A program made the translations under genes and the position numbers. This document shows, in pieces, positions 1 through 64,000 of a stretch of DNA of 64,000 bases; the stretch's first letter is position 1, and the number at the start of each line of letters is the position of its first letter. The stretch is from Rhizomicrobium sp. (GTDB taxonomy: Bacteria > Pseudomonadota > Alphaproteobacteria > Micropepsales > Micropepsaceae). The stretch is from NCBI GenBank assembly GCA_037200985.1, contig JBBCGJ010000001.1, forward strand, positions 1,774,756 to 1,838,755. Reading direction: 5' to 3'. Below the pieces are notes generated by a model that worked only from the letters and a program-made list of their open reading frames with translations, was not told the origin of the DNA and searched no databases.

Positions 1-351
1 GGCGCCGACAAGGCGGAGGCGGGTCGCATCCTCACGGTCGGCATGGCCGATGGCGAACAATTGTCCGGCGAGGACCGGATGCGCCTTGCGATGCTGGTCG
101 CCAGCGATACCGGCCTGACGGCCGGAGCGGCGGAGCGGCGCGTAGACGACGTGACGCGACGCATCCATGACGGCGAGGTGGCCGCCGCCGAGGCGGCACG
201 CAAGACGGCGGCGATGGCGAGCCTGTGGACGGCGTTCGCGCTTCTGTTCGGCGCGGTGGTGGCAGTGTTTGCCGCCCTGTCGGCCCGCTGGGAAGACGAC
301 CGCGAAGCCGGTCTGCTTCCGGGAACCCGGGTGAGCGAGACGCGCTTTTGA
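1..351 (+). CDS. C-terminal part of a membrane protein of unknown function (5' end outside window)
   Basis: The reading frame is open from the first base and stops at TGA 349-351, so the first Met at position 43 is probably internal and the gene begins before the window. The visible part has a charged, alanine-rich stretch with the segment AERRVDDVTRRI, then one hydrophobic segment (about WTAFALLFGAVVAVFAALSA) and a short polar tail. This resembles the C-terminus of alphaproteobacterial membrane proteins sometimes annotated as PhnA-like, but that resemblance is a weak recollection and gives no function. It is followed by an 80-bp gap holding an inverted repeat and then by a large regulator gene on the same strand. 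Confidence 0.6.
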   Translation, partial: GADKAEAGRILTVGMADGEQLSGEDRMRLAMLVASDTGLTAGAAERRVDDVTRRIHDGEVAAAEAARKTAAMASLWTAFALLFGAVVAVFAALSARWEDDREAGLLPGTRVSETRF

Positions 352-370
352 TTGTCTGGCGCCTCGTCTG

Positions 371-396
371 AAAAAAAAACTGCCTATAAAATAGGC
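371..396. promoter_or_regulatory. A-tract plus short inverted repeat between two genes
   Basis: Nine consecutive A residues (371-379) are followed by the inverted repeat GCCTAT (382-387) AAA ATAGGC (391-396). Read on the minus strand this is a 6-bp hairpin followed by nine T residues, which looks like an intrinsic terminator, but no minus-strand gene lies beside it. Read on the plus strand it lies about 95-120 bp upstream of the preferred start of the regulator gene and could be an operator or promoter element. The function is not established. Confidence 0.3.
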
Positions 397-491
397 GGCT
401 GACGCCGGCGAGATCGTGCTTTTCGCCTACAGGATTGGGAACAGTTGGTATAGTTCACTCCCGCCGCACTCCTGGAGCGTTGAGGCGAGAG

Positions 492-3299
492 TTGGCCGAG
501 ACTGCGTTAACCTTTGGACCGTTCCGGCTATTGCCGCAGAGCCGGTTGCTGCTGCAATCCGGCAAGTCGCTCCGGATCAGCAGCCGCGCGCTCGACATCC
601 TGATCCTCCTGACCAGACGCGCCGGCGAAGTCGTTCCCAAGGACGAGATCATCGCCCACACCTGGCCGAGCGTATTCGTCGAGGAGTCCAACCTTCGCGT
701 GCACATGGTCACGCTGCGCAAGGTCCTGAACGAGGGCAAGGACGCCATACGCTACATCGCCAACGTGCCCGGCCGAGGCTACAGCTTCGTGGCGCCGCTG
801 GCGCATATCGAGGTGGAAGACGAACCGGTCGAGCACGCCGAGGGTCCGCCCGCTGCGTCCGACAACATTGTCGGTCGCGCGGAATTCATCGAGTCCGTCG
901 TGCGCCAGTTGCCGAAGCGCCGGCTGGTGACCATCGTCGGACCGGGCGGAATCGGAAAGACCACCGTTGCCCGCGCCCTGGCCGGCCGGCTCGGCGGCGC
1001 TTACGGCGACGGCGCCGGCTTCGTCGATCTCTCCTCGCTCGATAAACCGGAATTCGTCGCGAACGCCGTCGCGTCGACCCTATCCTATCCCGTTGCGGAC
1101 TACTCGACCGCGAGCCTCGTGCGCGTCCTGAAGGACCGCCACCTTCTGCTGGTGCTCGACAATTGCGAGCATCTCATCGATGCGGCCGCCCAGATCGTGG
1201 TCGCCATCATGAGAGGCGCACCGCGCGTGCATATCCTGGCGACCAGCCGCGAGCCGCTTCGGGTCGACGGCGAATGGCTCCGCCGCCTGCCGGGCCTGGA
1301 GACGGCGCCGCTCTCGGAGACGATGACGGCGTCCCAGGCCCTCGCCTATCCGGCCGTTCAGCTCTTCGTCGAGCGCGCGACCCAGACGATGGATTCCTTC
1401 GAATTCACCGATGCGGACGCGCCCTCCGTCGCGACCATATGCAAACGGCTGGACGGCATACCCCTTGCCATCGAGCTTGCGGCCGCGACGATCGAATCGC
1501 TCGGCGTGCGCGGTCTCGCCGCCCAGCTCGACAATCTTTTCGACGTGCTGACGCGGGGCCATCGCGGGGCTTTTCCCCGCCACCGCACCCTGCGAGCGGC
1601 GATCGACTGGAGCTACGGGCTTCTCACACCGCGCGAGGCCACGATCCTCAACCGCCTGTCCGTCTTCCGCTGGCGTTTCACGCTCGAGGCCGCGCAGTCC
1701 GTCGTCGCCGACGACGAGATCCGGCGCGCCAATGTCGTCGCCGGCCTGGCGGAGCTGACCTCCAAATCGCTGGTTGCGGCGGATATCAGCCAGAGCGTCG
1801 TGCAATACCGTCTGCTCGAGGTCACGCGTGCCTACGCGGCGGAAAAGCTGAAGGAGACGGACAGCGCCGCCGACGTGCAAAGGCGCCATGCGCAGTCCCT
1901 GCGCAAGCTCCTGGAAGCGGCCGAACGGGCGTGGACGGGCGAGAACGGGATCGTCTGGATCGCGGAATACGGCAAATGGGCCGACGACGTGAGTGCCGCC
2001 CTCGAATGGTGCTACGCGCCGTCGGGCGATGGCAATCTGGGCGCGGACCTCACCATCGCCTCCGTGCCGCTGTGGCTTCGCCTTTCGCGGATGCGCGAAT
2101 GCCGCGAGCTTCTCGAGCGGGCGCTTGCGCGCGCGACGGAGGCCGGGCCGGTCGATCCGCGCCGGGAGATGGGCCTGCGTGCCGGCCTCGGCGCCGCGCT
2201 CATGTATACTGGCAGCGACAGCGCAAGGCCTTCCTTTGTCCGGACGCTGGAATTGGCACAGTCGCTGGACGACAGGGACTATCGCCTCCTCGGCCACTGG
2301 GGAATCACGATCAACAGCTATTATGGCGACGACCAACGCGCGGCGCATGAGCACGCCGAGGCCTTTTCGGATCTCGCGCTGCAGGGCCCAAACTCCGCCG
2401 AACACAGAGCGGCGCACCGGCTGATGTCGGCGGCGCATTTCATGGCCGGAGATCTGGCGCTGGCACGCTTTCACTCCGACGAGTCATTGAAGCGGCGCCC
2501 GGTCTCCACCGAGGGCGTCGGCGCGACGCGATTCCAGCTCGACCAGACCATGTCGGCGTATTTTGCCCGCGCGCGCCTGCTCTGGGTGCAAGGCTATCCC
2601 GAGCAGGCCATCGAGGCCGCACTGCGCAGCGTGAAATCGGCGGAACGGTCCGGACACGCGCTGACGCTTTGCTTTGCCCTCGCCGACGGGCTCGCGCAAT
2701 TGGCCCTGCTGACGCGAAACGCCTCGCTCTTCGAACAGACGCTCGACCGCTTCTATACCGAGCTGGCCCCTTACGTCGCCCACTATCCGCGCCATCTGCG
2801 CGAGGGCCTGGAATCGGCGCTGGCCTTCGACCGCAACGACCGGGAGAGTGCGCCGGGCTTCGTGCTGACCGCCACGCCCGACGCGATCGGCGGAACCCTG
2901 CGGCGCTTCCCGGGGGTCGTGGGGCGCGTCGCGGAAACGATGGCGCGCGCCGGCCGCATCGCCGACGGGCTCAAGATCATCGACGACGGACTCCTCAAAG
3001 GCGAGGCATCGTGGTGCATTCCGGAATTGCTTCGCGCGAAAGGCGCTCTTGTCCTGTTACGCGAGCCCGATGCGGCCTCGGTCGCGGAAGACATTTGGCG
3101 CGACTCGCTGGCGCAGGCGCGCCACAGGGGAGCCGCCTCGTGGGAGTTGCGCACCGCGACGAGCGTTGCCCAGTTCTGGAGCGCCCGCAAACGCAAGGCG
3201 GAAGCGCAGGATCTCCTTGCGCCGGTCTATGCGAAATTCACCGAAGGCTTCGATACGGGCGACCTCAGGGCCGCGAAAGCCGTGCTCGACACGCTGTAA
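492..3299 (+). CDS. Winged-helix DNA-binding regulator with NTPase and TPR-like regions
   Basis: A large predicted transcriptional regulator. The N-terminus is an OmpR/PhoB/CadC-type winged helix (starting near TFGPFRLLPQSR and ending with the typical RYIANVPGRGYSFVAP). A STAND-like NTPase follows, with Walker A GPGGIGKTT and Walker B HLLLVLDNCEHL. The long C-terminal half, of about 500 residues, is helical and resembles TPR repeats. The frame is open from a TTG at 435, but a TTG at 492 has GAGG (482-485) six bases upstream and begins close to the conserved domain, so 492 is preferred (935 aa). No receiver domain or membrane segment was seen, so the signal is probably sensed by the C-terminal region. 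Target genes are unknown. The gene converges on prfB with a 12-bp gap. Confidence 0.85.
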   Translation: MAETALTFGPFRLLPQSRLLLQSGKSLRISSRALDILILLTRRAGEVVPKDEIIAHTWPSVFVEESNLRVHMVTLRKVLNEGKDAIRYIANVPGRGYSFVAPLAHIEVEDEPVEHAEGPPAASDNIVGRAEFIESVVRQLPKRRLVTIVGPGGIGKTTVARALAGRLGGAYGDGAGFVDLSSLDKPEFVANAVASTLSYPVADYSTASLVRVLKDRHLLLVLDNCEHLIDAAAQIVVAIMRGAPRVHILATSREPLRVDGEWLRRLPGLETAPLSETMTASQALAYPAVQLFVERATQTMDSFEFTDADAPSVATICKRLDGIPLAIELAAATIESLGVRGLAAQLDNLFDVLTRGHRGAFPRHRTLRAAIDWSYGLLTPREATILNRLSVFRWRFTLEAAQSVVADDEIRRANVVAGLAELTSKSLVAADISQSVVQYRLLEVTRAYAAEKLKETDSAADVQRRHAQSLRKLLEAAERAWTGENGIVWIAEYGKWADDVSAALEWCYAPSGDGNLGADLTIASVPLWLRLSRMRECRELLERALARATEAGPVDPRREMGLRAGLGAALMYTGSDSARPSFVRTLELAQSLDDRDYRLLGHWGITINSYYGDDQRAAHEHAEAFSDLALQGPNSAEHRAAHRLMSAAHFMAGDLALARFHSDESLKRRPVSTEGVGATRFQLDQTMSAYFARARLLWVQGYPEQAIEAALRSVKSAERSGHALTLCFALADGLAQLALLTRNASLFEQTLDRFYTELAPYVAHYPRHLREGLESALAFDRNDRESAPGFVLTATPDAIGGTLRRFPGVVGRVAETMARAGRIADGLKIIDDGLLKGEASWCIPELLRAKGALVLLREPDAASVAEDIWRDSLAQARHRGAASWELRTATSVAQFWSARKRKAEAQDLLAPVYAKFTEGFDTGDLRAAKAVLDTL

Positions 3300-3311
3300 G
3301 GGCGTCGAATT

Positions 3312-4443
3312 CTATTCCAGGTCCTCGATCTTCTCTTTCGGCTTGCCGCCGACGGCCTGCGCCAGGGCGGCGGCCATGAAGGGATCGATGTCGCCATCGA
3401 GGACGTCGGAGGGCGTGCGGCTCTCGACGCCGGTGCGCAGGTCCTTCACGAGCTGATAGGGCTGCAGAACGTAAGAACGGATCTGGTGGCCCCAGCCGAT
3501 ATCGGATTTCTCGCCGATGAAGGCGCCGGTCTCGTCCTGCTTCTTCTTCAGCTCGATCTCGTAGAGCCGGGCGCGCAGCATGTCCCAGCAATTGGCGCGG
3601 TTCTGGTGTTGCGACCGCTCGGTCTGGCAGGCCACCGCGATACCGGTCGGGATATGCGTGATGCGCACCGCGCTTTCGGTCTTGTTGACGTGCTGGCCGC
3701 CGGCGCCGCTCGCGCGGTAGACGTCGATGCGCACGTCCTTCTCCGGGATGTCGATCTCGATCGACTGGTCGATCACCGGATAGACGGTGACCGAGGAAAA
3801 GCTGGTGTGGCGGCGCGCGTTGGAATCGAAGGGCGAGATGCGCACCAGCCGGTGCACGCCGGCCTCGCTCTTCAGCCAGCCATAGGCGTTCTCGCCCTTG
3901 ATCATCAGCGTCGCCGATTTGATGCCGGCGCCCTCGCCTTCGCTCTCTTCCAAATATTCGACCTTGTAGCCGTGCTTCTCCGCCCAGCGCGTGTACATGC
4001 GCTCGAGCATCGAGGCCCAGTCCTGGCTTTCCGTTCCGCCGGCGCCGGCATGGATTTCAAGATAGGTGTCGTTGCCGTCCGCCTCGCCGGAGAGCATCGA
4101 TTGCAGCCGCTGCTGCTCGGCGCGGGCGGCCAGGACCTGGATGGTCTTCTCGGCATCGGCGACCATGGCGGCGTCGTTTTCGCCTTCCGCCATCTCCATG
4201 AGGCCGAGCGCGTCGGCCAGCTCGTTGTCGAGCGCCCGCACCGCGCCGATCGACGCGTCCAGCTTCTGACGCTCGCGCATCATCTTCTGGGCGGCCTGGG
4301 GATTGTTCCAGATGGCGGAATCTTCGGCCTTGGCGTTCAGTTCGTCGAGGCGACGCAGCGCGTTATCCCAGTCAAAGATGCCTCCTCAGCAGGGCGATGG
4401 CCTGCTGGATGTCTTCGACGGTGCGTTCGATCTCGGGGCGCAT
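3312..4443 (-). CDS. prfB: Peptide chain release factor 2, made by programmed +1 frameshift
   Basis: Class I release factor that recognises UGA and UAA and triggers peptide release. The tripeptide anticodon motif SPF ([11 protein letters not shown]) and the catalytic GGQ (about residues 248-250) are present. The gene starts at ATG 4443-4441 and reads 23 codons to an in-frame TGA (4374-4372). Translation must slip +1 at CTT-TGA-C and continue as D-W-D-N-A-L to the stop at 3312, giving about 376 aa, which fits the family. Starting at the internal ATG 4283 would lose about 50 conserved N-terminal residues, so that start is rejected. It lies downstream of the PBP1a gene on the same strand. Confidence 0.95.
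4371..4386 (-). other. prfB autoregulatory +1 frameshift site
   Basis: Read on the minus strand the site is AGGAGG (4386-4381), CAT, CTT, TGA, C. This is the canonical prfB recoding signal: an internal Shine-Dalgarno sequence three bases before the slippery CTT, an in-frame UGA as stop codon 24 and a C after the stop. Low RF2 levels let the ribosome pause and slip, so RF2 controls its own synthesis. The upstream frame ends here and the downstream frame continues with GAC TGG GAT. Confidence 0.95.
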
Positions 4444-4480
4444 GGGAATCTCCGGCGCGGGATATAGGGCGCGGGCCGCA

Positions 4481-6916
4481 TCAGTACAACCCGCCGTTCC
4501 CCGGATCGACGGTCGGGGCGCCGGTTTCGCCGGGGGTGGTCGGCGGCGGAGAGGTGCCGGCGAAGGGCGAACTGCCGATCACGGCACCGGGGGCGTCTGG
4601 CTCGCCGGGGGCGGTATTGGGCTTGAAGACCTCCGGAATGCCCGAGGGCGACGGGACGCCGCTGTGGTAATCGACCTTGACGATCTCGACGCCCGGCGCG
4701 ACGCGGAACGGGATGCCCGGCGTGTTCGACAGCGCGCCCTTCATGAAATCGCGGAAAATCGGCGCCGAGACGGTGGCGCCCTGTTCGTAACCGCCCAGCG
4801 TCCTGGGATTGTCGAAGCCGGCATAGACGCCGCAGACCAGATCGGGCGAGAAGCCGACGAACCAGACGTCCTTGGATTCGTTGGACGTGCCGGTCTTGCC
4901 GCCCAGAGGCTTGCCGACCGCGAGGACCGAACGGCCGGTGCCGCGCAGCACGACGCCCTCGAGCAGCGAGACGATCTGGTAGGCGGTCTGCGGATCGAGC
5001 ACCTGTTCGCGCGTGTCGGGCAGGAGCGGCTCCTGCTGGCCGCGATAGTCGGCAAGGTTGCAGCCGTCGCAGGCGCGGCCGTCATGGCGCCAGATGGTCT
5101 TGCCGTTGCGGTCCTGGATGCGGTCGATCAGCGACGGCACGATCTTCTTGCCGCCATTCACGAACACCGCATAGCCGGTGACCTGCTTCAGAAGCGTGGT
5201 CTCGCCCGAGCCGATCGAGTTGGAGAGCAACGGCGCCAGACGGTCATAGGCGCCGAAGCGGATCGGGTACTGCACCACCTTGTCCATGCCCACGGCCTGG
5301 GCGAGGCGGATGGTCATCAGGTTGCGCGACAGCTCGATGCCGCGGCGCAGCGTGGTCATGCCGAGGTAGTGCTTCTCGAAATTCTTCGGCCGCCAAATCT
5401 TGCCCGAGCCGTCGTTCATCTCGAACGGCGCGTCGAGGATCTTGCTCACCGGCGTATAGCCGTTGTCGAGCGCGGCGGCGTAGACGTATGGCTTGAAGGA
5501 CGAACCGGTCTGACGCATCGCCTGGAAGGCGCGGTCGAACTGGCTCGACGCATAGGAGAAACCGCCGGAGAGCGCGAGCACGCGCCCGGTATGGGGGTCC
5601 ATCGCAACGATGCCGCCATTGATCTCCGGCACCTGGCGCAGACCGAACAGGCCCGGCTTGCCCTCCAGCGGTTCGGCATAGATGACGTCGCCGATCTTGA
5701 ACACGTCGGACGGCCTCGTCGGCGCGGGACCGGCATAGGGCGAATTCTTCGGCTCGCGGCGCGCCCAGGTGAGCTCGCTCCAGGGAATCGTGCCCGTGGT
5801 GCCGTCGCCCAGGCCGATCTTCGCGTCCTTGCCGTCGAAATCGAGGACGACGGCGATGCGCCAGGTCTCGATGCCCGACTGGTTGGCCACCGCCTTCAGC
5901 GTGTCCCGCCAATTGCCCGAGACCGCGATGTTGCTGGCGGTGCCGCGCCAGCCGTGGCGGCGGTCGTAGCGCACCAGGCCCGCGCGCAACGCGTTCACCG
6001 CATAGTTCTGCAGCGCCGTGTCGAGGGTCGAACGGACCTGAAGGCCGCCGTCGTAGAGCGCCTGCTCGCCGTAGCGGGCATAGAGCTCGCGGCGGACTTC
6101 CTCGACGAAATAGTCGGCGTCCTCGGTCTGCGAGCCGGCGGCGCGGGGCTGGGTGACCAGCGGCTCGGCCTTGGCGGCACCCGCCTGCTCGGCGGTGATG
6201 TAGCCGTTTTCCTCCATCTGGCCGATGACCCAGTTGCGGCGGTCGAAAGCGGCCTTGTGGTTGCGCACCGGATCGAATTCCGACGGCGCCTTGGGCAGCG
6301 AGGCGAGGAAGGCGACCTCGGCGATGTCGAGCTGGTCGAGCGACTTGTCGAAATAGTTCAGCGCCGCGGCGGCGACGCCGTAGGAGTTCGCGCCGAGATA
6401 GATCTCGTTCAGATAAAGTTCGAGGATCTTGTCCTTGGAATAGGTCGCGTCGATCCGGATGGCGAGGATCGCCTCGCGGATCTTGCGGGAGAATTTCACG
6501 TCCGAATTGAGCAGGAAATTCTTGGCGACCTGCTGGGTGATGGTCGAGGCGCCTTCGAGGCGCTTGTGCTGGAAGACGTTGAACACGTCCTTCACCGCGG
6601 CGCGCGCGATGCCGGACGGATCGATGCCCGGATGGTTGTAGAAATTCTTGTCTTCGGCCGAGGTGAACGCCTCGGTGATCAGCTTGGGCACGAAGGCGAT
6701 CGGCACGAAGATGCGGCGCTCGCGGGCATATTCGCGGATCAGCGTGCCGTCGCCGGCATAGACGCGGGTGGTGACCGGCGGCTGGTAGTCGCGCAAGGTC
6801 TCCACGCTCGGCATGTCGCGGGTGACGAGATAGACGGCGACGACGGCGGCGAGCACGCCGGCCGCAGCCAGGACCCCCAAGCCCAAGCCTGTGTATGCAA
6901 GTATCCGCCGGAACAT
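4481..6916 (-). CDS. mrcA: Penicillin-binding protein 1A, bifunctional peptidoglycan synthase
   Basis: Class A PBP of 811 aa that polymerises and cross-links peptidoglycan at the inner membrane. One N-terminal membrane segment (about residues 5-31) is followed by a GT51 glycosyltransferase domain with the catalytic AEDKNFYNHPG motif (Glu near 88) and the STITQQVAKN motif. The transpeptidase domain has SxxK (SSFK, catalytic Ser near 472), SRN (in ELSRNLM) and KTGT (near 674). A Pro/Gly-rich tail with several acidic residues ends the protein. The region between the two catalytic domains fits the OB-like insert of PBP1a proteins. The gene lies between the amidase gene and prfB, all on the minus strand, a common alphaproteobacterial arrangement. 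Confidence 0.95.
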   Translation of the reverse strand: MFRRILAYTGLGLGVLAAAGVLAAVVAVYLVTRDMPSVETLRDYQPPVTTRVYAGDGTLIREYARERRIFVPIAFVPKLITEAFTSAEDKNFYNHPGIDPSGIARAAVKDVFNVFQHKRLEGASTITQQVAKNFLLNSDVKFSRKIREAILAIRIDATYSKDKILELYLNEIYLGANSYGVAAAALNYFDKSLDQLDIAEVAFLASLPKAPSEFDPVRNHKAAFDRRNWVIGQMEENGYITAEQAGAAKAEPLVTQPRAAGSQTEDADYFVEEVRRELYARYGEQALYDGGLQVRSTLDTALQNYAVNALRAGLVRYDRRHGWRGTASNIAVSGNWRDTLKAVANQSGIETWRIAVVLDFDGKDAKIGLGDGTTGTIPWSELTWARREPKNSPYAGPAPTRPSDVFKIGDVIYAEPLEGKPGLFGLRQVPEINGGIVAMDPHTGRVLALSGGFSYASSQFDRAFQAMRQTGSSFKPYVYAAALDNGYTPVSKILDAPFEMNDGSGKIWRPKNFEKHYLGMTTLRRGIELSRNLMTIRLAQAVGMDKVVQYPIRFGAYDRLAPLLSNSIGSGETTLLKQVTGYAVFVNGGKKIVPSLIDRIQDRNGKTIWRHDGRACDGCNLADYRGQQEPLLPDTREQVLDPQTAYQIVSLLEGVVLRGTGRSVLAVGKPLGGKTGTSNESKDVWFVGFSPDLVCGVYAGFDNPRTLGGYEQGATVSAPIFRDFMKGALSNTPGIPFRVAPGVEIVKVDYHSGVPSPSGIPEVFKPNTAPGEPDAPGAVIGSSPFAGTSPPPTTPGETGAPTVDPGNGGLY

Positions 6917-7044
6917 GGCGCTGTTATAGCCCTCTTTACGGCCGCTTTCTTATCGGCGGATTGTGGCGGTGGGAAGGATTAACAAAGCTTCGCCAACGGC
7001 TATTTCTCCCCCTGCTGCGCCTCGTACGCGGTAGGCGCGGACCT

Positions 7045-8394
7045 TCAAGGAGCGGGCGATGCGGTTATCGCGGGTGCGAAGTACCCGTCCACCGCCTGGG
7101 CGATGGCCTTGGCGACGCCGTTGCGCCAGCGCACCGTGTTCATCTGCCCGGCATCGCCTTCGTTCGATAGATAACCGAGTTCGATCAGGACGGCGGGAAC
7201 ATCGGGCGCCTTGAGCACCACGAAACCCGCCGAGCGGTGCGGCTGACGCGGCAATATGTCCGTCGCGGCGGCCAGCGTGGCGACGGCGCCGGTCGCGAAG
7301 CGTGACGAACGGTTCATGGTGTCGCGCTGGGCGAGGTCGATCAGGATCGGAGCCACGGTGGAGTTGCCGCCGCCGAGATCGACGCCGGCGATGACGTCGG
7401 ACTGATTCTCCTTGCGCGCCAGGGCGGCCGCTTCCTTGTCGGACCCCGATTCGGAGAGGGTGTAGATCGACAGGCCGTTGACGCCGGGATCGGGGTTCGA
7501 ATCGGCATGCAGCGAAATGAACAGGTCCGCGTGCCAGGACCGCGCGATGGTCACGCGCTCCTTGAGCGGGATGAAAACATCGGTGTCGCGGGTCAGGTGG
7601 ACGGTGTAGTTGGCGCGGCGGACCAGCTCGCGGCCGAGCCGGAGCGCCTCATCCAGCACGAGATCTTTCTCCTGCAAGCCATTGACGCCGCTGGTGCCGG
7701 AGTCGATCCCGCCATGGCCGGCGTCGATGACGACGATGCGCTTCTCGGGCGTCGGCGCGACCGCCTGCGCCGGGATCGAGGCGAGCTGCTCGGCCGCCGC
7801 CTCGCGGGCCTTCAGGTCGGCCGGCCAGCCGGAATTGTGCACGAACTGATCGGGCGAAACGGGGAACAGATCGATCACCACGCGGTAGCCATAGCCGCCG
7901 CTGGGCGGCAGGACGAGCGGATCGCTGACCTTCACCGGCCTGTTCAGGTCGATCACGAAGCGCGAATTGCCGGAGCGGAACAGGCCGTAGCGGTAGCTGC
8001 GGACGGCGCCGTTGCCGGTGGGGCGCGGCGGCCCGTCGAGGTGCCATTGTACCGCCGGCATATCGATCACCACCCGGTCGGGATTGGAGAGGGTGAAGAC
8101 CCGCATTTTGACCGGATCGGACATCTCGACGACGAAACGGGTGCGGTCCTCGTGTTCCCCGATGCGGGCGCTCATCACGATGGGTTCCGGACCGGGCTTC
8201 GCGGCCGGCGCCGGGGGCGCCCCGGGTAGGGGTGTACCGGGCTGGGCCGGCGCCGGTTTCGGGGCGGGGGCGTCCTTCAGGATATGGGCGATCAGGTCGT
8301 CGGCGTCCCGGGACGGGTCGGACGCCGCCCAGGCGGCGCCGGCGAGCACGACGGCGGCCCCAAAGCCCAAGATCATGGCCAGACGGCGATTCAT
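7045..8394 (-). CDS. amiC: Periplasmic N-acetylmuramoyl-L-alanine amidase with AMIN domain
   Basis: Cell-wall hydrolase that cleaves the amide bond between MurNAc and the stem peptide during cell separation. A signal peptide (about residues 1-23, ending AAWA) is followed by a Pro/Ala-rich linker and an AMIN domain of about 110 residues for septal targeting. The C-terminal Amidase_3 domain has the zinc ligands in VIDAGHGG, LQEKDLVLDEA and FISLHADSNP, and a catalytic Glu in VLIELGYLSN. Length (449 aa) is normal. The gene is divergent from rne, with 426 bp between the two starts, and is followed by the PBP1a gene on the same strand. Confidence 0.93.
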   Translation of the reverse strand: MNRRLAMILGFGAAVVLAGAAWAASDPSRDADDLIAHILKDAPAPKPAPAQPGTPLPGAPPAPAAKPGPEPIVMSARIGEHEDRTRFVVEMSDPVKMRVFTLSNPDRVVIDMPAVQWHLDGPPRPTGNGAVRSYRYGLFRSGNSRFVIDLNRPVKVSDPLVLPPSGGYGYRVVIDLFPVSPDQFVHNSGWPADLKAREAAAEQLASIPAQAVAPTPEKRIVVIDAGHGGIDSGTSGVNGLQEKDLVLDEALRLGRELVRRANYTVHLTRDTDVFIPLKERVTIARSWHADLFISLHADSNPDPGVNGLSIYTLSESGSDKEAAALARKENQSDVIAGVDLGGGNSTVAPILIDLAQRDTMNRSSRFATGAVATLAAATDILPRQPHRSAGFVVLKAPDVPAVLIELGYLSNEGDAGQMNTVRWRNGVAKAIAQAVDGYFAPAITASPAP

Positions 8395-8513
8395 CCGCAG
8401 CGCCCCGAAGGTAGTGGAAACTGGCCGTAAACCATTGACGAATCCTTAGCACTTGCGGCCTTTACAATGAATTCGAGGGTTTCTCTTGCCGTTCCGCCAA
8501 GGGACCCCTACAA

Positions 8514-8552
8514 CATGTACATGCTGCGCCGGCCGGTCACAGGGGTGACCGG
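8514..8552 (+). promoter_or_regulatory. Palindrome and strong hairpin in the rne 5' leader region
   Basis: The 426-bp space between amiC and rne (8395-8820) holds no credible gene. Inside it are a perfect 10-bp palindrome CATGTACATG (8514-8523) and, ten bases later, a perfect 8-bp hairpin CCGGTCAC-AGGG-GTGACCGG (8533-8552). No T-run follows, so it is not an intrinsic terminator. It lies about 270 bp upstream of the rne start. In enterobacteria the rne leader contains hairpins through which RNase E controls its own mRNA. A similar role here is an inference only. A candidate -10 TACAAT at 8463-8468 lacks a well-spaced -35. Confidence 0.4.
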
Positions 8553-8820
8553 ATGAGACGGTGCGGTGGTCCGGAGATCGCGCCGGCTGGCTCTTCGAGC
8601 GCCCAGCGCAGGAATCCCTCCATTGCAGCAGCATCCCGCCGCCGGCCCGGCCGGCTGAAGATCAATTTTGCAATGACCGACATCGCGCGAGCCCTTTTCC
8701 CCGATCCTGCAGCGGCGCTGCGGGCGGCGGCGGCCCGGCGCCTGTCCCCAACAACGCGGCCCCTCCCCCTTCTCGCGCCAAGGCGCGCGGGTGCGCGAGC
8801 GCGGCCGCTCGGAGACTTAA

Positions 8821-11715
8821 ATGCCCAAACGCATGCTCATCGACGCCAGCCACCCGGAGGAGACCCGGGTCGTCGTTCTCGACGGTAACAAGGTCGAGGA
8901 ATTCGATTTCGAGGCCGCAACCAAGCGGCCTCTCAAGGGAAACATCTATCTCGCCAAGGTGACGCGCGTGGAGCCTTCGCTCCAGGCGGCGTTCGTAGAA
9001 TATGGCGGCAACCGCCAGGGCTTCCTCGCCTTCTCGGAAATCCATCCCGACTATTACCAGATCCCGATCGCCGACCGGCAGGCGCTGATCGCCGAGCAGG
9101 AGGCCGAAGCCCGCCGCCGCTCCGAGGACGACATCGAGTCGTTCGAAATCTCCTCCGGTCCCAAGCCGTCCGTCGAGGAGGACGAGGAGGAGGAGGAAAC
9201 CGCCGAAGCCTTCCCCGCGGCGCCAGCGACCGACACGGTCGATGTCGCGCCCGACGCGCTGCCGACCGAGGACGGCCCGGAACCGGAACGTCCGATCGAG
9301 ACGGCCGCCGCGGACGATCACGACGACGTCTTCGAGCATCCCGGCGTCGCCAGCGCCGAGGACATCGACGAAGACGACGATGATGAAGAGGACGAAGACG
9401 AGCCGGTCGCCGCCGCGCCGCCCGACCATGTCCATCACAATCACGAAGACGACGAGATCGATGCCGTCGCCGAGGCCGAGCAGCGCGCCGGCGTGGTCGA
9501 CGAACAGACCGTCGCGGCATCGGCCGCGCATGTGCCGGCCGAAGAGGGCTTCCACATCGACACGCCGGTGCCCGAAGTCACCGAGAACGTGCCCGACATC
9601 CAGACCGCGTCGGAGCAGCCCATCGAGGCGGCGCAGCCGCTCCAGGCGCAGAAGCCGTCGCAGCGCTGGGTCCGCCGGCGCCACTACAAGATCCAGGAAG
9701 TGATCAAGCGGCGCCAGATCATCCTGGTGCAGGTCGTCAAGGAAGAGCGCGGCAACAAGGGCGCGGCGCTCACCACCTATCTGTCGCTCGCCGGCCGTTA
9801 CTGCGTCTTGATGCCGAACACGCCGCGCGGCGGCGGCATCAGCCGCAAGATCACCAACCTGGCCGACCGCAAGCGGCTCAAGAGCGCCGCCCAGGCGCTG
9901 GAACTGCCCGAGGGCATGGGCCTGATCATCCGCACCGCGGGCGAGAACCGCACCAAGGTCGAAATCCGGCGCGATTACGAATATCTCCTGCGCATGTGGG
10001 ACACGATCCGCGAGACGACGCTGAACTCGATCGCGCCGGCCTGCGTCTATGAGGAAGGCGACATCATCAAGCGCGCCATCCGCGACCTCTACAACAAGGA
10101 CGTCATCGAGATCACGGTCGAGGGCGAGGCGGGCTACCGCAACGCCAAGGACTTCATGCGGATGCTGATGCCGACGCATGCCAAGAACGTGAAGCCCTAT
10201 GCCGAGCCGGTGCCGCTGTTCCAGCGCTATCACATCGAGGCGCAGCTCGACGCCATGTTCCAGCCGACGGTGACGCTCAAATCCGGCGGCTATATCGTCA
10301 TCAACCAGACCGAGGCGCTGGTCTCCATCGACGTCAATTCGGGCCGCGCGACGCGCGAGCACTCCATCGAGGAGACGGCGCGCAAGACCAATCTCGAAGC
10401 GGCCGAGGAGATCGGCCGCCAGCTTCGCCTGCGCGACCTGGCGGGCCTCATCGTCATCGACTTCATCGACATGGAGGACGGCCGCAACGACCGCGACGTC
10501 GAAAAGCGCATCCGCGACGCGGTGAAGAACGACCGCGCCCGCATCCAGATCGGCAAGATCAGCCAGTTCGGCCTTCTTGAGATGTCGCGCCAGCGCCTGC
10601 GCGCCGGCGTCATCGCGGGCTCGACCGTGCCCTGCCCCCATTGCGGCGGCCAGGGCATCGTGCGCTCGGTCGAATCGACCTCGCTACGCGTGCTGCGCGG
10701 CCTCGAGGAAGAGGCGCAGAAGCAGCGGGCCGAGGGGCTGACCGTCAAGGTCGCGGCCGACGTCGCGATGTACACGCTGAACCAGAAGCGCCGCGAGCTG
10801 TCGCGGCTGGAAAGCGAATATTCCATCGTCATCAATTTCGAGCCCAAGCCCGAGCTGATGGCGGGCGCGTTCGAGATCGACCGCGTCGGCCATCGCAATC
10901 CGGAAGACTTCGTGCGCCCCGTGCATGCCGCGCCGGCGCCGATCGCCGAGGACGACGAGGACCTCGACGTCGTCGAGGAAGAGGAACTCGAAGCGGAAGA
11001 CGAGGCGATCGAAGCGGTCGAGACGCCGGCCGAGCCGGAAGAGGAACAGCGCCCGCGCGAGGAGCAGGCCGAGAACGGCGACGGCCGCCGACGCCGGCGC
11101 CGCCGAGGCGGACGCAATCGCAGCGGACGCGGCCGCGACCAGCGCGACGGCGGCGCACCGCGCGAGACGCCGGCGCCGGTTGCGCCGGACGCCGCGCCCG
11201 AAACTCTGCTGGCCGGCGACGGCGAATTCGCCGCTGGGCCGGACGACATGGTCGAGGGCGGCGAGGCGTTCGCCAGCGAACATCAACCCCAGGCGAACGG
11301 TGCCGCCGGTCAGGATGCCGAAGGCCAGCGCCGCAAACGCCGCCGCCGCCGGGGCCGGCGGGGCGGCAACCGCGAGCGCTTCGCGCCGAATGGCGAGCGT
11401 ATCGAACAGCCCGCGGAAGCGGCGGGCGAACAGGCCCTCGCGCCCCCGCCTCCTTCCGCGCCGGAGCTTCCGCCCGTGTCGCAGACCCCGGCGTCGTTCG
11501 GGGTGGGCCGCTTCGGCGAACCCGACGAGATCGACACCACGCCGCGCGACGACGCTCCGCGCGTGAGCCCGAACACGGCGTCGACGCCCTCCTGGTCGCT
11601 GAGCGACCCGGCGGAGATCGACACCACGCCGAAGGACGAGACCAAGCCGGCCGAGCCGGCCGAGCCGGCCGCACCGCCCAAGAAGGGCTGGTGGCAGCGG
11701 GCGTTCAAGACATAG
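8821..11715 (+). CDS. rne: Ribonuclease E, core endonuclease of the RNA degradosome
   Basis: Single-strand endoribonuclease for mRNA decay and rRNA/tRNA processing (964 aa). The start ATG follows GGAG with seven bases of spacing. The N-terminal S1 domain is split by an acidic, low-complexity insertion of about 180 residues before QRWVRRRHYKIQEV, as known for alphaproteobacterial RNase E. The DNase I-like catalytic centre has Asp in VSIDVNSGRAT and IVIDFIDMED. The zinc link is CPHCGG. The C-terminal half is disordered, with Arg-rich RNA-binding patches, a duplicated EIDTTP(R/K)D motif and a terminal KKGWWQRAFKT. In Caulobacter a similar GWW microdomain of RNase E binds PNPase, so this tail is the likely PNPase site. 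Confidence 0.95.
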   Translation: MPKRMLIDASHPEETRVVVLDGNKVEEFDFEAATKRPLKGNIYLAKVTRVEPSLQAAFVEYGGNRQGFLAFSEIHPDYYQIPIADRQALIAEQEAEARRRSEDDIESFEISSGPKPSVEEDEEEEETAEAFPAAPATDTVDVAPDALPTEDGPEPERPIETAAADDHDDVFEHPGVASAEDIDEDDDDEEDEDEPVAAAPPDHVHHNHEDDEIDAVAEAEQRAGVVDEQTVAASAAHVPAEEGFHIDTPVPEVTENVPDIQTASEQPIEAAQPLQAQKPSQRWVRRRHYKIQEVIKRRQIILVQVVKEERGNKGAALTTYLSLAGRYCVLMPNTPRGGGISRKITNLADRKRLKSAAQALELPEGMGLIIRTAGENRTKVEIRRDYEYLLRMWDTIRETTLNSIAPACVYEEGDIIKRAIRDLYNKDVIEITVEGEAGYRNAKDFMRMLMPTHAKNVKPYAEPVPLFQRYHIEAQLDAMFQPTVTLKSGGYIVINQTEALVSIDVNSGRATREHSIEETARKTNLEAAEEIGRQLRLRDLAGLIVIDFIDMEDGRNDRDVEKRIRDAVKNDRARIQIGKISQFGLLEMSRQRLRAGVIAGSTVPCPHCGGQGIVRSVESTSLRVLRGLEEEAQKQRAEGLTVKVAADVAMYTLNQKRRELSRLESEYSIVINFEPKPELMAGAFEIDRVGHRNPEDFVRPVHAAPAPIAEDDEDLDVVEEEELEAEDEAIEAVETPAEPEEEQRPREEQAENGDGRRRRRRRGGRNRSGRGRDQRDGGAPRETPAPVAPDAAPETLLAGDGEFAAGPDDMVEGGEAFASEHQPQANGAAGQDAEGQRRKRRRRRGRRGGNRERFAPNGERIEQPAEAAGEQALAPPPPSAPELPPVSQTPASFGVGRFGEPDEIDTTPRDDAPRVSPNTASTPSWSLSDPAEIDTTPKDETKPAEPAEPAAPPKKGWWQRAFKT

Positions 11716-12175
11716 GCATTCGCAACGCCGTCGTTCCCCTCGCCTTGCTTCGCAATGCGAGGGGATGACGGATGCTTGTGTGACCAAGACGGATTCGCGG
11801 CGCGAGCGATTGCGCGTGTTGCGAGGAGCGGTCCGTCGAGCGATGCATTTCCTTTCGATGCGACCACGCGCCCGCGCCGGAAAACCGGTGCGCCGTTTAC
11901 GTCGATGCAGTTGCGGGGATGTGATGGATTTGGTGCGTAGACCGACTCGGTTCAAGGGGCGCGCGAAAATTTTCCGGCGACGCCATTGCCCGGCGGTTAT
12001 CCGACAGGAGCTTCACGCGGAGCCGCGAAGAACGCGGAGGGTTTCGGTTTGCCGCGGGGATAAGTTTTTGTGCTGCGCTGCGGCGAACGATATTTTCTTG
12101 CCGGAAAAATAATTTTCCCGACGTCGCTACGCGCCGCTTCGAACTTTTTCGACCCGCCCTCACGGGAAGGCCGAT
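11716..12175. other. Gene-poor 460-bp intergenic region with palindromic repeats
   Basis: No credible gene lies between rne and the converging GGT-like gene; the longest frame here is Arg-rich and lacks coding character. The region starts with an imperfect inverted repeat of about 15-16 bp arms (11728-11743 and 11757-11772, core CCCCTCGC / GCGAGGGG). This may serve as the rne 3' end structure and recalls the dispersed CGTCATTCCC-type palindromes found elsewhere. At 12011-12040 a segment beginning TTCACGCGGAGCCGCG matches one arm of the palindrome at 18141-18211. A small AT-rich hairpin GGAAAA/TTTTCC lies at 12103-12118. Nothing else is recognisable. Confidence 0.5.
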
Positions 12176-13624
12176 TCAGCGCATGTCTCCGCTCGCGCCC
12201 AAGCCGTTCGAGGCGGGGTCGGGAAGCGCGACGCAGGTGCCGCTCTGGCAGACGATGGCGTTGATCGTGTCGTAAGGCGCCACGCCGGTGGAGCGCAGAT
12301 CGGCGCGCCGGCTGACGGATTCGCCGCGCGACAGGCGCGCCAGCGCATAGCCCAGGGCGGCGGTGCCGTTGGGCCCGCCGGCGCTCGCGCCGGCCAGCGT
12401 GAGCGCACCGCCGCTGTCGGTCGCGATCAGCGGCGTCATGAAGGCGGCCGCTACGCCGGACGCGCCGCTCGACGGCGCGCGCGCCAGCGTCACGCCGGTG
12501 CCCAGCGCGTTGCGGCCCGAACCGAACGGGCCGTTCATCGTCACGGCGCAGGCGACCGCCTGTCCGCTCGCGTCGGTCGCGGCGAAGCCGGTCGCGCCGA
12601 GATCCTGCGGCAGGTCGGTGACGCGAAAGCGCGCAAGCGCCTGCTTCACCGCGACGACGACCGCGGCCTGCAGGTCGCCGGCGCCGGTGCTCGTATCCAT
12701 CGCGCGCTGCAGGGTCTCGAACAGGGCGCCGGAGAAGGCGCCGGCACCGGTGCGCTGCGACGGCAGCAGGACATATTGATTGCCGAGCTGGATCGCCTGC
12801 GGCGCGGTGCGCGTCGCGCGGTAGCGCGCGAATTCCTGCACCGCGATGGCGCCGCCCTGCTGGCCGGAATAGGCCAGGATGCGCGCCCCGAGATTGCCGG
12901 TATAGAACGCATTCGGTCCGCCGGTGCGGATGACGGCCAGCGTCGTGGCGAGATCGGGATTGGAGACGATGGTGCCGGCCGGCTTGGCCTCGCCGGACTC
13001 GTCGAGGAATTCGGCGGCGAGCGCGGCATCGAGACGGATCACATCCTTCAAGGTCGCGATGCGGGCGGACAGCGCATGGCTGATCGGAAAGCCGGCCGAG
13101 GCATAGCCTTCGCCGGGCGCGACATCGCGCTGCCAGGGCAGCGCGCCGTAGATGCCCTGCATCAACGAAAAGCCCCGGACGTTGCCCGGCACCGCATAGG
13201 CGCCGCCGCCGCTGGAATCGCGCGCGAGGAAATCGAACTCCTCCGTGCGGCTGGTCACCGGATCGCGCACGATGCAGATGCCGCCGCCGCCCAGGCCCGC
13301 GGCGACGGGATAGGTCACCGCGAGCGCGAAATACATCGCGGTCGCGGCGTCGGCGGCCGAACCGCCCTGCTGGAGGATCGAGGCGCCGACCCTGACCGCA
13401 TAGGGCTCGTCGCCGACCGCCAGCGCCCTGGCGCCGGCGCCGCTGCCGCCCAGGCCGATGAGGCTTGCGATGCCGCCGGAGCTGCTGCTCGGAGTGCTGG
13501 GCGTGCTGGTGGGAACGGCGCCGCCCGAGTCATCGCTGCCGCCCAGCGAGCCGAGACCGACGGAACAGCCGGACAGAAGCAGCAGGCTTGAAGCGCAAGC
13601 CAAAATCCGCGAACGAAGCCTCAA
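12176..13624 (-). CDS. Gamma-glutamyltransferase-like lipoprotein, probably lacking the catalytic Thr
   Basis: The N-terminus has a lipoprotein signal with lipobox LLSGC (Cys at about residue 20), so the protein is probably anchored in the outer membrane. The mature part resembles the Ntn-hydrolase gamma-glutamyltransferase fold: an N-terminal AVRVGASILQQGGSAADAA block, AAGLGGGGICIVRD, a small-subunit-like GPFGSGRNALGTGV block and AGASAGGPNGTAA. In active enzymes the small subunit begins with TTHxSVVD and its first Thr is the nucleophile. The matching segment here is ATGFAATD, so that Thr appears to be Ala. The protein is also shorter (482 aa) than typical GGT. It may be a non-processed pseudoenzyme. 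It is divergent from the M48 peptidase gene. Confidence 0.7.
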   Translation of the reverse strand: MRLRSRILACASSLLLLSGCSVGLGSLGGSDDSGGAVPTSTPSTPSSSSGGIASLIGLGGSGAGARALAVGDEPYAVRVGASILQQGGSAADAATAMYFALAVTYPVAAGLGGGGICIVRDPVTSRTEEFDFLARDSSGGGAYAVPGNVRGFSLMQGIYGALPWQRDVAPGEGYASAGFPISHALSARIATLKDVIRLDAALAAEFLDESGEAKPAGTIVSNPDLATTLAVIRTGGPNAFYTGNLGARILAYSGQQGGAIAVQEFARYRATRTAPQAIQLGNQYVLLPSQRTGAGAFSGALFETLQRAMDTSTGAGDLQAAVVVAVKQALARFRVTDLPQDLGATGFAATDASGQAVACAVTMNGPFGSGRNALGTGVTLARAPSSGASGVAAAFMTPLIATDSGGALTLAGASAGGPNGTAALGYALARLSRGESVSRRADLRSTGVAPYDTINAIVCQSGTCVALPDPASNGLGASGDMR

Positions 13625-13742
13625 TGTTACAAATCCTTGATGGTTAAGGACGCAGATATGGCGTCCGTTGACGCGGGTTCCTGGCCCACCTACGGTCCCG
13701 ACCGGACGGGGGGCGCTTCGAACCGTTAGGAGAGTTCAAGCC

Positions 13743-15149
13743 TTGGCGTTTTGCAACCCTTCGACCCGTCTGACGCGCGTGAAAGCGGTCTTGTCGCGCC
13801 GCGCGAGAGCCTTGGCGTTCCTGGTCGGGTTTTTGGGAAGCCTCGGCGTGCTGGCAGGCCCCGCCGCGGCCCAGGGCATCCTCCTGCTGCGCGACACCGA
13901 GACCGAGCGCGCGCTGCGCTCCTACGAGGATCCGCTGCTGAAGGCCGGCGGCCTCGATCCGGCAGGCGTGCGTATCTACCTCGTCAACGATCCCACGGTG
14001 AATTCCTTCGTCGCCGAGGGCCAGAACATGTTCATTCAATCGGGAATGATCATGTTCGCCCACAATTCGCTCGAGCTCAAAGGCGTGATGGCGCACGAGA
14101 CCGGGCACATCGTGGCCGGCCATCTGTCGCGCAGCTCCGCGGCGATCCAGAAGGCGACGATCCCGATGCTGCTCTCCATGGTCGTGGGCATCGCGGCGAT
14201 CGCGGCCGGCGCCGGCCAGGCGGGCATGCTGATCCTGATGGGCGGCCAGGGCATCGCGCAGGACCAGTTCAACGCCTTCAGCCGCGTGCAGGAATCCACC
14301 GCCGACCAGATCGGCCTCAAGCTGCTCAACAAGACGCACCAGTCGCCGCGCGGCCTGCTGGCGACCTTCACCCGTCTCGCCGACGAAGAGGCCCGCGCCT
14401 ATGACCGCATGGACCCTTACGCTTCGGATCATCCGATGGGGCGCGACCGCGTCGCCAATCTCGAGGCCGAGGTCGAGGCCTCGCCCTACAAGGACGTGCC
14501 GGAGGATCCGGCGGTCGAGCACGAATACGAGATGATCCAGGCCAAGCTCGCGGGCTATATCGAGCCGCTGCAGGTGGTGTTCAACCGCTATCCGCTGACC
14601 GACAAGAGCGAGACGGCGCGCTATGCCCGCGCCATGGCCTATTCGCGCAAGCCCGATCTGCCCAAGGCGCTGGAGGAGATCAACAGCCTGATCAAGGACG
14701 AGCCGAGCAATCCCTATTTCTACGAGGTGCTCGGCCAGATCTATGTGAGCATGGCCAAGCCCGAGCTCGGCGTCGTGGCCTATCAGAAGTCGGTCGACCT
14801 GATGCCGAGCGCGCCGCAGCTCCGCGTCGCGCTGGCCGCGGCGCAGCTCGCGACCGAACGGCCGGCGCTCGCCAAGCCGGCGCTCGAGAACCTCAAGGTC
14901 GCGCTGCAGCAGGAAGACGACGATCCCTTCGCCTGGTACGAGGCGGCGCAGGCCTACAGCCAGATGGGCAATGAGCCGATGGCCGATTTGGCGACGGCGG
15001 AGCGCTACTACTCGATCGGCGCCTATGCCCCGGCGGCGATGTTCGCCAACAAGGCGCGCCACGGCCTGGACCAGGGCTCGCCCGATTGGCAGCGCGCCAA
15101 CGACATCGTCGCAATCTCCATGCCCGCTGCGCGCGCGCAGCAGCGCTAG
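13743..15149 (+). CDS. M48-family metallopeptidase with C-terminal TPR repeats (BepA-like)
   Basis: Predicted periplasmic zinc metallopeptidase that may monitor outer-membrane protein assembly, as BepA does in enterobacteria. A signal peptide (ending about LAGPAAAQG) precedes an M48 domain with the zinc motif HETGH in GVMAHETGHIVAGH and the downstream Glu region of FSRVQESTADQIG. The second half contains TPR-like repeats, such as PFAWYEAAQAYSQMG. The frame is open from a TTG at 13668, but a TTG at 13743 preceded by AGGAG (13728-13732) starts right before the signal peptide and is preferred (468 aa). A DsbA-like gene follows 34 bp later on the same strand and may help disulfide formation in the same compartment. 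Confidence 0.88.
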   Translation: MAFCNPSTRLTRVKAVLSRRARALAFLVGFLGSLGVLAGPAAAQGILLLRDTETERALRSYEDPLLKAGGLDPAGVRIYLVNDPTVNSFVAEGQNMFIQSGMIMFAHNSLELKGVMAHETGHIVAGHLSRSSAAIQKATIPMLLSMVVGIAAIAAGAGQAGMLILMGGQGIAQDQFNAFSRVQESTADQIGLKLLNKTHQSPRGLLATFTRLADEEARAYDRMDPYASDHPMGRDRVANLEAEVEASPYKDVPEDPAVEHEYEMIQAKLAGYIEPLQVVFNRYPLTDKSETARYARAMAYSRKPDLPKALEEINSLIKDEPSNPYFYEVLGQIYVSMAKPELGVVAYQKSVDLMPSAPQLRVALAAAQLATERPALAKPALENLKVALQQEDDDPFAWYEAAQAYSQMGNEPMADLATAERYYSIGAYAPAAMFANKARHGLDQGSPDWQRANDIVAISMPAARAQQR

Positions 15150-15183
15150 GCGGCCGGACGAAAAGGCCTTCGGAAGGTACGCC

Positions 15184-15939
15184 ATGACGACACAATGGAA
15201 GATCGCCGCGCTGAGCGCGCTGGGCGGAGCGGTGGTCGCGGTGGGCGTGGTGTTCGGCGCCGCGGCATTCGGCTATTTCCCGACCGCGCGCGTCGATACG
15301 CGGCAGGTCCATGCCTATCTGCTGAAAAATCCGCAGATCCTGGCCGAGATGCAGGAGCGCTATGCGGCGCTGCAGGAAAAGCGCGAGGACGTCGCCGAGC
15401 GGGCGCGGCAGATGGCGGTCGATACGGCGGGGCCCAAGGCGTTCTTCGATCCGGCCGTCGCCTATGTGACGGGGCCGGCGAACGCCAAGGTCTCGCTGGT
15501 CGAGTTCTTCGACTACAATTGCGTGCACTGCCGCAACACCTTTCCGACCGTCAAGGCGTTCTACGAGGCGCACAAGGACACGGCGCGCTTCGCCTTCGTC
15601 GATTTCCCGATCTTCGGGCAAATGTCGACGGCCGCGGCGCGGGCCGCGGTCGCGGCGCGGCGCCAGCCGGACAAGTACATCCCCTTCACCTTCGCACTGA
15701 TGAGCGAGCCCGGCGCGATCGACCTCGACGTGCTGATGCGGGTGGCGCAGACCACCGGCCTCGACATCGCCAGGCTGACGGCGGACATGAAGGATCCGGC
15801 CACCGACAAGACCCTGGCGAAGGCGCGGGCGCTGGCGAAGCGGGTGAACGTCGACGGCACGCCGACCTTCATCGTCAACGGCAAGGTCCATTCCGGCGAG
15901 ATCGACGAGGACACGCTGAAACAGATGACGGGGACGTGA
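15184..15939 (+). CDS. Periplasmic DsbA-family thiol-disulfide oxidoreductase
   Basis: Thioredoxin-fold protein of 251 aa, anchored or exported by an N-terminal hydrophobic segment (about residues 7-31). A helical linker of about 60 residues precedes the thioredoxin domain. The active site is CVHC in FFDYNCVHCRNTFP, and the cis-Pro loop is GTPTFIVNG. The DsbA-like helical insertion lies between. The likely role is oxidation or isomerisation of cysteines in periplasmic proteins. It lies just downstream of the M48 peptidase gene and ends four bases before the stop of the converging thiazole synthase gene. The exact partner is unknown. Confidence 0.9.
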   Translation: MTTQWKIAALSALGGAVVAVGVVFGAAAFGYFPTARVDTRQVHAYLLKNPQILAEMQERYAALQEKREDVAERARQMAVDTAGPKAFFDPAVAYVTGPANAKVSLVEFFDYNCVHCRNTFPTVKAFYEAHKDTARFAFVDFPIFGQMSTAAARAAVAARRQPDKYIPFTFALMSEPGAIDLDVLMRVAQTTGLDIARLTADMKDPATDKTLAKARALAKRVNVDGTPTFIVNGKVHSGEIDEDTLKQMTGT

Positions 15940-15943
15940 GCGG

Positions 15944-16942
15944 CTAGATCAGCCCCGTCATCGGGCTCGACGGATCGCCGTAGTTCTTCTTCGGCATGCG
16001 CCCGGCGAGCCAGGCGAGGCGGCCGGCTTCGACCGCGAGCTTCATCGCCGCCGCCATCTTCACCGGATCCTTCGCGTGCGCGATGCCGGTGTTCGAGATC
16101 ACCGCGTCGCAGCCGAGCTCCATCGCCACCGCCGCGTCCGAGGCCGTGCCGATGCCGGCGTCCACGATCACGGGGACTTTCGCGTCCTCGATGATGAGGC
16201 GGATGTTCACCGTGGACTGAATGCCCATGCCCGAGCCGATCGGCGAGGCGAGCGGCATGATCGCCACCGCGCCCAGGTCTTCCAGCCGCTTGGCCATCAG
16301 AGGATCGTCGCTGCAATAGACCATCACCTTGAAGCCGTCCTTGGTCAGCATCTCGGTGGCGCGCAGCGTTTCGAGCATGTCGGGATAGAGCAGCTTCTTC
16401 TCGCCCAGGACTTCGAGCTTCACGAGGTCCCAGCCGCCGGCCTCGCGCGCCAGGCGCAGGGTGCGCACCGCGTCCTCGCCGGTGAAGCAGCCGGCGGTGT
16501 TGGGCAGATAGGTGACTTTCTTCGGGTCGATGAAGTCGACCAGCTTGGGCTGGCTGGGATCGGTGAGGTTCACGCGGCGCACCGCGACGGTCACGATCTC
16601 GGCGCCGCTGGCTTCCAGCGCGCGGGCATTGTCGGCGTAAGTCCTGTACTTGCCGGTGCCGACGATGAGGCGGGACTTGTAAGTCTTGCCGGCGAGGACG
16701 AAGGGCTTGTCCTCCACCGGCGGGGTGACCGGCGCGTTGCCGCCGCCGATGAAATGCACGATCTCGTATTTGTCGCCGTCCTCGACCAGCACCGCGTCAT
16801 AGGTCGAGCGCGGCACGATCTCCAGATTGCGTTCGACCGCGATCTTCCTGGGGTCCAGCCCGAGAACGGCCAGCAGGCCGTGCACGCTGAGGCTCGGCGG
16901 GACACGGCAAGGTTCGCCGTTGACGATGACGTTCAGGCTCAT
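15944..16942 (-). CDS. thiG: Fused sulfur carrier ThiS - thiazole synthase ThiG
   Basis: Makes the thiazole phosphate moiety of thiamine. Residues 1 to about 69 are a ubiquitin-fold ThiS domain ([14 protein letters not shown] to [10 protein letters not shown]). From about residue 80 the ThiG TIM barrel follows ([19 protein letters not shown], then the Lys-containing [20 protein letters not shown] and [14 protein letters not shown]). ThiS normally needs a free C-terminal Gly-Gly to carry sulfur as a thiocarboxylate. Here the glycines (GGGNAP) sit in the linker, so either processing or another route is needed. This fused form is known from other bacteria. The gene stands alone behind a TPP riboswitch; no other thi gene is in the window. 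Confidence 0.95.
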
Positions 16943-16950
16943 GGTTCTCC

Positions 16951-17036
16951 TCTCCCTACGCCGGTACGAGCCGGATCAGGTTCAAAGGGACTGGGCGGGA
17001 TGCCCATCTCAGCCGCGAACGGCGCCCCTGGGACTG
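16951..17036 (-). promoter_or_regulatory. TPP riboswitch (THI element)
   Basis: On the minus strand the leader of the ThiSG gene contains the conserved TPP aptamer elements in order: AGGGGCGCC, then GCTGAGAT, then CCCTTTGAACCTGATCCGG, then ACCGGCGTAGGGA. The closing P1 helix pairs TCCC near 17034 with GGGA near 16953. The aptamer ends about 10 bases before the ATG, with GGAGAGGAGAA between them, so TPP binding probably sequesters the ribosome binding site and blocks translation initiation when thiamine is plentiful. Confidence 0.95.
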
Positions 17037-17138
17037 TCGCTCAACCATAGCCCCGGCCGCGGCGGCGATAAACCCCGTGTTTGCGGGACGCGCGCATGCG
17101 ACTATAAGGGGCGAATCCGCCTCCTTTCCGGAGTTCCC

Positions 17139-17609
17139 TTGGCCAAATCCGGCAACCGAAACAAAGCCTTGCCGATCTACGTGCTGAACGGTCCGACGCT
17201 CAATCTGCTGGGCACGCGCGAGCCGGAGATCTATGGCACGACCACGCTGGCGCAGATCGCAAAGCTTTGCGCCGCACGGGTGAAGAGCCATGGGCTGAGC
17301 GTCGTGTTCCGCCAGTCGAACCACGAGGGCGAACTGATCGACTGGATCCAGGAGGCGCGGGAGAAGGGTTCGGGCGTGATCCTGAACGGCGCGGCTTACA
17401 CCCACACCTCCATCGCGATCCACGACGCGCTGAAGGCGCTGGGCAAGCCGATCATCGAAGTGCATCTCTCCAATCCGCATGCGCGGGAACCATTCCGCCA
17501 TCGCTCCTTTGTCAGCAAGGTGGCGACCGGCGTGATCTGCGGATTGAAGGAACAGGGTTATCTGGCCGCCATCGACGCGATGGCGGTCCTCATCGAAGGC
17601 ACGTCATGA
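17139..17609 (+). CDS. aroQ: Type II 3-dehydroquinate dehydratase
   Basis: Third step of the shikimate pathway, converting 3-dehydroquinate to 3-dehydroshikimate. The compact 156-aa dodecameric type II enzyme is recognised by [19 protein letters not shown] (catalytic Tyr), [34 protein letters not shown] and [17 protein letters not shown] (catalytic His). The start is TTG at 17139 with GGAG (17130-17133) five bases upstream; the longer open frame to the left crosses the TPP riboswitch region and is not coding. The stop overlaps the accB start (ATGA), so the two are translationally coupled. The aroQ-accB-accC order is common in alphaproteobacteria. Confidence 0.95.
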
Positions 17610-18100
17610 ACATGAAGGATATGAAATCGATCGGCGCCAGGCTGTCCGCCGGCGGCAAGGCGAAGAACGGGCTGGTCGATGCCGGCGCGATCCGCGAACT
17701 GGCGGAGCTCCTCAAGGAGACGGGGCTGACCGAGATCGAGATCGAAGCGAACGGCGCGAGACTGCGCGTGTCCAAGCAGACGGGCGGCACCGTGATGGCG
17801 GCCGCGCCGGCCGCAGCCCCCGCGGCGGGCACCGCTGCGGCGCCCGCGAAGCCGGCAGGACCGCATCCCGGCGCGGTGCCTTCGCCGATGGTGGGCACGG
17901 TCTATCTGTCGCCCGAGCCCGGCGCCAAGGCGTTCGTCAGCGTCGGCCAGACCGTGAAGGAAGGCGACACGCTTTTCATCGTGGAAGCGATGAAGACGAT
18001 GAACCCGATCACCGCGCCGCGTGGCGGCACGGTCAGCGAAGTCTGCGTCAACGACGCCCAGCCGGTCGAGTTCGGGCAGACGCTTTGCATCCTCAACTAG
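17606..18100 (+). CDS. accB: Biotin carboxyl carrier protein of acetyl-CoA carboxylase
   Basis: Carries biotin between the carboxylase and carboxyltransferase parts of acetyl-CoA carboxylase, the first committed step of fatty acid synthesis. It has 164 aa: an N-terminal helical region ([19 protein letters not shown]), an Ala/Pro-rich hinge and a C-terminal biotinyl domain with the modified Lys in VEAMKTMNP. The ATG at 17606 overlaps the aroQ stop; a second ATG at 17612 is an alternative. A 144-bp gap holding a large palindrome separates it from accC, which is unusual because these two genes are normally almost contiguous. Confidence 0.96.
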
Positions 18101-18140
18101 GCATGCTGGGTTCGATGGTCATGTGCCCGGGCAAGGCAAG

Positions 18141-18211
18141 GATTCACGCGGAGCCGCGGAGAGCGCGGAGCCTTGTCGAAATCTCCGCGTCTCCGCGGCT
18201 CCGCGTGAATC
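18141..18211. repeat. Long palindrome between accB and accC (family D)
   Basis: Two arms of 30 and 29 bases (18141-18170 and 18183-18211) are reverse complements apart from a single-base length difference. They begin GATTCACGCGGAGCCGCGG and are separated by a 12-base loop, CCTTGTCGAAAT. The element lies inside the accB-accC gap, so an operon transcript would carry a very stable hairpin there. No T-run follows. A partial match to one arm lies at 12011-12040, which suggests a dispersed repeat family rather than a locus-specific attenuator. Confidence 0.75.
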
Positions 18212-18244
18212 TTGCGCGCATGCGCGCGCGGGGGGCGGTCGCCC

Positions 18245-19591
18245 ATGTTTGAAAAAGTCCTCATCGCCAATCGCGGCGAGATCGCGCTTCGCATCAACCG
18301 GGCGTGCAAGGAGATGGGCATCGCCACCGTGGCGGTGCATTCCACGGCCGACGCCGACGCGATGCATGTGCGGCTCGCCGACGAGAGCGTGTGCATCGGC
18401 CCGCCGCCCTCGGCGCAGAGCTACCGCAACATCCCCGCCATCATCGCCGCCTGCGAGATCACCGGCGCGGAGGCGATCCATCCCGGCTACGGATTCCTCT
18501 CGGAGAATGCGCGCTTCGCGGAGATCGTGCGCGAGCACGGCATCACCTTCATCGGGCCGACGCCGGAGCACATCCGCATGATGGGCGACAAGATCACCGC
18601 CATCCAAGCGGTGAAGGCGGTCGGCATTCCGACCGTGCCCGGCTCGGGCGGCGCGGTCGAGGACGCCGATGCGGCGCGCATCGCCGGCGAGATCGGCTAT
18701 CCGGTCCTGATCAAGGCGACGGCGGGCGGCGGCGGCAAGGGCATGCGGGTGGCGCGGAGCGAGACGGAGCTTGCGATGGCGCTCTCGACCGCGCGCGCCG
18801 AGGCCAAGGGCGCGTTCGGCAACGACCAGGTCTATATGGAGAAATATCTCGAGAAGCCCCGGCACATCGAGATCCAGGTGCTGGCGGATGGCGTCGGCAA
18901 CGTCATCCATCTGGGCGAGCGCGACTGCTCGCTGCAGCGGCGGCTGCAGAAGGTGTGGGAGGAAGCCGGTTCGCCTGCGCTCAACGCGACACAGCGCGAC
19001 GAGATCGGCGCCGTCGTGACCAAGGCGCTCAAGCAGCTCGGCTATCTCGGCGCCGGCACCATCGAATTCCTGTTCGAGGACGGGCAGTTCTACTTCATCG
19101 AGATGAACACGCGGCTGCAGGTCGAGCATCCGGTGAGCGAGGCGCTGACCGGCATCGACATCGTGCGCGAGCAGATTCGTATCGCGGCCGGCGGCACCTT
19201 GGAGATGCGCCAGGAGGACGTGACGTTCAACGGCCACGCCATCGAATGCCGCATCAACGCGGAGAACCCTTTCACCTTCCAGGCCTCGCCCGGAAAGATC
19301 ACCCAATTCCACACGCCGGGCGGTCTGGGCGTGCGCTTCGACAGCGCGATCTATTCCGGCTACAGCGTCCCGCCCTATTACGACAGTCTGGTCGGCAAGC
19401 TGATCGTGCATGCCAAGAACCGCAACGAGTGCCTCTTGCGGCTGCGCCGCGCGCTCGATGAATTGGTGGTGGGCGGCATCGACACGACGATCCCGCTGTT
19501 CCAGCTCCTGGTCCGCGACAAGGACATCATCGACGGCGAGTACAACATACACTGGCTGGAACAATGGCTGGCGAAGAACAAGCCGAAATAG
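18245..19591 (+). CDS. accC: Biotin carboxylase subunit of acetyl-CoA carboxylase
   Basis: ATP-dependent carboxylation of the biotin on AccB. It has 448 aa, the usual length. It starts [16 protein letters not shown], and the ATP-grasp domain contains the glycine loop [12 protein letters not shown], then [21 protein letters not shown] and the metal-binding [17 protein letters not shown]. The biotin carboxylase C domain follows ([11 protein letters not shown]). The ATG at 18245 is chosen over an in-frame upstream start inside the palindrome region, because homologues begin exactly here. The 3' end overlaps the following esterase gene by 28 bp. Confidence 0.96.
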
Positions 19592-20544
19592 CCGGGCTGG
19601 CGCCGCCGGTCGCGGCGATGCTGGAGCGGATGCACGCCAACATCGGCGCATCGATCGACGCGGCGCGGATCGCGGCCTTCCGGCCGATCTATTCGGCGAG
19701 CCAGAAGGATCGCACCGTCGCGCCAGGCGTCGGCGTGCGCGATATCGACATCGACGGTGTCATGGTGCGGCTCTACCGGCCCGAGAGCGACGCACCGCTA
19801 CCGCTGCATCTCTACTGCCATGGTGGCGGCTTCGTGATCGGCTCGGCGCTGTCGGGCGAATTGGATGGGCCGCTGTCGCGGCGTGCCGCGGCGGCGGAGT
19901 GCGCGGTTGCGTCGGTCGAGTACGCGCTGGCGCCGGAACATCCTTTTCCGGCCGGGATCGAGGATTGCTATCGCGCCATGACCGGCCTCGCGGCACGGGC
20001 GGAGGAGCTCGGCCTTGCGGCGCAGGCGATCAGTGTCGGCGGCGCGTCGTCGGGCGGCAATTTCGCCGCGGTGCTGGCGCTGCTGGCGAAGGACCGCGGC
20101 GGGCCGAAGCTCATCCTGCAATTGCTGGAGATCGCGGGCGTCGACCTGACCAAGACCTCGCATGCCTGGCGCTACCCGCTGCCGGAGCACGACACGACGC
20201 GCGAGCGCGATCTCGCCATGCTCGATCTCTATATCGCGAAGAAGGACCGGGCAGCGCGCTACGGCTCGCCGCTCTTCGTGCCCGATCTCGAAGGGCTGCC
20301 GCCGGCTTACGTCATGAACGCGGAGTTCGACCCGCGCCGCGACGAATGCGAGGCCTATGTCGCGCGGCTGACCGATGCCGGGGTGGACGCGGTGGCGCGC
20401 AAGATGGAAGGCCATATCCACGGCTCCCTCATGCTGGCGGGCTGGGAGCCGGCGGAGCGCTGGCAGGCGGAAGCCAACGCCGTGCTGCGCGAGGCCAATC
20501 GCGCCGCGTTGGCGGGCGAGACGGTCGTTCTGCGCAGGCCTTGA
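19564..20544 (+). CDS. Alpha/beta hydrolase of the hormone-sensitive-lipase (esterase) family
   Basis: Predicted carboxylesterase of 326 aa. The oxyanion-hole motif CHGGGF, the nucleophile elbow GGASSGGN (a variant of GDSAGGN with Ser in GxSxG), the acid in [10 protein letters not shown] and the His in GHIHGS make up a complete catalytic set. No signal peptide was seen, so it is probably cytoplasmic. The first ATG (19564) lies inside the end of accC; a later ATG near 19618 would remove the overlap but shorten the N-terminal cap. The substrate is unknown. It opens a 4-kb block (esterase, unknown protein, EutBC, DoxX) between accC and aat. Confidence 0.85.
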
Positions 20545-20547
20545 AGG

Positions 20548-21162
20548 TCACTCGTAATAGGCGACTTTCGGCGCGACGCAGCGGTCGACCGGCGCGGGAT
20601 GCAGCCCCTCATAGGCGCCCTGCCAGCATTCGTTGAACACCGAGCAATAGCAGGCGCGGGCGCGAAGGCGTCCGCCCGCCGCCGCGTCGCGCAGCGCCAG
20701 CCACGCCTTTCCGTTCGCCGCCGTCCGCGGCCAGTTGAAGAACACGCGATCCTCGCCGGCGCGCAGGATGGTGCCGCCGACATTGCCTTCGATCCAGGTT
20801 CCGATCTGCGGCGCGTGCTCGACGATGGGACGCGCCGTCCCCGGATCGAAGCCGCAGCATCTCGCGAGCATCTCGTTCGACGACGCCAGCGGCTTGCCGT
20901 CGAACGTGACTTCGAAATACTCGACCAGCGCCGGCCCGACCCCGGCATTGACGACGTCGAATTTCAGGATGTCGCGCCCTGCCCCGTCGCTGTCGCTGGT
21001 CGCGACCTGGAGAAACGGCCAGGACGCCGCCGCCACCATCTTGGTGTTGGCATCCTCGGTGCGGATCGCCACCCAGAGCGAAATCGCCGAGATCAGAAGG
21101 GCCGCGGCCGTGGCGACATACTCGATCCAGTGCCGCCGGGCACGGATGGGAAGCTCGCTCAT
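20548..21162 (-). CDS. Unknown membrane-anchored protein
   Basis: No family is recognised. The product (204 aa from ATG 21162) has one hydrophobic segment near the N-terminus (YVATAAALLISAISLWVA) and a mostly beta-like soluble remainder with several Cys residues (LARCCGFDP, ARACYCSVFNECW, VDRCVAP). This suggests a single-pass protein with an extracytoplasmic or cytoplasmic sensor-like domain. The segment FDVVNAGVGPALVEYFEVTFDG recalls a family of hypothetical proteins with an immunoglobulin-like fold. The alternative start at 21210 would overlap the start of eutB on the other strand, so the shorter form is preferred. It converges on the esterase gene and is divergent from eutB. Confidence 0.6.
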   Translation of the reverse strand: MSELPIRARRHWIEYVATAAALLISAISLWVAIRTEDANTKMVAAASWPFLQVATSDSDGAGRDILKFDVVNAGVGPALVEYFEVTFDGKPLASSNEMLARCCGFDPGTARPIVEHAPQIGTWIEGNVGGTILRAGEDRVFFNWPRTAANGKAWLALRDAAAGGRLRARACYCSVFNECWQGAYEGLHPAPVDRCVAPKVAYYE

Positions 21163-21208
21163 GACGGATCCGTTTGTGCTTTGACCGCGTATCGCATTAG
21201 CTAAAGCC

Positions 21209-22594
21209 ATGGCCTATGCGCAAGCCATCGGTTCGACCCGCTACGTCTTCGACGATCTGAAGATGCTCTTGGCGCGCGCCTCGCCGGCCCGGTCGGGGGA
21301 CCGGCTGGCGGGCTTGGCGGCGCAGACGGCCGAGGAGCGGGTGGCGGCGCGGATGGCGCTGGCCGACCTGCCGCTGGGCGAATTCCTGAAGAGCGAGCTC
21401 GTGCCTTACGACAGCGACGAGGTCACGCGGCTGATCGCCGACAGCCACGACGCGGAGGCTTTCGCGCCCGTGAAGGCGATGACGGTCGGGGAATTCCGCG
21501 ATCTCCTGCTGGCGCATGAGACGACGGCGGCGCGGCTGGCGGTGCTGGCGCCGGGGCTGACGCCGGAGATGGCGGCGGCGGTGTCCAAGCTGATGCGCAA
21601 CCAGGACCTGATCGCGGCGGCGCGCAAGGTGTCGGTGGTCACGCGGTTCAACAATACGATCGGCTTGCCGGGGCGGCTGTCGGTGCGGCTGCAGCCCAAC
21701 CATCCGACCGACGACGCCAGGGGCATCGCGGCCTCCATCGTCGACGGGCTGCTCTACGGCAGCGGCGACGCGGTGATCGGGATCAATCCGGCGAGCGACA
21801 ATGTCGCCACCGTGACCGACCTGCTGCGCATGATCGACGGGATGCGGCGGCGCTGGGACGTCCCGACCCAGTCCTGCGTGCTCGCCCATGTTACGACGAC
21901 GCTGGCGGCGATGGCGCAGGGCGCGCCGGTCGATCTGGTGTTCCAGTCGATCGCGGGCAGCGAGGCGGCGAACCGCAGCTTCGGCGTGGACCTCGCCCTG
22001 CTGCGCGAGGCGCGCGAGGCGGCGCTTTCGCTCAAGCGGGGCGCCGTCGGCGACAATGTGATGTATTTCGAGACCGGCCAGGGCGCGGCCTTGTCGGCGG
22101 GGGCGCATCACGGTGTCGACCAGCAGACCATGGAGACGCGCGCCTATGCGGTCGCCCGGCACTTCCAGCCGCTGTTGGTCAACAGCGTGGTCGGCTTCAT
22201 CGGACCGGAATACCTGTTCGACGGGAAGGAAATCGTCCGCGCGGGGCTGGAGGATCATTTCTGCGGCAAGCTGCTCGGCCTGCCGATGGGCGTCGACGTC
22301 TGCTACACCAACCATGCCGACGCCGACCAGGACGACATGGACAATCTGCTGACGCTGCTCTGCGTCGCGGGCTGCACCTATGTGATGGGCGTGCCGGGCG
22401 CGGACGACGTGATGCTGTCCTATCAGAGCACCTCGTTCCACGACGCGCTCTATGCGCGCGAGGCGTTGAGCCTCAGGCCGGCGCCCGAGTTCGAGACCTG
22501 GCTGCTCAAGATGGGGATTCTGGACACGGACGGACGGATAAGGCCGAGGCTTGCCGGGAGCGCGGCGGCGCGGCTGCTCGACTTCGTGCCGTGA
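21209..22594 (+). CDS. eutB: Ethanolamine ammonia-lyase large subunit
   Basis: Adenosylcobalamin-dependent enzyme that converts ethanolamine to acetaldehyde and ammonia. It has 461 aa, as usual for EutB. Recognised segments include KLMRNQDLIAAARKV, TRFNNTIGLPGRLSVRLQPN, DAVIGINPASDN, MYFETGQGAALSAGAHHGVD, FIGPEYLF and VDVCYTNHADADQDDMDNL. EutC follows with a GTGA overlap. No microcompartment shell, acetaldehyde dehydrogenase, reactivase (EutA) or permease gene is nearby, so this is a short eutBC unit whose product is probably handled by enzymes encoded elsewhere. Confidence 0.95.
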   Translation: MAYAQAIGSTRYVFDDLKMLLARASPARSGDRLAGLAAQTAEERVAARMALADLPLGEFLKSELVPYDSDEVTRLIADSHDAEAFAPVKAMTVGEFRDLLLAHETTAARLAVLAPGLTPEMAAAVSKLMRNQDLIAAARKVSVVTRFNNTIGLPGRLSVRLQPNHPTDDARGIAASIVDGLLYGSGDAVIGINPASDNVATVTDLLRMIDGMRRRWDVPTQSCVLAHVTTTLAAMAQGAPVDLVFQSIAGSEAANRSFGVDLALLREAREAALSLKRGAVGDNVMYFETGQGAALSAGAHHGVDQQTMETRAYAVARHFQPLLVNSVVGFIGPEYLFDGKEIVRAGLEDHFCGKLLGLPMGVDVCYTNHADADQDDMDNLLTLLCVAGCTYVMGVPGADDVMLSYQSTSFHDALYAREALSLRPAPEFETWLLKMGILDTDGRIRPRLAGSAAARLLDFVP

Positions 22595-23325
22595 GCGACG
22601 CGGACGAGTGGCACGCCCTGGCCGCCTTCACGCCGGCGCGGGTGGCGCTGGGGCGGGCGGGCGCCGCGCTGCCGACGCGGCGGGTGCTGGAATTCCAGCT
22701 CGCCCATGCACGGGCGCGCGACGCGGTGAACGCGCCGTTCGATGCGGCGGCGCTGGCCGCAGCGCTGGACGCGATATGCCTGACGACGCCGGCGGCGGAC
22801 CGCGCGAGCTATCTCGCCAATCCCGATCTCGGACGCGCGCTGAGCGAGGCGTCGCGCGCCCGGCTCGAACGCGGTGCCTATGACGCGGCGCTGGTGATCG
22901 CCGACGGGCTGTCGGCGACGGCGATCCGGATGCATGGCGCGGGCCTGGCGCGGGCGATCCGCGACAGCCTGCCGGAGCTTGCCTGGGCGCCGACCACGGT
23001 GGTGACGAACGGGCGGGTCGCCGTCGGGGACGAGATCGCGCAGGCGCTGGGCGCGACGCTGGCGGTGGTGGCGATCGGCGAGCGGCCCGGGCTGTCGGCG
23101 GCCGATTCGGTCGGGCTCTACCTGACCTGGCGGCCGCGGCCCGGCGTCACCCGGGACGCGGAGCGCAACTGCATCTCCAATGTGCGGCCGGACGGGCTCG
23201 CGCCGGACGAGGCGGCGCACCGGCTGGCTTGGCTGGCCCGGCAGGCATTGAAGCTGCGCGCGACCGGTGTCAGCCTGAAGGAGGACGCGCCCGAGCGGCT
23301 GACTGACGCCGGCGCACCGGACTGA
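22591..23325 (+). CDS. eutC: Ethanolamine ammonia-lyase small subunit
   Basis: Cobalamin-binding small subunit partnering EutB. It has 244 aa with recognisable EutC segments: LEFQLAHARARDAV near the N-terminus, ALVIADGLSATAI, the VAIGERPGLSAADSVGLYLTW block and RNCISNVRPDGL. The start is GTG at 22591, overlapping the eutB stop (GTGA), which implies translational coupling. The DoxX-family gene follows after 36 bp and may belong to the same transcript. Confidence 0.94.
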   Translation: MSDADEWHALAAFTPARVALGRAGAALPTRRVLEFQLAHARARDAVNAPFDAAALAAALDAICLTTPAADRASYLANPDLGRALSEASRARLERGAYDAALVIADGLSATAIRMHGAGLARAIRDSLPELAWAPTTVVTNGRVAVGDEIAQALGATLAVVAIGERPGLSAADSVGLYLTWRPRPGVTRDAERNCISNVRPDGLAPDEAAHRLAWLARQALKLRATGVSLKEDAPERLTDAGAPD

Positions 23326-23361
23326 TAGACTTCCAAAGTCCATTTCCAAAGGTGAATTTCA

Positions 23362-23763
23362 ATGGCGTGGCTGTCCAAATTTCAACTGCAATTGCTCAGC
23401 GTCCTGCGCATCGTGACGGGGCTCCTCTTCCTCGAACACGGCCTGCAGAAGACCTTCAACTTCCCGCCCATGGCGGCGGCGATGGCGGCGGGTCACGCCA
23501 AGGCCATGCCGATCATCGTGGTGGCGGGGCTCATCGAGCTGATCGGCGGAGCGCTGGTCACGATCGGGCTGTTCACGCGGCTCGCGGCCTTCATCTGCGC
23601 CGGCGAGATGGCGGTCGCCTATTGGATGGTGCATTTCGCGCGCGGCGGCTTCTTCCCGGCGAACAATGGCGGCGACGGGGCGATCCTGTTCTGCTTCGCG
23701 TTCCTCTATATCGCGGCGGCGGGACCGGGGCCCTGGGCGGTGAGCCGGTCCGAGAAGATCTGA
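23362..23763 (+). CDS. DoxX-family membrane protein
   Basis: Small integral membrane protein of 133 aa with four predicted membrane segments. It matches the DoxX/DoxD family by VLRIVTGLLFLEHGLQKTF, the central PIIVVAGLIELIGGALVTIGLFTRLAA and the Asn/Gly-rich NNGGDGAILFCFAFLYIAA segment. Family members occur in many bacteria and their function is mostly unclear, with links to redox processes or quinone-related membrane functions in some. It lies downstream of eutC and upstream of aat on the same strand; a functional link to either is not evident. Confidence 0.88.
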   Translation: MAWLSKFQLQLLSVLRIVTGLLFLEHGLQKTFNFPPMAAAMAAGHAKAMPIIVVAGLIELIGGALVTIGLFTRLAAFICAGEMAVAYWMVHFARGGFFPANNGGDGAILFCFAFLYIAAAGPGPWAVSRSEKI

Positions 23764-23807
23764 CGGCGCCGCTGTCGCAGCCCTCGGCGGGAGGGTAGAG
23801 TTCTTCG

Positions 23808-24533
23808 ATGCACGGCACGCCGCAGCTGACGCCGGAACTGCTTCTTCGCGCCTATGCCGAAGGGCTGTTTCCCATGGCCGAGCGGCGCGACGACCCGGAC
23901 CTCTACTGGGTGTCGCCGGAGAAGCGCGGCATCCTTCCGCTCGACCGCTTCCATGTCCCGCACCGGCTGGCGCGGACGGTGCGCGCCGACAAATACGAGA
24001 TCGCCTTCGACCGGGCCTTCGTCGACGTCATGAGGGCCTGCGCCGCGACGCGCGACGAGACCTGGATCAATGCGGAGATCCTGCGGCTCTACACGGCGCT
24101 GCATGCGACCGGCTATGCCCATTCGGTGGAGTGCCGGCTGGACGGCGCGCTGGTGGGCGGACTCTACGGCGTCAGCCTGGGCGGCGCGTTCTTCGGCGAG
24201 AGCATGTTCTCCACGGCGCGCGACGCCAGCAAGGTCGCGCTGGTGCATCTGGCGGCGCAGCTCATCCGCGGCGGCTATGTGCTGCTGGACACGCAATTCC
24301 TCACCGCGCATCTGTCGCAGTTCGGCGCCGTCGAGATCGCGCGCGAGGCCTATCTCGCGCGGCTGAACGATGCCCTCAACCGGAGGGGCTATTGGCTGGC
24401 GTCCTCGGGCAGCGCGACGGCCTTTTCGGTGTCGGGCGCGTCGGGCGAGACGGGCTTGACCGGCTTCTCCGGGCCGACGACGACGGTCTCTCCGGGCGCG
24501 ATGGCTTTGCAGGTCATCACCCAGGCGTCGTAG
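23808..24533 (+). CDS. aat: Leucyl/phenylalanyl-tRNA-protein transferase
   Basis: N-end-rule enzyme that adds Leu or Phe to proteins with N-terminal Lys or Arg, marking them for ClpAP. Family hallmarks are [67 protein letters not shown] and [18 protein letters not shown]. The conserved domain ends near ALNRRGYW. The last 45 or so residues are a Ser/Gly/Thr-rich tail encoded entirely opposite the 3' end of the converging DUF2155 gene, which suggests loss of an ancestral stop codon. In other alphaproteobacteria aat often follows accC directly. Confidence 0.94.
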
Positions 24534-24946
24534 AGCGGATGCTCCACGCCGTTGAGGCCGGGGCTCGACGCATACATCCAGCCGGAGAAGATGCGCCGGG
24601 CGGGCTGGTCGGGACGGTGGTCGTCGACCTGGACGAAGGCGGCGGTCTCGGGCGTTTCGGTCGAGGGCGTCGAATAGCAGTAGCGCGCGGTGATGGTCAG
24701 CGTCGCGAAGTGGACCGATTTGCCGATCGGGATCAGCAGCGTCGTGGCGCGGCCGGTGATCTTGTCGAGCCCGCGCATCACCAGGGTGAGCGGACCTTGG
24801 GGCTTGGGCACCACCGGAGGGGCGGAAGGCGTCGTCGCCGGCTTCGCGGCCGGTTTCGCAGCGACGGGCGCCGGCTGCGCGAGCGCAGGCGCCGCGACGG
24901 CGATCAGCACCGCGCCGGCGATGACGAACGCCCTATGGATGCTCAT
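24389..24946 (-). CDS. DUF2155-domain exported protein
   Basis: A 185-aa protein with a signal peptide ([23 protein letters not shown]), a Pro/Ala-rich linker and a conserved DUF2155 domain ([26 protein letters not shown] to [29 protein letters not shown]). The function is not known, but the domain is typical of alphaproteobacteria and is often encoded beside aat and the NDUFA12-like gene. ATG 24946 is preferred to the upstream ATG because it begins the signal peptide; it overlaps the mlaD-like stop by 14 bp. The 3' 145 bp overlap the aat gene on the opposite strand. Confidence 0.85.
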
Positions 24947-25427
24947 TCGGGATGCCTGGCTGGGTCGCGGGCTTGGATTGGCCGCCGCCATTGCTGCCGC
25001 CGATGAAGCGGCCGAGCAGGCCCATCAAATCGATGGCGCCCTGCACGTTGGTGATCTGGCCGCCCGGCGCAAGCATCTTGTCGCTGCCACCCGGCGTGAT
25101 CGAAAGATAGGAGCCGCCGAGCAGGCCCGACGAGGTGACCATCAGCGAGGAATCGTCGGGGATCGGGACATCCTTGCGGATGTCCATGTGCAGGGTGACG
25201 AGATAGGTTTTGGGATCGAGCGTCAGGGCGCTGATGGCGCCGACCTTGATGCCGGAGAGCCGTACATCGGTGCCGGTGGCGAGCCCGTCGACCCGCGGCA
25301 TGCGGGCGGTGATCTCGTAGCCGCCGAGGCTGCCCGAATTCGTCGCCGTATAGGTGTACCAGAGGAAGACCGCGGCGATCGCGACCACGATCGCGCCGAT
25401 GATCGTCTCGACAGTGTTGTTGCCCAT
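24933..25427 (-). CDS. mlaD: MlaD-family lipid-transport substrate-binding protein
   Basis: Periplasmic MCE-domain protein anchored by one N-terminal membrane segment (about residues 7-25). The MCE domain includes YEITARMPRVDGLATGTDVRLSGIKVG, VTLHMDIRKDVPIPDDSS and GLLGGSYLSITPGG. A Gly/Pro-rich tail follows. It has 164 aa, the usual size of MlaD. MlaD hexamers form the ring of the MlaFEDB ABC transporter that moves phospholipids between the two membranes. The MlaF, MlaE and MlaB genes are not in this window. It lies between the NDUFA12-like and DUF2155 genes, a recurring alphaproteobacterial arrangement. Confidence 0.9.
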   Translation of the reverse strand: MGNNTVETIIGAIVVAIAAVFLWYTYTATNSGSLGGYEITARMPRVDGLATGTDVRLSGIKVGAISALTLDPKTYLVTLHMDIRKDVPIPDDSSLMVTSSGLLGGSYLSITPGGSDKMLAPGGQITNVQGAIDLMGLLGRFIGGSNGGGQSKPATQPGIPNEHP

Positions 25428-25430
25428 CCC

Positions 25431-25811
25431 CTACTCCGGCTTCCAGGCCTGGTAGTCGCCCGTCGCGCGCGGGCGCACGCCCGAGGCGAGCAGGCTGCCG
25501 TCCGGGCGATAGGCGCCGGCGGTGCCGGTGAGATTGGGGATGTGATCCTTCTCCCACGGCTTGGTCTTGAAGGGGTCCGAGGTCGGCGGCTCGGCGAAGG
25601 TATGGTGCAGCCAGCCATGCCAGTCGGCCGGCACGCGGCTCGCCTCCACGAGGCCGGAATAGATCACCCAGCGGCGGTTGCCCTTCCTGGAACGGTAATA
25701 GCGATTGCCGTGGGAATCGGTGCCGACCAGCACGCCGGAGAACCAGGTCGTGGTCAGGGTTCCCAGCGTGGCGTTGTGCCACCAGCTATAGAGCATGCGG
25801 ATGAAGGACAT
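25431..25811 (-). CDS. NDUFA12-like (B17.2) accessory subunit of NADH:ubiquinone oxidoreductase
   Basis: A 126-aa protein homologous to the mitochondrial complex I subunit NDUFA12/B17.2, one of the accessory subunits shared by alphaproteobacteria and mitochondria. The features are the N-terminal TLTTTWFSGVLVGTDSHGNRYYRS region, RRWVIYSGLVEASRVPADWHGWLHHT and KPWEKDHIPNLTGT. The upstream in-frame extension is compositionally unlike coding sequence, so ATG 25811 (MSFIRMLYSWW) is chosen. It is followed three bases later by the mlaD-like gene. No nuo gene is nearby. Confidence 0.92.
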   Translation of the reverse strand: MSFIRMLYSWWHNATLGTLTTTWFSGVLVGTDSHGNRYYRSRKGNRRWVIYSGLVEASRVPADWHGWLHHTFAEPPTSDPFKTKPWEKDHIPNLTGTAGAYRPDGSLLASGVRPRATGDYQAWKPE

Positions 25812-26334
25812 GAACCGGCCGAACCCCTGACGGAATCGTGCGGGACTATAGAAGGCGGCCGCCGGCGATGCCATTGCGACGATGGCGACATGGTGACGTT
25901 TTGATGCGGGCGGCGCAAAGCGGCCGCCACGCCAACCTGTTTGCCGGCCCGCTTTTGCCGTCGCGCGATTTTCGACAATCCACAATCGATCCAAAACGGT
26001 GGACGAAGTTCCGACTGTCATAAACGAGAAAAAAATTTCGGCACGTTTCTCGTTAACGGCTTGACACGCGACTTTCCCCAACAAAAACGCGCTGTCATCG
26101 ACCTACCACATATGGTGGGTAAGATTTCGTTTACTACTTTTCGCTTGCGAGCGTTTTCGAACAGTGCCCATACTTAGGGCCTGTCGCTGCTCGCGACACC
26201 AAATCTGGCGGACGGAATTCAACTCCCCGCCGAGGGTCCTGCCACACAGGCGGCGATCCCGGCGCCGGAGAACCGTCCCTGAAATGGTGCCGAAACCGGC
26301 GATCACAACGGGCCTAACAGATATCTCGGGGATC
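25812..26334. other. Intergenic region between divergent NDUFA12-like and nrdJ genes
   Basis: This 523-bp space has no credible gene. It is AT-richer than the surroundings from about 26000 to 26160. A TTGACA at 26061-26066 could be a -35 element, but no good -10 lies at the usual distance. A near-palindrome around CATATG lies at 26104-26119. The last 150 bp before nrdJ are GC-rich and hold no recognisable riboswitch. In particular, the conserved B12-box pattern was looked for and not found. Confidence 0.5.
26104..26119. promoter_or_regulatory. Possible NrdR box upstream of nrdJ
   Basis: ACCACATATGGTGGGT is a 16-bp near-palindrome centred on CATATG, about 215 bp upstream of the nrdJ start. 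NrdR boxes are 16-bp palindromes with an AT-rich centre of the type ACACTATATAGTGT, usually in pairs. Only one site is seen here and the match is partial, so the call is tentative. Its position between a TTGACA and the nrdJ start would suit a repressor of ribonucleotide reductase. Confidence 0.25.
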
Positions 26335-29300
26335 ATGTCCATGCGCATTCGCCGTCAGTTCACGGTTGAGGGTCGTTCGCCTTACGAAGGCATCGCGTTC
26401 CGGTCCGCCACCAGCGAGATCAAGAACCCCGACGGCTCGGTCGTCTTTTCCCAGTCCGACATCGACGTGCCGGAAAGCTGGAGCCAGGTCGCGTGCGACG
26501 TGCTCGCCCAGAAGTACTTCCGCAAGGCGGGCGTGCCGACGGCGCTGAAGCCCGTGCCGGAAGACGGCGTGCCGGAATTCCTGTGGCGCAAGACCGCCGA
26601 CAGCGACAAGACCCGCGGCGAGAACTCGGCCAAGGAAGTGTTCGACCGCCTCGCCGGCACGTGGGCCTATTGGGGCTGGAAGGGCGGCTATTTCGACTCG
26701 GAAGCCGACGCGTCGGCCTTCAAGGACGAACTCTCCTACATGCTGGCGACGCAGATGGCGGCGCCGAACTCGCCGCAATGGTTCAACACCGGCCTGCACT
26801 GGGCTTATGGCATCGACGGCCCCAGCCAGGGCCACTACTACGTCGACCACAAGACCGGGCGGCTGACCAAGTCGGCATCGTCCTACGAGCATCCCCAGCC
26901 GCATGCCTGCTTCATCCAGTCGGTCGCCGACGACCTCGTCAACGAGGGCGGCATCATGGATCTTTGGACGCGCGAGGCGCGCCTCTTCAAATACGGCTCG
27001 GGCACCGGCACGAATTTCTCCTCGCTGCGCGGCGAGAACGAGCGGCTGTCGGGCGGCGGCAAGTCGAGCGGCCTGATGAGCTTCCTGAAGATCGGCGACC
27101 GCGCGGCGGGCGCGATCAAGTCGGGCGGCACGACGCGCCGCGCGGCGAAGATGGTGATCGTCGACGTCGATCATCCCGATATCGAGGCCTTCATCGACTG
27201 GAAGGTGATCGAGGAGCAGAAGGTCGCCGCCATGGTGGCGGGCTCCAAGCTCGCGGAGAAGCACCTGAAGCTCGTCATGAAGGCCTGCATCAACTGCCAG
27301 GGCTCGGGCGATGACTGCTTCGATCCGAAGAAGAACCCGGCGCTGCGCCGCGAGGTCAAGGCCGCGCGCAAGGCGATGATCCCGGACAATTATATCGAGC
27401 GCGTGATCTCCTTCGCCCGGCAGGGCTACAAGGAGATGGAATTCAAGTCCTACGACACCGACTGGGATTCGGAAGCCTATCTCACCGTGTCGGGCCAGAA
27501 CTCGAACAATTCGGTGCGCGTGACGGACGAATTCCTCAACGCGGTGCTCGAAGACAAGCCGTGGAACCTGACCTATCGCGGCTCGAACAAGATCGCCAAG
27601 ACGGTGCAGGCGCGCGAATTGTGGGAGAAGATCTCCTACTCCGCCTGGGCCTGCGCCGATCCGGGCATCCAGTTCCATTCGACCATCAACGACTGGCACA
27701 CCTGCCCGGCCGGCGGCGCCATCCGCGCCTCCAATCCGTGCTCGGAATACATGTTCCTGGACGACACGGCGTGCAATCTGGCCTCGCTGAACCTGATGGC
27801 GTTCCGCAAGGAGGCCGGCGGCGGCGCCTCGGCCTCAAGAAGCGAAGCGGTAGGCCAAGGTAAAGTGTTCGACGTGGCGGCGTTCGAGCATGGCTGCCGG
27901 CTGTGGACCGTCGTGCTCGAAATCTCGGTGCTGATGGCGCAGTTCCCGTCCAAGGAGATCGCGCAGCTTTCCTACGACTACCGTACGCTGGGCCTCGGCT
28001 TCGCCAATATCGGCGGCCTCCTGATGGCGGCGGGCATCTCCTACGACAGCCGCGAGGGCCGCGCGATCGCCGGCGCGATCTCGGCGGTGATGACGGGCGT
28101 CTCCTACGCGACCTCGGCCGAGATGGCGGGCGAGCTCGGCCCGTTCCCGGAATACGCCAAGAACAAGGACGCGATGCTGCGCGTGATGCGCAACCACCGC
28201 CGCGCCGCGCATGGCGACAAGGACGGCTATGAGGGGCTTTCCACCCTGCCCGTGCCGCTCGACCTCGCGGCCGTGCTGAACAAGGACCTGGCCTATGCGG
28301 CGCAGCGGGCCTGGGACGATGCGGTCTCGCTCGGCGAGGGCTTCGGCTATCGCAATGCGCAGTCCACCGTGATCGCGCCGACGGGGACGATCGGCCTCGT
28401 CATGGACTGCGACACGACGGGCGTCGAGCCGGACTTCGCGCTGGTGAAGTTCAAGAAGCTGGCCGGCGGCGGCTATTTCAAGATCATCAACCGCTGCGTG
28501 CCCGAGGCGCTGGCGACCCTGCAATACACCCAGAGCCAGATCGACGACATCGTCGCCTATGCGGTCGGCCATGGCACGCTGGAGGGCTTCTCCGGCGCGC
28601 TGAACCACGACGCGCTGCGCGCCAAGGGCTTCGGCGAGGACCAGATCAACGCGGTGGAAGGCGCGCTGGAATCGGCGTTCGACATCCGCTTCGTGTTCAA
28701 CAAGTGGACGCTGGGCGCGGCGTTCTGCACCGAAGTGCTCGGCGTCGACGCCGCTTCGCTGGAAGCGCCGGACTTCGACATGATGAAGCATCTGGGCTTC
28801 TCCCGAGCCGATGTCGACCTGGCGAACCTGCATGTCTGCGGGGCGATGACGCTGGAAGGCGCGCCGCATCTGCGGACGCAGCATCTGGCCGTGTTCGACT
28901 GCGCCAATCCTTGCGGCCGCATCGGCAAGCGCGCGCTGAGCGTGGAGAGCCACATCCTGATGATGGCGGCGGTGCAGCCCTTCATCTCGGGCGCGATCTC
29001 CAAGACCATCAACATGCCGAACAGCGCCACCGTCGAGGAATGCGGCAAGAGCTACATCCAGTCGTGGCGGCTCGGCCTCAAGGCCAACGCACTCTATCGC
29101 GACGGCTCCAAGCTCAGCCAGCCGCTGTCCAGCCAGGTTCTGCAGATCGACGACGAGGAGGAAGGCGAAGAGGTCAGCGCCGTGGCGCGCACCACCATCG
29201 TCACCGAGCGGATCGTGGAGCGCGTGATCGAGCGGGTGCGCGAGCGCGACCGCGAGAAACTGCCGCAGCGCCGCAAGGGCTATACCCAGAAGGCGATCGT

Positions 29301-30132
29301 CGGCGGGCACAAGGTTTACTTGCGCACCGGCGAGTACGAGGACGGCCGCATCGGCGAGATCTTCATCGACATGCACAAGGACGGGGCTGCGTTCCGCAGC
29401 CTGATGGACGCCTTCGCCATCGCGATCTCGATGGGCCTGCAATACGGCGTGCCGCTGGACGAGTTCGTCGACGCATTCACCTTCACGCGCTTCGAGCCGG
29501 CCGGCATGGTGATCGGCAACGATTCGATCAAGAACGCCACCTCGATCCTGGACTACATCTTCCGCGAGCTGGCGGTCTCCTATCTCGGCCGCAACGACCT
29601 CGCCCATGTCCAGCCGGAGGGCGACGAGGATGTCGGCGTCGGCACGGACGAAGGCAGCGACGGCGCGACGGAAGTTCGCCGCGTGGTCTCGCCGGGCTTC
29701 GTGCGCGGCCGCATCCCGCGCACCATCGCGGTCGTCCGCGGCGGCGCGGCCCGCAAGCTCGATCCCAATGCCGAGCACGCGCATCTGCATTCGCATCACA
29801 CCCATCAGGTGGAAGAGGTCGAGGAATTCCTCACCGCCGACGATGTCGAAGTCAGCGATGCCCTGTCGGAGATCCGCGCCAGCGTGCTGGCGGAGGCTTC
29901 CAACCCGGTCGGCGATCTGGTCGATGCGCTGGGCACCAAGCTGCGCGAACGTGCCGACAGCGCGGCGGGCAAGGCCGGCAAGGCGCGCGAGCTCCAGGCC
30001 AAGCGCGCGGCGGAAGCGCGGATGAAGGGCTATGAGGGCGACGCCTGCGGCGGCTGCGGGAATTTTACTTTGGTAAGAAACGGCACCTGCATGAAGTGCA
30101 ACACCTGCGGCTCGACGAGCGGCTGCAGCTGA
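26335..30132 (+). CDS. nrdJ: Adenosylcobalamin-dependent (class II) ribonucleotide reductase
   Basis: Reduces ribonucleotides to deoxyribonucleotides without needing oxygen, using AdoCbl as radical source (1265 aa). Hallmarks are [74 protein letters not shown] and [12 protein letters not shown]. The C-terminal redox-active cysteines lie in [10 protein letters not shown] and [12 protein letters not shown] charged coiled-coil-like segment ([15 protein letters not shown]) and a His-rich linker ([10 protein letters not shown]) lie in the C-terminal third. ATG 26335 or 26341 are both possible starts. A Gly/Ser-rich insertion at about residues 494-510 (27814-27864) has codons unlike its surroundings. 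No class I reductase is in the window. Confidence 0.95.
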
Positions 30133-30153
30133 AGAGACACCTCGCGATGGGTG

Positions 30154-30194
30154 GGAAGGGGTGGGTGGCTCGCGCTCCCGCCCCTTCCGCTTTT
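30154..30194 (+). terminator. Hairpin with short T-run after nrdJ
   Basis: GGAAGGGG (30154-30161) pairs with CCCCTTCC (30181-30188), followed by GC and TTTT (30191-30194). The stem is eight base pairs with a 19-base loop that can fold further. It starts 22 bases after the nrdJ stop. The T-run is short, so termination may be partial and allow readthrough into the 61-aa gene that follows. Confidence 0.5.
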
Positions 30195-30246
30195 GGGGGG
30201 GAACGCGACTCAGGACGACAACGTTGAAGCGCGACGGAGAATTGAA

Positions 30247-30432
30247 ATGGCGAAGCAGCTTGTCGAAGTGATCGATCGCAAGGGGCATGTCCTCGACCGC
30301 TATATGGTCGAGCTCGACGATGCGGATTGTCACGATGCGGAGTACGAGGAATTCGCGCTGATCCTTGCCGAGAAATCGGGCCGCATCGAAGCGGCGGAGC
30401 ATGTCCGTCTGCGGGCGCGCTGCGTGAAATAA
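30247..30432 (+). CDS. Small acidic protein of unknown function downstream of nrdJ
   Basis: A 61-aa frame starting MAKQLVEVIDRKGHVLDRYMVE and ending EHVRLRARCVK. The composition is that of a normal soluble protein: acidic in the middle (ELDDADCHDAEYEEF), basic at the end, no signal peptide and no membrane segment. A purine-rich GACGGAGAATTGAA stretch precedes the ATG and includes a GGAG about eight bases upstream. Codon choice follows that of the neighbours. I do not recognise a family. Its position directly behind nrdJ suggests co-expression, but the hairpin at 30154-30194 separates them. A 9-bp hairpin follows immediately after its stop (30434-30457). Confidence 0.6.
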   Translation: MAKQLVEVIDRKGHVLDRYMVELDDADCHDAEYEEFALILAEKSGRIEAAEHVRLRARCVK

Positions 30433-30433
30433 A

Positions 30434-30910
30434 GCTGCGTGCTTTCGCGCGCGCAGCAAGAACGCGCGGATGATTCGTTTCTGTGGACAAGTGATTCGCG
30501 GCGCTCGACTCAAAAACAAATCCGTCGCAATCTTTCCTCGCGCCTGGGGCACCCGCGCACACGGGAAAAGCCCAAGGCACCTGCAAAGGTGACCGGCGCA
30601 CACCTTGCACCGGCCGAAGAGGGCGCCAGCCCGCGACGGACCGGAGTGCGGCAAGGGCCACCGAAAGCGTTCTAGAGCGCTGACGTGGACCGGGAATCCA
30701 GGGAACGGCGGGGAAACCGTTCGAACTGGGCGCGACGCGCGGAACCTAAGGCCGTGCAAGCGTGACGTGGAAGGCCCAACGAAAGGCGGGACGGAAGCGT
30801 CGAAAAAGATCGCACAGGATCTGTGACGAACCGCACTGCGAAGCGCGGGAAACGAGCAGGCAAACCAGTGTGCTGACCGTGGACGGGGGCCATCGCGAGG
30901 GGCCTCCGTT
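30434..30910 (+). ncRNA. Candidate structured RNA region, family not recognised
   Basis: The 626-bp space between the 61-aa gene and the pentapeptide gene has no frame with coding character, and its plus strand is purine-rich with many GAAA-type loops. Successive hairpins are: 30434-30442/30449-30457 (9 bp with one G-U); CACCT-GCAA-AGGTG at 30578-30591 (GNRA loop); CCAC/GTGG 30658-30688 enclosing AGCG/CGCT; CCAG/CTGG 30698-30729 enclosing GAACGG/CCGTTC; GGCC/GGCC 30750-30776; GACG-GAAG-CGTC 30790-30801; CACAG-GAT-CTGTG 30813-30825; and ACGG-GGCC/GGCC-CCGT 30883-30909. It does not show the conserved cores of RNase P RNA, tmRNA, SRP RNA or 6S RNA. It could be an independent RNA or a long leader of the next gene. 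Confidence 0.35.
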
Positions 30911-31058
30911 TGCGTTTGTGGGGTTTCAGTCGCGTCGCGGTGTCCGTGCCTCCCCATCGTCCCGCCAGATTCGCAGCCGGGCGCCCCATGGTGGACATGG
31001 GATCCCGGCACGGTGCTTGCGACGCAAGGGGCAGCCGTTTCACTTTGGGACAAGCCCC

Positions 31059-31517
31059 GTGTCCAGACTGACCGCTTTCGCCTTTGCCCTCCTGATGACC
31101 CTGGGATCGCCCGCTTTCGCAGGCCCGGCCTATGATGCCGCCGCCGTCGCGCGCATCCATGCCGCCATCGTCGACTGTCCCGGCTGCAATCTTGCCGGCG
31201 CCGACCTCACCAATACCTGCGTCAAGGCGCACGACCTGACCGGCGCGAATTTCGACGGCGCCACCGCCGTCCTGATGTGCATGTCGTATGCGAATTTCTC
31301 GAACGCCACCTTCCGCGGCACCGACCTGTCGGGCGCGAACCTGGCGCATGCCAGGCTCGACGGCGCCGACCTGAGCGGCGCGGTCCTGGACATCACCTCG
31401 ATCAAGGGCACGGACCTGACGCGCACGCGCGGCCTGACCCAGAAGCAGCTCGACCAGGCCTGCGGCGACGCCGATACGCGCGTGCCGGCGGGCCTGAAGG
31501 TGCATCTCTGCACCTGA
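31059..31517 (+). CDS. Secreted pentapeptide-repeat protein
   Basis: A 152-aa protein with a signal peptide (MSRLTAFAFALLMTLGSPAFA, taking the start codon as Met). The mature part begins with a short helix containing CPGC and then carries pentapeptide repeats of the A(D/N)LxX type: NLAGADLTNTCVKAHDLTGANF, ANFSNATFRGTDLSGANLAHARLDGADLSGAVL and GTDLTRTRGL. These build a right-handed quadrilateral beta-helix. Four or more Cys residues suggest disulfides. The start is GTG 31059 with GGGA eight bases upstream; the longer open frame lacks coding character. The function is unknown. A strong terminator follows. Confidence 0.85.
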   Translation: MSRLTAFAFALLMTLGSPAFAGPAYDAAAVARIHAAIVDCPGCNLAGADLTNTCVKAHDLTGANFDGATAVLMCMSYANFSNATFRGTDLSGANLAHARLDGADLSGAVLDITSIKGTDLTRTRGLTQKQLDQACGDADTRVPAGLKVHLCT

Positions 31518-31547
31518 CCGCTTTCGTCTCCTCCTTGGGACACCTCG

Positions 31548-31584
31548 ACCCCGTCCGCGGATGTACCGGACGGGGTTCTTTTTT
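31548..31584 (+). terminator. Intrinsic terminator after the pentapeptide-repeat gene
   Basis: ACCCCGTCCG (31548-31557) pairs perfectly with CGGACGGGGT (31567-31576) around a nine-base loop and is followed by a T-rich run (TTCTTTTTT, 31576-31584). It ends transcription of the pentapeptide gene just before the convergent stop of gcvPB at 31598. Confidence 0.9.
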
Positions 31585-31597
31585 GCGCGGCGCGCGA

Positions 31598-33184
31598 CTA
31601 CTCCGCCGCCTGCGGCAGCTCCCGCTTCTTCCAGCGCAGCACCGGCTTGCGGGCGGCGGCGGTTTCGTCGAGGCGCCGGCGGGGAGCCAGGCGCGGGGCG
31701 CCGGCGAAGCGCTCGGTCTTCTTCGCCTTGGCCTCCAGCGCGAGTTCGCGCAGAACGTGGACGAAGCGGTCGAGGGATTCCTTGGACTCCGATTCCGTCG
31801 GCTCGATCAGCATCGCGCCGTGGACGACCAGCGGGAAATACATCGTCATCGGGTGGTAGCCCTCGTCGATCATCGCCTTGGCGAAATCGAGCGTGGTGAC
31901 GCCGGTGCCGGCGAGGAAGCTGTCGTCGAACAGCGCCTCGTGCATGCAGGGGCCGTCGCCGAAGGGCGCGCTCATCACGTCCTTCAGGGAGGCGAGGATG
32001 TAGTTGGCGGAGAGCACGGCGTCTTCCGACGCCTGGCGCACACCGTCGCGGCCGTGGCTGAGCATGTAAGCGAGCGCGCGGACGAACATGCCCATCTGGC
32101 CGTGGAAGGCGCTCATGCGGCCGAAGGGCCGGGCGCCTTCGGGAAGGTCGTCGCGATCCTCGATCAGGCGGAAGCCCCTTTCGTCGTGGACGAGCAGCGG
32201 CAGCGGCGCGAAGGGCGCCAGCGCGGCGGAGAGCACCACCGGCCCTGCCCCCGGACCGCCGCCGCCATGCGGCGTCGAGAAGGTCTTGTGCAGGTTGATG
32301 TGCATGGCGTCGACGCCGAGATCGCCGGGCCTGACGCGGCCGGCGATGGCGTTGAAATTCGCGCCGTCGCAATAGAAATAGGCGCCGGCCTTGTGGGTGG
32401 CGTCGGCCATGTGGCGGATGTCGCGCTCGAACAGCCCGCAGGTGTTGGGATTGGTGAGCATGATGGCGGCGACGTCGGGGCCGAGCTTGCCTTCGAGCTC
32501 GACCATGTCGACGCGGCCGTCCGCGGTGCCCTTGACCTCGTCGATGGCGAAGCCGGCGAAGGCGGCGGTGGCGGGATTGGTGCCGTGGGCGGATTCAGGG
32601 ACCAGGATGCGCCGCCGCGTCTCGCCGCGCGCGGCGATGGCGGCGCGGATCGCGAGCAGGCCGCAGAGCTCTCCATGGGCACCGGCCTTCGGGCTCATTG
32701 CCACCGCCGGCATGCCGGTCAGCGTGGTGAGCCAAGTCATCAATTCGGAGATCAGCGCCAGCGCGCCCTGCGTCGCCGATTGCGGGCTCAAGGGATGCAG
32801 GTCGCCGAAGCCGGGCAGGCGCGCCATCTTCTCGTTGAGACGCGGATTGTGCTTCATCGTGCAGGAGCCGAGCGGATAGAGGCCGGCATCGATGGCGTAG
32901 TTCTGGCGGCTGAGCCGCACATAGTGGCGGACGACTTCCGGCTCCGAGAGGCCGGGAAGGCCGATGGGGCCGCGGCGGCGCTGGCCGCCGAGACGGGCGT
33001 CGGAGAGCTGGACATCGGGGAGATCGACGCCAGTCATGCCGTCGCGGCCGATCTCGAAGATCAGCGGCTCTTCATGATCGAGTCCGCGGTCGCCGGAGAT
33101 GGTCGGCAATTCGTTGGCCTCGATGGTGCCTGGCGCGACCATCTTATCAATCGAAGACGGGCGGCCCTGGTTGTTCATGGTCAT
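31598..33184 (-). CDS. gcvPB: Glycine dehydrogenase (decarboxylating), subunit 2
   Basis: PLP-bearing half of the two-subunit P-protein of the glycine cleavage system. It has 528 aa, with the PLP Lys in INLHKTFSTPHGGGGPG, preceded by the family segments LGSCTMKHNPRLNE, ESAHGTNPATAAFAGF, LTNPNTCGLFE and FYCDGANFNAI. The C-terminal extension is Arg/Lys-rich. ATG 33184 overlaps the gcvPA stop (ATGA); a second ATG lies six bases in. It is the last gene of gcvT-gcvH-gcvPA-gcvPB. Confidence 0.95.
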   Translation of the reverse strand: MTMNNQGRPSSIDKMVAPGTIEANELPTISGDRGLDHEEPLIFEIGRDGMTGVDLPDVQLSDARLGGQRRRGPIGLPGLSEPEVVRHYVRLSRQNYAIDAGLYPLGSCTMKHNPRLNEKMARLPGFGDLHPLSPQSATQGALALISELMTWLTTLTGMPAVAMSPKAGAHGELCGLLAIRAAIAARGETRRRILVPESAHGTNPATAAFAGFAIDEVKGTADGRVDMVELEGKLGPDVAAIMLTNPNTCGLFERDIRHMADATHKAGAYFYCDGANFNAIAGRVRPGDLGVDAMHINLHKTFSTPHGGGGPGAGPVVLSAALAPFAPLPLLVHDERGFRLIEDRDDLPEGARPFGRMSAFHGQMGMFVRALAYMLSHGRDGVRQASEDAVLSANYILASLKDVMSAPFGDGPCMHEALFDDSFLAGTGVTTLDFAKAMIDEGYHPMTMYFPLVVHGAMLIEPTESESKESLDRFVHVLRELALEAKAKKTERFAGAPRLAPRRRLDETAAARKPVLRWKKRELPQAAE

Positions 33185-34527
33185 CAGAGCACCTCGCTCA
33201 AGCCGGCGACGAGCGCGTCGGCATCTTCGTCGGTGGTGGTTTCGGTGACGGCGACGATCAGCAGATCGCGCAGCGCGGGATCGTGCGGCAACAGGCGCGA
33301 CGCGGGCACGCCCGCGAGGATGCCCTTCGCGGCCAGCGCATCGACGATGGCGGCGGCCGGCTTCGGCAGCTTGATCGTGAACTCGTTGAAGAAGGTGGGT
33401 GTGACAAGGCTGACGCCGTTCACCCGCGCCAGCTTGTCGGCCAGCGCGCTCGCCTTGGCGTGGTTCAGGCGCGCGAGGCGGGTGAGCCCCTCTTCGCACA
33501 GGAGCGAGAGATGGATGGTGAAGGCGAGGCAGCACAGGCCGGAATTGGTGCAGATATTGCTCGTCGCCTTTTCGCGGCGGATATGCTGTTCGCGGGTGGA
33601 GAGCGTGAGGACATAGCCGCGCTTGCCGCTGGCATCGGCGGTCTCGCCGGTGAGGCGGCCGGGCATCTGGCGGAGGAATTTTTCGCGCGTGGCGAAGAGC
33701 CCGACATAGGGGCCGCCGAAATTGAGGCCGTTGCCGATCGACTGACCCTCGCAGGCGACGATGTCGGCGTCCTGGAAGCCGGGGCCTTCGAGCAGGCCGA
33801 GGGAAATCACCTCCGTCACCACCGCGATCAGCAGCGCGCCCTTGGCGTGGGCGGCGGCGGCGATGGGCTTGAGGTCGCGGATCAGGCCGAACACGTCGGG
33901 GCTCTGCACCACGACGCAGGCGGTGTCGGCGTCGATCAGCGCGGCGATGTCTTCCGCCTTGCCGGGCGTCGCGGGCGCGCGGGCGACAGTGCCCGACAGC
34001 GCGGCGACGGTTTCGACCGTCTCGGCATAATGCGGATGCAAGCCGCCGGAGAGGATCGCCTTGGAGCGGCGCGTCACGCGCATCGCCATCAGCACCGCTT
34101 CGGCGGTGGCGGTCGAGCCGTCGTAGAGCGAGGCGTTGGCGACTTCCATGCCGGTGAGCAGCGCCACCTGGGTCTGGAATTCGAACATGTATTGCAGCGT
34201 GCCCTGCGCGATCTCGGGCTGATAGGGCGTGTAGGAGGTGAGGAATTCGGAGCGCTGGATCAGGTGATCGACCGCGGCGGGGACATGATGCTTGTACGCG
34301 CCGGCGCCCAGGAAAGACGGGCCCGCGCCCGCGGCGGTGTTCTTCGCGGCCATGCGCGAGAGCTTGCGCTCGACCTCGATCTCGCCCTGCCCGTCCGGCA
34401 GGCCGAACGTGGACAGCGGCACGACAGCCGATTGCGGTACGTCCTTGAACAGCGTGTCGACCGAGGGGACGCCGATCTTCGCCAGCATAGCGGAACGGTC
34501 GGCGGCGGTTAGGGGATGGTATCTCAC
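33184..34527 (-). CDS. gcvPA: Glycine dehydrogenase (decarboxylating), subunit 1
   Basis: First half of the split P-protein, 447 aa, structurally related to the PLP fold but without the PLP Lys. Family segments include [71 protein letters not shown] and [19 protein letters not shown]. The start is GTG 34527 ([11 protein letters not shown]) with GGGAG about seven bases upstream. The in-frame ATG further upstream would translate part of the palindromic repeat at 34545-34669 and is rejected. It is separated from gcvH by that repeat. Confidence 0.94.
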
Positions 34528-34544
34528 GCTCTCACTCCCAAACT

Positions 34545-34669
34545 TGTCATGGTCCGCGAATGCGGACCACCCAGGTGACACATGTGCCGACGTCGGCAGG
34601 TCTTCTTCACAACACCTCCCAGCAGCGTGCCTGTATCAGCTGAGTGGCCCGCATTCGCGGGCCATGACA
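34545..34669. repeat. Palindromic element between gcvH and gcvPA (family B)
   Basis: Two 26-base arms (34545-34570 and 34644-34669) are reverse complements with two differences. Each arm is itself a hairpin of the type GGTCCGC-GAAT-GCGGACC. The left arm is followed by CACCCAGGTGAC, a segment found again after a matching arm at 44828-44862. The element fills the gap within the glycine-cleavage operon and would place stable hairpins in the mRNA between gcvH and gcvPA. Confidence 0.75.
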
Positions 34670-34679
34670 CCGTTCTGGG

Positions 34680-35054
34680 CTACTGCCCCTTCACGAACTC
34701 TTCGTACTGCGCCGCCGTCATCAGCTTCGCCACTTCCGACGGATCGGCGAGCTTCAGCTTGAAGAACCAGGAGGCGCCTTCCGGATCCTCATTGACCTTG
34801 GCGGGGTCTTCGACGAGCGCGACGTTGTTCGCGGTCACCTCGCCGCTGACGGGCGAATAGACGTCGCTCGCGGCCTTCACGCTTTCGACCACCGCGATCT
34901 CGCCGCCGGCGCCGACCTTGCGGCCGGCCTCGGGCAGTTCGACGAAGACCACGTCGCCGAGCTTCTCGGCGGCGAATTTGGTGATGCCGATGGTCGCCTC
35001 GTCGCCGTCGACGCGGACCCATTCGTGCTGATCGGTGAAACGGACTTCGCTCAT
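34680..35054 (-). CDS. gcvH: Glycine cleavage system H protein
   Basis: Lipoylated carrier that shuttles the aminomethyl group between the P, T and L proteins. It has 124 aa, the usual length. It begins [20 protein letters not shown], and the lipoyl Lys is at about residue 60 in [20 protein letters not shown] and the [11 protein letters not shown] segment follow. The ATG overlaps the gcvT stop by four bases (ATGA). Confidence 0.96.
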
Positions 35055-36172
35055 AGGGCTCTCCGGTAGCGATGGGGGACGAAAGGCAGCGGCACGACAC
35101 GCGCGGCCAAGGGCTTGCCGCGGACGATGAGGTCGAGTTCGGTGCCGTCGCCGGCAAAGGCGGTCTCGACATAGCCCATGGCGATGGGCGCGTTCAGCGA
35201 GGGGCCAAAGCCGCCGCTGGTGATCTTGCCGATGACGCGGCCGGATTTGTCGGCGATCTCGGCACCTTCGCGGGCGGGCGCCCGGCCGTCGGGACGGATC
35301 CCGACGCGCTTGCGCGGTGCGCCGTGGAACAGACGATCCATGATCGCCTCGGCGGCGGGAAAATCCTTCGCGATCTTGCGGCGCTTGGCGATGGACCAGA
35401 CCAGATTGGCTTCGACCGGATCGGTGGTCTCGTCGATGTCGTGGCCGTAGAGGCAGAGGCCCGCTTCGAGGCGCAGGCTGTCGCGGGCGCCGAGACCGAT
35501 GGGAAGCACTTCGGGTTCGCCGAGCAGCGCGTTGGCGACACGCTCGGCATGGATCGCGTCGATGGAGATCTCGAACCCGTCTTCGCCGGTGTAACCGGAA
35601 CGGCTGACGATGGCCGGTGCGCCGGCCACCGTCGCACGCACGACCTTCATGAAGCTGAGCCGGTCGATGCCGGGCGCATGCCGCGCCAGCACCGCGGCGG
35701 CGGCGGGGCCTTGCAGCGCCAGCAGCGCACGGTCGGGGCGCGGTTCGAGCGTCGCGATGCCGTCCAACTGCTCCGCGATATAGGCGAAGTCGCCGTCCTT
35801 GGTGCCGGCGTTGACGACGAGATAGAGCGCGCTCTCGCCCAGAAGGCGCGAAAACATGAAATCGTCCCTGATCGTGCCGCGCTCGTTGAGCAGCAGGCCG
35901 TAGCGCTGGCGGCCCTCGTTCAGGCCGGCGACGTCGGCGGGCGTGAGGCGCTCGAGGGCACGGGCCGGATCGTCGCCCGAAAGGAACGCCTGGCCCATAT
36001 GCGAGACGTCGAACAGGCCGGCCTTCTCGCGGGTGTGGAGGTGTTCCTTGAGCACGCCGGCGGGGTACTGCACCGGCATGTCGTAGCCGGCGAAGGGCAC
36101 CATGCGGGCGCCGAGCGCGACATGCAGCGCATGCAGCGGCGTCTGCTTCAGGGTCTGATCTTGTTCGGCCAC
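35051..36172 (-). CDS. gcvT: Glycine cleavage system aminomethyltransferase (T protein)
   Basis: Tetrahydrofolate-dependent T protein, releasing ammonia and forming 5,10-methylene-THF. It has 373 aa. The features are [42 protein letters not shown] at the N-terminus (catalytic Asp region further on), [33 protein letters not shown] and the C-terminal barrel ending near GYVETAFAG. It is the first gene of the operon; a tandem glycine riboswitch lies in its leader. Confidence 0.96.
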
Positions 36173-36229
36173 GGACAGTCCGTATACAGAGGTTTATCCG
36201 GCGCGCCCGCGTCGCCGCGGAGCTCGCGC

Positions 36230-36452
36230 CCCTCTGTCATTGGGACCTGAGAGATTTCCCCGCAGGTCTTCCGTGAAGACCGGCGGATTACCCCTTCGGT
36301 GAGGACGCCGAGATGCGGCGCCCTGCTTTCCAGAAGTTCATCACCTGTCGCGGTCCTTTTGCCTGAGAGTTTCCGGGGCGGTTGCTCCTTCGGCCTTCGC
36401 CTTCGGCTACGGCCGACAGGTCGGCTTTGCACGAAGTCAAACGTCTCCCGCG
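36230..36452 (-). promoter_or_regulatory. Tandem glycine riboswitch
   Basis: On the minus strand the gcvT leader contains two glycine aptamers. The first starts at GGGAGACG (36449 downwards) and holds CCGAAGGAGCAA and GGAAACTCTCAGGCAAAAGG followed by ACCG. The second holds GCCGAAGGGGTAA and GGAAATCTCTCAGGTCCC, ending ACAGAGGGGCG near 36230. The conserved GAAGG and CTCAGG cores occur twice in the right order. Glycine binding is expected to switch on the gcv operon. About 55 bases separate the second aptamer from the gcvT start. The rest of the 404-bp gap to argS shows nothing else. Confidence 0.96.
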
Positions 36453-36576
36453 AGGGATCGATTGTATGGCCGAAACGGCGCGCCATCCGGCGGGCTGTCT
36501 CGTTGCAGAGCATCATAGGGGACACGCGCGCCAAGTCAACGAAAGGCGCACCGATACGCGTCAAAAAGCGAAACGC

Positions 36577-38340
36577 TCACATTCTTTGCGGGACTTCGAT
36601 GCCCAGGAGCGACAGGACGCGGATCAACACGTCCAGCGTCAGCCGGCACAGGCCGAGGCGGGCGGCACGCAGCGCGGCGTCCGGCTCGGAGAGAATGTGA
36701 TGCTCGCCGTAGAAGCGGCTGTAGAGCTGGGCCAGCGTGAAGACATAGTCGCACAGGATGTTGGGCGCGCGCGCCTTCTCGGCCGCCGCCATCGTATCGG
36801 ACAGCGCGAGAAGCTGGAGGAACAGGGCGCGCTCCTCCGGCGAGCGGATCGCCGGATCGGCGGGGGCGAAGCCCTGATCCGCCGCGCGGCGCAGGATCGA
36901 CTGGATGCGGACCGCCGCGTATTGCAGATAAGGACCGGTCTTGCCTTCGAACTTGGAAAAGCGCTCGAGATCGAAGACGTAGTCCGTCAGCCGCCAGTTC
37001 GACAGGTCGGCGAATTTGAGCGTGGCGATGCCGACCTTCCTGGCGATGTCGGCGCGCTCCTCGGCGGAATAGTCCGCGCCGATGCCCTGCTCGGCCAGAC
37101 GCTTCTCGGCCTCGGCCGTCACCATCGCGATCAGGTCGAACAGCTTCATCACGCCGCCGGCCCGGGTCTTGAAGGGCTTGCCGTCGACGCCGTTCATCGT
37201 GCCGAAACCGGCATGTTCCAGCGTGGCTTTCCCCGCGATGCCGGCCTTTTCGGCGGCGCGGAACACTTGCTCGAAATGCAGGCTCTGGCGCTGATCGACG
37301 ACGTAGACGATGAGATCCGGATTCTGCTCGGCGACGCGGTCGATGACGGTGGCGAGGTCGGTGGTGCCGTAGAGCACCGCGCCGTCCGACTTCACCAGGA
37401 TCAGCGGCGGCATCTCCTTCTTGTCGGTGCCGCGCGCGACGGGCACGACCAGCGCGCCGTCGCTCTCCACTGCGATGCCGCGAGCCTTGAGGTCGGCGAC
37501 CATCGGGGCGACGAGCGGATCGACGCTGGCCTCGCCCTTCCAAAGATCGAAATGGACGTCGAGGCTGCCATATTCGCGGTCGAGGCCGACCTTGGAGACG
37601 TCGAAGAAATGCTTCCAGAGCGCGCGGTAGCCGGGACGGCCGGCCTGCAGATCAGCAGTCGCCTGACGTGCCTCGGCGAGCCTTGCCTCGTCCGCTTTGC
37701 AGGCGGCGGCGGCGGCGGGATAGAGCTCTTCGAGGTCGTCCATCGTCACCGGCGACAGGGCGGGATAGGGACCTGTGAAACTTGCGTCGAAATAGACCGG
37801 CGCGATGCCGCGATGGCCGATCTCGGAAATGAGCTGGCCCATCTGAAGGCCCCAATCGCCCAGATGGATGTCGCTGGTCGCGGTCCAGCCATTGGCGCGG
37901 AACAGCCGCTGCAGGCAGTCGCCGATGATCGCCGAGCGCAGATGGCCGACATGCATCGGCTTGGCGATGTTGGCGCCGCCGAAATCGAGCACGACGGACT
38001 TGCCGGCGCCGGTGGCGGGCGCGCCGAGCGTCGCGTCCTTCGAAAGCGCCACGCCGCGCGCGGCGAGCGCCGCGTCGGTGACATCGAGATTGATGAAGCC
38101 GGGGCCGGCGATCTCGACCTTGGCGAACAAGGGATCGGCCTTCAGACGCGCCGCGACCTTTTCCGCGATGGCGCGCGGGTTCGTCTTGGCGGCTTTCGCA
38201 GCGGCGAGCGCGCCGTTGCACTGGAATTGCGCGAGATCGGGCCGGTCGGAGCGGCTCACCTGGCCGAAGGATTCGGACAGCCCCTCGGCCGCGAACGCGG
38301 CGCCCGCGATCGCGCCCAGGTCCGAAAGCAGCGACGTCAT
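36577..38340 (-). CDS. argS: Arginyl-tRNA synthetase
   Basis: Class I aminoacyl-tRNA synthetase charging tRNA-Arg (587 aa). The N-terminal tRNA-binding domain is followed by the ATP-binding HIGH variant HVGH in ANIAKPMHVGHLRSAIIGD, then HLGDWGLQMGQLISE, VVDQRQSLHFEQVF, the degenerate KMSK region KPFKTRAGGVMKL and a C-terminal DALR domain ending YEHHI/ILSEP-like. ATG 38340 overlaps the stop of the preceding lipoprotein gene (ATGA), which fixes the start and implies coupling. Confidence 0.95.
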   Translation of the reverse strand: MTSLLSDLGAIAGAAFAAEGLSESFGQVSRSDRPDLAQFQCNGALAAAKAAKTNPRAIAEKVAARLKADPLFAKVEIAGPGFINLDVTDAALAARGVALSKDATLGAPATGAGKSVVLDFGGANIAKPMHVGHLRSAIIGDCLQRLFRANGWTATSDIHLGDWGLQMGQLISEIGHRGIAPVYFDASFTGPYPALSPVTMDDLEELYPAAAAACKADEARLAEARQATADLQAGRPGYRALWKHFFDVSKVGLDREYGSLDVHFDLWKGEASVDPLVAPMVADLKARGIAVESDGALVVPVARGTDKKEMPPLILVKSDGAVLYGTTDLATVIDRVAEQNPDLIVYVVDQRQSLHFEQVFRAAEKAGIAGKATLEHAGFGTMNGVDGKPFKTRAGGVMKLFDLIAMVTAEAEKRLAEQGIGADYSAEERADIARKVGIATLKFADLSNWRLTDYVFDLERFSKFEGKTGPYLQYAAVRIQSILRRAADQGFAPADPAIRSPEERALFLQLLALSDTMAAAEKARAPNILCDYVFTLAQLYSRFYGEHHILSEPDAALRAARLGLCRLTLDVLIRVLSLLGIEVPQRM

Positions 38341-38870
38341 GGGCCGAGCGGTCCGTGCGTCTTGGCGAAGTCGAGCTGTTCGCGCGTCAACTGAAGGCCG
38401 GCGAGCAGGCCGTATTCGTAAGGCTTCTTGCCGTTGGCGAAATGGATGACGGTCGACGGCACTTCCGCGGTGAAGGTGGTCGTCGCCTCGCCGGGCTGGA
38501 AGGTGAAGACCGTCGCGTAGATGTGCTTGTCGATGATCGCGGCGCCGTTCAGCATGGTGGCCAGATAATAGGGCACGGTGTAGTTCGCCGCCTCGCCGCT
38601 GGGCGCGCGCCGCGCGCGGAAGCTGAGCACGACGTCGGAATCGGTCGTGCCCTCGTCCTTGTCGAAGCTGCAATGCAGGCTCACGCCGGTCAGCTCGACG
38701 GTGTAGATCTCGCCGGACGGATCGCCCTCCATGCCCTTCTTGAAGGCGGTGAGCGAGGCGGTGTTGGCGAGCACGTTCGAGGCGGGGCACATCGCCCTTT
38801 CCTTCGCCGACTGGCAGGCGGCAAGAAGCAGAATCGAAAGCACGGCGACGCTGCGAAGAATCGGGGTCAT
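38337..38870 (-). CDS. Putative lipoprotein of unknown function
   Basis: A 177-aa product with a lipoprotein signal ending in the lipobox LLAAC (Cys at about residue 19), so it is probably membrane-attached in the periplasm. The mature part has few helices and alternating hydrophobic residues (YTVELTGVSLHCSF, DVVLSFRARRAP, TVFTFQPGEATTTFTAEVPSTVIHF), suggesting a beta-sandwich. I recognise no named family, although similar lipoproteins beside argS occur in alphaproteobacteria by recollection. It is translationally coupled to argS and divergent from thrB across a 251-bp gap with no other feature seen. Confidence 0.75.
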   Translation of the reverse strand: MTPILRSVAVLSILLLAACQSAKERAMCPASNVLANTASLTAFKKGMEGDPSGEIYTVELTGVSLHCSFDKDEGTTDSDVVLSFRARRAPSGEAANYTVPYYLATMLNGAAIIDKHIYATVFTFQPGEATTTFTAEVPSTVIHFANGKKPYEYGLLAGLQLTREQLDFAKTHGPLGP

Positions 38871-39121
38871 GGAGCCACTCTAAAGTGTGTTGTGCGCGCC
38901 GTCGCACCGGGGCGCGGCGAGGCCGCGGACGAACCGGACCGTCCCCTCGGCCGAAAACGGAGATTTCTGCGCCACAAACGGCTCAGACATGACGACGCCC
39001 TTCGCTTGACTTTTGCCGGGGCCCGGCCGACTTCTCGGCGCACGGGCCTTCGAAAACGCGGCCGGACAATAGCCAAGCGGACGCTTCAGGGGAAGCACGC
39101 CGGCGGGTGGATGAACGGGCC

Positions 39122-40081
39122 ATGGCGGTCTACACCGACGTCTCCTTCGAGGAGCTGGAATCGCTGCTGCGCGACTACGATGTCGGCCAGCCGCTGAGCT
39201 TCAAGGGCATCGCGGAAGGCGTGGAGAATACCAATTTCTACCTCCAGACCGATCGCGGCGCCTATTTCCTGACGCTTTATGAAAAGCGCGTCAGCGAGGC
39301 CGATCTGCCGTTCTTCCTGGGGCTGATGGAGCATCTGGCAGCGCGCGGCATCGCCTGCCCGCAGCCGATCCGGCGGCGCGACGGGACGCAGTGGAGCACG
39401 CTCAACGGCCGGCCGGCGGCGCTGGTGACGTTCCTGAACGGATTGTCATTGAAGCGGCCGGATGTCGCGCATTGCGCCGCGGCCGGCGCGGCGCTCGCCA
39501 AGATGCATGCGGCGGGCGCCGGCTTTGCGATCGTGCGGCCGAACGCGCTGGGGCCGGAAGGCTGGGGCGAACTGGTCGAGAAGACGGCCGAGGGCGCCGA
39601 CGGGATCGAGGCGGGGCTGCGGGCGCTGATCGCGGACAGCCATCGCGACATCCTCGCGCGCTGGCCGACGGGACTGCCGGGCGGCGTGATCCATGCCGAC
39701 CTGTTCCCCGACAATGTGCTGTTCATGGCCGCCGAGGTTTCGGGGCTGATCGATTTCTATTTCGCCTGCAACGATGCCTATGCCTACGATCTGGCGGTGA
39801 TGCTGAACGCGTGGTGCTTCGAGACAGATGGCGGGTTCAACGTCACCAAAAGCGCGAGCCTGATCGGCGCCTATGCCCGCGAGCGCGCCTTGTCGGATGC
39901 GGAGATCGCCGCCCTGCCCGTGCTCAGCGCGGGCGCGGCGCTGCGCTTTCTCCTGACGCGGCTCTACGACCGGCTGAACCACGATCCCAATGCGCTGGTG
40001 CGGCCGAAGGATCCGCGCGATTTCTCGCGCCGCCTGCGCTTCCATATCAAGGTCAGACACGCGACGGAGTACGGATTGTGA
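39122..40081 (+). CDS. thrB: Homoserine kinase (APH-type ThrB)
   Basis: Phosphorylates homoserine in threonine synthesis. This is the aminoglycoside-phosphotransferase-fold type common in alphaproteobacteria, 319 aa. Motifs are [23 protein letters not shown] at the N-lobe, the catalytic loop [15 protein letters not shown] (HxDxxxxN) and the metal-binding [12 protein letters not shown]. The ATG at 39122 begins the conserved [13 protein letters not shown]; an in-frame GTG five codons earlier is possible. The stop overlaps the GTG start of rnhA (GTGA). The next pathway enzyme, ThrC, is encoded at 46916-48313. Confidence 0.95.
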
Positions 40082-40509
40082 GCAAGCCTGAGGTCGAGAT
40101 GTTCACCGACGGCGCGTGCTCGGGAAATCCGGGGCCGGGCGGATGGGGCGTCATCCTGCGCGCCAAGGGCGTGGAGAAGGAATTGTCCGGCGGCGACCGC
40201 GCCACGACCAACAACCGCATGGAGATGATGGCGGCGATCCAGGGCCTGGCGGCGCTGAAGACGCCGTCGGCGATCACGCTCTATACGGATTCGCGCTATG
40301 TGCTGGACGGCGCGACGAAGTGGCTGGCGAACTGGAAGAAGAACGGCTGGAAGACCGCCGACAAGAAGCCGGTGAAGAACGACGATCTGTGGCGGCTGCT
40401 CGAGGTCGAGATGGCGCGGCACGACATCCGCTGGCAATGGGTGCGCGGGCATGACGGGCATCCGGAGAACGAGCGCGCGGATGCGCTGGCCAGAGGGGCG
40501 ATACCTTAG
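40078..40509 (+). CDS. rnhA: Ribonuclease HI
   Basis: Degrades the RNA strand of RNA-DNA hybrids. It has 143 aa. The catalytic DEDD residues are visible: Asp in [17 protein letters not shown], Glu in [11 protein letters not shown], Asp in [11 protein letters not shown] and Asp in NERADALA, with the His loop in RGHDGHPEN. The start is GTG overlapping the thrB stop. The thrB-rnhA pair is widespread in alphaproteobacteria. A palindromic element fills the gap to the converging peroxiredoxin gene. Confidence 0.96.
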
Positions 40510-40513
40510 CGCC

Positions 40514-40644
40514 TTTCCTCCCCCGCTGTTGCGGGGGAGGTGCCGAGCGAAGCGAGGCGGAGGGGGCCTGCGGACAGACTTCGCCCAGTCGGGCCCCCTC
40601 CACCGCTTCGCGGTCCCCCTCCCCCGCAACAGCGGGGGAGGAAA
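40514..40644. repeat. 131-bp palindromic element, copy 1 (family C)
   Basis: Both ends (40514-40540 and 40618-40644) are perfect 27-base inverted repeats. Each end is itself a hairpin with arms CCTCCCCCGC and GCGGGGGAGG around TGTT or AACA. Inside, GCGGAGGGGGCC and GGCCCCCTCC form a further imperfect inverted repeat. It starts four bases after the rnhA stop and ends three bases before the peroxiredoxin stop, so it could act as a bidirectional terminator. A near-identical copy is at 51479-51606. Confidence 0.85.
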
Positions 40645-40647
40645 TTC

Positions 40648-41130
40648 TTACAGCTGCCCCAGAACGTGCTCCGCGCTCGAAACCGAGAACGCGCCCGGCT
40701 CCTCGACGTTGAGTTCCTTCACCACGCCGTTGTCGACGATCATCGCATAGCGCTGGCTGCGCTTGCCCATGCCGAACTTGCTGCCGTCCATCTCCAGGCC
40801 CATCGCCTTGGTGAAGTCGCCATTGCCGTCCGCCAGCATGTGGACCTTGCCGCCGGCGTTCTGGTCCTTGCCCCAGGCGCCCATCACGAAGGCGTCGTTG
40901 ACGGAAACGCAGGCGATCTCGTCGACGCCCTTGGCCTTCAGCGCGTCGAAATTCTGCACATAGCCCGGGACGTGCTTGGCCGAGCAGGTCGGGGTGAAGG
41001 CGCCCGGCAGCGCGAACACGACCACCTTCTTGCCGGCGAAGAAATCGTCGGTCTTCACGGGCTTGGGGCCGCCGTCCTGCATCTCCATCAGGGTTGCGGA
41101 AGGAACCTTGTCGCCGACATGGATGGTCAT
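40648..41130 (-). CDS. Peroxiredoxin of the Prx5 (AhpC/TSA, redoxin) type
   Basis: Thiol peroxidase of 160 aa that reduces hydrogen and organic peroxides. The peroxidatic Cys is at about residue 49 in LPGAFTPTCSAKHVPGY; the segments CVSVNDAFVMGAWGKDQ and MLADGNGDFTKAMGLEMD are typical of the PRX5-like group that uses glutathione or glutaredoxin. No second fused glutaredoxin domain is present. The gene is divergent from yqgE, with 96 bp between them. The start MTIHVGDKVPSATL is the family's usual N-terminus. Confidence 0.93.
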   Translation of the reverse strand: MTIHVGDKVPSATLMEMQDGGPKPVKTDDFFAGKKVVVFALPGAFTPTCSAKHVPGYVQNFDALKAKGVDEIACVSVNDAFVMGAWGKDQNAGGKVHMLADGNGDFTKAMGLEMDGSKFGMGKRSQRYAMIVDNGVVKELNVEEPGAFSVSSAEHVLGQL

Positions 41131-41226
41131 GGGTGTCTCCTGGAGGGATTGGAAAGGCAGGATGCGGGTTTTAGCCCAGCGCGAAGCGGGTCGCAAAGCC
41201 TTCCCCAAGAATGGTAGCGTTGTCCC

Positions 41227-41820
41227 ATGGCATCGGCGCTGCACGAGCAACCCCAGGAGAAACAAGGCTTTCTGCACGGAAAGCTGCTGATCGCCATGCC
41301 CGGCATGTCCGATCCGCGCTTCGAGCAGAGCGTGATCCTGATGATCTCCCACTCCGACAGCGGGGCGATGGGGCTGATCGTCAACAAGCCGATCCCGGCG
41401 CTGGGCTTCCGCGACCTGATGCAGAAGATGGACATCGCGGTGACCGATGCGACGTCGTCCAAGCCGGTCCTGTTCGGCGGGCCGTGCGAGACCGATCACG
41501 GCTATGTGCTGCACGGTCCGGAGCGCAGCAGCCGGCAATCGACCCTGCCGGTGTCGACGGACATCCTGCTGACGCCGACCGTGGACATGCTGCGCGCCAT
41601 CGCCGACGGGCGCGGGCCGGAGCGCTGGCTGATGGCGCTCGGCTATGCCGGCTGGGGACCGGGGCAGGTCGAGAGCGAGATCGTCGCGAACGGATGGATC
41701 CATTGCGACCCCGATGCCGGCCTGGTGTTCGACGCCGAGGCCGACGACAAATGGCGGCTCGCCTTCGGCAAGCTGGGCGCGGGATTGTCGGGACTGTCGT
41801 CGGAAGCGGGACGGGCGTAG
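41227..41820 (+). CDS. YqgE/AlgH family protein (UPF0301)
   Basis: A 197-aa protein with the UPF0301 signature: GFLHGKLLIAMPGMSDPRFEQSVILMISHSDSGAMGLIVNKP near the N-terminus, LFGGPCETDHGYVLH in the middle and ALGYAGWGPGQVESEIVANGWI toward the end. The biochemical function is not established; the family has been linked to transcription-related roles and was once named AlgH in Pseudomonas. It is monocistronic on this strand and followed by a palindromic repeat. Confidence 0.92.
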   Translation: MASALHEQPQEKQGFLHGKLLIAMPGMSDPRFEQSVILMISHSDSGAMGLIVNKPIPALGFRDLMQKMDIAVTDATSSKPVLFGGPCETDHGYVLHGPERSSRQSTLPVSTDILLTPTVDMLRAIADGRGPERWLMALGYAGWGPGQVESEIVANGWIHCDPDAGLVFDAEADDKWRLAFGKLGAGLSGLSSEAGRA

Positions 41821-41854
41821 AGACCCGATCGCCGTCAATTGAAAAATTCCAGAT

Positions 41855-41931
41855 TGTCATTCCCGCGAAGGCGGGAATCCAGTCTTGGCGGATCGCCGGT
41901 CCCCTGGATGCCCGCCTTCGCGGGCATGACA
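41855..41931. repeat. Palindromic element (family A)
   Basis: Two 28-base arms (41855-41882 and 41904-41931) are reverse complements with two differences; each arm is itself a hairpin such as CCCGC-GAAG-GCGGG. It begins TGTCATTCCCGCGAAGGCGG and ends GCGGGCATGACA, then TTTTTT. It lies between yqgE and the converging EAL gene and could end transcription from either side. A more diverged copy is at 44919-45011, and a shorter relative at 11728-11772. Confidence 0.8.
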
Positions 41932-41945
41932 TTTTTTGGGAATGC

Positions 41946-44816
41946 TTACGACGCCGCGTCGCGCGGCTGGCCGCCGAAATGGAGCGCGATGTATTGGAGG
42001 GCCTGGGGCGAGGGCAGCGGCTGCGAATAGTAGAACCCCTGGCCGAATTCGCAGCCCAGCGCCTCCAGCCATTGCGCGTCGCGCCCCGTCTCCACGCCCT
42101 CGACGACCACGGTGCGCTTGAGGCTTTGGGCCAGCGCGATGATCGATTTCAGGATGGTCTCGCCGTCGGCCGCCGCGTCGGCGCTGGCGTGGCGGGCGAG
42201 GAAGCTCTGGTCGATCTTGATGGTGTCGAAGGGCAGCGTCTTGAGCTGGCCGAGGCTCGACACGCCGGTGCCGAAATCGTCGATCGAGATGCCGGCGCCC
42301 AGCGCGCGGCAGCGCTCCAGCGCGGCGCGCACGTCCTGGTTGGCGGCGACCGTGCTCTCGGTCACTTCGAGCTTGAGCGTGCCGGGCGCGATGGTGCCGT
42401 TGTGCAAAAGGGCGCCCAGGAAGACGGCGAAATCCTCGTCGCGCAACTGACGGCGCGAGACATTGACGCTGACGAAGAGCGGCGGATCCAGCGGGAAGAA
42501 GCGCTGCCAATGCGCCATCTCATGCGCCGCGCGCTCCAGCGCGAAGCGTCCGAGCGCAACGATGGTGCCGGTCTCCTCCGAATGGGCGATGAAATCGGCC
42601 GGCGAGACCAGGCCGCGGGTCGGATGGTTCCAGCGCAGCAAAGCCTCGAAGCCGGCGACGGTGTTGTCGGACAGCCGGACGATGGGCTGATAGTAGAGGT
42701 CGAGCTGGTCGTCCTCGATGGCGCGGCGCAGATCGGTCTCCAGCGCCACGGCGTCGCCCGGTGCCAGTTCCTCCAGCTCGCGGGAATAGACCCGCATGCA
42801 GGTGCCGCCGGCGCGCTTGGCCTGCAGCAGCGCCAGTTCGGCATTCTTGAGCAGGTCGAGCGGATCGCGCGCGCCCTGCGCGACGCCGATGCTGGCCGGC
42901 GCGAAGACGTTGCGGCCGTCGCGGGCATAGGGCGCGGCGCAGACTTCGAGCAATTCGTTGCCGATCGAGGCCGGCTCGCCGGCCGCCTCGGCGAACAGGA
43001 CCGCAAAGGCATCGCCGCCGACACGGAAAACCTCGGCCACGCCGTCGAAGCGCTTGGCGACGCGGTCGGCGACCTGGGTCAGGAGTTCGTCGCCGCCGGC
43101 ATCGCCCAGGCTGGCGTGGATCTGCTTGAAGCGGTCGATGTCGAGCAGCGCGAAGGTGACGCCGGAGAGACGCGGGCCGAGCCGCTCCAGCTCCTCCATC
43201 AGCGCGACGCGGTTGCCGAGCCCGGTGAGCGGATCGCGCAGCGTGCGCTGCAGGAGATCGGCCTCGGTCTCCTTGCGGGTGGTGACGTCGGCCATGAGGC
43301 CGAGGCAGCGCTCCGACGGGCCCCGCTCGCCCTGCATCGTGGCGCGCAGTTCGAGCCAGGCGTAACGGCCGCTCTCGCTCTTGACGCGGAATTCTACGCG
43401 GAAGGCGATGCCGGGATGGCTGCGGTAATCGTCGAGCGCCTGGGCATAGGTCTCGCGATCGTCGGGATGGATGCGCTCCATCCAGTCGCCATGGGCGACG
43501 CGGGCGCTGGCCTGCGGCAGGCCGATCAGGATGGCGGCCTCGCGGCTGAGCTTCACGACCTCGCTGTCGAAATCGAGGTCGAACACGCCCTGATGCGAGG
43601 CGCCGATGGCCTGGAGCGCGGTGCTGGTGAAGCCGCCGCCGACGGGGGCCTCGCGCGGCGGGACTTCGGGATCGGCGTCGGGATGGGCGGCGACGGACTG
43701 GAAGGGCAATACGGCGATGCCCTCCCCCGCCGCGACGGCCAGCGCGAGCAGGAGCGCGCCGGCGGCGGCGAAACCGCCGGCGGCGGAGGTCGCCCAGGAA
43801 TCGCCGGCATTGTTCATCGTGGCGACGGCGGAGGCGAACACGACGAGCGAGAAGACCAGCGCGCTGGGGGCCGCGACGCGCGCCGCCTGGGCGCCCAGTC
43901 TTCCGCGATAGACGAGATAGGCGGCGATGGCCGGCGTGCCGAGGACGACGAGCGTGTCGGCGAGCACCGCCGCGCCGGGAATGCCGAACCAGGCGAGGAT
44001 GCCGATCAGGCAGACCGCGGCCAGGGTCAGGCGGAACCGGCGCACTTGGCGCGGCCACAGATCGTGCAGCGGCACGATGGCGTCGGCGAGCATGGCGCCG
44101 GCGGCGAGGGAGAATCCCGCCATCATCGCCATCAGGCCATAGGGCCCGCCGACCGCGGTGGCGAGGCTGGCGTCGAACAGACCGGTCTCGGAGAGGCGCT
44201 CGAGCAGGATCATGATGAGCGCGATGGCGGCCCAGCGCGCCGGGGCGTGGCCGAGGGTCACCGCGAGGCCGGCGACCAGCAACGCCGCGGCCGCGATCAC
44301 CGCCCACACGGCGGTGGTGAAGATCGCAAGCTGGCGGTTGTGGCCGGCGAGCGCCGGCTCGGTCCAGGCGAGCAGCGCCGGCGGCTCGGCGGCGTTGGCG
44401 ATCTCCACCGCGATGGCGACCGAAGTCGCGGGCGGGACGATGACGCGGAAGGCGCGGCGGCCATAGGCGCTCAGATGGCCGATATCGACCAGCGAATCCG
44501 AACTGGCGACGCCCAGGATGGCGGGGCGCGTCGGACGCGGCAGCAGGCGGAAGCTGACGCTCTGCGGCTGCGCGGCCTGGAGCACGCGCGCCGAGGGACG
44601 GATCGAGGAATTCGTGGCGGTGAAGATGTACCAGGCCGTTCCGCTCGGCTCGGCCTTGCCCGAGGGTGCGTGATAGGGGGCGAGCGCGTCGGAGACCTCG
44701 ACCACGCCCTCGGGCCCGGCGAAATCGATCGACGGCCGCGCCGGCGCCGGCGGCGCGGCGGCGAGCGCCGCCGCGAGCACGGCCCACAGGGCGGCGATGA
44801 AGGCGAATCGTTTCAT
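41946..44816 (-). CDS. Membrane-bound PAS/GGDEF/EAL protein, probable c-di-GMP phosphodiesterase
   Basis: A 956-aa signalling protein. A signal peptide and a periplasmic domain (about residues 25-165) precede seven or so membrane segments (about 170-390), like 7TMR-type sensors. A PAS/PAC domain follows (AIGASHQGVFDLDFDSE to LGLMADVTTRKE), then GGDEF and EAL domains. The GGDEF signature is GGDAF, so the cyclase is probably inactive or regulatory. The EAL domain keeps the residues needed for catalysis: GFEALLRW, SVNVSRRQL, KLEVTES, IDDFGTG, KIDQSFL and VEGVET. Cleavage of c-di-GMP is therefore likely. ATG 44816 starts the signal peptide; longer frames run into repeats. Confidence 0.9.
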   Translation of the reverse strand: MKRFAFIAALWAVLAAALAAAPPAPARPSIDFAGPEGVVEVSDALAPYHAPSGKAEPSGTAWYIFTATNSSIRPSARVLQAAQPQSVSFRLLPRPTRPAILGVASSDSLVDIGHLSAYGRRAFRVIVPPATSVAIAVEIANAAEPPALLAWTEPALAGHNRQLAIFTTAVWAVIAAAALLVAGLAVTLGHAPARWAAIALIMILLERLSETGLFDASLATAVGGPYGLMAMMAGFSLAAGAMLADAIVPLHDLWPRQVRRFRLTLAAVCLIGILAWFGIPGAAVLADTLVVLGTPAIAAYLVYRGRLGAQAARVAAPSALVFSLVVFASAVATMNNAGDSWATSAAGGFAAAGALLLALAVAAGEGIAVLPFQSVAAHPDADPEVPPREAPVGGGFTSTALQAIGASHQGVFDLDFDSEVVKLSREAAILIGLPQASARVAHGDWMERIHPDDRETYAQALDDYRSHPGIAFRVEFRVKSESGRYAWLELRATMQGERGPSERCLGLMADVTTRKETEADLLQRTLRDPLTGLGNRVALMEELERLGPRLSGVTFALLDIDRFKQIHASLGDAGGDELLTQVADRVAKRFDGVAEVFRVGGDAFAVLFAEAAGEPASIGNELLEVCAAPYARDGRNVFAPASIGVAQGARDPLDLLKNAELALLQAKRAGGTCMRVYSRELEELAPGDAVALETDLRRAIEDDQLDLYYQPIVRLSDNTVAGFEALLRWNHPTRGLVSPADFIAHSEETGTIVALGRFALERAAHEMAHWQRFFPLDPPLFVSVNVSRRQLRDEDFAVFLGALLHNGTIAPGTLKLEVTESTVAANQDVRAALERCRALGAGISIDDFGTGVSSLGQLKTLPFDTIKIDQSFLARHASADAAADGETILKSIIALAQSLKRTVVVEGVETGRDAQWLEALGCEFGQGFYYSQPLPSPQALQYIALHFGGQPRDAAS

Positions 44817-44827
44817 CGCCACGTTAT

Positions 44828-45011
44828 TGTCATGGCCCACGAATACGGGCCACCCAGGTGACGCGAATTTCGATTCGCGCAGGACGAAATATCGAGCGTC
44901 TGAAAACAATTCCAGGCAGTCATTCTCGCGAAGGCAGGAATCCAGGTTTGGCGACCCGCCCAGTCACTGGATGCCCGTCCATACGCTGTCGCTATGGACC
45001 GCGGGCATGAC
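44828..45011. repeat. Adjacent family B half-element and diverged family A palindrome
   Basis: At 44828-44862 one arm of family B is present (TGTCATGGCCCACGAATACG and onward to CACCCAGGTGAC), without its partner arm. At 44919-44945 and 44967-45011 a diverged family A element follows. Its left arm, GTCATTCTCGCGAAGGC and onward to AATCCAG, matches the element at 41855; its right part, CTGGATGCCCG to CGCGGGCATGAC, is interrupted by a 22-base hairpin-like insert. The 217-bp gap between the GNAT gene end and the EAL gene start consists mostly of these elements. Confidence 0.7.
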
Positions 45012-45033
45012 AGAACGGATTGATCCAGATCCT

Positions 45034-45642
45034 TCACGCCGGCTTCATTTCGTCGGCGAGGAGGGCGAAGAGGACGTGGTCGCGCCATTCGCCGTTGATC
45101 TGCAGATAGCGCAGCGCCAGCCCCTCCTGCCGGAACCCGGCCTTGCTGAGGAGGTTGCGCGAGGGCTGGTTCGAAGGAAGACACGCCGCCTCGATCCGGT
45201 GCAGGCCGAGCGTGCCGAAGACGAAAGGCAGAAGGGCGCGCACCGCGTCGTACATGTAGCCCTGGCGCGCGAAGCGCTCGCCGACCCAGTAGCCCAGCGC
45301 GCAGCATTGCGTGACGCCGCGGCGGACATTCGACAGCGTGCAGCCGCCCATCAGCGCGTCGTCCTCGTGGCGGAAGACGAAGAAGGCGTAGGCGCCGTCC
45401 AGCCGCGCCTCCTTCTGGTAGCGCTTGATGCGGCGGCGGAAGGCGCCCTTGGTGAGCTCGTCGCTCGCCCAGACCGGCTCCCAGGGTTCGAGGAAGGCGC
45501 GGCTCTCGCCGCGCAGCCGCGCCCAGGCCGGAAAGTCGGCCATGCGCGGATAGCGCAGATAGACCGCGCCCGCCTTGATCACCGGCTGCTGGCCGCCCGG
45601 GAAGGTCAGGCCCCGCATGAACGCCATGGGGCCGGTATTCAT
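45034..45642 (-). CDS. RimJ/RimL-type GNAT N-acetyltransferase
   Basis: A 202-aa acetyltransferase of the GNAT fold resembling enzymes that acetylate ribosomal-protein N-termini. The segments are VYLRYPRMADFPAWARLRGESRAFLEPWEP, the acetyl-CoA-binding LGYWVGERFARQGYMYDAV, and GLHRIEAACLPSNQPSRNLLSKAGFRQEGLALRYLQINGEWRDHVLFAL. The start ATG 45642 overlaps the M16 peptidase stop (ATGA). It ends the long minus-strand run that begins with the cytochrome oxidase genes. The actual substrate is unknown. Confidence 0.9.
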   Translation of the reverse strand: MNTGPMAFMRGLTFPGGQQPVIKAGAVYLRYPRMADFPAWARLRGESRAFLEPWEPVWASDELTKGAFRRRIKRYQKEARLDGAYAFFVFRHEDDALMGGCTLSNVRRGVTQCCALGYWVGERFARQGYMYDAVRALLPFVFGTLGLHRIEAACLPSNQPSRNLLSKAGFRQEGLALRYLQINGEWRDHVLFALLADEMKPA

Positions 45643-46919
45643 TCCGCGGCACGAAGCGCGGTTCCGAAGCGTCGCGCGAAAGTGTCGTGGGATTCGAGCT
45701 TGCCGATCGGGCCGATGGCCGCGATCGCCGGATCGGCGGCCGCCATCACGCGCGCGCCGAAGCGGCGCACCGCGGCGGCGTCGACGGCGTCGAGCCTGGC
45801 AGTCAGTTCCTCGATCGAGAGCACGCGGCCATGGGAGAACATGTGGCCGGCGATCTGCTCGGCGCGCTGGCCGGGACGTTCGAGACCCATGAGCAGGCTC
45901 GATTTCATCTGCGCCTTGGCGCGGGAGACTTCGGCCTCGCTCGCGGTGGCGGCGAGGTTCTCCATCTCGCCGGCGATGACGGCGGAGATCTCGCCCGCCT
46001 CGGCCTCGCCGGTGCCGGTGTAGATGCCGATGGTGCCGGAATCCTTCGAAGCCTGGGCGAAGGCGGAGATCGCGTAGCACAGGCCGCGCTTCTCGCGCGC
46101 CTCCTGGAACAGGCGCGAGGACATGCCGCCGCCGAGCGCGGTGACATAGACCTGGGCGACGTAGAAATCCTCGTCCGTCACCGACACGCCGGGCAGCGCA
46201 TAGGCGATGTGGGCCTGTTCGAGATCCTCTTCGACGCGGATATCGCCGCCGGCATAGCGCGCGGGCAGCGGCGGCGGCGTGGGGCCGGAGCGCAGCCCGG
46301 CGAATTTCTCCGCGACCAGCTTCACCATCTCATCGTGGTTGACGGCGCCCGAGGCGACGAAGGTCATCCCGCCGGCGCAATAGTTCGCGTTCGAATAGGT
46401 GCGCAGATGATCCTGCGTGAAGGCGCTGACGCTTTCGACCGAGCCCAGGATCGGCCAGCCGATCGGCTGGTCGGGATAAGTCACCGATTGCAGATGGTCG
46501 AAGATGATGTCGTCGGGCGTGTCGGCGGCCTGGCCGATCTCCTGCAGCACGACATGGCGCTCGCGCTCCAACTCGCCCGGCTCGAAGGTCGGGTTGATCA
46601 GGATGTCGGCGAGGAGGTCGATGCCGAGCGGCACGTCGGGCTTTAGCACGCGGGCGTGGAACGCGGTCTGCTCGCGGCTGGTATAGGCGTTGAGATAGCC
46701 GCCGACGGCTTCGATCTCTTCGGCGAGGTCGCGGGCGCTGCGCGTGGTCGTGCCCTTGAACGCCATATGCTCGAGCATATGGCTGACGCCCATGAGCGGG
46801 CGGGTCTCGTTGCGGCTTCCCGCATCGACCCAAACCCCCAGCATCGCGCTCTGAAGCTGCGGCATGGGGTCAGTCACAACGGTCAAGCCGTTGGAAAGTC
46901 TTGTGATTTCAGGTTTCAT
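45639..46919 (-). CDS. M16-family zinc peptidase (processing-peptidase-like)
   Basis: A 426-aa member of the pitrilysin/MPP family. The inverted zinc motif HxxEH is HMLEH (residues 47-51) in SHMLEHMAFKGTTTRS, with the third ligand Glu in the downstream RERHVVLQEIGQAADTPDD region. The C-terminal domain has the typical YVTALGGGMSSRLFQEAREKRGLCYAISAF. It is related to the mitochondrial processing peptidase beta subunit and to bacterial homologues encoded next to thrC, as here. The ATG overlaps the thrC stop and the gene overlaps the GNAT gene, so all three are coupled. Confidence 0.93.
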   Translation of the reverse strand: MKPEITRLSNGLTVVTDPMPQLQSAMLGVWVDAGSRNETRPLMGVSHMLEHMAFKGTTTRSARDLAEEIEAVGGYLNAYTSREQTAFHARVLKPDVPLGIDLLADILINPTFEPGELERERHVVLQEIGQAADTPDDIIFDHLQSVTYPDQPIGWPILGSVESVSAFTQDHLRTYSNANYCAGGMTFVASGAVNHDEMVKLVAEKFAGLRSGPTPPPLPARYAGGDIRVEEDLEQAHIAYALPGVSVTDEDFYVAQVYVTALGGGMSSRLFQEAREKRGLCYAISAFAQASKDSGTIGIYTGTGEAEAGEISAVIAGEMENLAATASEAEVSRAKAQMKSSLLMGLERPGQRAEQIAGHMFSHGRVLSIEELTARLDAVDAAAVRRFGARVMAAADPAIAAIGPIGKLESHDTFARRFGTALRAAE

Positions 46920-48313
46920 AGACCCAGCTTAGACTCGATATGAGCCCTAACCAAGGCCTTGACGTTGGGCAATATTTCGAAGCTTTCGGGGCGGTCGAGC
47001 AGGCCTTTGAGGCGCGCCGGGACCGGCGGCCGGGCGCCGGTGGCTTTGGCGACGGCGTCGGGGAATTTCGCGGGGTGGGCGGTCGAGAGGACGACGACGT
47101 CATGCTGTTTCGCCTCCCACCAGGGCAGCGCTGCGGCCAGGGCGACGGCGGTGTGGGGATCGAGGATCTCGCCGAAGTCGCGCCTGGCGCGCGCCATGGT
47201 CTCAAGCGTCAGCGCGTCGTCGCAGGCAAAGGCAGTATAGCGGGTGCGGAGCGCTGCGAGGACGTCCGGCCGAATGGCAAGTTGGCCGTCGCGCGCGAAA
47301 GCGGCCATCGCTTCGCGCAGCCATGCGGAGTCGCGGTTCGAGGCCTCGAACAGGGCGCGCTCGAAATTGCTGGCGACCTGGATGTCCATCGACGGGCTGA
47401 GCGAGGCGTGCACCGCGCCGCGGGCATAGACGCCGTCGTTCAGGGCGCGCGCGAGGATGTCGTTGGCGTTGGTGGCGATGACGAGCTTCTCGATGGGAAG
47501 GCCCATGCGCATCGCGGCCTCGCCGGCGAAGACGTCGCCGAAATTGCCGGTCGGCACGACGAAGACGCTAGCCCCGCCGATCCGCGAGGCGGTGAAGTAG
47601 TAGACCGCCTGCGCCGCGATGCGGGCGAAATTGATCGAATTGACGGCGGTGAGCGAGATCGCGTTCGCGAAATCGGTATCGGCGAACAGCGCCTTCACCA
47701 GGCTCTGCGCGTCGTCGAAAGTGCCTTCGAGCGCGATGTTGTGGATGTTGGCGTGGGACGCCGTGGTCATCTGGCGGCGCTGGACCTCGCTGACGCGGCC
47801 CAAAGGATGCAGGACGAAGACGTCGATGTTGGGAAGCCCGCCGAGCGCGGCGATGGCCGCCGAGCCGGTGTCGCCCGAGGTCGCGACGACGACGGTCGCC
47901 CTGCCCCCGCGCCGCTGCAGCGCCCGCGCGAAGAGCCGGCCGAGGACCTGGAGCGCCAGGTCCTTGAAGGCGAGCGTGGGGCCGTGGAACAGCTCGAGCA
48001 GGTGCAGGCCCGGCGCCAGCGTCTTGAGCGGCACAATGGCGGGATCGTCGAACTCCGCATAGGCGGCCGTCACGTCGGCGTGGATCTCGTCGCGGCGGAA
48101 GGAGCCGCCGGCGAAACGGAAGAGGATTTCGGTGGCGACCGCGATGTAGTCGGTGTTGCCGCGCAGGTCGGCGGTCTCGGCGGCGGATAGGCGTGGCCAT
48201 GCTTCCGGCAGATAGAGCCCGCCATCCGGCGCCAGGCCGGCGAGCAGCACGTCGGCGAAGCTCGCGCCCGGGGCCTCTCCCCGCGTGCTGATGTAGTCGG
48301 GCGCGTCGCTCAC
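46916..48313 (-). CDS. thrC: Threonine synthase
   Basis: PLP enzyme converting O-phosphohomoserine to threonine, the last step of the pathway whose preceding kinase (ThrB) is encoded at 39122. It has 465 aa. The N-terminus ISTRGEAPGASFADVLLAGLAPDGGLYLPE, the PLP Lys in LAFKDLALQVLG, VVVATSGDTGSAAIAAL and FVVPTGNFGDVFAG are diagnostic of the longer ThrC type. The ATG overlaps the SURF1 stop by four bases and the stop overlaps the M16 gene, making a continuous coupled chain. Confidence 0.95.
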   Translation of the reverse strand: MSDAPDYISTRGEAPGASFADVLLAGLAPDGGLYLPEAWPRLSAAETADLRGNTDYIAVATEILFRFAGGSFRRDEIHADVTAAYAEFDDPAIVPLKTLAPGLHLLELFHGPTLAFKDLALQVLGRLFARALQRRGGRATVVVATSGDTGSAAIAALGGLPNIDVFVLHPLGRVSEVQRRQMTTASHANIHNIALEGTFDDAQSLVKALFADTDFANAISLTAVNSINFARIAAQAVYYFTASRIGGASVFVVPTGNFGDVFAGEAAMRMGLPIEKLVIATNANDILARALNDGVYARGAVHASLSPSMDIQVASNFERALFEASNRDSAWLREAMAAFARDGQLAIRPDVLAALRTRYTAFACDDALTLETMARARRDFGEILDPHTAVALAAALPWWEAKQHDVVVLSTAHPAKFPDAVAKATGARPPVPARLKGLLDRPESFEILPNVKALVRAHIESKLGL

Positions 48314-49029
48314 GGCTTCTTTCCGAATGTCAGCCTTCCGGCCGAGACATGATAGGCGATGTAGACCGCCAGGAGTCCCGCCGCCATCAGGAACCAGGTG
48401 ATGGCGTATTGCAGATGCTCGTTGCGGAAGGTCACGACGGTCTGGCCGCCCCGCGGCCAGCCGCCGGGATTGGGCGTCGCATCGGCCTCGATCAGCGCGG
48501 GGGCGGACAGCCTGACGCCGAGATTCCTGGCGATGGCGGCGGTGTCGCGGTCGAACCAGATGCGGGATTTGAGGTCGGGCTGGGGCGTGAAGGCGCCGCC
48601 GGTGTCGGGGGCGCGCCAGACGCCGACGAGCTTCGTCTCGCCCGCGACGACGCCGCGCGGGCGGGTCGCGGGATCGCGCAGGTCGCGCGGGACGATGCCG
48701 CGATCCACCAGGAGCTCGCGGCCGTCATCGGTCTGGAACGGCACGACGACGTGGAAGACCGGCGCGCCCTCGACGCCGATACCGAAGATGTAGGCCTCCT
48801 TCGCATTGTCGAAGCGCCCCGCGAGGGCGACGCGGCGGTATTCCGCCTTCGGGCCCAGAGCGAGGATGCGGTCCAGCGGCAGCGGCGGCGCGGTGAGGTT
48901 GCGATTCACCTGCTCGATCAGGGCGAGCTTCCATTGCAGCCGCTGAAGCTGCCAGACGCCCAGCCCGATCAGCAGCGCCAGCAGGATCGCGGCGGCGACG
49001 GTGATGCCGGGAAGCGGACGGAAACGCAT
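48310..49029 (-). CDS. SURF1-family cytochrome oxidase assembly protein
   Basis: A 239-aa inner-membrane protein with a membrane segment at each end (about residues 9-27 and 207-225) and a periplasmic loop between them, the SURF1/Shy1 layout. The diagnostic motifs are LLIGLGVWQLQRLQWK, VALAGRFDNAKEAYI, LLVDRGIVPRDLRDP and the C-terminal NEHLQYAITWFLMAAGLL. SURF1 helps heme a insertion into subunit I. It is the seventh product gene of the oxidase run and is coupled to thrC. Confidence 0.94.
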   Translation of the reverse strand: MRFRPLPGITVAAAILLALLIGLGVWQLQRLQWKLALIEQVNRNLTAPPLPLDRILALGPKAEYRRVALAGRFDNAKEAYIFGIGVEGAPVFHVVVPFQTDDGRELLVDRGIVPRDLRDPATRPRGVVAGETKLVGVWRAPDTGGAFTPQPDLKSRIWFDRDTAAIARNLGVRLSAPALIEADATPNPGGWPRGGQTVVTFRNEHLQYAITWFLMAAGLLAVYIAYHVSAGRLTFGKKP

Positions 49030-49076
49030 TTTTCGACCTCTCCCGCAAGCGGGAGAGGTTGTCGGAGCGCGCCCGC

Positions 49077-49436
49077 TCACCCTTCCAGCCGCCCCTCGCC
49101 GGCCTTGTGGCGGTACTGCAGGACGAGGAGCGCGGATTTGGTGAGGCGCAGGAAGACGACCGTCAGGAGCGCGATCAAGGGCGCCCAGAGCACGGCATGG
49201 ACCCAGAGCGGCGGCTGGAAGGTGAACTCGGTCCATAGCGCGAGGCCGCAGACGATGGCGCCGACCACCAGGATGACCAAGGCCGCCGCGCCGTCGCCGA
49301 CGTCGAATTCCTTGAAATCCTGGCCGCAAACCGTGCAGGCCGGCGCGATGTTGAGATAGCCGTCGAACAGCTTGCCCTGGCCGCAGCGCGGACACCGGCC
49401 CAGCAGGCTCGCCCGCAGCGTGCTGGGTGCGGTCAT
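49077..49436 (-). CDS. DUF983 membrane protein with zinc ribbon
   Basis: A 119-aa protein. Two CxxC pairs near the N-terminus (GRCPRCGQGKLF and ACTVCGQDF) form a probable zinc ribbon, followed by two membrane segments (ALVILVVGAIVCGLAL and VHAVLWAPLIALLTVVFLRL). DUF983 proteins lie beside cytochrome oxidase genes in many alphaproteobacteria and are thought to help assembly, but the mechanism is unknown. It starts at ATG 49436, four bases after the ctaE stop, and lies before the SURF1 gene. Confidence 0.9.
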   Translation of the reverse strand: MTAPSTLRASLLGRCPRCGQGKLFDGYLNIAPACTVCGQDFKEFDVGDGAAALVILVVGAIVCGLALWTEFTFQPPLWVHAVLWAPLIALLTVVFLRLTKSALLVLQYRHKAGEGRLEG

Positions 49437-49440
49437 GCCA

Positions 49441-50412
49441 TCAGCCGGCAATGACCGGCCCGGCGCCCCAGACATAGATGCAGGCGAACAGGAACAGCCA
49501 CACCACGTCGACGAAGTGCCAGTACCAGGCGGCCGCCTCGAACCCGAAATGCCGGGTCGTGGTGAACTGGCCCGCGATGGCGCGGAACAGGCACACGGCC
49601 AGGAAGATCGTGCCGATGATGACATGCAGGCCGTGGAAGCCCGTCGCCATGAAGAAGGTCGAGCCGTAGATCGCGCCGAGGTCGCCGCCGCCGGCGATCA
49701 GCGCCTTGGACGCCGGGGTGATCAGGTTGATCACCGGATTGAGGTTCGACGCCGCGAGGTTGATATGCGCCTGATCGGTGAAGGCCGTCAGCGCCGCGCC
49801 GTTGAAGCCGAAAGTGAAGGGCGCATGGGCGTATTCATAGGCCTGCACGCAGGTGAAGGAGGCGCCGAGCAGGACGGTGATGACGAGGCCCTGGATCGAA
49901 CCCTTGCGGTCGCCGTGCTGGATGGCGTGATGCGCCCAGGTCACCGTGGTGCCCGAGGTCAGGAGGATCAGCGTGTTGAGCAGCGGAAAGTGCCAGGGAT
50001 CGAGCGTCACGATGCCCGAAGGCGGCCAGGAACCGATCGAGACGTCGTTGAAGAAGATCGCCGAATTGAAATAGGCCCAGAACCAGGCGACGAAGAACAT
50101 CACCTCGGAGGCGATGAACAGCAGCATGCCGTAGCGCAGGTTCAGCTTCACGATGGGCGTGTGCTGGTGGCGATAGACCGACTCCGCCACCACGTCGCGC
50201 CACCATCCCGCCATGGTGAAGAGCACCAGGAACAGGCCGATGGCGAAGATCCAGGGCGTGCCGTTCACCGGCAGGCCGAAGAAGCCGGTGTAGTCCGCGT
50301 TCATCCAGAACACGGCGCCGATCAGCATCGTGAAGGCGGCGATCGAGCCGACGATCGGCCAGGGACTCGGATCGACGAGATGGTAGTCGTGCTTGACCTC
50401 TGAATCGGCCAT
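49441..50412 (-). CDS. ctaE: Cytochrome c oxidase subunit III
   Basis: Integral membrane subunit (323 aa, seven predicted membrane segments) of the aa3-type oxidase. Recognised segments include [72 protein letters not shown] and [16 protein letters not shown] to [21 protein letters not shown]. It follows the small CoxF-like gene after 14 bases. In many alphaproteobacteria ctaG (Cox11) lies directly before ctaE; here there is no room for it. Confidence 0.97.
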
Positions 50413-50426
50413 CTTGAAACCCTCTC

Positions 50427-50555
50427 CTACGGGTGAACCCGCACCAGCGTCATGACGTAGAACAAAACAACCAGCGCGCCCAGCGTCAGGGCCAGCGCGA
50501 TGTTGCGCCGGCGCCTGGCCTTGTCGCCCTTCTCGTCCACCGCGGTCACAGCCAT
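50427..50555 (-). CDS. Small single-membrane-segment protein in the cox operon (CoxF-like)
   Basis: A 42-aa product, [20 protein letters not shown] and onward, with one hydrophobic segment ([20 protein letters not shown]) preceded by four consecutive Arg residues. Proteins of this size and pattern with RRRN-IAL before one membrane segment occur between ctaB and ctaG in alphaproteobacterial cox operons and are called CoxF or hypothetical. The ATG lies inside the last codons of ctaB (10-bp overlap) and the stop is 14 bases before ctaE, which supports it as a real gene. Its role is probably structural or in assembly, but unproven. Confidence 0.75.
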
Positions 50556-51469
50556 GACGCGAAGGCCGCGATATGCGCCAGGCGCTCGACGATCAGCGAG
50601 GCGAATAGCGCGAACATATAGATCAGCGAAACGCGGAACAGCCGGTGCGCGGCGGGTTCCTTGACCGCGTCGCGCTCGAAGAACACGGCGACGGCCTCGA
50701 CCGCGAACCAGGCGCCGATGCCGGCGGCGGCGGCGAGATAGACCGGGCCGGCCGTGCCGATGGCGGCGGGCAGGAGGCCGAGCGGGACCAGGACGGCGGT
50801 GTAGGCGAGGATCTGGCGGCGGGTCGAGGTCTTGCCGCGCACCACGGGCATCATCGGCACGCCGGCGCGGGCGTAATCCTCGGAACGCCACAGCGACAGC
50901 GCCCAGAAATGCGGCGGCGTCCACAGGAAGATGATCGCGACGAGAAGGACCGGTGCCAGCGACAGATCGCCGGTCACCGCGGCCCAGCCGATGGCGGGCG
51001 GCAGCGCGCCGGCGAGGCCGCCGATCACGATGTTCTGCGGCGTGCGGCGCTTCAGCCAGAGCGTATAGATGCCGACATAGACGAAGATCGTGAAGGCCAG
51101 CAGGGCGCAGGCCGTGAAATTCACGAACAGGCCCATGAGCGTCACGGCGGCGACGCTGAGCGTCCAGCCGAAGCCGAGCGCCTCGCCCGGCGCGATGCGG
51201 CCCATCGGGATCGGCCGCGTCGCGGTGCGCGCCATCACGCGGTCGATATCGGCGTCATAGGCCATGTTCAGCGCGCCCGAGGCGCCCGCCGCGACCGCGA
51301 TGCAGAGCAGCGCGACGAAGCCGGTCATCAGGTCGATATGCCCCGGCGCCGCGACCAGGCCGGCCAACCCTGTGAAGATCACGAGCGACATCACCCGCGG
51401 CTTCAGCAGCGCGAAATAGTCGCCGACGGTGGCGACGCGCATGGTGTCGTAGGTGGAGACGAGAGCCAT
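50546..51469 (-). CDS. ctaB: Protoheme IX farnesyltransferase (heme O synthase)
   Basis: UbiA-family membrane enzyme that farnesylates heme b to heme o, the precursor of heme a. It has 307 aa with about eight or nine membrane segments. The prenyl-binding Asp-rich motif [21 protein letters not shown], the [22 protein letters not shown] loop and [26 protein letters not shown] are diagnostic. It is separated from ctaD by a 128-bp palindromic element and overlaps the next small gene by 10 bp. Confidence 0.96.
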
Positions 51470-51478
51470 CAGTGTCCC

Positions 51479-51606
51479 TTTCCTCCCCCGCTGTTGCGGG
51501 GGAGGTGCCGAGCGAGCACTTCGCGAGCGAAGCGGAGGGGGCCCGCCCAGTCGGACCCCCTCCACCGCTTCGCGGTCCCCCTCCCCCGCAACAGCGGGGG
51601 AGGAAA
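51479..51606. repeat. 128-bp palindromic element, copy 2 (family C)
   Basis: Same terminal 27-base inverted repeats as the copy at 40514-40644 (here 51479-51505 and 51580-51606), identical at both ends. The interior differs slightly: AGCGAGCACTTCGCGAGCG replaces part of copy 1 and the centre is shorter. It lies in the ctaD-ctaB gap inside the oxidase operon. There it would form very stable hairpins in the mRNA without a T-run, so it may act as an mRNA 3'-end stabiliser for ctaD rather than a terminator. Confidence 0.85.
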
Positions 51607-51635
51607 TGAATCGTGCAGGCTCGACACAGAATTTC

Positions 51636-54091
<2,456 letters not shown>

Positions 54092-54124
54092 GAGGCCTTC
54101 CTCACAAAATAAGCCGGCGGGGCG

Positions 54125-54181
54125 TCTGAAACCCCCGCTTTCAGATTCTTGGCGGCGATTTAGAGGCGCTAAGCCCCTAAA
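54125..54181. promoter_or_regulatory. Two inverted repeats in the ctaC-tldD divergent region
   Basis: The 219-bp region between divergent ctaC and tldD contains TCTGAAA (54125-54131) paired with TTTCAGA (54139-54145), and TTTAGAGGC paired with GCCCCTAAA (about 54159-54181, one mismatch). Both lie within 90 bp of the ctaC start, on its upstream side, where operators or leader hairpins of the oxidase operon are expected. No regulator can be named. Confidence 0.3.
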
Positions 54182-54310
54182 GTCATTGCGACCTTCTGGC
54201 ACGGGGTGGGTCCGGAGGGGCCTGCGGCGGGGCGTCCCGATCCATGGGCAAGGCCCGGCAAAAGCACCTATATGTATAAGCCAGCGAAAACACGCGTTTT
54301 GGAGCCCGAC

Positions 54311-55735
54311 ATGACAGACGACCTCTTCTTCTCCCGCACCGGCATGGACCGCGACCGGGTGCTCGGCACCGTGGGCGAGGCGCTGAAGGGAGCCGATGAC
54401 GGCGAGTTGTTCCTGGAATTCCGCCAAAGCGAATCGTTCTCCTTCGACGACGGGCGGCTGAAGGCGGCCTCGTTCGACACCACCCAGGGCTTCGGCCTGC
54501 GCGCCGTGGCCGGCGAGGCCACCGGCTATGCCCACGCCACCGACCTCTCCGAGGAGGCGATCAAGCGCGCCGCCGACACCGTCCGGGCGGTCGCCCGCGG
54601 CCATGGCGGCACGGTGGCGCTGGCCCCGGCACGCACCAATCGCAAGCTTTATACGGATATCGACCCGCTCGGCAGCGCCGGTTTCGAGACCAAGGTCAAG
54701 CTGCTGGAGGACATGAATGCCTACGCCCGCGACAAGGACAGCCGGGTGCGGCAGGTGTCCTGCCACCTCTCGGGTGAGTGGCAGCAGGTGGAGATCGTGC
54801 GGGCCGACGGCTCGATCTATCGCGACATCCGACCCCTGGTGCGGATCGACGTGTCGGTCGTGGCGGAACAGGACGGAAGGCAGGAGTCGGGGCATTTCGG
54901 CGGCGGCGGGCGCGGCGACTACGCGACCTATCTGACGGCGGACTACTGGCACGCGGCGGTGGACGAGGCGCTGCGCCAGGCGCTGGTCAACCTGGAATCG
55001 ATCCCGGCGCCGGCCGGCGAGATGACCGTGGTGCTCGGCCCGGGCTGGCCCGGCATCCTGCTGCATGAGGCGATCGGCCACGGACTGGAAGGCGACTTCA
55101 ACCGCAAGGGCACGAGCGCCTTCGCCGGCCTGCTCGGCGAACGCGTCGCGGCGCCGGGCGTGACGGTGGTGGACGACGGCACGATCGAGGGCCGGCGCGG
55201 CTCGCTGTCGATCGACGACGAGGGCACGCCGACCTCGCGCACCGTGCTGATCGAGGACGGCATCCTGAAAGGCTATATGCAGGACCGGCAGAACGCCCGG
55301 CTGATGGGCGTGGCGCCCACCGGCAACGGGCGGCGGCAATCCTATGCCAGCCAGGTCATGCCGCGCATGACCAACACCTACATGCTGGGCGGCAAGACCG
55401 ATCCGGGCGAGATCCTGGCCAGCGTCAAGAAGGGCATCTATGCGCGCAATTTCGGCGGCGGGCAGGTCGACATCACCAACGGCAAATTCGTGTTCTCCTG
55501 CACCGAGGCCTATCTGGTCGAGGACGGCAAGCTCGGCGCGCCGATCAAGGGCGCGACGCTTATCGGCAGCGGGCCGGAGGCGCTGACGCGGGTGAAGATG
55601 GTCGGCAACGACATGAAACTCGACTCGGGCGTGGGCACTTGCGGCAAGAACGGCCAGAGCGTGCCGGTCGGCGTCGGCCAGCCGACCCTTAGGCTCGACG
55701 GGCTGACGGTCGGTGGGACGGCGCAGGCCGCGTGA
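54311..55735 (+). CDS. tldD: TldD metalloprotease subunit
   Basis: Subunit of the TldD/TldE (PmbA) metalloprotease that processes small peptides such as microcin and antitoxin precursors. It has 474 aa. The HExxxH zinc motif lies in LLHEAIGHGLEGDFNRKGTS, followed by FVFSCTEAYLVEDGKLGAPIKGATLIG and the C-terminal CGKNGQSVPVGVGQPTLRL. ATG 54311 has GGAG six bases upstream. TldE is not in this window. A CcdAB toxin-antitoxin pair lies 0.4 kb downstream; TldD/E has been implicated in CcdA degradation in E. coli, so the proximity is of interest. Confidence 0.95.
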   Translation: MTDDLFFSRTGMDRDRVLGTVGEALKGADDGELFLEFRQSESFSFDDGRLKAASFDTTQGFGLRAVAGEATGYAHATDLSEEAIKRAADTVRAVARGHGGTVALAPARTNRKLYTDIDPLGSAGFETKVKLLEDMNAYARDKDSRVRQVSCHLSGEWQQVEIVRADGSIYRDIRPLVRIDVSVVAEQDGRQESGHFGGGGRGDYATYLTADYWHAAVDEALRQALVNLESIPAPAGEMTVVLGPGWPGILLHEAIGHGLEGDFNRKGTSAFAGLLGERVAAPGVTVVDDGTIEGRRGSLSIDDEGTPTSRTVLIEDGILKGYMQDRQNARLMGVAPTGNGRRQSYASQVMPRMTNTYMLGGKTDPGEILASVKKGIYARNFGGGQVDITNGKFVFSCTEAYLVEDGKLGAPIKGATLIGSGPEALTRVKMVGNDMKLDSGVGTCGKNGQSVPVGVGQPTLRLDGLTVGGTAQAA

Positions 55736-56073
55736 TGATCTTCAAGATCGCGACGGCGGCGGATTGGGCCGCCGCGGAGCGCGCCAGCCGGTTCGACGGT
55801 TCGGCGCACGACAAGGCGGACGGGTTCATCCATTTCTCGACCGCGTCGCAGCTCGCCGAGACGCTGCGGCTCTACTATGCGGGCGTGAATGACATCCTGC
55901 TCATCGCGGTGGACGAGGCGGCGCTGGGGCCGGCGCTGAAATGGGAGCACGCGCCGTCGCGCGGCGAGGACTTTCCGCATCTCTTCGGGCCGCTGCCGCT
56001 GACGGCGGTGCACTGGGCCCGACCGATCGGGCGGGACGCGCAGGGGACGGCGGTCATTCCCAGCCTTGCTTGA
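55735..56073 (+). CDS. DUF952 family protein
   Basis: A 112-aa protein with the DUF952 pattern: MIFKIATAADWAAAE, FDGSAHDKADGFIHFSTASQLAETL, LLIAVDEAALGPALKWEHAPSRGEDFPHLFGPLPLTAVHWARP. The fold resembles ADP-ribosyltransferase-like or RNA 2'-phosphotransferase-like small proteins, but the function is not known. The ATG shares its first base with the last base of the tldD stop (TGATG), so it is coupled; a GTG three bases earlier is also possible. Confidence 0.87.
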   Translation: MIFKIATAADWAAAERASRFDGSAHDKADGFIHFSTASQLAETLRLYYAGVNDILLIAVDEAALGPALKWEHAPSRGEDFPHLFGPLPLTAVHWARPIGRDAQGTAVIPSLA

Positions 56074-56104
56074 ATGCGCAAGGGCCTGCGCATAGGCTGT
56101 GCGC

Positions 56105-56434
56105 ATGGCTCGCAAGCAACTTCAGGATCCGCCGAAACGCTTTCGCCGCGAAACGGAAACGTCGCCTGCCCGCCAGCCCTTCGGTCGCAAGCCGGGACCG
56201 AAGAAACCGGTGAACGTGTCGGTCGACGCGGAGTTGCTGAAGGTCGCGAAGGAGATGGGGATCAACGTTTCCAATGCGACCGAGGACGCGCTGCGCCGCC
56301 TGACCGAGCCCGAACGCATCCGGCGCTTCCAGGAAGAGAACAAGGCATTCTTCGAATCCTACAATGCCTATATCGAGCGCAACGGTGTGTTCGGCGAAGA
56401 ACTTCTCGATTTCGAAGATGACCCGCCAGTTTGA
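56105..56434 (+). CDS. ccdA: CcdA-type antitoxin
   Basis: A 109-aa antitoxin. The ribbon-helix-helix DNA-binding part is KPVNVSVDAELLKVAKEMGINVSNATEDALRRL, preceded by a basic N-terminal extension of about 35 residues (KQLQDPPKRFRRETETSPARQ) that is longer than in typical CcdA. The C-terminal toxin-binding region is acidic and aromatic (EENKAFFESYNAYIERNGVFGEELLDF). It overlaps the toxin gene by 17 bp. As in other pairs, the RHH domain probably represses its own operon. Confidence 0.88.
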   Translation: MARKQLQDPPKRFRRETETSPARQPFGRKPGPKKPVNVSVDAELLKVAKEMGINVSNATEDALRRLTEPERIRRFQEENKAFFESYNAYIERNGVFGEELLDFEDDPPV

Positions 56435-56732
56435 CGTCTTCCGCAATCCGTTGCGCGCGGGTCGAGAGCAGCGGCCGTTTGTGATTGCAATGCAGCACGC
56501 ATTCTTCGATCGCCTGCCGACACGCGTTGTCATGCCGCTCGTCGTCAAGACGGCGCTGGACTTTCAGCCGCGCCTCAATCCCGTTTTCAATATTCAAGGT
56601 CGGCAACTGCATCTGTCCCCGACCGAGCCATTTGCCCTGTCGATACGCTTCTTGCGCGATCCGATCGACAGCCTCGCGAGCGAACGCGACCGCATCGTTG
56701 CGGCGCTCGATCTCGTCTTCACCGGCATTTGA
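56418..56732 (+). CDS. ccdB: CcdB-type toxin (DNA gyrase inhibitor family)
   Basis: A 104-aa protein of the CcdB fold. It starts MTRQFDVFRNPLRAGREQRP, with PFVIAMQHAFFDRLPTRVVMPLV, LNPVFNIQGRQLHLSPTEPFAL and the C-terminal PIDSLASERDRIVAALDLVFTGI. The last three residues of plasmid CcdB (WGI) carry the gyrase-poisoning activity; here the end is TGI, so the Trp is absent and toxicity toward gyrase is uncertain. The gene overlaps ccdA by 17 bp. Confidence 0.88.
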   Translation: MTRQFDVFRNPLRAGREQRPFVIAMQHAFFDRLPTRVVMPLVVKTALDFQPRLNPVFNIQGRQLHLSPTEPFALSIRFLRDPIDSLASERDRIVAALDLVFTGI

Positions 56733-56738
56733 CCGGCC

Positions 56739-57302
56739 ATGGACAGGGACACCTTCACCGCAGCCGTCCTCGCCAATCCGTTCAATCGGGAAATCCTCGC
56801 GCGGCTGGCGGCCCTCGACGCGCCGGATTGCTGGCTGGTGTCGGGGGCGCTGTTCCAGACCGTGTGGAATGTCCGCACCGGAAGGCCGCCGACCCATGGC
56901 ATCCTGGACTACGACGTCTTCTATTTCGATCCCGATCCGTCCTGGGAGGCGGAGGATGCGGTCATAAAGAAGGCAGGTGCCCTGTTCGCCGACCTCACCG
57001 TCGACGTCCAGGTACGCAATCAGGGCCGGGTCCACATCTGGTACCAGGAGAAGTTCGGGTCGCCCTACCCGCCGCTGGCGCGCACGACGGACGGGATCGA
57101 CCGTTTCCTGTGCGATTGCGCCATGGTCGGCATGCGACCGGCGGGCGCGGGTTTCGAGATCTATGCCCCCAGGGGCTTCGCGGACATCGCGAGTACGACA
57201 ATTCGCCCCAACCGCGCGCCGAATTTTCATCCCGACCGTTATGCGGAGAAGGCGGCGCGCTGGCGCGATGTGTGGCCGGAGATTACTATCCTGCCGGCCT
57301 GA
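56739..57302 (+). CDS. Nucleotidyltransferase family protein (DUF925-like)
   Basis: A 187-aa protein of the NTP_transf_6 (formerly DUF925) family. Recognised elements are DCWLVSGALFQTVWN, the acidic DYDVFYFDPDPSWEAED (metal-binding Asp residues), VRNQGRVHIWYQEKFGSPYPPL and IYAPRGFADI. These resemble a minimal nucleotidyltransferase domain with a substrate that is not known. It starts six bases after the ccdB stop, so it could belong to the same transcript, although no link to toxin-antitoxin function is established. The pirin gene follows after 15 bases. Confidence 0.85.
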   Translation: MDRDTFTAAVLANPFNREILARLAALDAPDCWLVSGALFQTVWNVRTGRPPTHGILDYDVFYFDPDPSWEAEDAVIKKAGALFADLTVDVQVRNQGRVHIWYQEKFGSPYPPLARTTDGIDRFLCDCAMVGMRPAGAGFEIYAPRGFADIASTTIRPNRAPNFHPDRYAEKAARWRDVWPEITILPA

Positions 57303-57317
57303 CTGCAGGACACACCC

Positions 57318-58184
57318 ATGCGCGATCTCAAAGGCAAGGCACGCGAACTCGGCGACGGCTTCCGCGTGGCGCGGGTGCTGCCGCAAATCGGACAGCACAC
57401 CGTCGGCCCCTTCGTGTTCTTCGACTATTTCGGACCGGTCGAATTCCCGCCCGGCAAAGGCCTCGACGTGCGGCCGCATCCCCATATCGGTCTCGCCACC
57501 ATCACCTATCTGTTCGACGGATCGCAGGTGCATCGCGACACGCTGGGCAGCCATCAGGAGATCCTTCCCGGCGATGTGAACTGGATGACGGCGGGGCGCG
57601 GCATCGCGCATTCCGAGCGTACCGGCCCCGATGTGCGCGCCGCCGGACATCGGATGCACGGCATCCAGAGCTGGGTCGGCTTGCCGACGGCGAACGAGGA
57701 AGACCCGCCGAGCTTCCAGCATATCGCCAAGGCCGACCTGCCGGTGCGGGAGCGCGAAGGCGCGGTGCTGCGCGTCGTGACCGGCAAGGCCTACGGCCTG
57801 ACCGCGCCGGTGCGGGTGCCGATGGAGATTTTCTACGTCGATGCCCAGATCAAGGCCGGCGCGACCGTCACCCTGCCCGACGAATACGAGGAACGCGGCG
57901 CCATGGTGGTGGGCGGGACGATCGAGGCCGGCGGCGGCGCCCATGGCGACGGCGACATGATCATCTTCGACAAGAACGAGCGCGCCGCGATCAAGGCGGC
58001 GAGCGATGCGCGCGTCATGCTGCTGGGCGGCGCGCCCTTGGACGGCCAGCGCCATGTCTGGTGGAATTTCGTCTCCAGCTCGAAAGAGCGGATCGGGCGC
58101 GCCAAGCAGGACTGGACGTCCGGCGTCTTCGGCAAAATCCCCGGCGACGACGTCGAATTCATCCCCCTGCCCGAGCAGCACTAG
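57318..58184 (+). CDS. Pirin-family cupin protein
   Basis: A 288-aa bicupin. The N-terminal metal-binding pattern is intact: HPHIGLATITYLFDGSQVHRD and LGSHQEILPGDVNWMTAGRGIAHSE supply the His and Glu ligands. The C-terminal cupin lacks them, as in other pirins. Several pirins have quercetinase activity and others bind transcription factors or metabolic enzymes; which applies here cannot be told from sequence. It heads a redox-flavoured run with the AhpD-like and aldo/keto reductase genes. Confidence 0.93.
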   Translation: MRDLKGKARELGDGFRVARVLPQIGQHTVGPFVFFDYFGPVEFPPGKGLDVRPHPHIGLATITYLFDGSQVHRDTLGSHQEILPGDVNWMTAGRGIAHSERTGPDVRAAGHRMHGIQSWVGLPTANEEDPPSFQHIAKADLPVREREGAVLRVVTGKAYGLTAPVRVPMEIFYVDAQIKAGATVTLPDEYEERGAMVVGGTIEAGGGAHGDGDMIIFDKNERAAIKAASDARVMLLGGAPLDGQRHVWWNFVSSSKERIGRAKQDWTSGVFGKIPGDDVEFIPLPEQH

Positions 58185-58194
58185 GACGAACGCC

Positions 58195-58554
58195 ATGATC
58201 CGCGACTGGAAAGACTATCGGGGCCAGATCGGCGCCGCGGTGAAGGAAATGGGCGCGGCCAATCCCGACCTGGTGAAGGCCTATGCCGCGTTCCACCATG
58301 CCAATGCCGCCTCGAAACATCTGGACGCCAAGACACGCGAGCTGATCGCGCTCGGCGTCGCGGTGACGCTGCGCTGCGACGGCTGCATCAACGCGCATAC
58401 CGAGGCGGCGGTCCGCGCCGGCGCCAGCAAGGAGGAGATCACCGACGCGCTGGGCGTGGCCATCATGGTCAATGCCGGCGCGACGATGGTCTATTCGGCG
58501 CATGTCATCGACGCCTTCCATACCTATGCACAACAGAACGAGGTCAAACCATGA
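58195..58554 (+). CDS. Carboxymuconolactone decarboxylase / AhpD-like protein
   Basis: A 119-aa protein of the CMD/AhpD fold. The redox motif CxxCxxxH is LRCDGCINAHTEAAVRAG, which points to AhpD-like alkylhydroperoxidase or disulfide-reducing activity rather than decarboxylation. LDAKTRELIALGVAVTLR and the GVAIMVNAGATMVYSAHVIDAF segment complete the pattern. It starts 10 bases after the pirin stop and its last codon overlaps the aldo/keto reductase start (ATGA). Confidence 0.92.
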   Translation: MIRDWKDYRGQIGAAVKEMGAANPDLVKAYAAFHHANAASKHLDAKTRELIALGVAVTLRCDGCINAHTEAAVRAGASKEEITDALGVAIMVNAGATMVYSAHVIDAFHTYAQQNEVKP

Positions 58555-59591
58555 AGTACAACCAGCTCGGCCATAGCGGCCTGTTCGTCTCCGAAATCTG
58601 CCTCGGCACCATGACCTTCGCGGGCGACGTCAAGAATGCCGGCATCTGGGCCGCGATCGGCGATGTCGGCCAGAAGGAGGCGACCGCGCTCGTCGCCAGG
58701 AGCCTCGAAGCCGGCGTGAACTTCCTCGACACCGCCGACGTCTATTCGCTGGGCAATTCGGAGAAGCTGACCGGACAGGCGCTCAAGGATATCGGCGTGA
58801 AGCGTTCCGACGTCGTGGTGGCGACCAAGTGCTACGGCCGCGTCGGGCCAGGACCGAACGACATCGGCGCCTCGCGCGGCCATATCATGGATTCCGTGGC
58901 GCGCAGCCTGGAACGGCTGCAGACCGATCACATCGACCTCTATCAGATCCACGCGACCGACGCGGTCACGCCGGTCGAGGAGACGATGCGGGCGCTCGAC
59001 GATCTCGTGCGCCAGGGCATGGTGCGTTACGTCGGCTGCTCCAACTGGCAGGCCTGGCGGGTGATGAAGGCCAACGGCATCGCCGAGCATCGCGGCTTCG
59101 CGAAGCTGCAGACCATCCAGGCCTATTACTCGATCGCCGGGCGCGACCTGGAACGCGAGATCGTGCCGATGATGCAGGACCAGAAGGTCGGGCTGATGGT
59201 GTGGTCGCCGCTGGCCGGCGGCCTGCTCTCGGGCAAGTTCGGGCCGGGCAGCAACGGGCCGGAGGGCGCGCGCCGCGTCGCGTTCGACTTCCCGCCGGTG
59301 GACAAGGACAGGGCCTGGAAATGCGTCGACGCGATGCGCGAGATCGGCCAGGCGCACGGCGTGTCGGTGGCGCGCGTGGCGCTCGCCTATGTGCTGGCGA
59401 AGTCCTTCGTGACGAGCGTGATCATCGGCGCCAAGACGATGGAGCAGCTCGACGACAATCTCGAAGCGGCCAAGCTGACGCTCGGCGCGGACGATCTGAA
59501 GAAGCTCGACGAGGTCAGCGCCCTGCCGCAGGAATATCCGGGCTGGATGGTGTGGCGCCAGGGCGCCGAGCGCGTGCCGCAGCCGAAATAG
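58551..59591 (+). CDS. Aldo/keto reductase
   Basis: NAD(P)H-dependent oxidoreductase of the AKR TIM-barrel family, 346 aa. The catalytic tetrad is visible: Asp and Tyr in FLDTADVYSLGNSE, Lys in VVVATKCYG and His in DLYQIHATD. VRYVGCSNWQAW and the C-terminal cofactor-binding VIIGAKTMEQLDDNLEA are typical of the YajO/Tas-like subgroup. The substrate is unknown. It is coupled to the AhpD-like gene. Confidence 0.93.
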   Translation: MKYNQLGHSGLFVSEICLGTMTFAGDVKNAGIWAAIGDVGQKEATALVARSLEAGVNFLDTADVYSLGNSEKLTGQALKDIGVKRSDVVVATKCYGRVGPGPNDIGASRGHIMDSVARSLERLQTDHIDLYQIHATDAVTPVEETMRALDDLVRQGMVRYVGCSNWQAWRVMKANGIAEHRGFAKLQTIQAYYSIAGRDLEREIVPMMQDQKVGLMVWSPLAGGLLSGKFGPGSNGPEGARRVAFDFPPVDKDRAWKCVDAMREIGQAHGVSVARVALAYVLAKSFVTSVIIGAKTMEQLDDNLEAAKLTLGADDLKKLDEVSALPQEYPGWMVWRQGAERVPQPK

Positions 59592-59619
59592 CGGCACGTT
59601 TTTGGGGAGTGGGGACGCG

Positions 59620-59811
59620 ATGCGCGGATTTTTTCGGACGCTTTTGTTCGTCGTCGGCATACTCGCCGCGCTCCTCGGCGTGTGGTGGGTATGCCAGGGA
59701 ACCGGCCTGGTTCCCATCGGTTTCATGGCGAACCACATGCAATGGGCGTATCGCGGCGCGGTGCTCGCCGCGTTCGGACTGGTGCTGATCTTCGCATCGC
59801 GGCGGATCTGA
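59620..59811 (+). CDS. Small membrane protein of unknown function
   Basis: A 63-aa product with two hydrophobic segments (LLFVVGILAALLGVWWVCQG and AYRGAVLAAFGLVLIFA) joined by a short loop with TGLVPIGFMANHMQW, and a basic C-terminus. Similar small proteins with a G-L-V-P..F..NHMQW loop are found in proteobacteria by recollection. ATG 59620 follows GGGGA, and the composition is that of a coding frame. It lies between the aldo/keto reductase and ydbH genes; no function is proposed. Confidence 0.7.
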   Translation: MRGFFRTLLFVVGILAALLGVWWVCQGTGLVPIGFMANHMQWAYRGAVLAAFGLVLIFASRRI

Positions 59812-59855
59812 CGCGCGTGCTGGCCGGGCGCACCGGCGCAGGCTAGAACGGGGCC

Positions 59856-62576
59856 ATGACATGGCTTCGCCGCGCCGCAATCGCCGTCGGCGGTTTCGTC
59901 GCGCTGATCATCGCCGTCTGGGTCGCGCGCGTGCCGCTGCTGCAGATGGCTGCCCGGCTGTACTTGGAGGCGCAAGGCGTCGTCTCCGACGTCGAGGTGC
60001 GGAACTTCGATTTCGGCGGCGCGACGCTGCGCCTGCGTCTGGGCGGCGCCGACGCGCCGGCGATCACGGCGGACGCGATCCGGGTGGTGCTGGAGGGCGG
60101 GCCGATGCCGCGGGTGAGCGCCGTCGTGGTGACGCGGCCGGTCATCCGCGCGCGCCTGGGCGCCGACGGAACCATCACCCTGCCCCAGCTCCAGGACTGG
60201 ATCGAGCGGCTGAGGAACAGCGCCGGCGGACATTCGCGGTTCGTGAGCGACGATCTTGTCGTGACGCTGGAGGCGGCGCGCGTGCTGCTGGAGACGCCCT
60301 ATGGCGCGGCGGAAATCGACGGCGATGCGCGGCTGGAGCACGGGCGGCCGGTGACGCTGGCAGGACGTCTCCTGCCCACGACGCTGCGGCTGAACGGACG
60401 GACAATACGGCTCGGCGGAGCGGTGTCGGCGCAGGCGCGCGCCGGCGGCTATGACGCGCGCGGCGAGTTCGCGGTGGACGACGACGCGGTCTCGCTGCGC
60501 GGCGGCGCGACCCTCGTCGGCCTGCATTGGACGAGCGGCAACGGCGTGACGGTGGCAGCGACGTCGGCGGAGATCGCCGTCTCGCAGGCCGCCATCCGGA
60601 CGGCCGAGCTTGCGGCCACGGACGGAATGCTGCGGCTGTCGCTCAAGGCGCCGACGGCAGCGGCCGGCGCGGACGGCAAGCTCTCCGGGCAGACGGATGT
60701 CGTGATGCAGGCATCGGCGCAGGTGCCGGCGGACCGGACGCGCGCACTGCTGGCGCGCCTGCCCGGCGTGGACAAGGCGCTGCTCAACGCATTGATCGGC
60801 GCCGCGTCCGGGACGGTGTCGCTGACGATGGAGGCGCATGTCGCGGCGCGCGACGGGCTGTTCGGCGTGGCGCTGCAGCGGCCGGCGCGCGTCACGGGCG
60901 GCAACGGCGCGGTGCTGGACGTCGCGGCACTCGACGTCTCGGGCCTTCCGCAAGCCGCGACCGGATCGGTCGCGCTGACGCTGGCCGGGCCGGGACTGCC
61001 ACGCGTCGCGGCGCAGTCCTCCCGCTTCCAATGGACGCCGGAGCGGTCGCAGGCCGATCTGGAACTGTCGCTGCAGGGCTCCTATGGGCCGTTGCGCGCG
61101 GCGGCGGTCGAGGCGGCGGCGCACGTCGCGGTGGCGGGCGAGACCATGCGGGTGTCGCTCACGCGGTGCGCGTCGCTGCGGGTCGCGCAGGTGACGGGCG
61201 GCGGGCGCGCCGCGGCGGCGAATGTGCGGGCGCGGCTGTGTCCCTCGGGCGCGCAGCCTTTGATCTTGCGCGATGGCGCGGGCTGGTCGGCCGCGGCGCG
61301 CGTGCAGGAGGCCGCGGCCGAGATCGCGTCGGCCAATGCGACGCTCGGCGGGGCATCCGGCATCGTCGCGCTGCGCGGCGGATCGCAGGCGCAAAGCGGC
61401 ACGATCTCGTTCGCCGTGGCGCGCGTGACGGACCGCACCGGCAAGCGGTTCGCGGCGCTGAGCGCGACCGGAACGGCGGTCCTGACGCATGGCGTGGTGC
61501 GCGGACGGGCCATGGTGCGCGAGGCGCGCGGCGGCATCGCGATCGGCACGGCGGATTTCTCCCATTCGCTGGCAAGCGGCGCGGGCGCGGCGCAGCTCCA
61601 TGTGGCGAAGCTCGCCTTCGCGGACGGCAAGCTCCAGCCCAAGGACCTGTCGCCGCTGCTTGCGCCGGTGCAGCGCGCGGACGGCGCGGTGGCGTTCGAA
61701 GGGACGGTCGCCTGGTCGCGCAAGGGGCTGAGCAGCCAGGGACGGCTGACGCTCCAGGACGTCGCGTTCCGCACGCCGCTGGGCATGGCGCATGGGGTGA
61801 ACGGAACCATCGCGCTGAGCTCGCTGCTGCCGCCGCGCAGCCTGCCCGGCCAGACGCTCACGGCGGCGAAGGTCGACTGGACGCTGCCGCTGACCGCGTT
61901 GTCGGCGCGCTTCGCGGTCGGGCCGGACGCGGTGACGATCGAGGCGGCGCGGACCGCGATCGCGGGCGGCACGCTGGCGCTCGACGCCTTCACGCTGCCG
62001 CTCAGCGGATCGGCGGCGATCGGGACGACGGCGCGGCTCGACGGCATCGACCTGGCGGAACTCGTCACCGCCACCAATGTCGGCGAGAAGGTGAAGCTCA
62101 CCGGGCGCGTCTCGGGCACCGTGCCGTTCGCCCTCGCGGACGGGAACTTCCGCATCGCCAAGGGGCATCTGCAGTCCGACGGCGCGGGCCGGCTGGAGGT
62201 GAACCGCACGGTGTGGACCAAGGGCACGGTCGCGAGCGGCGGTTCGATACAGGACTTCGCCTATCAGGCCCTGGAGCATCTGGCGTTCGATTCGCTGACG
62301 GCGGAACTCAACAGCGTCGCCAATGGCCGGCTGTCGGTGCTGTTCCACATCAAGGGCAAGAGCGACCCGCCGACCCATCAGGAGGCGCATATCGGCCTTT
62401 TCGACCTGATCAACGGCAATGCCTTCGCCAAGCCCATCGACCTGCCGAGCGGAACGGCGGTCGACCTGACGCTCGATACCTCCCTTAATTTTGACGAACT
62501 CCTCCGATCCTATAGGACTGCTTGGCCGGGCGGCGGAACGCCGTCCGCACCGGCGCAGCCAGGAGGCCTTAAATGA
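59856..62576 (+). CDS. ydbH: YdbH-type AsmA-like protein for phospholipid transport to the outer membrane
   Basis: A 906-aa protein with one N-terminal membrane anchor (AAIAVGGFVALIIAVWVA) and a very long beta-rich periplasmic part. The C-terminal region is the YdbH domain (GTVAWSRKGLSSQGRLTLQDVAF, AIAGGTLALDAFTLPL, VSGTVPFALADGNFRIAKGHL to HIGLFDLINGNAFAKPIDLP). In E. coli, YdbH is one of three partly redundant bridge proteins (with TamB and YhdP) that move phospholipids between membranes, and YnbE and YdbL complete its complex. The same three genes follow each other here. ydbH overlaps ynbE by four bases. Confidence 0.92.
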   Translation: MTWLRRAAIAVGGFVALIIAVWVARVPLLQMAARLYLEAQGVVSDVEVRNFDFGGATLRLRLGGADAPAITADAIRVVLEGGPMPRVSAVVVTRPVIRARLGADGTITLPQLQDWIERLRNSAGGHSRFVSDDLVVTLEAARVLLETPYGAAEIDGDARLEHGRPVTLAGRLLPTTLRLNGRTIRLGGAVSAQARAGGYDARGEFAVDDDAVSLRGGATLVGLHWTSGNGVTVAATSAEIAVSQAAIRTAELAATDGMLRLSLKAPTAAAGADGKLSGQTDVVMQASAQVPADRTRALLARLPGVDKALLNALIGAASGTVSLTMEAHVAARDGLFGVALQRPARVTGGNGAVLDVAALDVSGLPQAATGSVALTLAGPGLPRVAAQSSRFQWTPERSQADLELSLQGSYGPLRAAAVEAAAHVAVAGETMRVSLTRCASLRVAQVTGGGRAAAANVRARLCPSGAQPLILRDGAGWSAAARVQEAAAEIASANATLGGASGIVALRGGSQAQSGTISFAVARVTDRTGKRFAALSATGTAVLTHGVVRGRAMVREARGGIAIGTADFSHSLASGAGAAQLHVAKLAFADGKLQPKDLSPLLAPVQRADGAVAFEGTVAWSRKGLSSQGRLTLQDVAFRTPLGMAHGVNGTIALSSLLPPRSLPGQTLTAAKVDWTLPLTALSARFAVGPDAVTIEAARTAIAGGTLALDAFTLPLSGSAAIGTTARLDGIDLAELVTATNVGEKVKLTGRVSGTVPFALADGNFRIAKGHLQSDGAGRLEVNRTVWTKGTVASGGSIQDFAYQALEHLAFDSLTAELNSVANGRLSVLFHIKGKSDPPTHQEAHIGLFDLINGNAFAKPIDLPSGTAVDLTLDTSLNFDELLRSYRTAWPGGGTPSAPAQPGGLK

Positions 62577-62758
62577 CCGATCCGATCCGCGCCGTCCTGC
62601 TGGGCGTGCCGCTCGCGGCAGTCCTTTGCGCGTGCACCCCGACCATCAAGGTCGAAGTCGCGCCGATCAACATCTACGCCAAGCTGGACGCCGATGTGCG
62701 CGTGCGGCTGGACAAGGAAGTCCAGACCGCCATCCAGCAAAACCCCGACCTCTTCTGA
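62573..62758 (+). CDS. ynbE: YnbE-like outer-membrane lipoprotein
   Basis: A 61-aa lipoprotein with the lipobox VLCAC (Cys at about residue 21) and a short mature part with the YnbE signature TPTIKVEVAPINIYAKLDADVRVRLDKEVQ. In E. coli, YnbE sits in the outer membrane and adds a beta-strand to the end of the YdbH groove. The gene overlaps the ydbH stop (ATGA). The mature chain of about 40 residues is the usual length. Confidence 0.92.
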   Translation: MTDPIRAVLLGVPLAAVLCACTPTIKVEVAPINIYAKLDADVRVRLDKEVQTAIQQNPDLF

Positions 62759-62776
62759 TCCGAAGGACCCTCTCCC

Positions 62777-63178
62777 ATGAACGCGATGTTCGATACGCTG
62801 AAGAGCAAGAGCCGCGCGGCGGCGCTGGGTTTCGTGCTGGCGCTGGCGGCGGTGCCGGCGGCTTCCGTCCTGGGAGCGGTTCCCGCGCTGGCCGATCTCG
62901 CGAGCGACAAGGCGACCGTCGATGCCGCCAAGGCGGCCGGCACGGTGGGCGAGCAGGCCGACGGCTATCTCGGCTTCGTCAACGGCAGCGCCGACGCGGC
63001 GACCACCGCGGCGGTGTCGGAGATCAACGCGGCGCGCCGCGCCGTCTATGCCAATACCGCGGCCAAGTCGGGCGTGACGCCGGAGGCGGCGGCGCAGGCG
63101 ACCGGCGCGCAGCTTCTGGGCAAAGTGCCGGCGGGGCAGTACTTCAAGCCGCTCGACGGCTCCTGGTCCAAGAAGTAG
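62777..63178 (+). CDS. ydbL: YdbL-like periplasmic protein (DUF1318)
   Basis: A 133-aa exported protein. The signal peptide (about residues 12-40, ending PALA) precedes a DUF1318 domain with DLASDKATVDAAKAAGTVGEQADGYLGFVNG, EINAARRAVYANTAAKSGVTPEAAAQATG and AGQYFKPLDGSW. In E. coli, YdbL binds YnbE and prevents its uncontrolled stacking. It lies 18 bp after ynbE, completing the three-gene operon. It converges on the glutamate-cysteine ligase gene with a gap of four bases. Confidence 0.92.
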   Translation: MNAMFDTLKSKSRAAALGFVLALAAVPAASVLGAVPALADLASDKATVDAAKAAGTVGEQADGYLGFVNGSADAATTAAVSEINAARRAVYANTAAKSGVTPEAAAQATGAQLLGKVPAGQYFKPLDGSWSKK

Positions 63179-63182
63179 CCGC

Positions 63183-64000
63183 TCAGAGGAAATTGTATTC
63201 TTTGAACAGCGGGGTCAGGTCGCGGCCCCAGGCGCCGTAGTAGTTCTTCAGCAATTCCTCGGCGCGGGTGTGGCCGCGCGAGACGAGCTCGCGCAGCGGG
63301 TTGAGGAACCCGTCCTCGCTCATGCCGCCGCTGTCGAGTTCGGCACGGCGGCGCAGGCCCGCCGACGAAATCTCCAGCATGCGGTGCGCGATGGCGTGCA
63401 CGGTGGTGTTGCGGAACGGCGTCTTGAAGGCCTGTTTGGGGACGGCATCGCGCATCGCCTGGCGCTCTTCGGCCGTCCAGTCCTTGACGAGATCCCAGGC
63501 GGCGTCGAGCGCGACCTGATCGTAGTAGATCCCGACCCACAGCGCCGGCATGCCGCAGATGCGCCGCCACTGGCCGCCGTCGGCGCCGCGCATCTCGAGG
63601 AATTTCTTGAGGCGGACTTCGGGGAAGATCGTCGTCAGGTGATCGGCCCAGTCCGACATCATCGGCTGGATGTCCTTCACCTCGGGAATCGTGTGGCTAA
63701 GGAAGTCGCGGAAGCTCTTGCCGGCGACGTCGATATATTTGCCGTCGCGGTAGACGAAGTACATCGGGACGTCGAGCGCGTAGTCGACATAGCGCTCGAA
63801 CGACATGCCGCTCTCGAATACCCAGGGCAGCATGCCGGCGCGGGCGTTGTCGACGTCGGTCCAGACCTGGCTGCGATACGACAGAAACCCGTTGGGCTTG
63901 CCTTCGCGGAACGGCGAGTTCGCCAGGAGCGCGCTCGCGACGGGCTGGAGCGCGAGGCCGACGCGGAATTTCTTGACCATGTCGGCTTCGGAGGAGAAGT
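63183..64000 (-). CDS. gshA: Glutamate-cysteine ligase, plant/proteobacterial type, C-terminal part
   Basis: First enzyme of glutathione synthesis. The frame is open through the right edge (upstream codons read F-S-S-E-A-D before MVKKFRVGLALQP), so the first Met at 63980 is internal and about 190 N-terminal residues lie outside. Visible family segments are MVKKFRVGLALQPVASALLANSPF, NGFLSYRSQVWTDVDNARAGMLPWVFE, FLEMRGADGGQWRRICGMPALWVG and the C-terminal DLTPLFKEYNFL. This is the GCS2 type shared by alphaproteobacteria and plants. Confidence 0.93.
   Translation of the reverse strand, partial: FSSEADMVKKFRVGLALQPVASALLANSPFREGKPNGFLSYRSQVWTDVDNARAGMLPWVFESGMSFERYVDYALDVPMYFVYRDGKYIDVAGKSFRDFLSHTIPEVKDIQPMMSDWADHLTTIFPEVRLKKFLEMRGADGGQWRRICGMPALWVGIYYDQVALDAAWDLVKDWTAEERQAMRDAVPKQAFKTPFRNTTVHAIAHRMLEISSAGLRRRAELDSGGMSEDGFLNPLRELVSRGHTRAEELLKNYYGAWGRDLTPLFKEYNFL

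Follow-up and report, generated by a model that had tools for sequence, protein, structure and literature searches.

The locus and its neighborhood

The stretch at 30434-30910 of the window (the whole 64-kb piece of DNA that was analyzed) is bounded by a 61-aa gene, with its stop at 30432, and by a pentapeptide gene that starts at about 31059. The original prediction put this stretch forward as a candidate new structured RNA, and the present analysis supports it: a fold, conservation in relatives, and compensatory changes were all found. The structured stretch is real, but the RNA itself runs from about 30540 to 30917, and 30472-30533 looks like a promoter region. We consider it very likely that 30542-30917 on the + strand is a structured non-coding RNA of about 380 nt. 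Comparative sequence analysis is the basis for its fold, strand, conservation, single origin, and non-coding status, and for its distinctness from three housekeeping RNAs. The features are collected in Table 1.

Table 1. Features of the RNA locus and other elements located in the window.
Feature	Position	Strand	Remarks
TPP riboswitch	16936..17039	-	above Rfam threshold, ordinary
61-aa gene	30250..30432	+	adjoins nrdJ in carriers and also in several genomes that lack the RNA; unmatched in Pfam and NCBIfam
Conserved upstream block	30472..30511	+	GATTC 30472-30476, TGTGGACAA 30482-30490, GATTC 30493-30497, GACTC 30507-30511
Putative core promoter	30505..30533	+	TCGACT (-35-like), 17-base spacer, CAATCT (-10-like); weak resemblance, read by eye
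Structured non-coding RNA, about 380 nt	30540..30917	+	ends placed from helix 1 (5′) and from the terminator-like hairpin (3′)
Helices 1 and 2	30542..30578	+	5′ hairpin, invariant loop CGCACA 30556-30561; pair counts; one pair C-G to U-A (both sides) in helix 2, none in helix 1
Helix 3	30579..30590	+	loop GCAA in the window; three pairs never vary
Helices 4 and 5	30594..30875	+	long-range, 30594-30608 with 30856-30875, closing a multibranched core; mostly invariant; helix 5 with one both-side change, 90.0% of cells paired
Helices 6 and 7	30610..30644	+	one both-side change in helix 6
Helix 8	30646..30815	+	inner long-range, GTGCG 30646-30650 with CGCAC 30811-30815; one both-side change, G-C to U-G
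Helices 9 and 10	30656..30691	+	CUAG loop 30672-30675 within UCUAGA tips helix 10; both-side changes, three in helix 10 and one in helix 9
Helices 11 and 12	30698..30729	+	nested CCAG/CTGG and GAACGG/CCGTTC stems; pair counts
Helices 13, 14, 15, and 17	30730..30801	+	one both-side change each in 13, 15, and 17; none in 14
Helix 18	30831..30848	+	variable hairpin; 92.9% of cells paired, one both-side change
Helix 19	30878..30921	+	terminator-like 3′ hairpin, 16 pairs (30878-30914), then TTTGTGG; pair counts; one pair varies on one side, the others are invariant
Glycine riboswitch	36341..36460	-	above Rfam threshold, ordinary

A first DNA search with the stretch matched 3/61 genomes, one of them that of the window itself. 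When a more diverged copy served as the query, strong matches were found in 5/69 genomes of the genus (E ≤3.4e-108; next best 0.0026), which supplies the conservation in relatives that had been named as a check. The carriers are G000 (the window), G028, G022, G068, and G084. A covariance model of the 5′ half (188 positions) recovered the same five of the 69 genomes with one match each, scoring 38 candidates per genome under stricter filters. Against 385 genomes drawn from the class, the model gave two matches, both known carriers, in a search that scored at most six candidates per genome and could miss diverged relatives. No match to the RNA was found in plasmids and phages, and a pattern search for the 3′ hairpin found none. 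An exact 19-mer occurred in three stretches of genome contigs: the G068 locus, a G022 contig with the same RNA, and a Myxococcales sequence. The Myxococcales stretch gave no covariance-model match, nor did two viral contigs with the 19-mer. The unfiltered model, run over the 25 non-carriers among 30 nrdJ loci (62 genomes had an nrdJ match), returned 24 weak matches up to E 5. The best of them (13.2 bits, E 0.039), located in protein-gene-like sequence and opposite in strand to nrdJ, was taken as chance. The RNA very probably represents a new family that, in the searched genomes, is confined to one species group within one alphaproteobacterial genus.

The RNA lies downstream of nrdJ in all five carriers. 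The 61-aa gene is present in four of them and was not seen in G022; apart from it, one extra gene precedes the RNA in G084 (a KTSC-domain gene) and one in G068. The next gene after the RNA is the pentapeptide gene (+) in G000 and a DUF1203 gene (-) in both G022 and G028. In G084 it is a (-) gene with no Pfam match, to which the (-) gene in G068 is 30% similar. Two genomes that lack the RNA, G013 and G034, have the 61-aa gene, then DUF1203 at a distance of about 126 and 13 bases, respectively, followed by the pentapeptide gene. An nrdJ tree (midpoint root) was built from 29 of 30 loci; the short fragment of G069 was left out. The carriers form one group in this tree with support of 100/99. One origin followed by vertical descent would therefore be the simplest history, with loss elsewhere as another possibility. 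The carriers differ by indels of 1, 2, 3, and 24 bases, and none separates G028 from G000.

Fold and covariation

The trimmed alignment of the five sequences was folded with RNAalifold and gave a multibranched consensus. A doubtful RNAalifold pairing between the 5′-most bases and the tail was excluded before the pairs were counted, and columns outside the RNA were excluded from the per-carrier folding, the column-shuffle, and the strand comparisons. Standard pairs make up 97.9% of 532 base-pair cells (107 pairs in five sequences) and 14 of the 107 pairs changed on both sides with pairing kept, counts that lean towards the fold, given that these five sequences also served to derive it and that two of them (G000 and G028) are about 95% identical. 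None of 500 letter shuffles reached any of five pairing and covariation measures. When the partners were slid by 1-3 columns, pairing was found in only 25-40% of cells. The column-shuffle control was folded from scratch and is free of the bias that comes from deriving the structure from the same sequences. The consensus energy was -146.0 against a mean of -102.8 (sd 5.7, best -113.0) for 40 refolded column-shuffled alignments, and the 14 pairs changed on both sides compare with a mean of 4.25 and a maximum of 11 in the same control.

The consensus contains 18 helices with at least two pairs, not the roughly eight that were originally listed; those helices are present and go beyond chance. Eleven of the 18 have a both-side change (helices 2, 5, 6, 8, 9, 10, 12, 13, 15, 17, and 18), and the single pair that we term helix 16 also changed on both sides. 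Helices 1, 3, 4, 7, 11, 14, and 19 have zero both-side changes, and their support comes mainly from energy. The compensatory changes that had been proposed as a check are thus found, by RNAalifold and pair counts rather than R-scape.

Individual stems of the original prediction fared differently. The nested CCAG/CTGG stem around GAACGG/CCGTTC corresponds to helices 11 and 12. Helix 12 shows a compensatory change, with C-G in three carriers and A-U in two; helix 11 is invariant. The GCAA tetraloop of helix 3 is present in the window and is GAAA in the four other carriers, but the closing pair expected for a GNRA loop (U-A in G000 and G028) is C/A, U/U, or U/C in the other three and is thus lost in 3/5 carriers. 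The GAAG stem exists as helix 18, but it is among the less well kept. A 24-nt insertion near 30791 is found in G022 and G068. It is absent from G084, though the nrdJ tree weakly pairs G022 with G084. CGCACA occurs three times in the RNA (30556, 30597, and 30811), and one of the copies is the invariant hairpin loop. Alternative pairings are possible, since GTGCG and GTGTGC each have several CGCACA copies as potential partners.

The stem of helix 10 takes the forms GCGTT/AGCGC, GCGTT/AACGC, GGCTT/AAGCC, GGGTT/AACCC, and GGGAT/ATCCC, all around CTAG. TCTAGA is found once in the 64 kb, at the helix 10 loop, and CTAG is found seven times in the 64 kb, against 193 expected from base composition. An invariant self-complementary CUAG loop on a covarying stem suggests a kissing contact like those of the RNA-only complexes in PMC12286853, and we regard it as a hint. 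The TAG in this loop is also the stop of a frame that is open in all five carriers and has no codon signature (discussed below), which counts against reading the invariant CUAG purely as a loop.

Strand preference

Covariation alone cannot fix the strand, because the consensus of the - strand also has 10 both-side changes, as expected from mirrored helices. Folding energy favors the + strand. In the window, the + strand folds below its dinucleotide shuffles (z -2.74, 0/100 as low), and the - strand does so less clearly (z -1.18, 11/100 as low). Across the five carriers, z ranges from -2.1 to -4.3 on the + strand, with at most 1/60 shuffles as low, and from -0.3 to -1.8 on the - strand; the + value is the lower one in 5/5. 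The consensus energy is -146.0 for the + strand vs. -117.1 for the - strand. On the + fold, G-U cells number 64 and C-A cells two. This count points to the + strand as well, but it carries a bias, as the + strand was the one used to predict the fold. We rejected the - strand as the RNA strand on folding, where it does worse in the window and in all five carriers.

Ends and upstream region

Both ends of the RNA are placed from sequence features. The 3′ edge is sharp: identity among the five carriers falls from 1.00 over 30897-30916 to 0.51 immediately downstream. The helix 19 hairpin has an energy of -25.4 kcal/mol, reached by 1/200 shuffles, and the U tail that follows it is short and interrupted. 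A scan for sigma-70 consensus promoters and terminators called neither end of the RNA. The one site of the terminator scan is on the - strand (30825-30813), and shuffles average 1.2.

All four elements of the upstream block align in 5/5 carriers. The reverse complement of TGTGGACAA is TTGTCCACA, and the variant of this box in G084 is TGTGGAAAA. On the other strand, we take TGTGGACAA and TGTGGAAAA to resemble DnaA boxes. The pattern TGTGGA[ACT]AA occurs once in the 64-kb window and zero times on the other strand. GANTC is more common (96 in 64 kb), and a second group of three within 45 bp lies at 31776 in the window, so that such a cluster is not unique by itself. The composite of box and GATTC gave one match in the 4.64-Mb genome and zero in a reversed control.

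CtrA boxes consist of TTAA half-sites, and no TTAA was found in 30440-30545. GcrA is encoded in 5/5 carriers by a search whose control matched Caulobacter but also Sulfolobus. A RAMA-domain protein, presumably the CcrM-type enzyme, is encoded in 5/5 carriers as well; the G000 copy is 361 aa long and has a DPPY motif. All five carriers combine the conserved GANTC sites with an encoded GcrA and CcrM-type enzyme. GcrA reportedly favors promoters that carry CcrM methylation sites (PMC3667746). The GANTC sites upstream of the RNA, together with GcrA and the CcrM-type enzyme in 5/5 carriers, resemble GcrA/CcrM-controlled promoters at the level of sequence. An upstream block with a putative DnaA-box-like site and three putative CcrM sites suggests cell-cycle-timed transcription.

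Comparison with known RNAs

At gathering score, Rfam gave no match in the RNA stretch and only the TPP and glycine riboswitches in the 64-kb window. At E ≤10 over 30100-31100 there were six matches, all far below threshold, two of them touching the RNA. One of these, to a CRISPR repeat on the - strand, scored 14.8 bits against a gathering score of 42. The Rfam search proposed with the original prediction thus yields sub-threshold matches only. The sRNA BjrC68 (RF02353) resembles the RNA in a weak end-to-end match to its 3′ 74 nt, at 17.3 bits in the window and 17.6 in G068. The gathering score of this family is 39, eight model positions (four pairs) are left unpaired, and the match conflicts with long-range helices 4 and 5; BjrC68 was rejected. 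A separate suhB/mmgR-like sub-threshold match (32.2 bits, gathering 41) lies directly after the pentapeptide gene of G028 (locus L008, 3152-3228) and is a possible sRNA. The equivalent region of the window, at about 31517-31590 (+), has CTCCTCC together with a T run and a hairpin of terminator type.

The Rfam library presumably contains the OLE, ROOL, and GOLLD families. None of the three was found at gathering score in the window, nor among the six matches at E ≤10 over 30100-31100. These are large multibranched RNAs that form homo-oligomers via kissing loops and A-minor contacts (PMC12286853). The RNA described here is similar in being a putative multibranched RNA gene with a covarying stem that is tipped by a self-complementary loop of constant sequence. 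It differs in being shorter (about 380 nt), without an Rfam match, chromosomal beside nrdJ, and inherited within one species group. For self-association of the present RNA, the CUAG loop is a sequence hint.

CcnA is a cell-cycle non-coding RNA of Caulobacter that is located at the replication origin and has a promoter with a CtrA box (PMC8959179). Both are alphaproteobacterial non-coding RNAs linked to cell-cycle regulator sites upstream, which are candidate sites in the present case. They differ in that the upstream region of the present RNA has no TTAA but a DnaA-box-like site and three GANTC. Among the titles and abstract openings found in a collection of open-licence papers, none describes this RNA or a similar one at this place.

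Interpretation and alternatives

The original prediction allowed for either an RNA gene or a long leader. The terminator-like 3′ hairpin and the different, opposite-strand next gene in the four other carriers favor an RNA gene, and the structured RNA at 30540-30917 probably forms a gene of its own. The combined statement, of an independently transcribed structured RNA gene that represents a new family and comes with a working model of function, is likely too. Our confidence in it was lowered slightly because the G-U evidence for the strand is biased and because an open frame is common to the five carriers. Most of this was offset because the column-shuffle control supports the fold.

We infer the transcription, timing, dimerization, and function of the RNA. 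A promoter just upstream, with its DnaA-box-like and three CcrM-type sites, would drive the RNA at a set point of the replication cycle, and the terminator-like hairpin would end the transcript. Long-range helices 4 and 5 would close a compact, multibranched fold, and the RNA would act in trans as a folded molecule. Most likely it would serve as a ribonucleoprotein core or as a regulator that displays its conserved loops, and a dimer could form through the CUAG loop. Taken jointly, the functional steps are tentative. A cell-cycle-timed RNA that acts in trans as a folded body is nevertheless the most likely working model, in large part by inference.

The RNA could instead be an ordinary base-pairing sRNA, processed or independent, whose loops pair with mRNAs. 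The terminator-like 3′ end and the conserved loops would fit such an sRNA, and alphaproteobacterial cell-cycle non-coding RNAs such as CcnA exist (PMC8959179). Against this, a molecule of about 380 nt with long-range closing helices has few single-stranded stretches, and its invariant unpaired runs of at least three bases are each only 3 to 6 bases long. We see a base-pairing sRNA as possible, if not especially probable.

The other explanations were considered and rejected. A structured 5′ leader of the downstream pentapeptide gene, riboswitch-like or protein-binding, would suit the window, where that gene lies on the same strand and starts at about 31059, some 140 bases past the RNA. However, each of the four other carriers has another gene mapped next, on the opposite strand (the G068 match is only 30% identical), and all five copies of the RNA share one terminal hairpin, at which conservation stops. 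A leader is thus unlikely. The locus could also act as DNA rather than RNA, as an origin-like or replication-control element, which would account for a DnaA-box-like site and three GANTC in 40 bp. This is quite unlikely: a DNA site needs no 380 bp of covarying stems, some of them long-range, that fold better on one strand, and there is no clear GC-skew switch at the stretch in the 64 kb examined.

A small protein gene was weighed in the frame of the ORF at 30439-30675. The + strand of the stretch contains ORFs of 40 to 78 aa, and this frame has neither a gap nor an internal stop over its last 35 codons (30571-30675) in all five carriers, ending at the TAG in TCTAGA. Variable sites at codon positions 1/2/3 number 8, 14, and 7, so that position 3 varies least, and pN is at least as high as pS in 8/10 carrier pairs; pS exceeds pN in the remaining 2/10, as a coding frame would have it. 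With this pattern, there is no sign of coding in the frame. G084 also has a 1-base insertion upstream in the frame, and the fold reaches far beyond the ORF. The frames of the ORFs at 30605-30826 (29/27/26) and 30762-30917 (16/19/14) show no coding signature either, and no excess of third-position changes was found in the three frames tested. The earlier statement that the stretch has no coding character was right in substance, with the qualification that ORFs exist, one of them open in 5/5 carriers, and a small protein gene here is very improbable.

The weakest alternative is a diverged RNase P RNA, tmRNA, or 6S RNA, suggested by a length near that of RNase P RNA and by purine-rich loops; its probability is negligible, since no Rfam match reaches threshold in the stretch and all three RNAs lie elsewhere above cut-offs in 9/9 genomes (five carriers and four non-carriers). 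The genome copies are at C1:2413349-2413718 for RNase P RNA (RF00010), C1:2544448-2544768 for alpha tmRNA (RF01849), and C1:2615437-2615594 for 6S RNA (RF00013), and none of these families has a match in the stretch.

An independently transcribed RNA gene is thus the preferred reading. Known large structured bacterial RNAs are few, and this one appears compact with a covarying fold. The large structured bacterial RNAs studied have included central machines and unusual assemblies. Near-complete genomes of carriers and non-carriers from one genus are available for comparison, and the upstream region makes a testable statement on when the RNA is made. A more speculative and rather improbable extension is a recent clade-specific large RNA that would be clocked by replication, through the DnaA site and CcrM methylation, and that would form a dimer or a higher RNA-only complex via CUAG. 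If true, such a clocked, CUAG-assembled RNA would couple an RNA machine to the cell cycle beside a ribonucleotide reductase gene.
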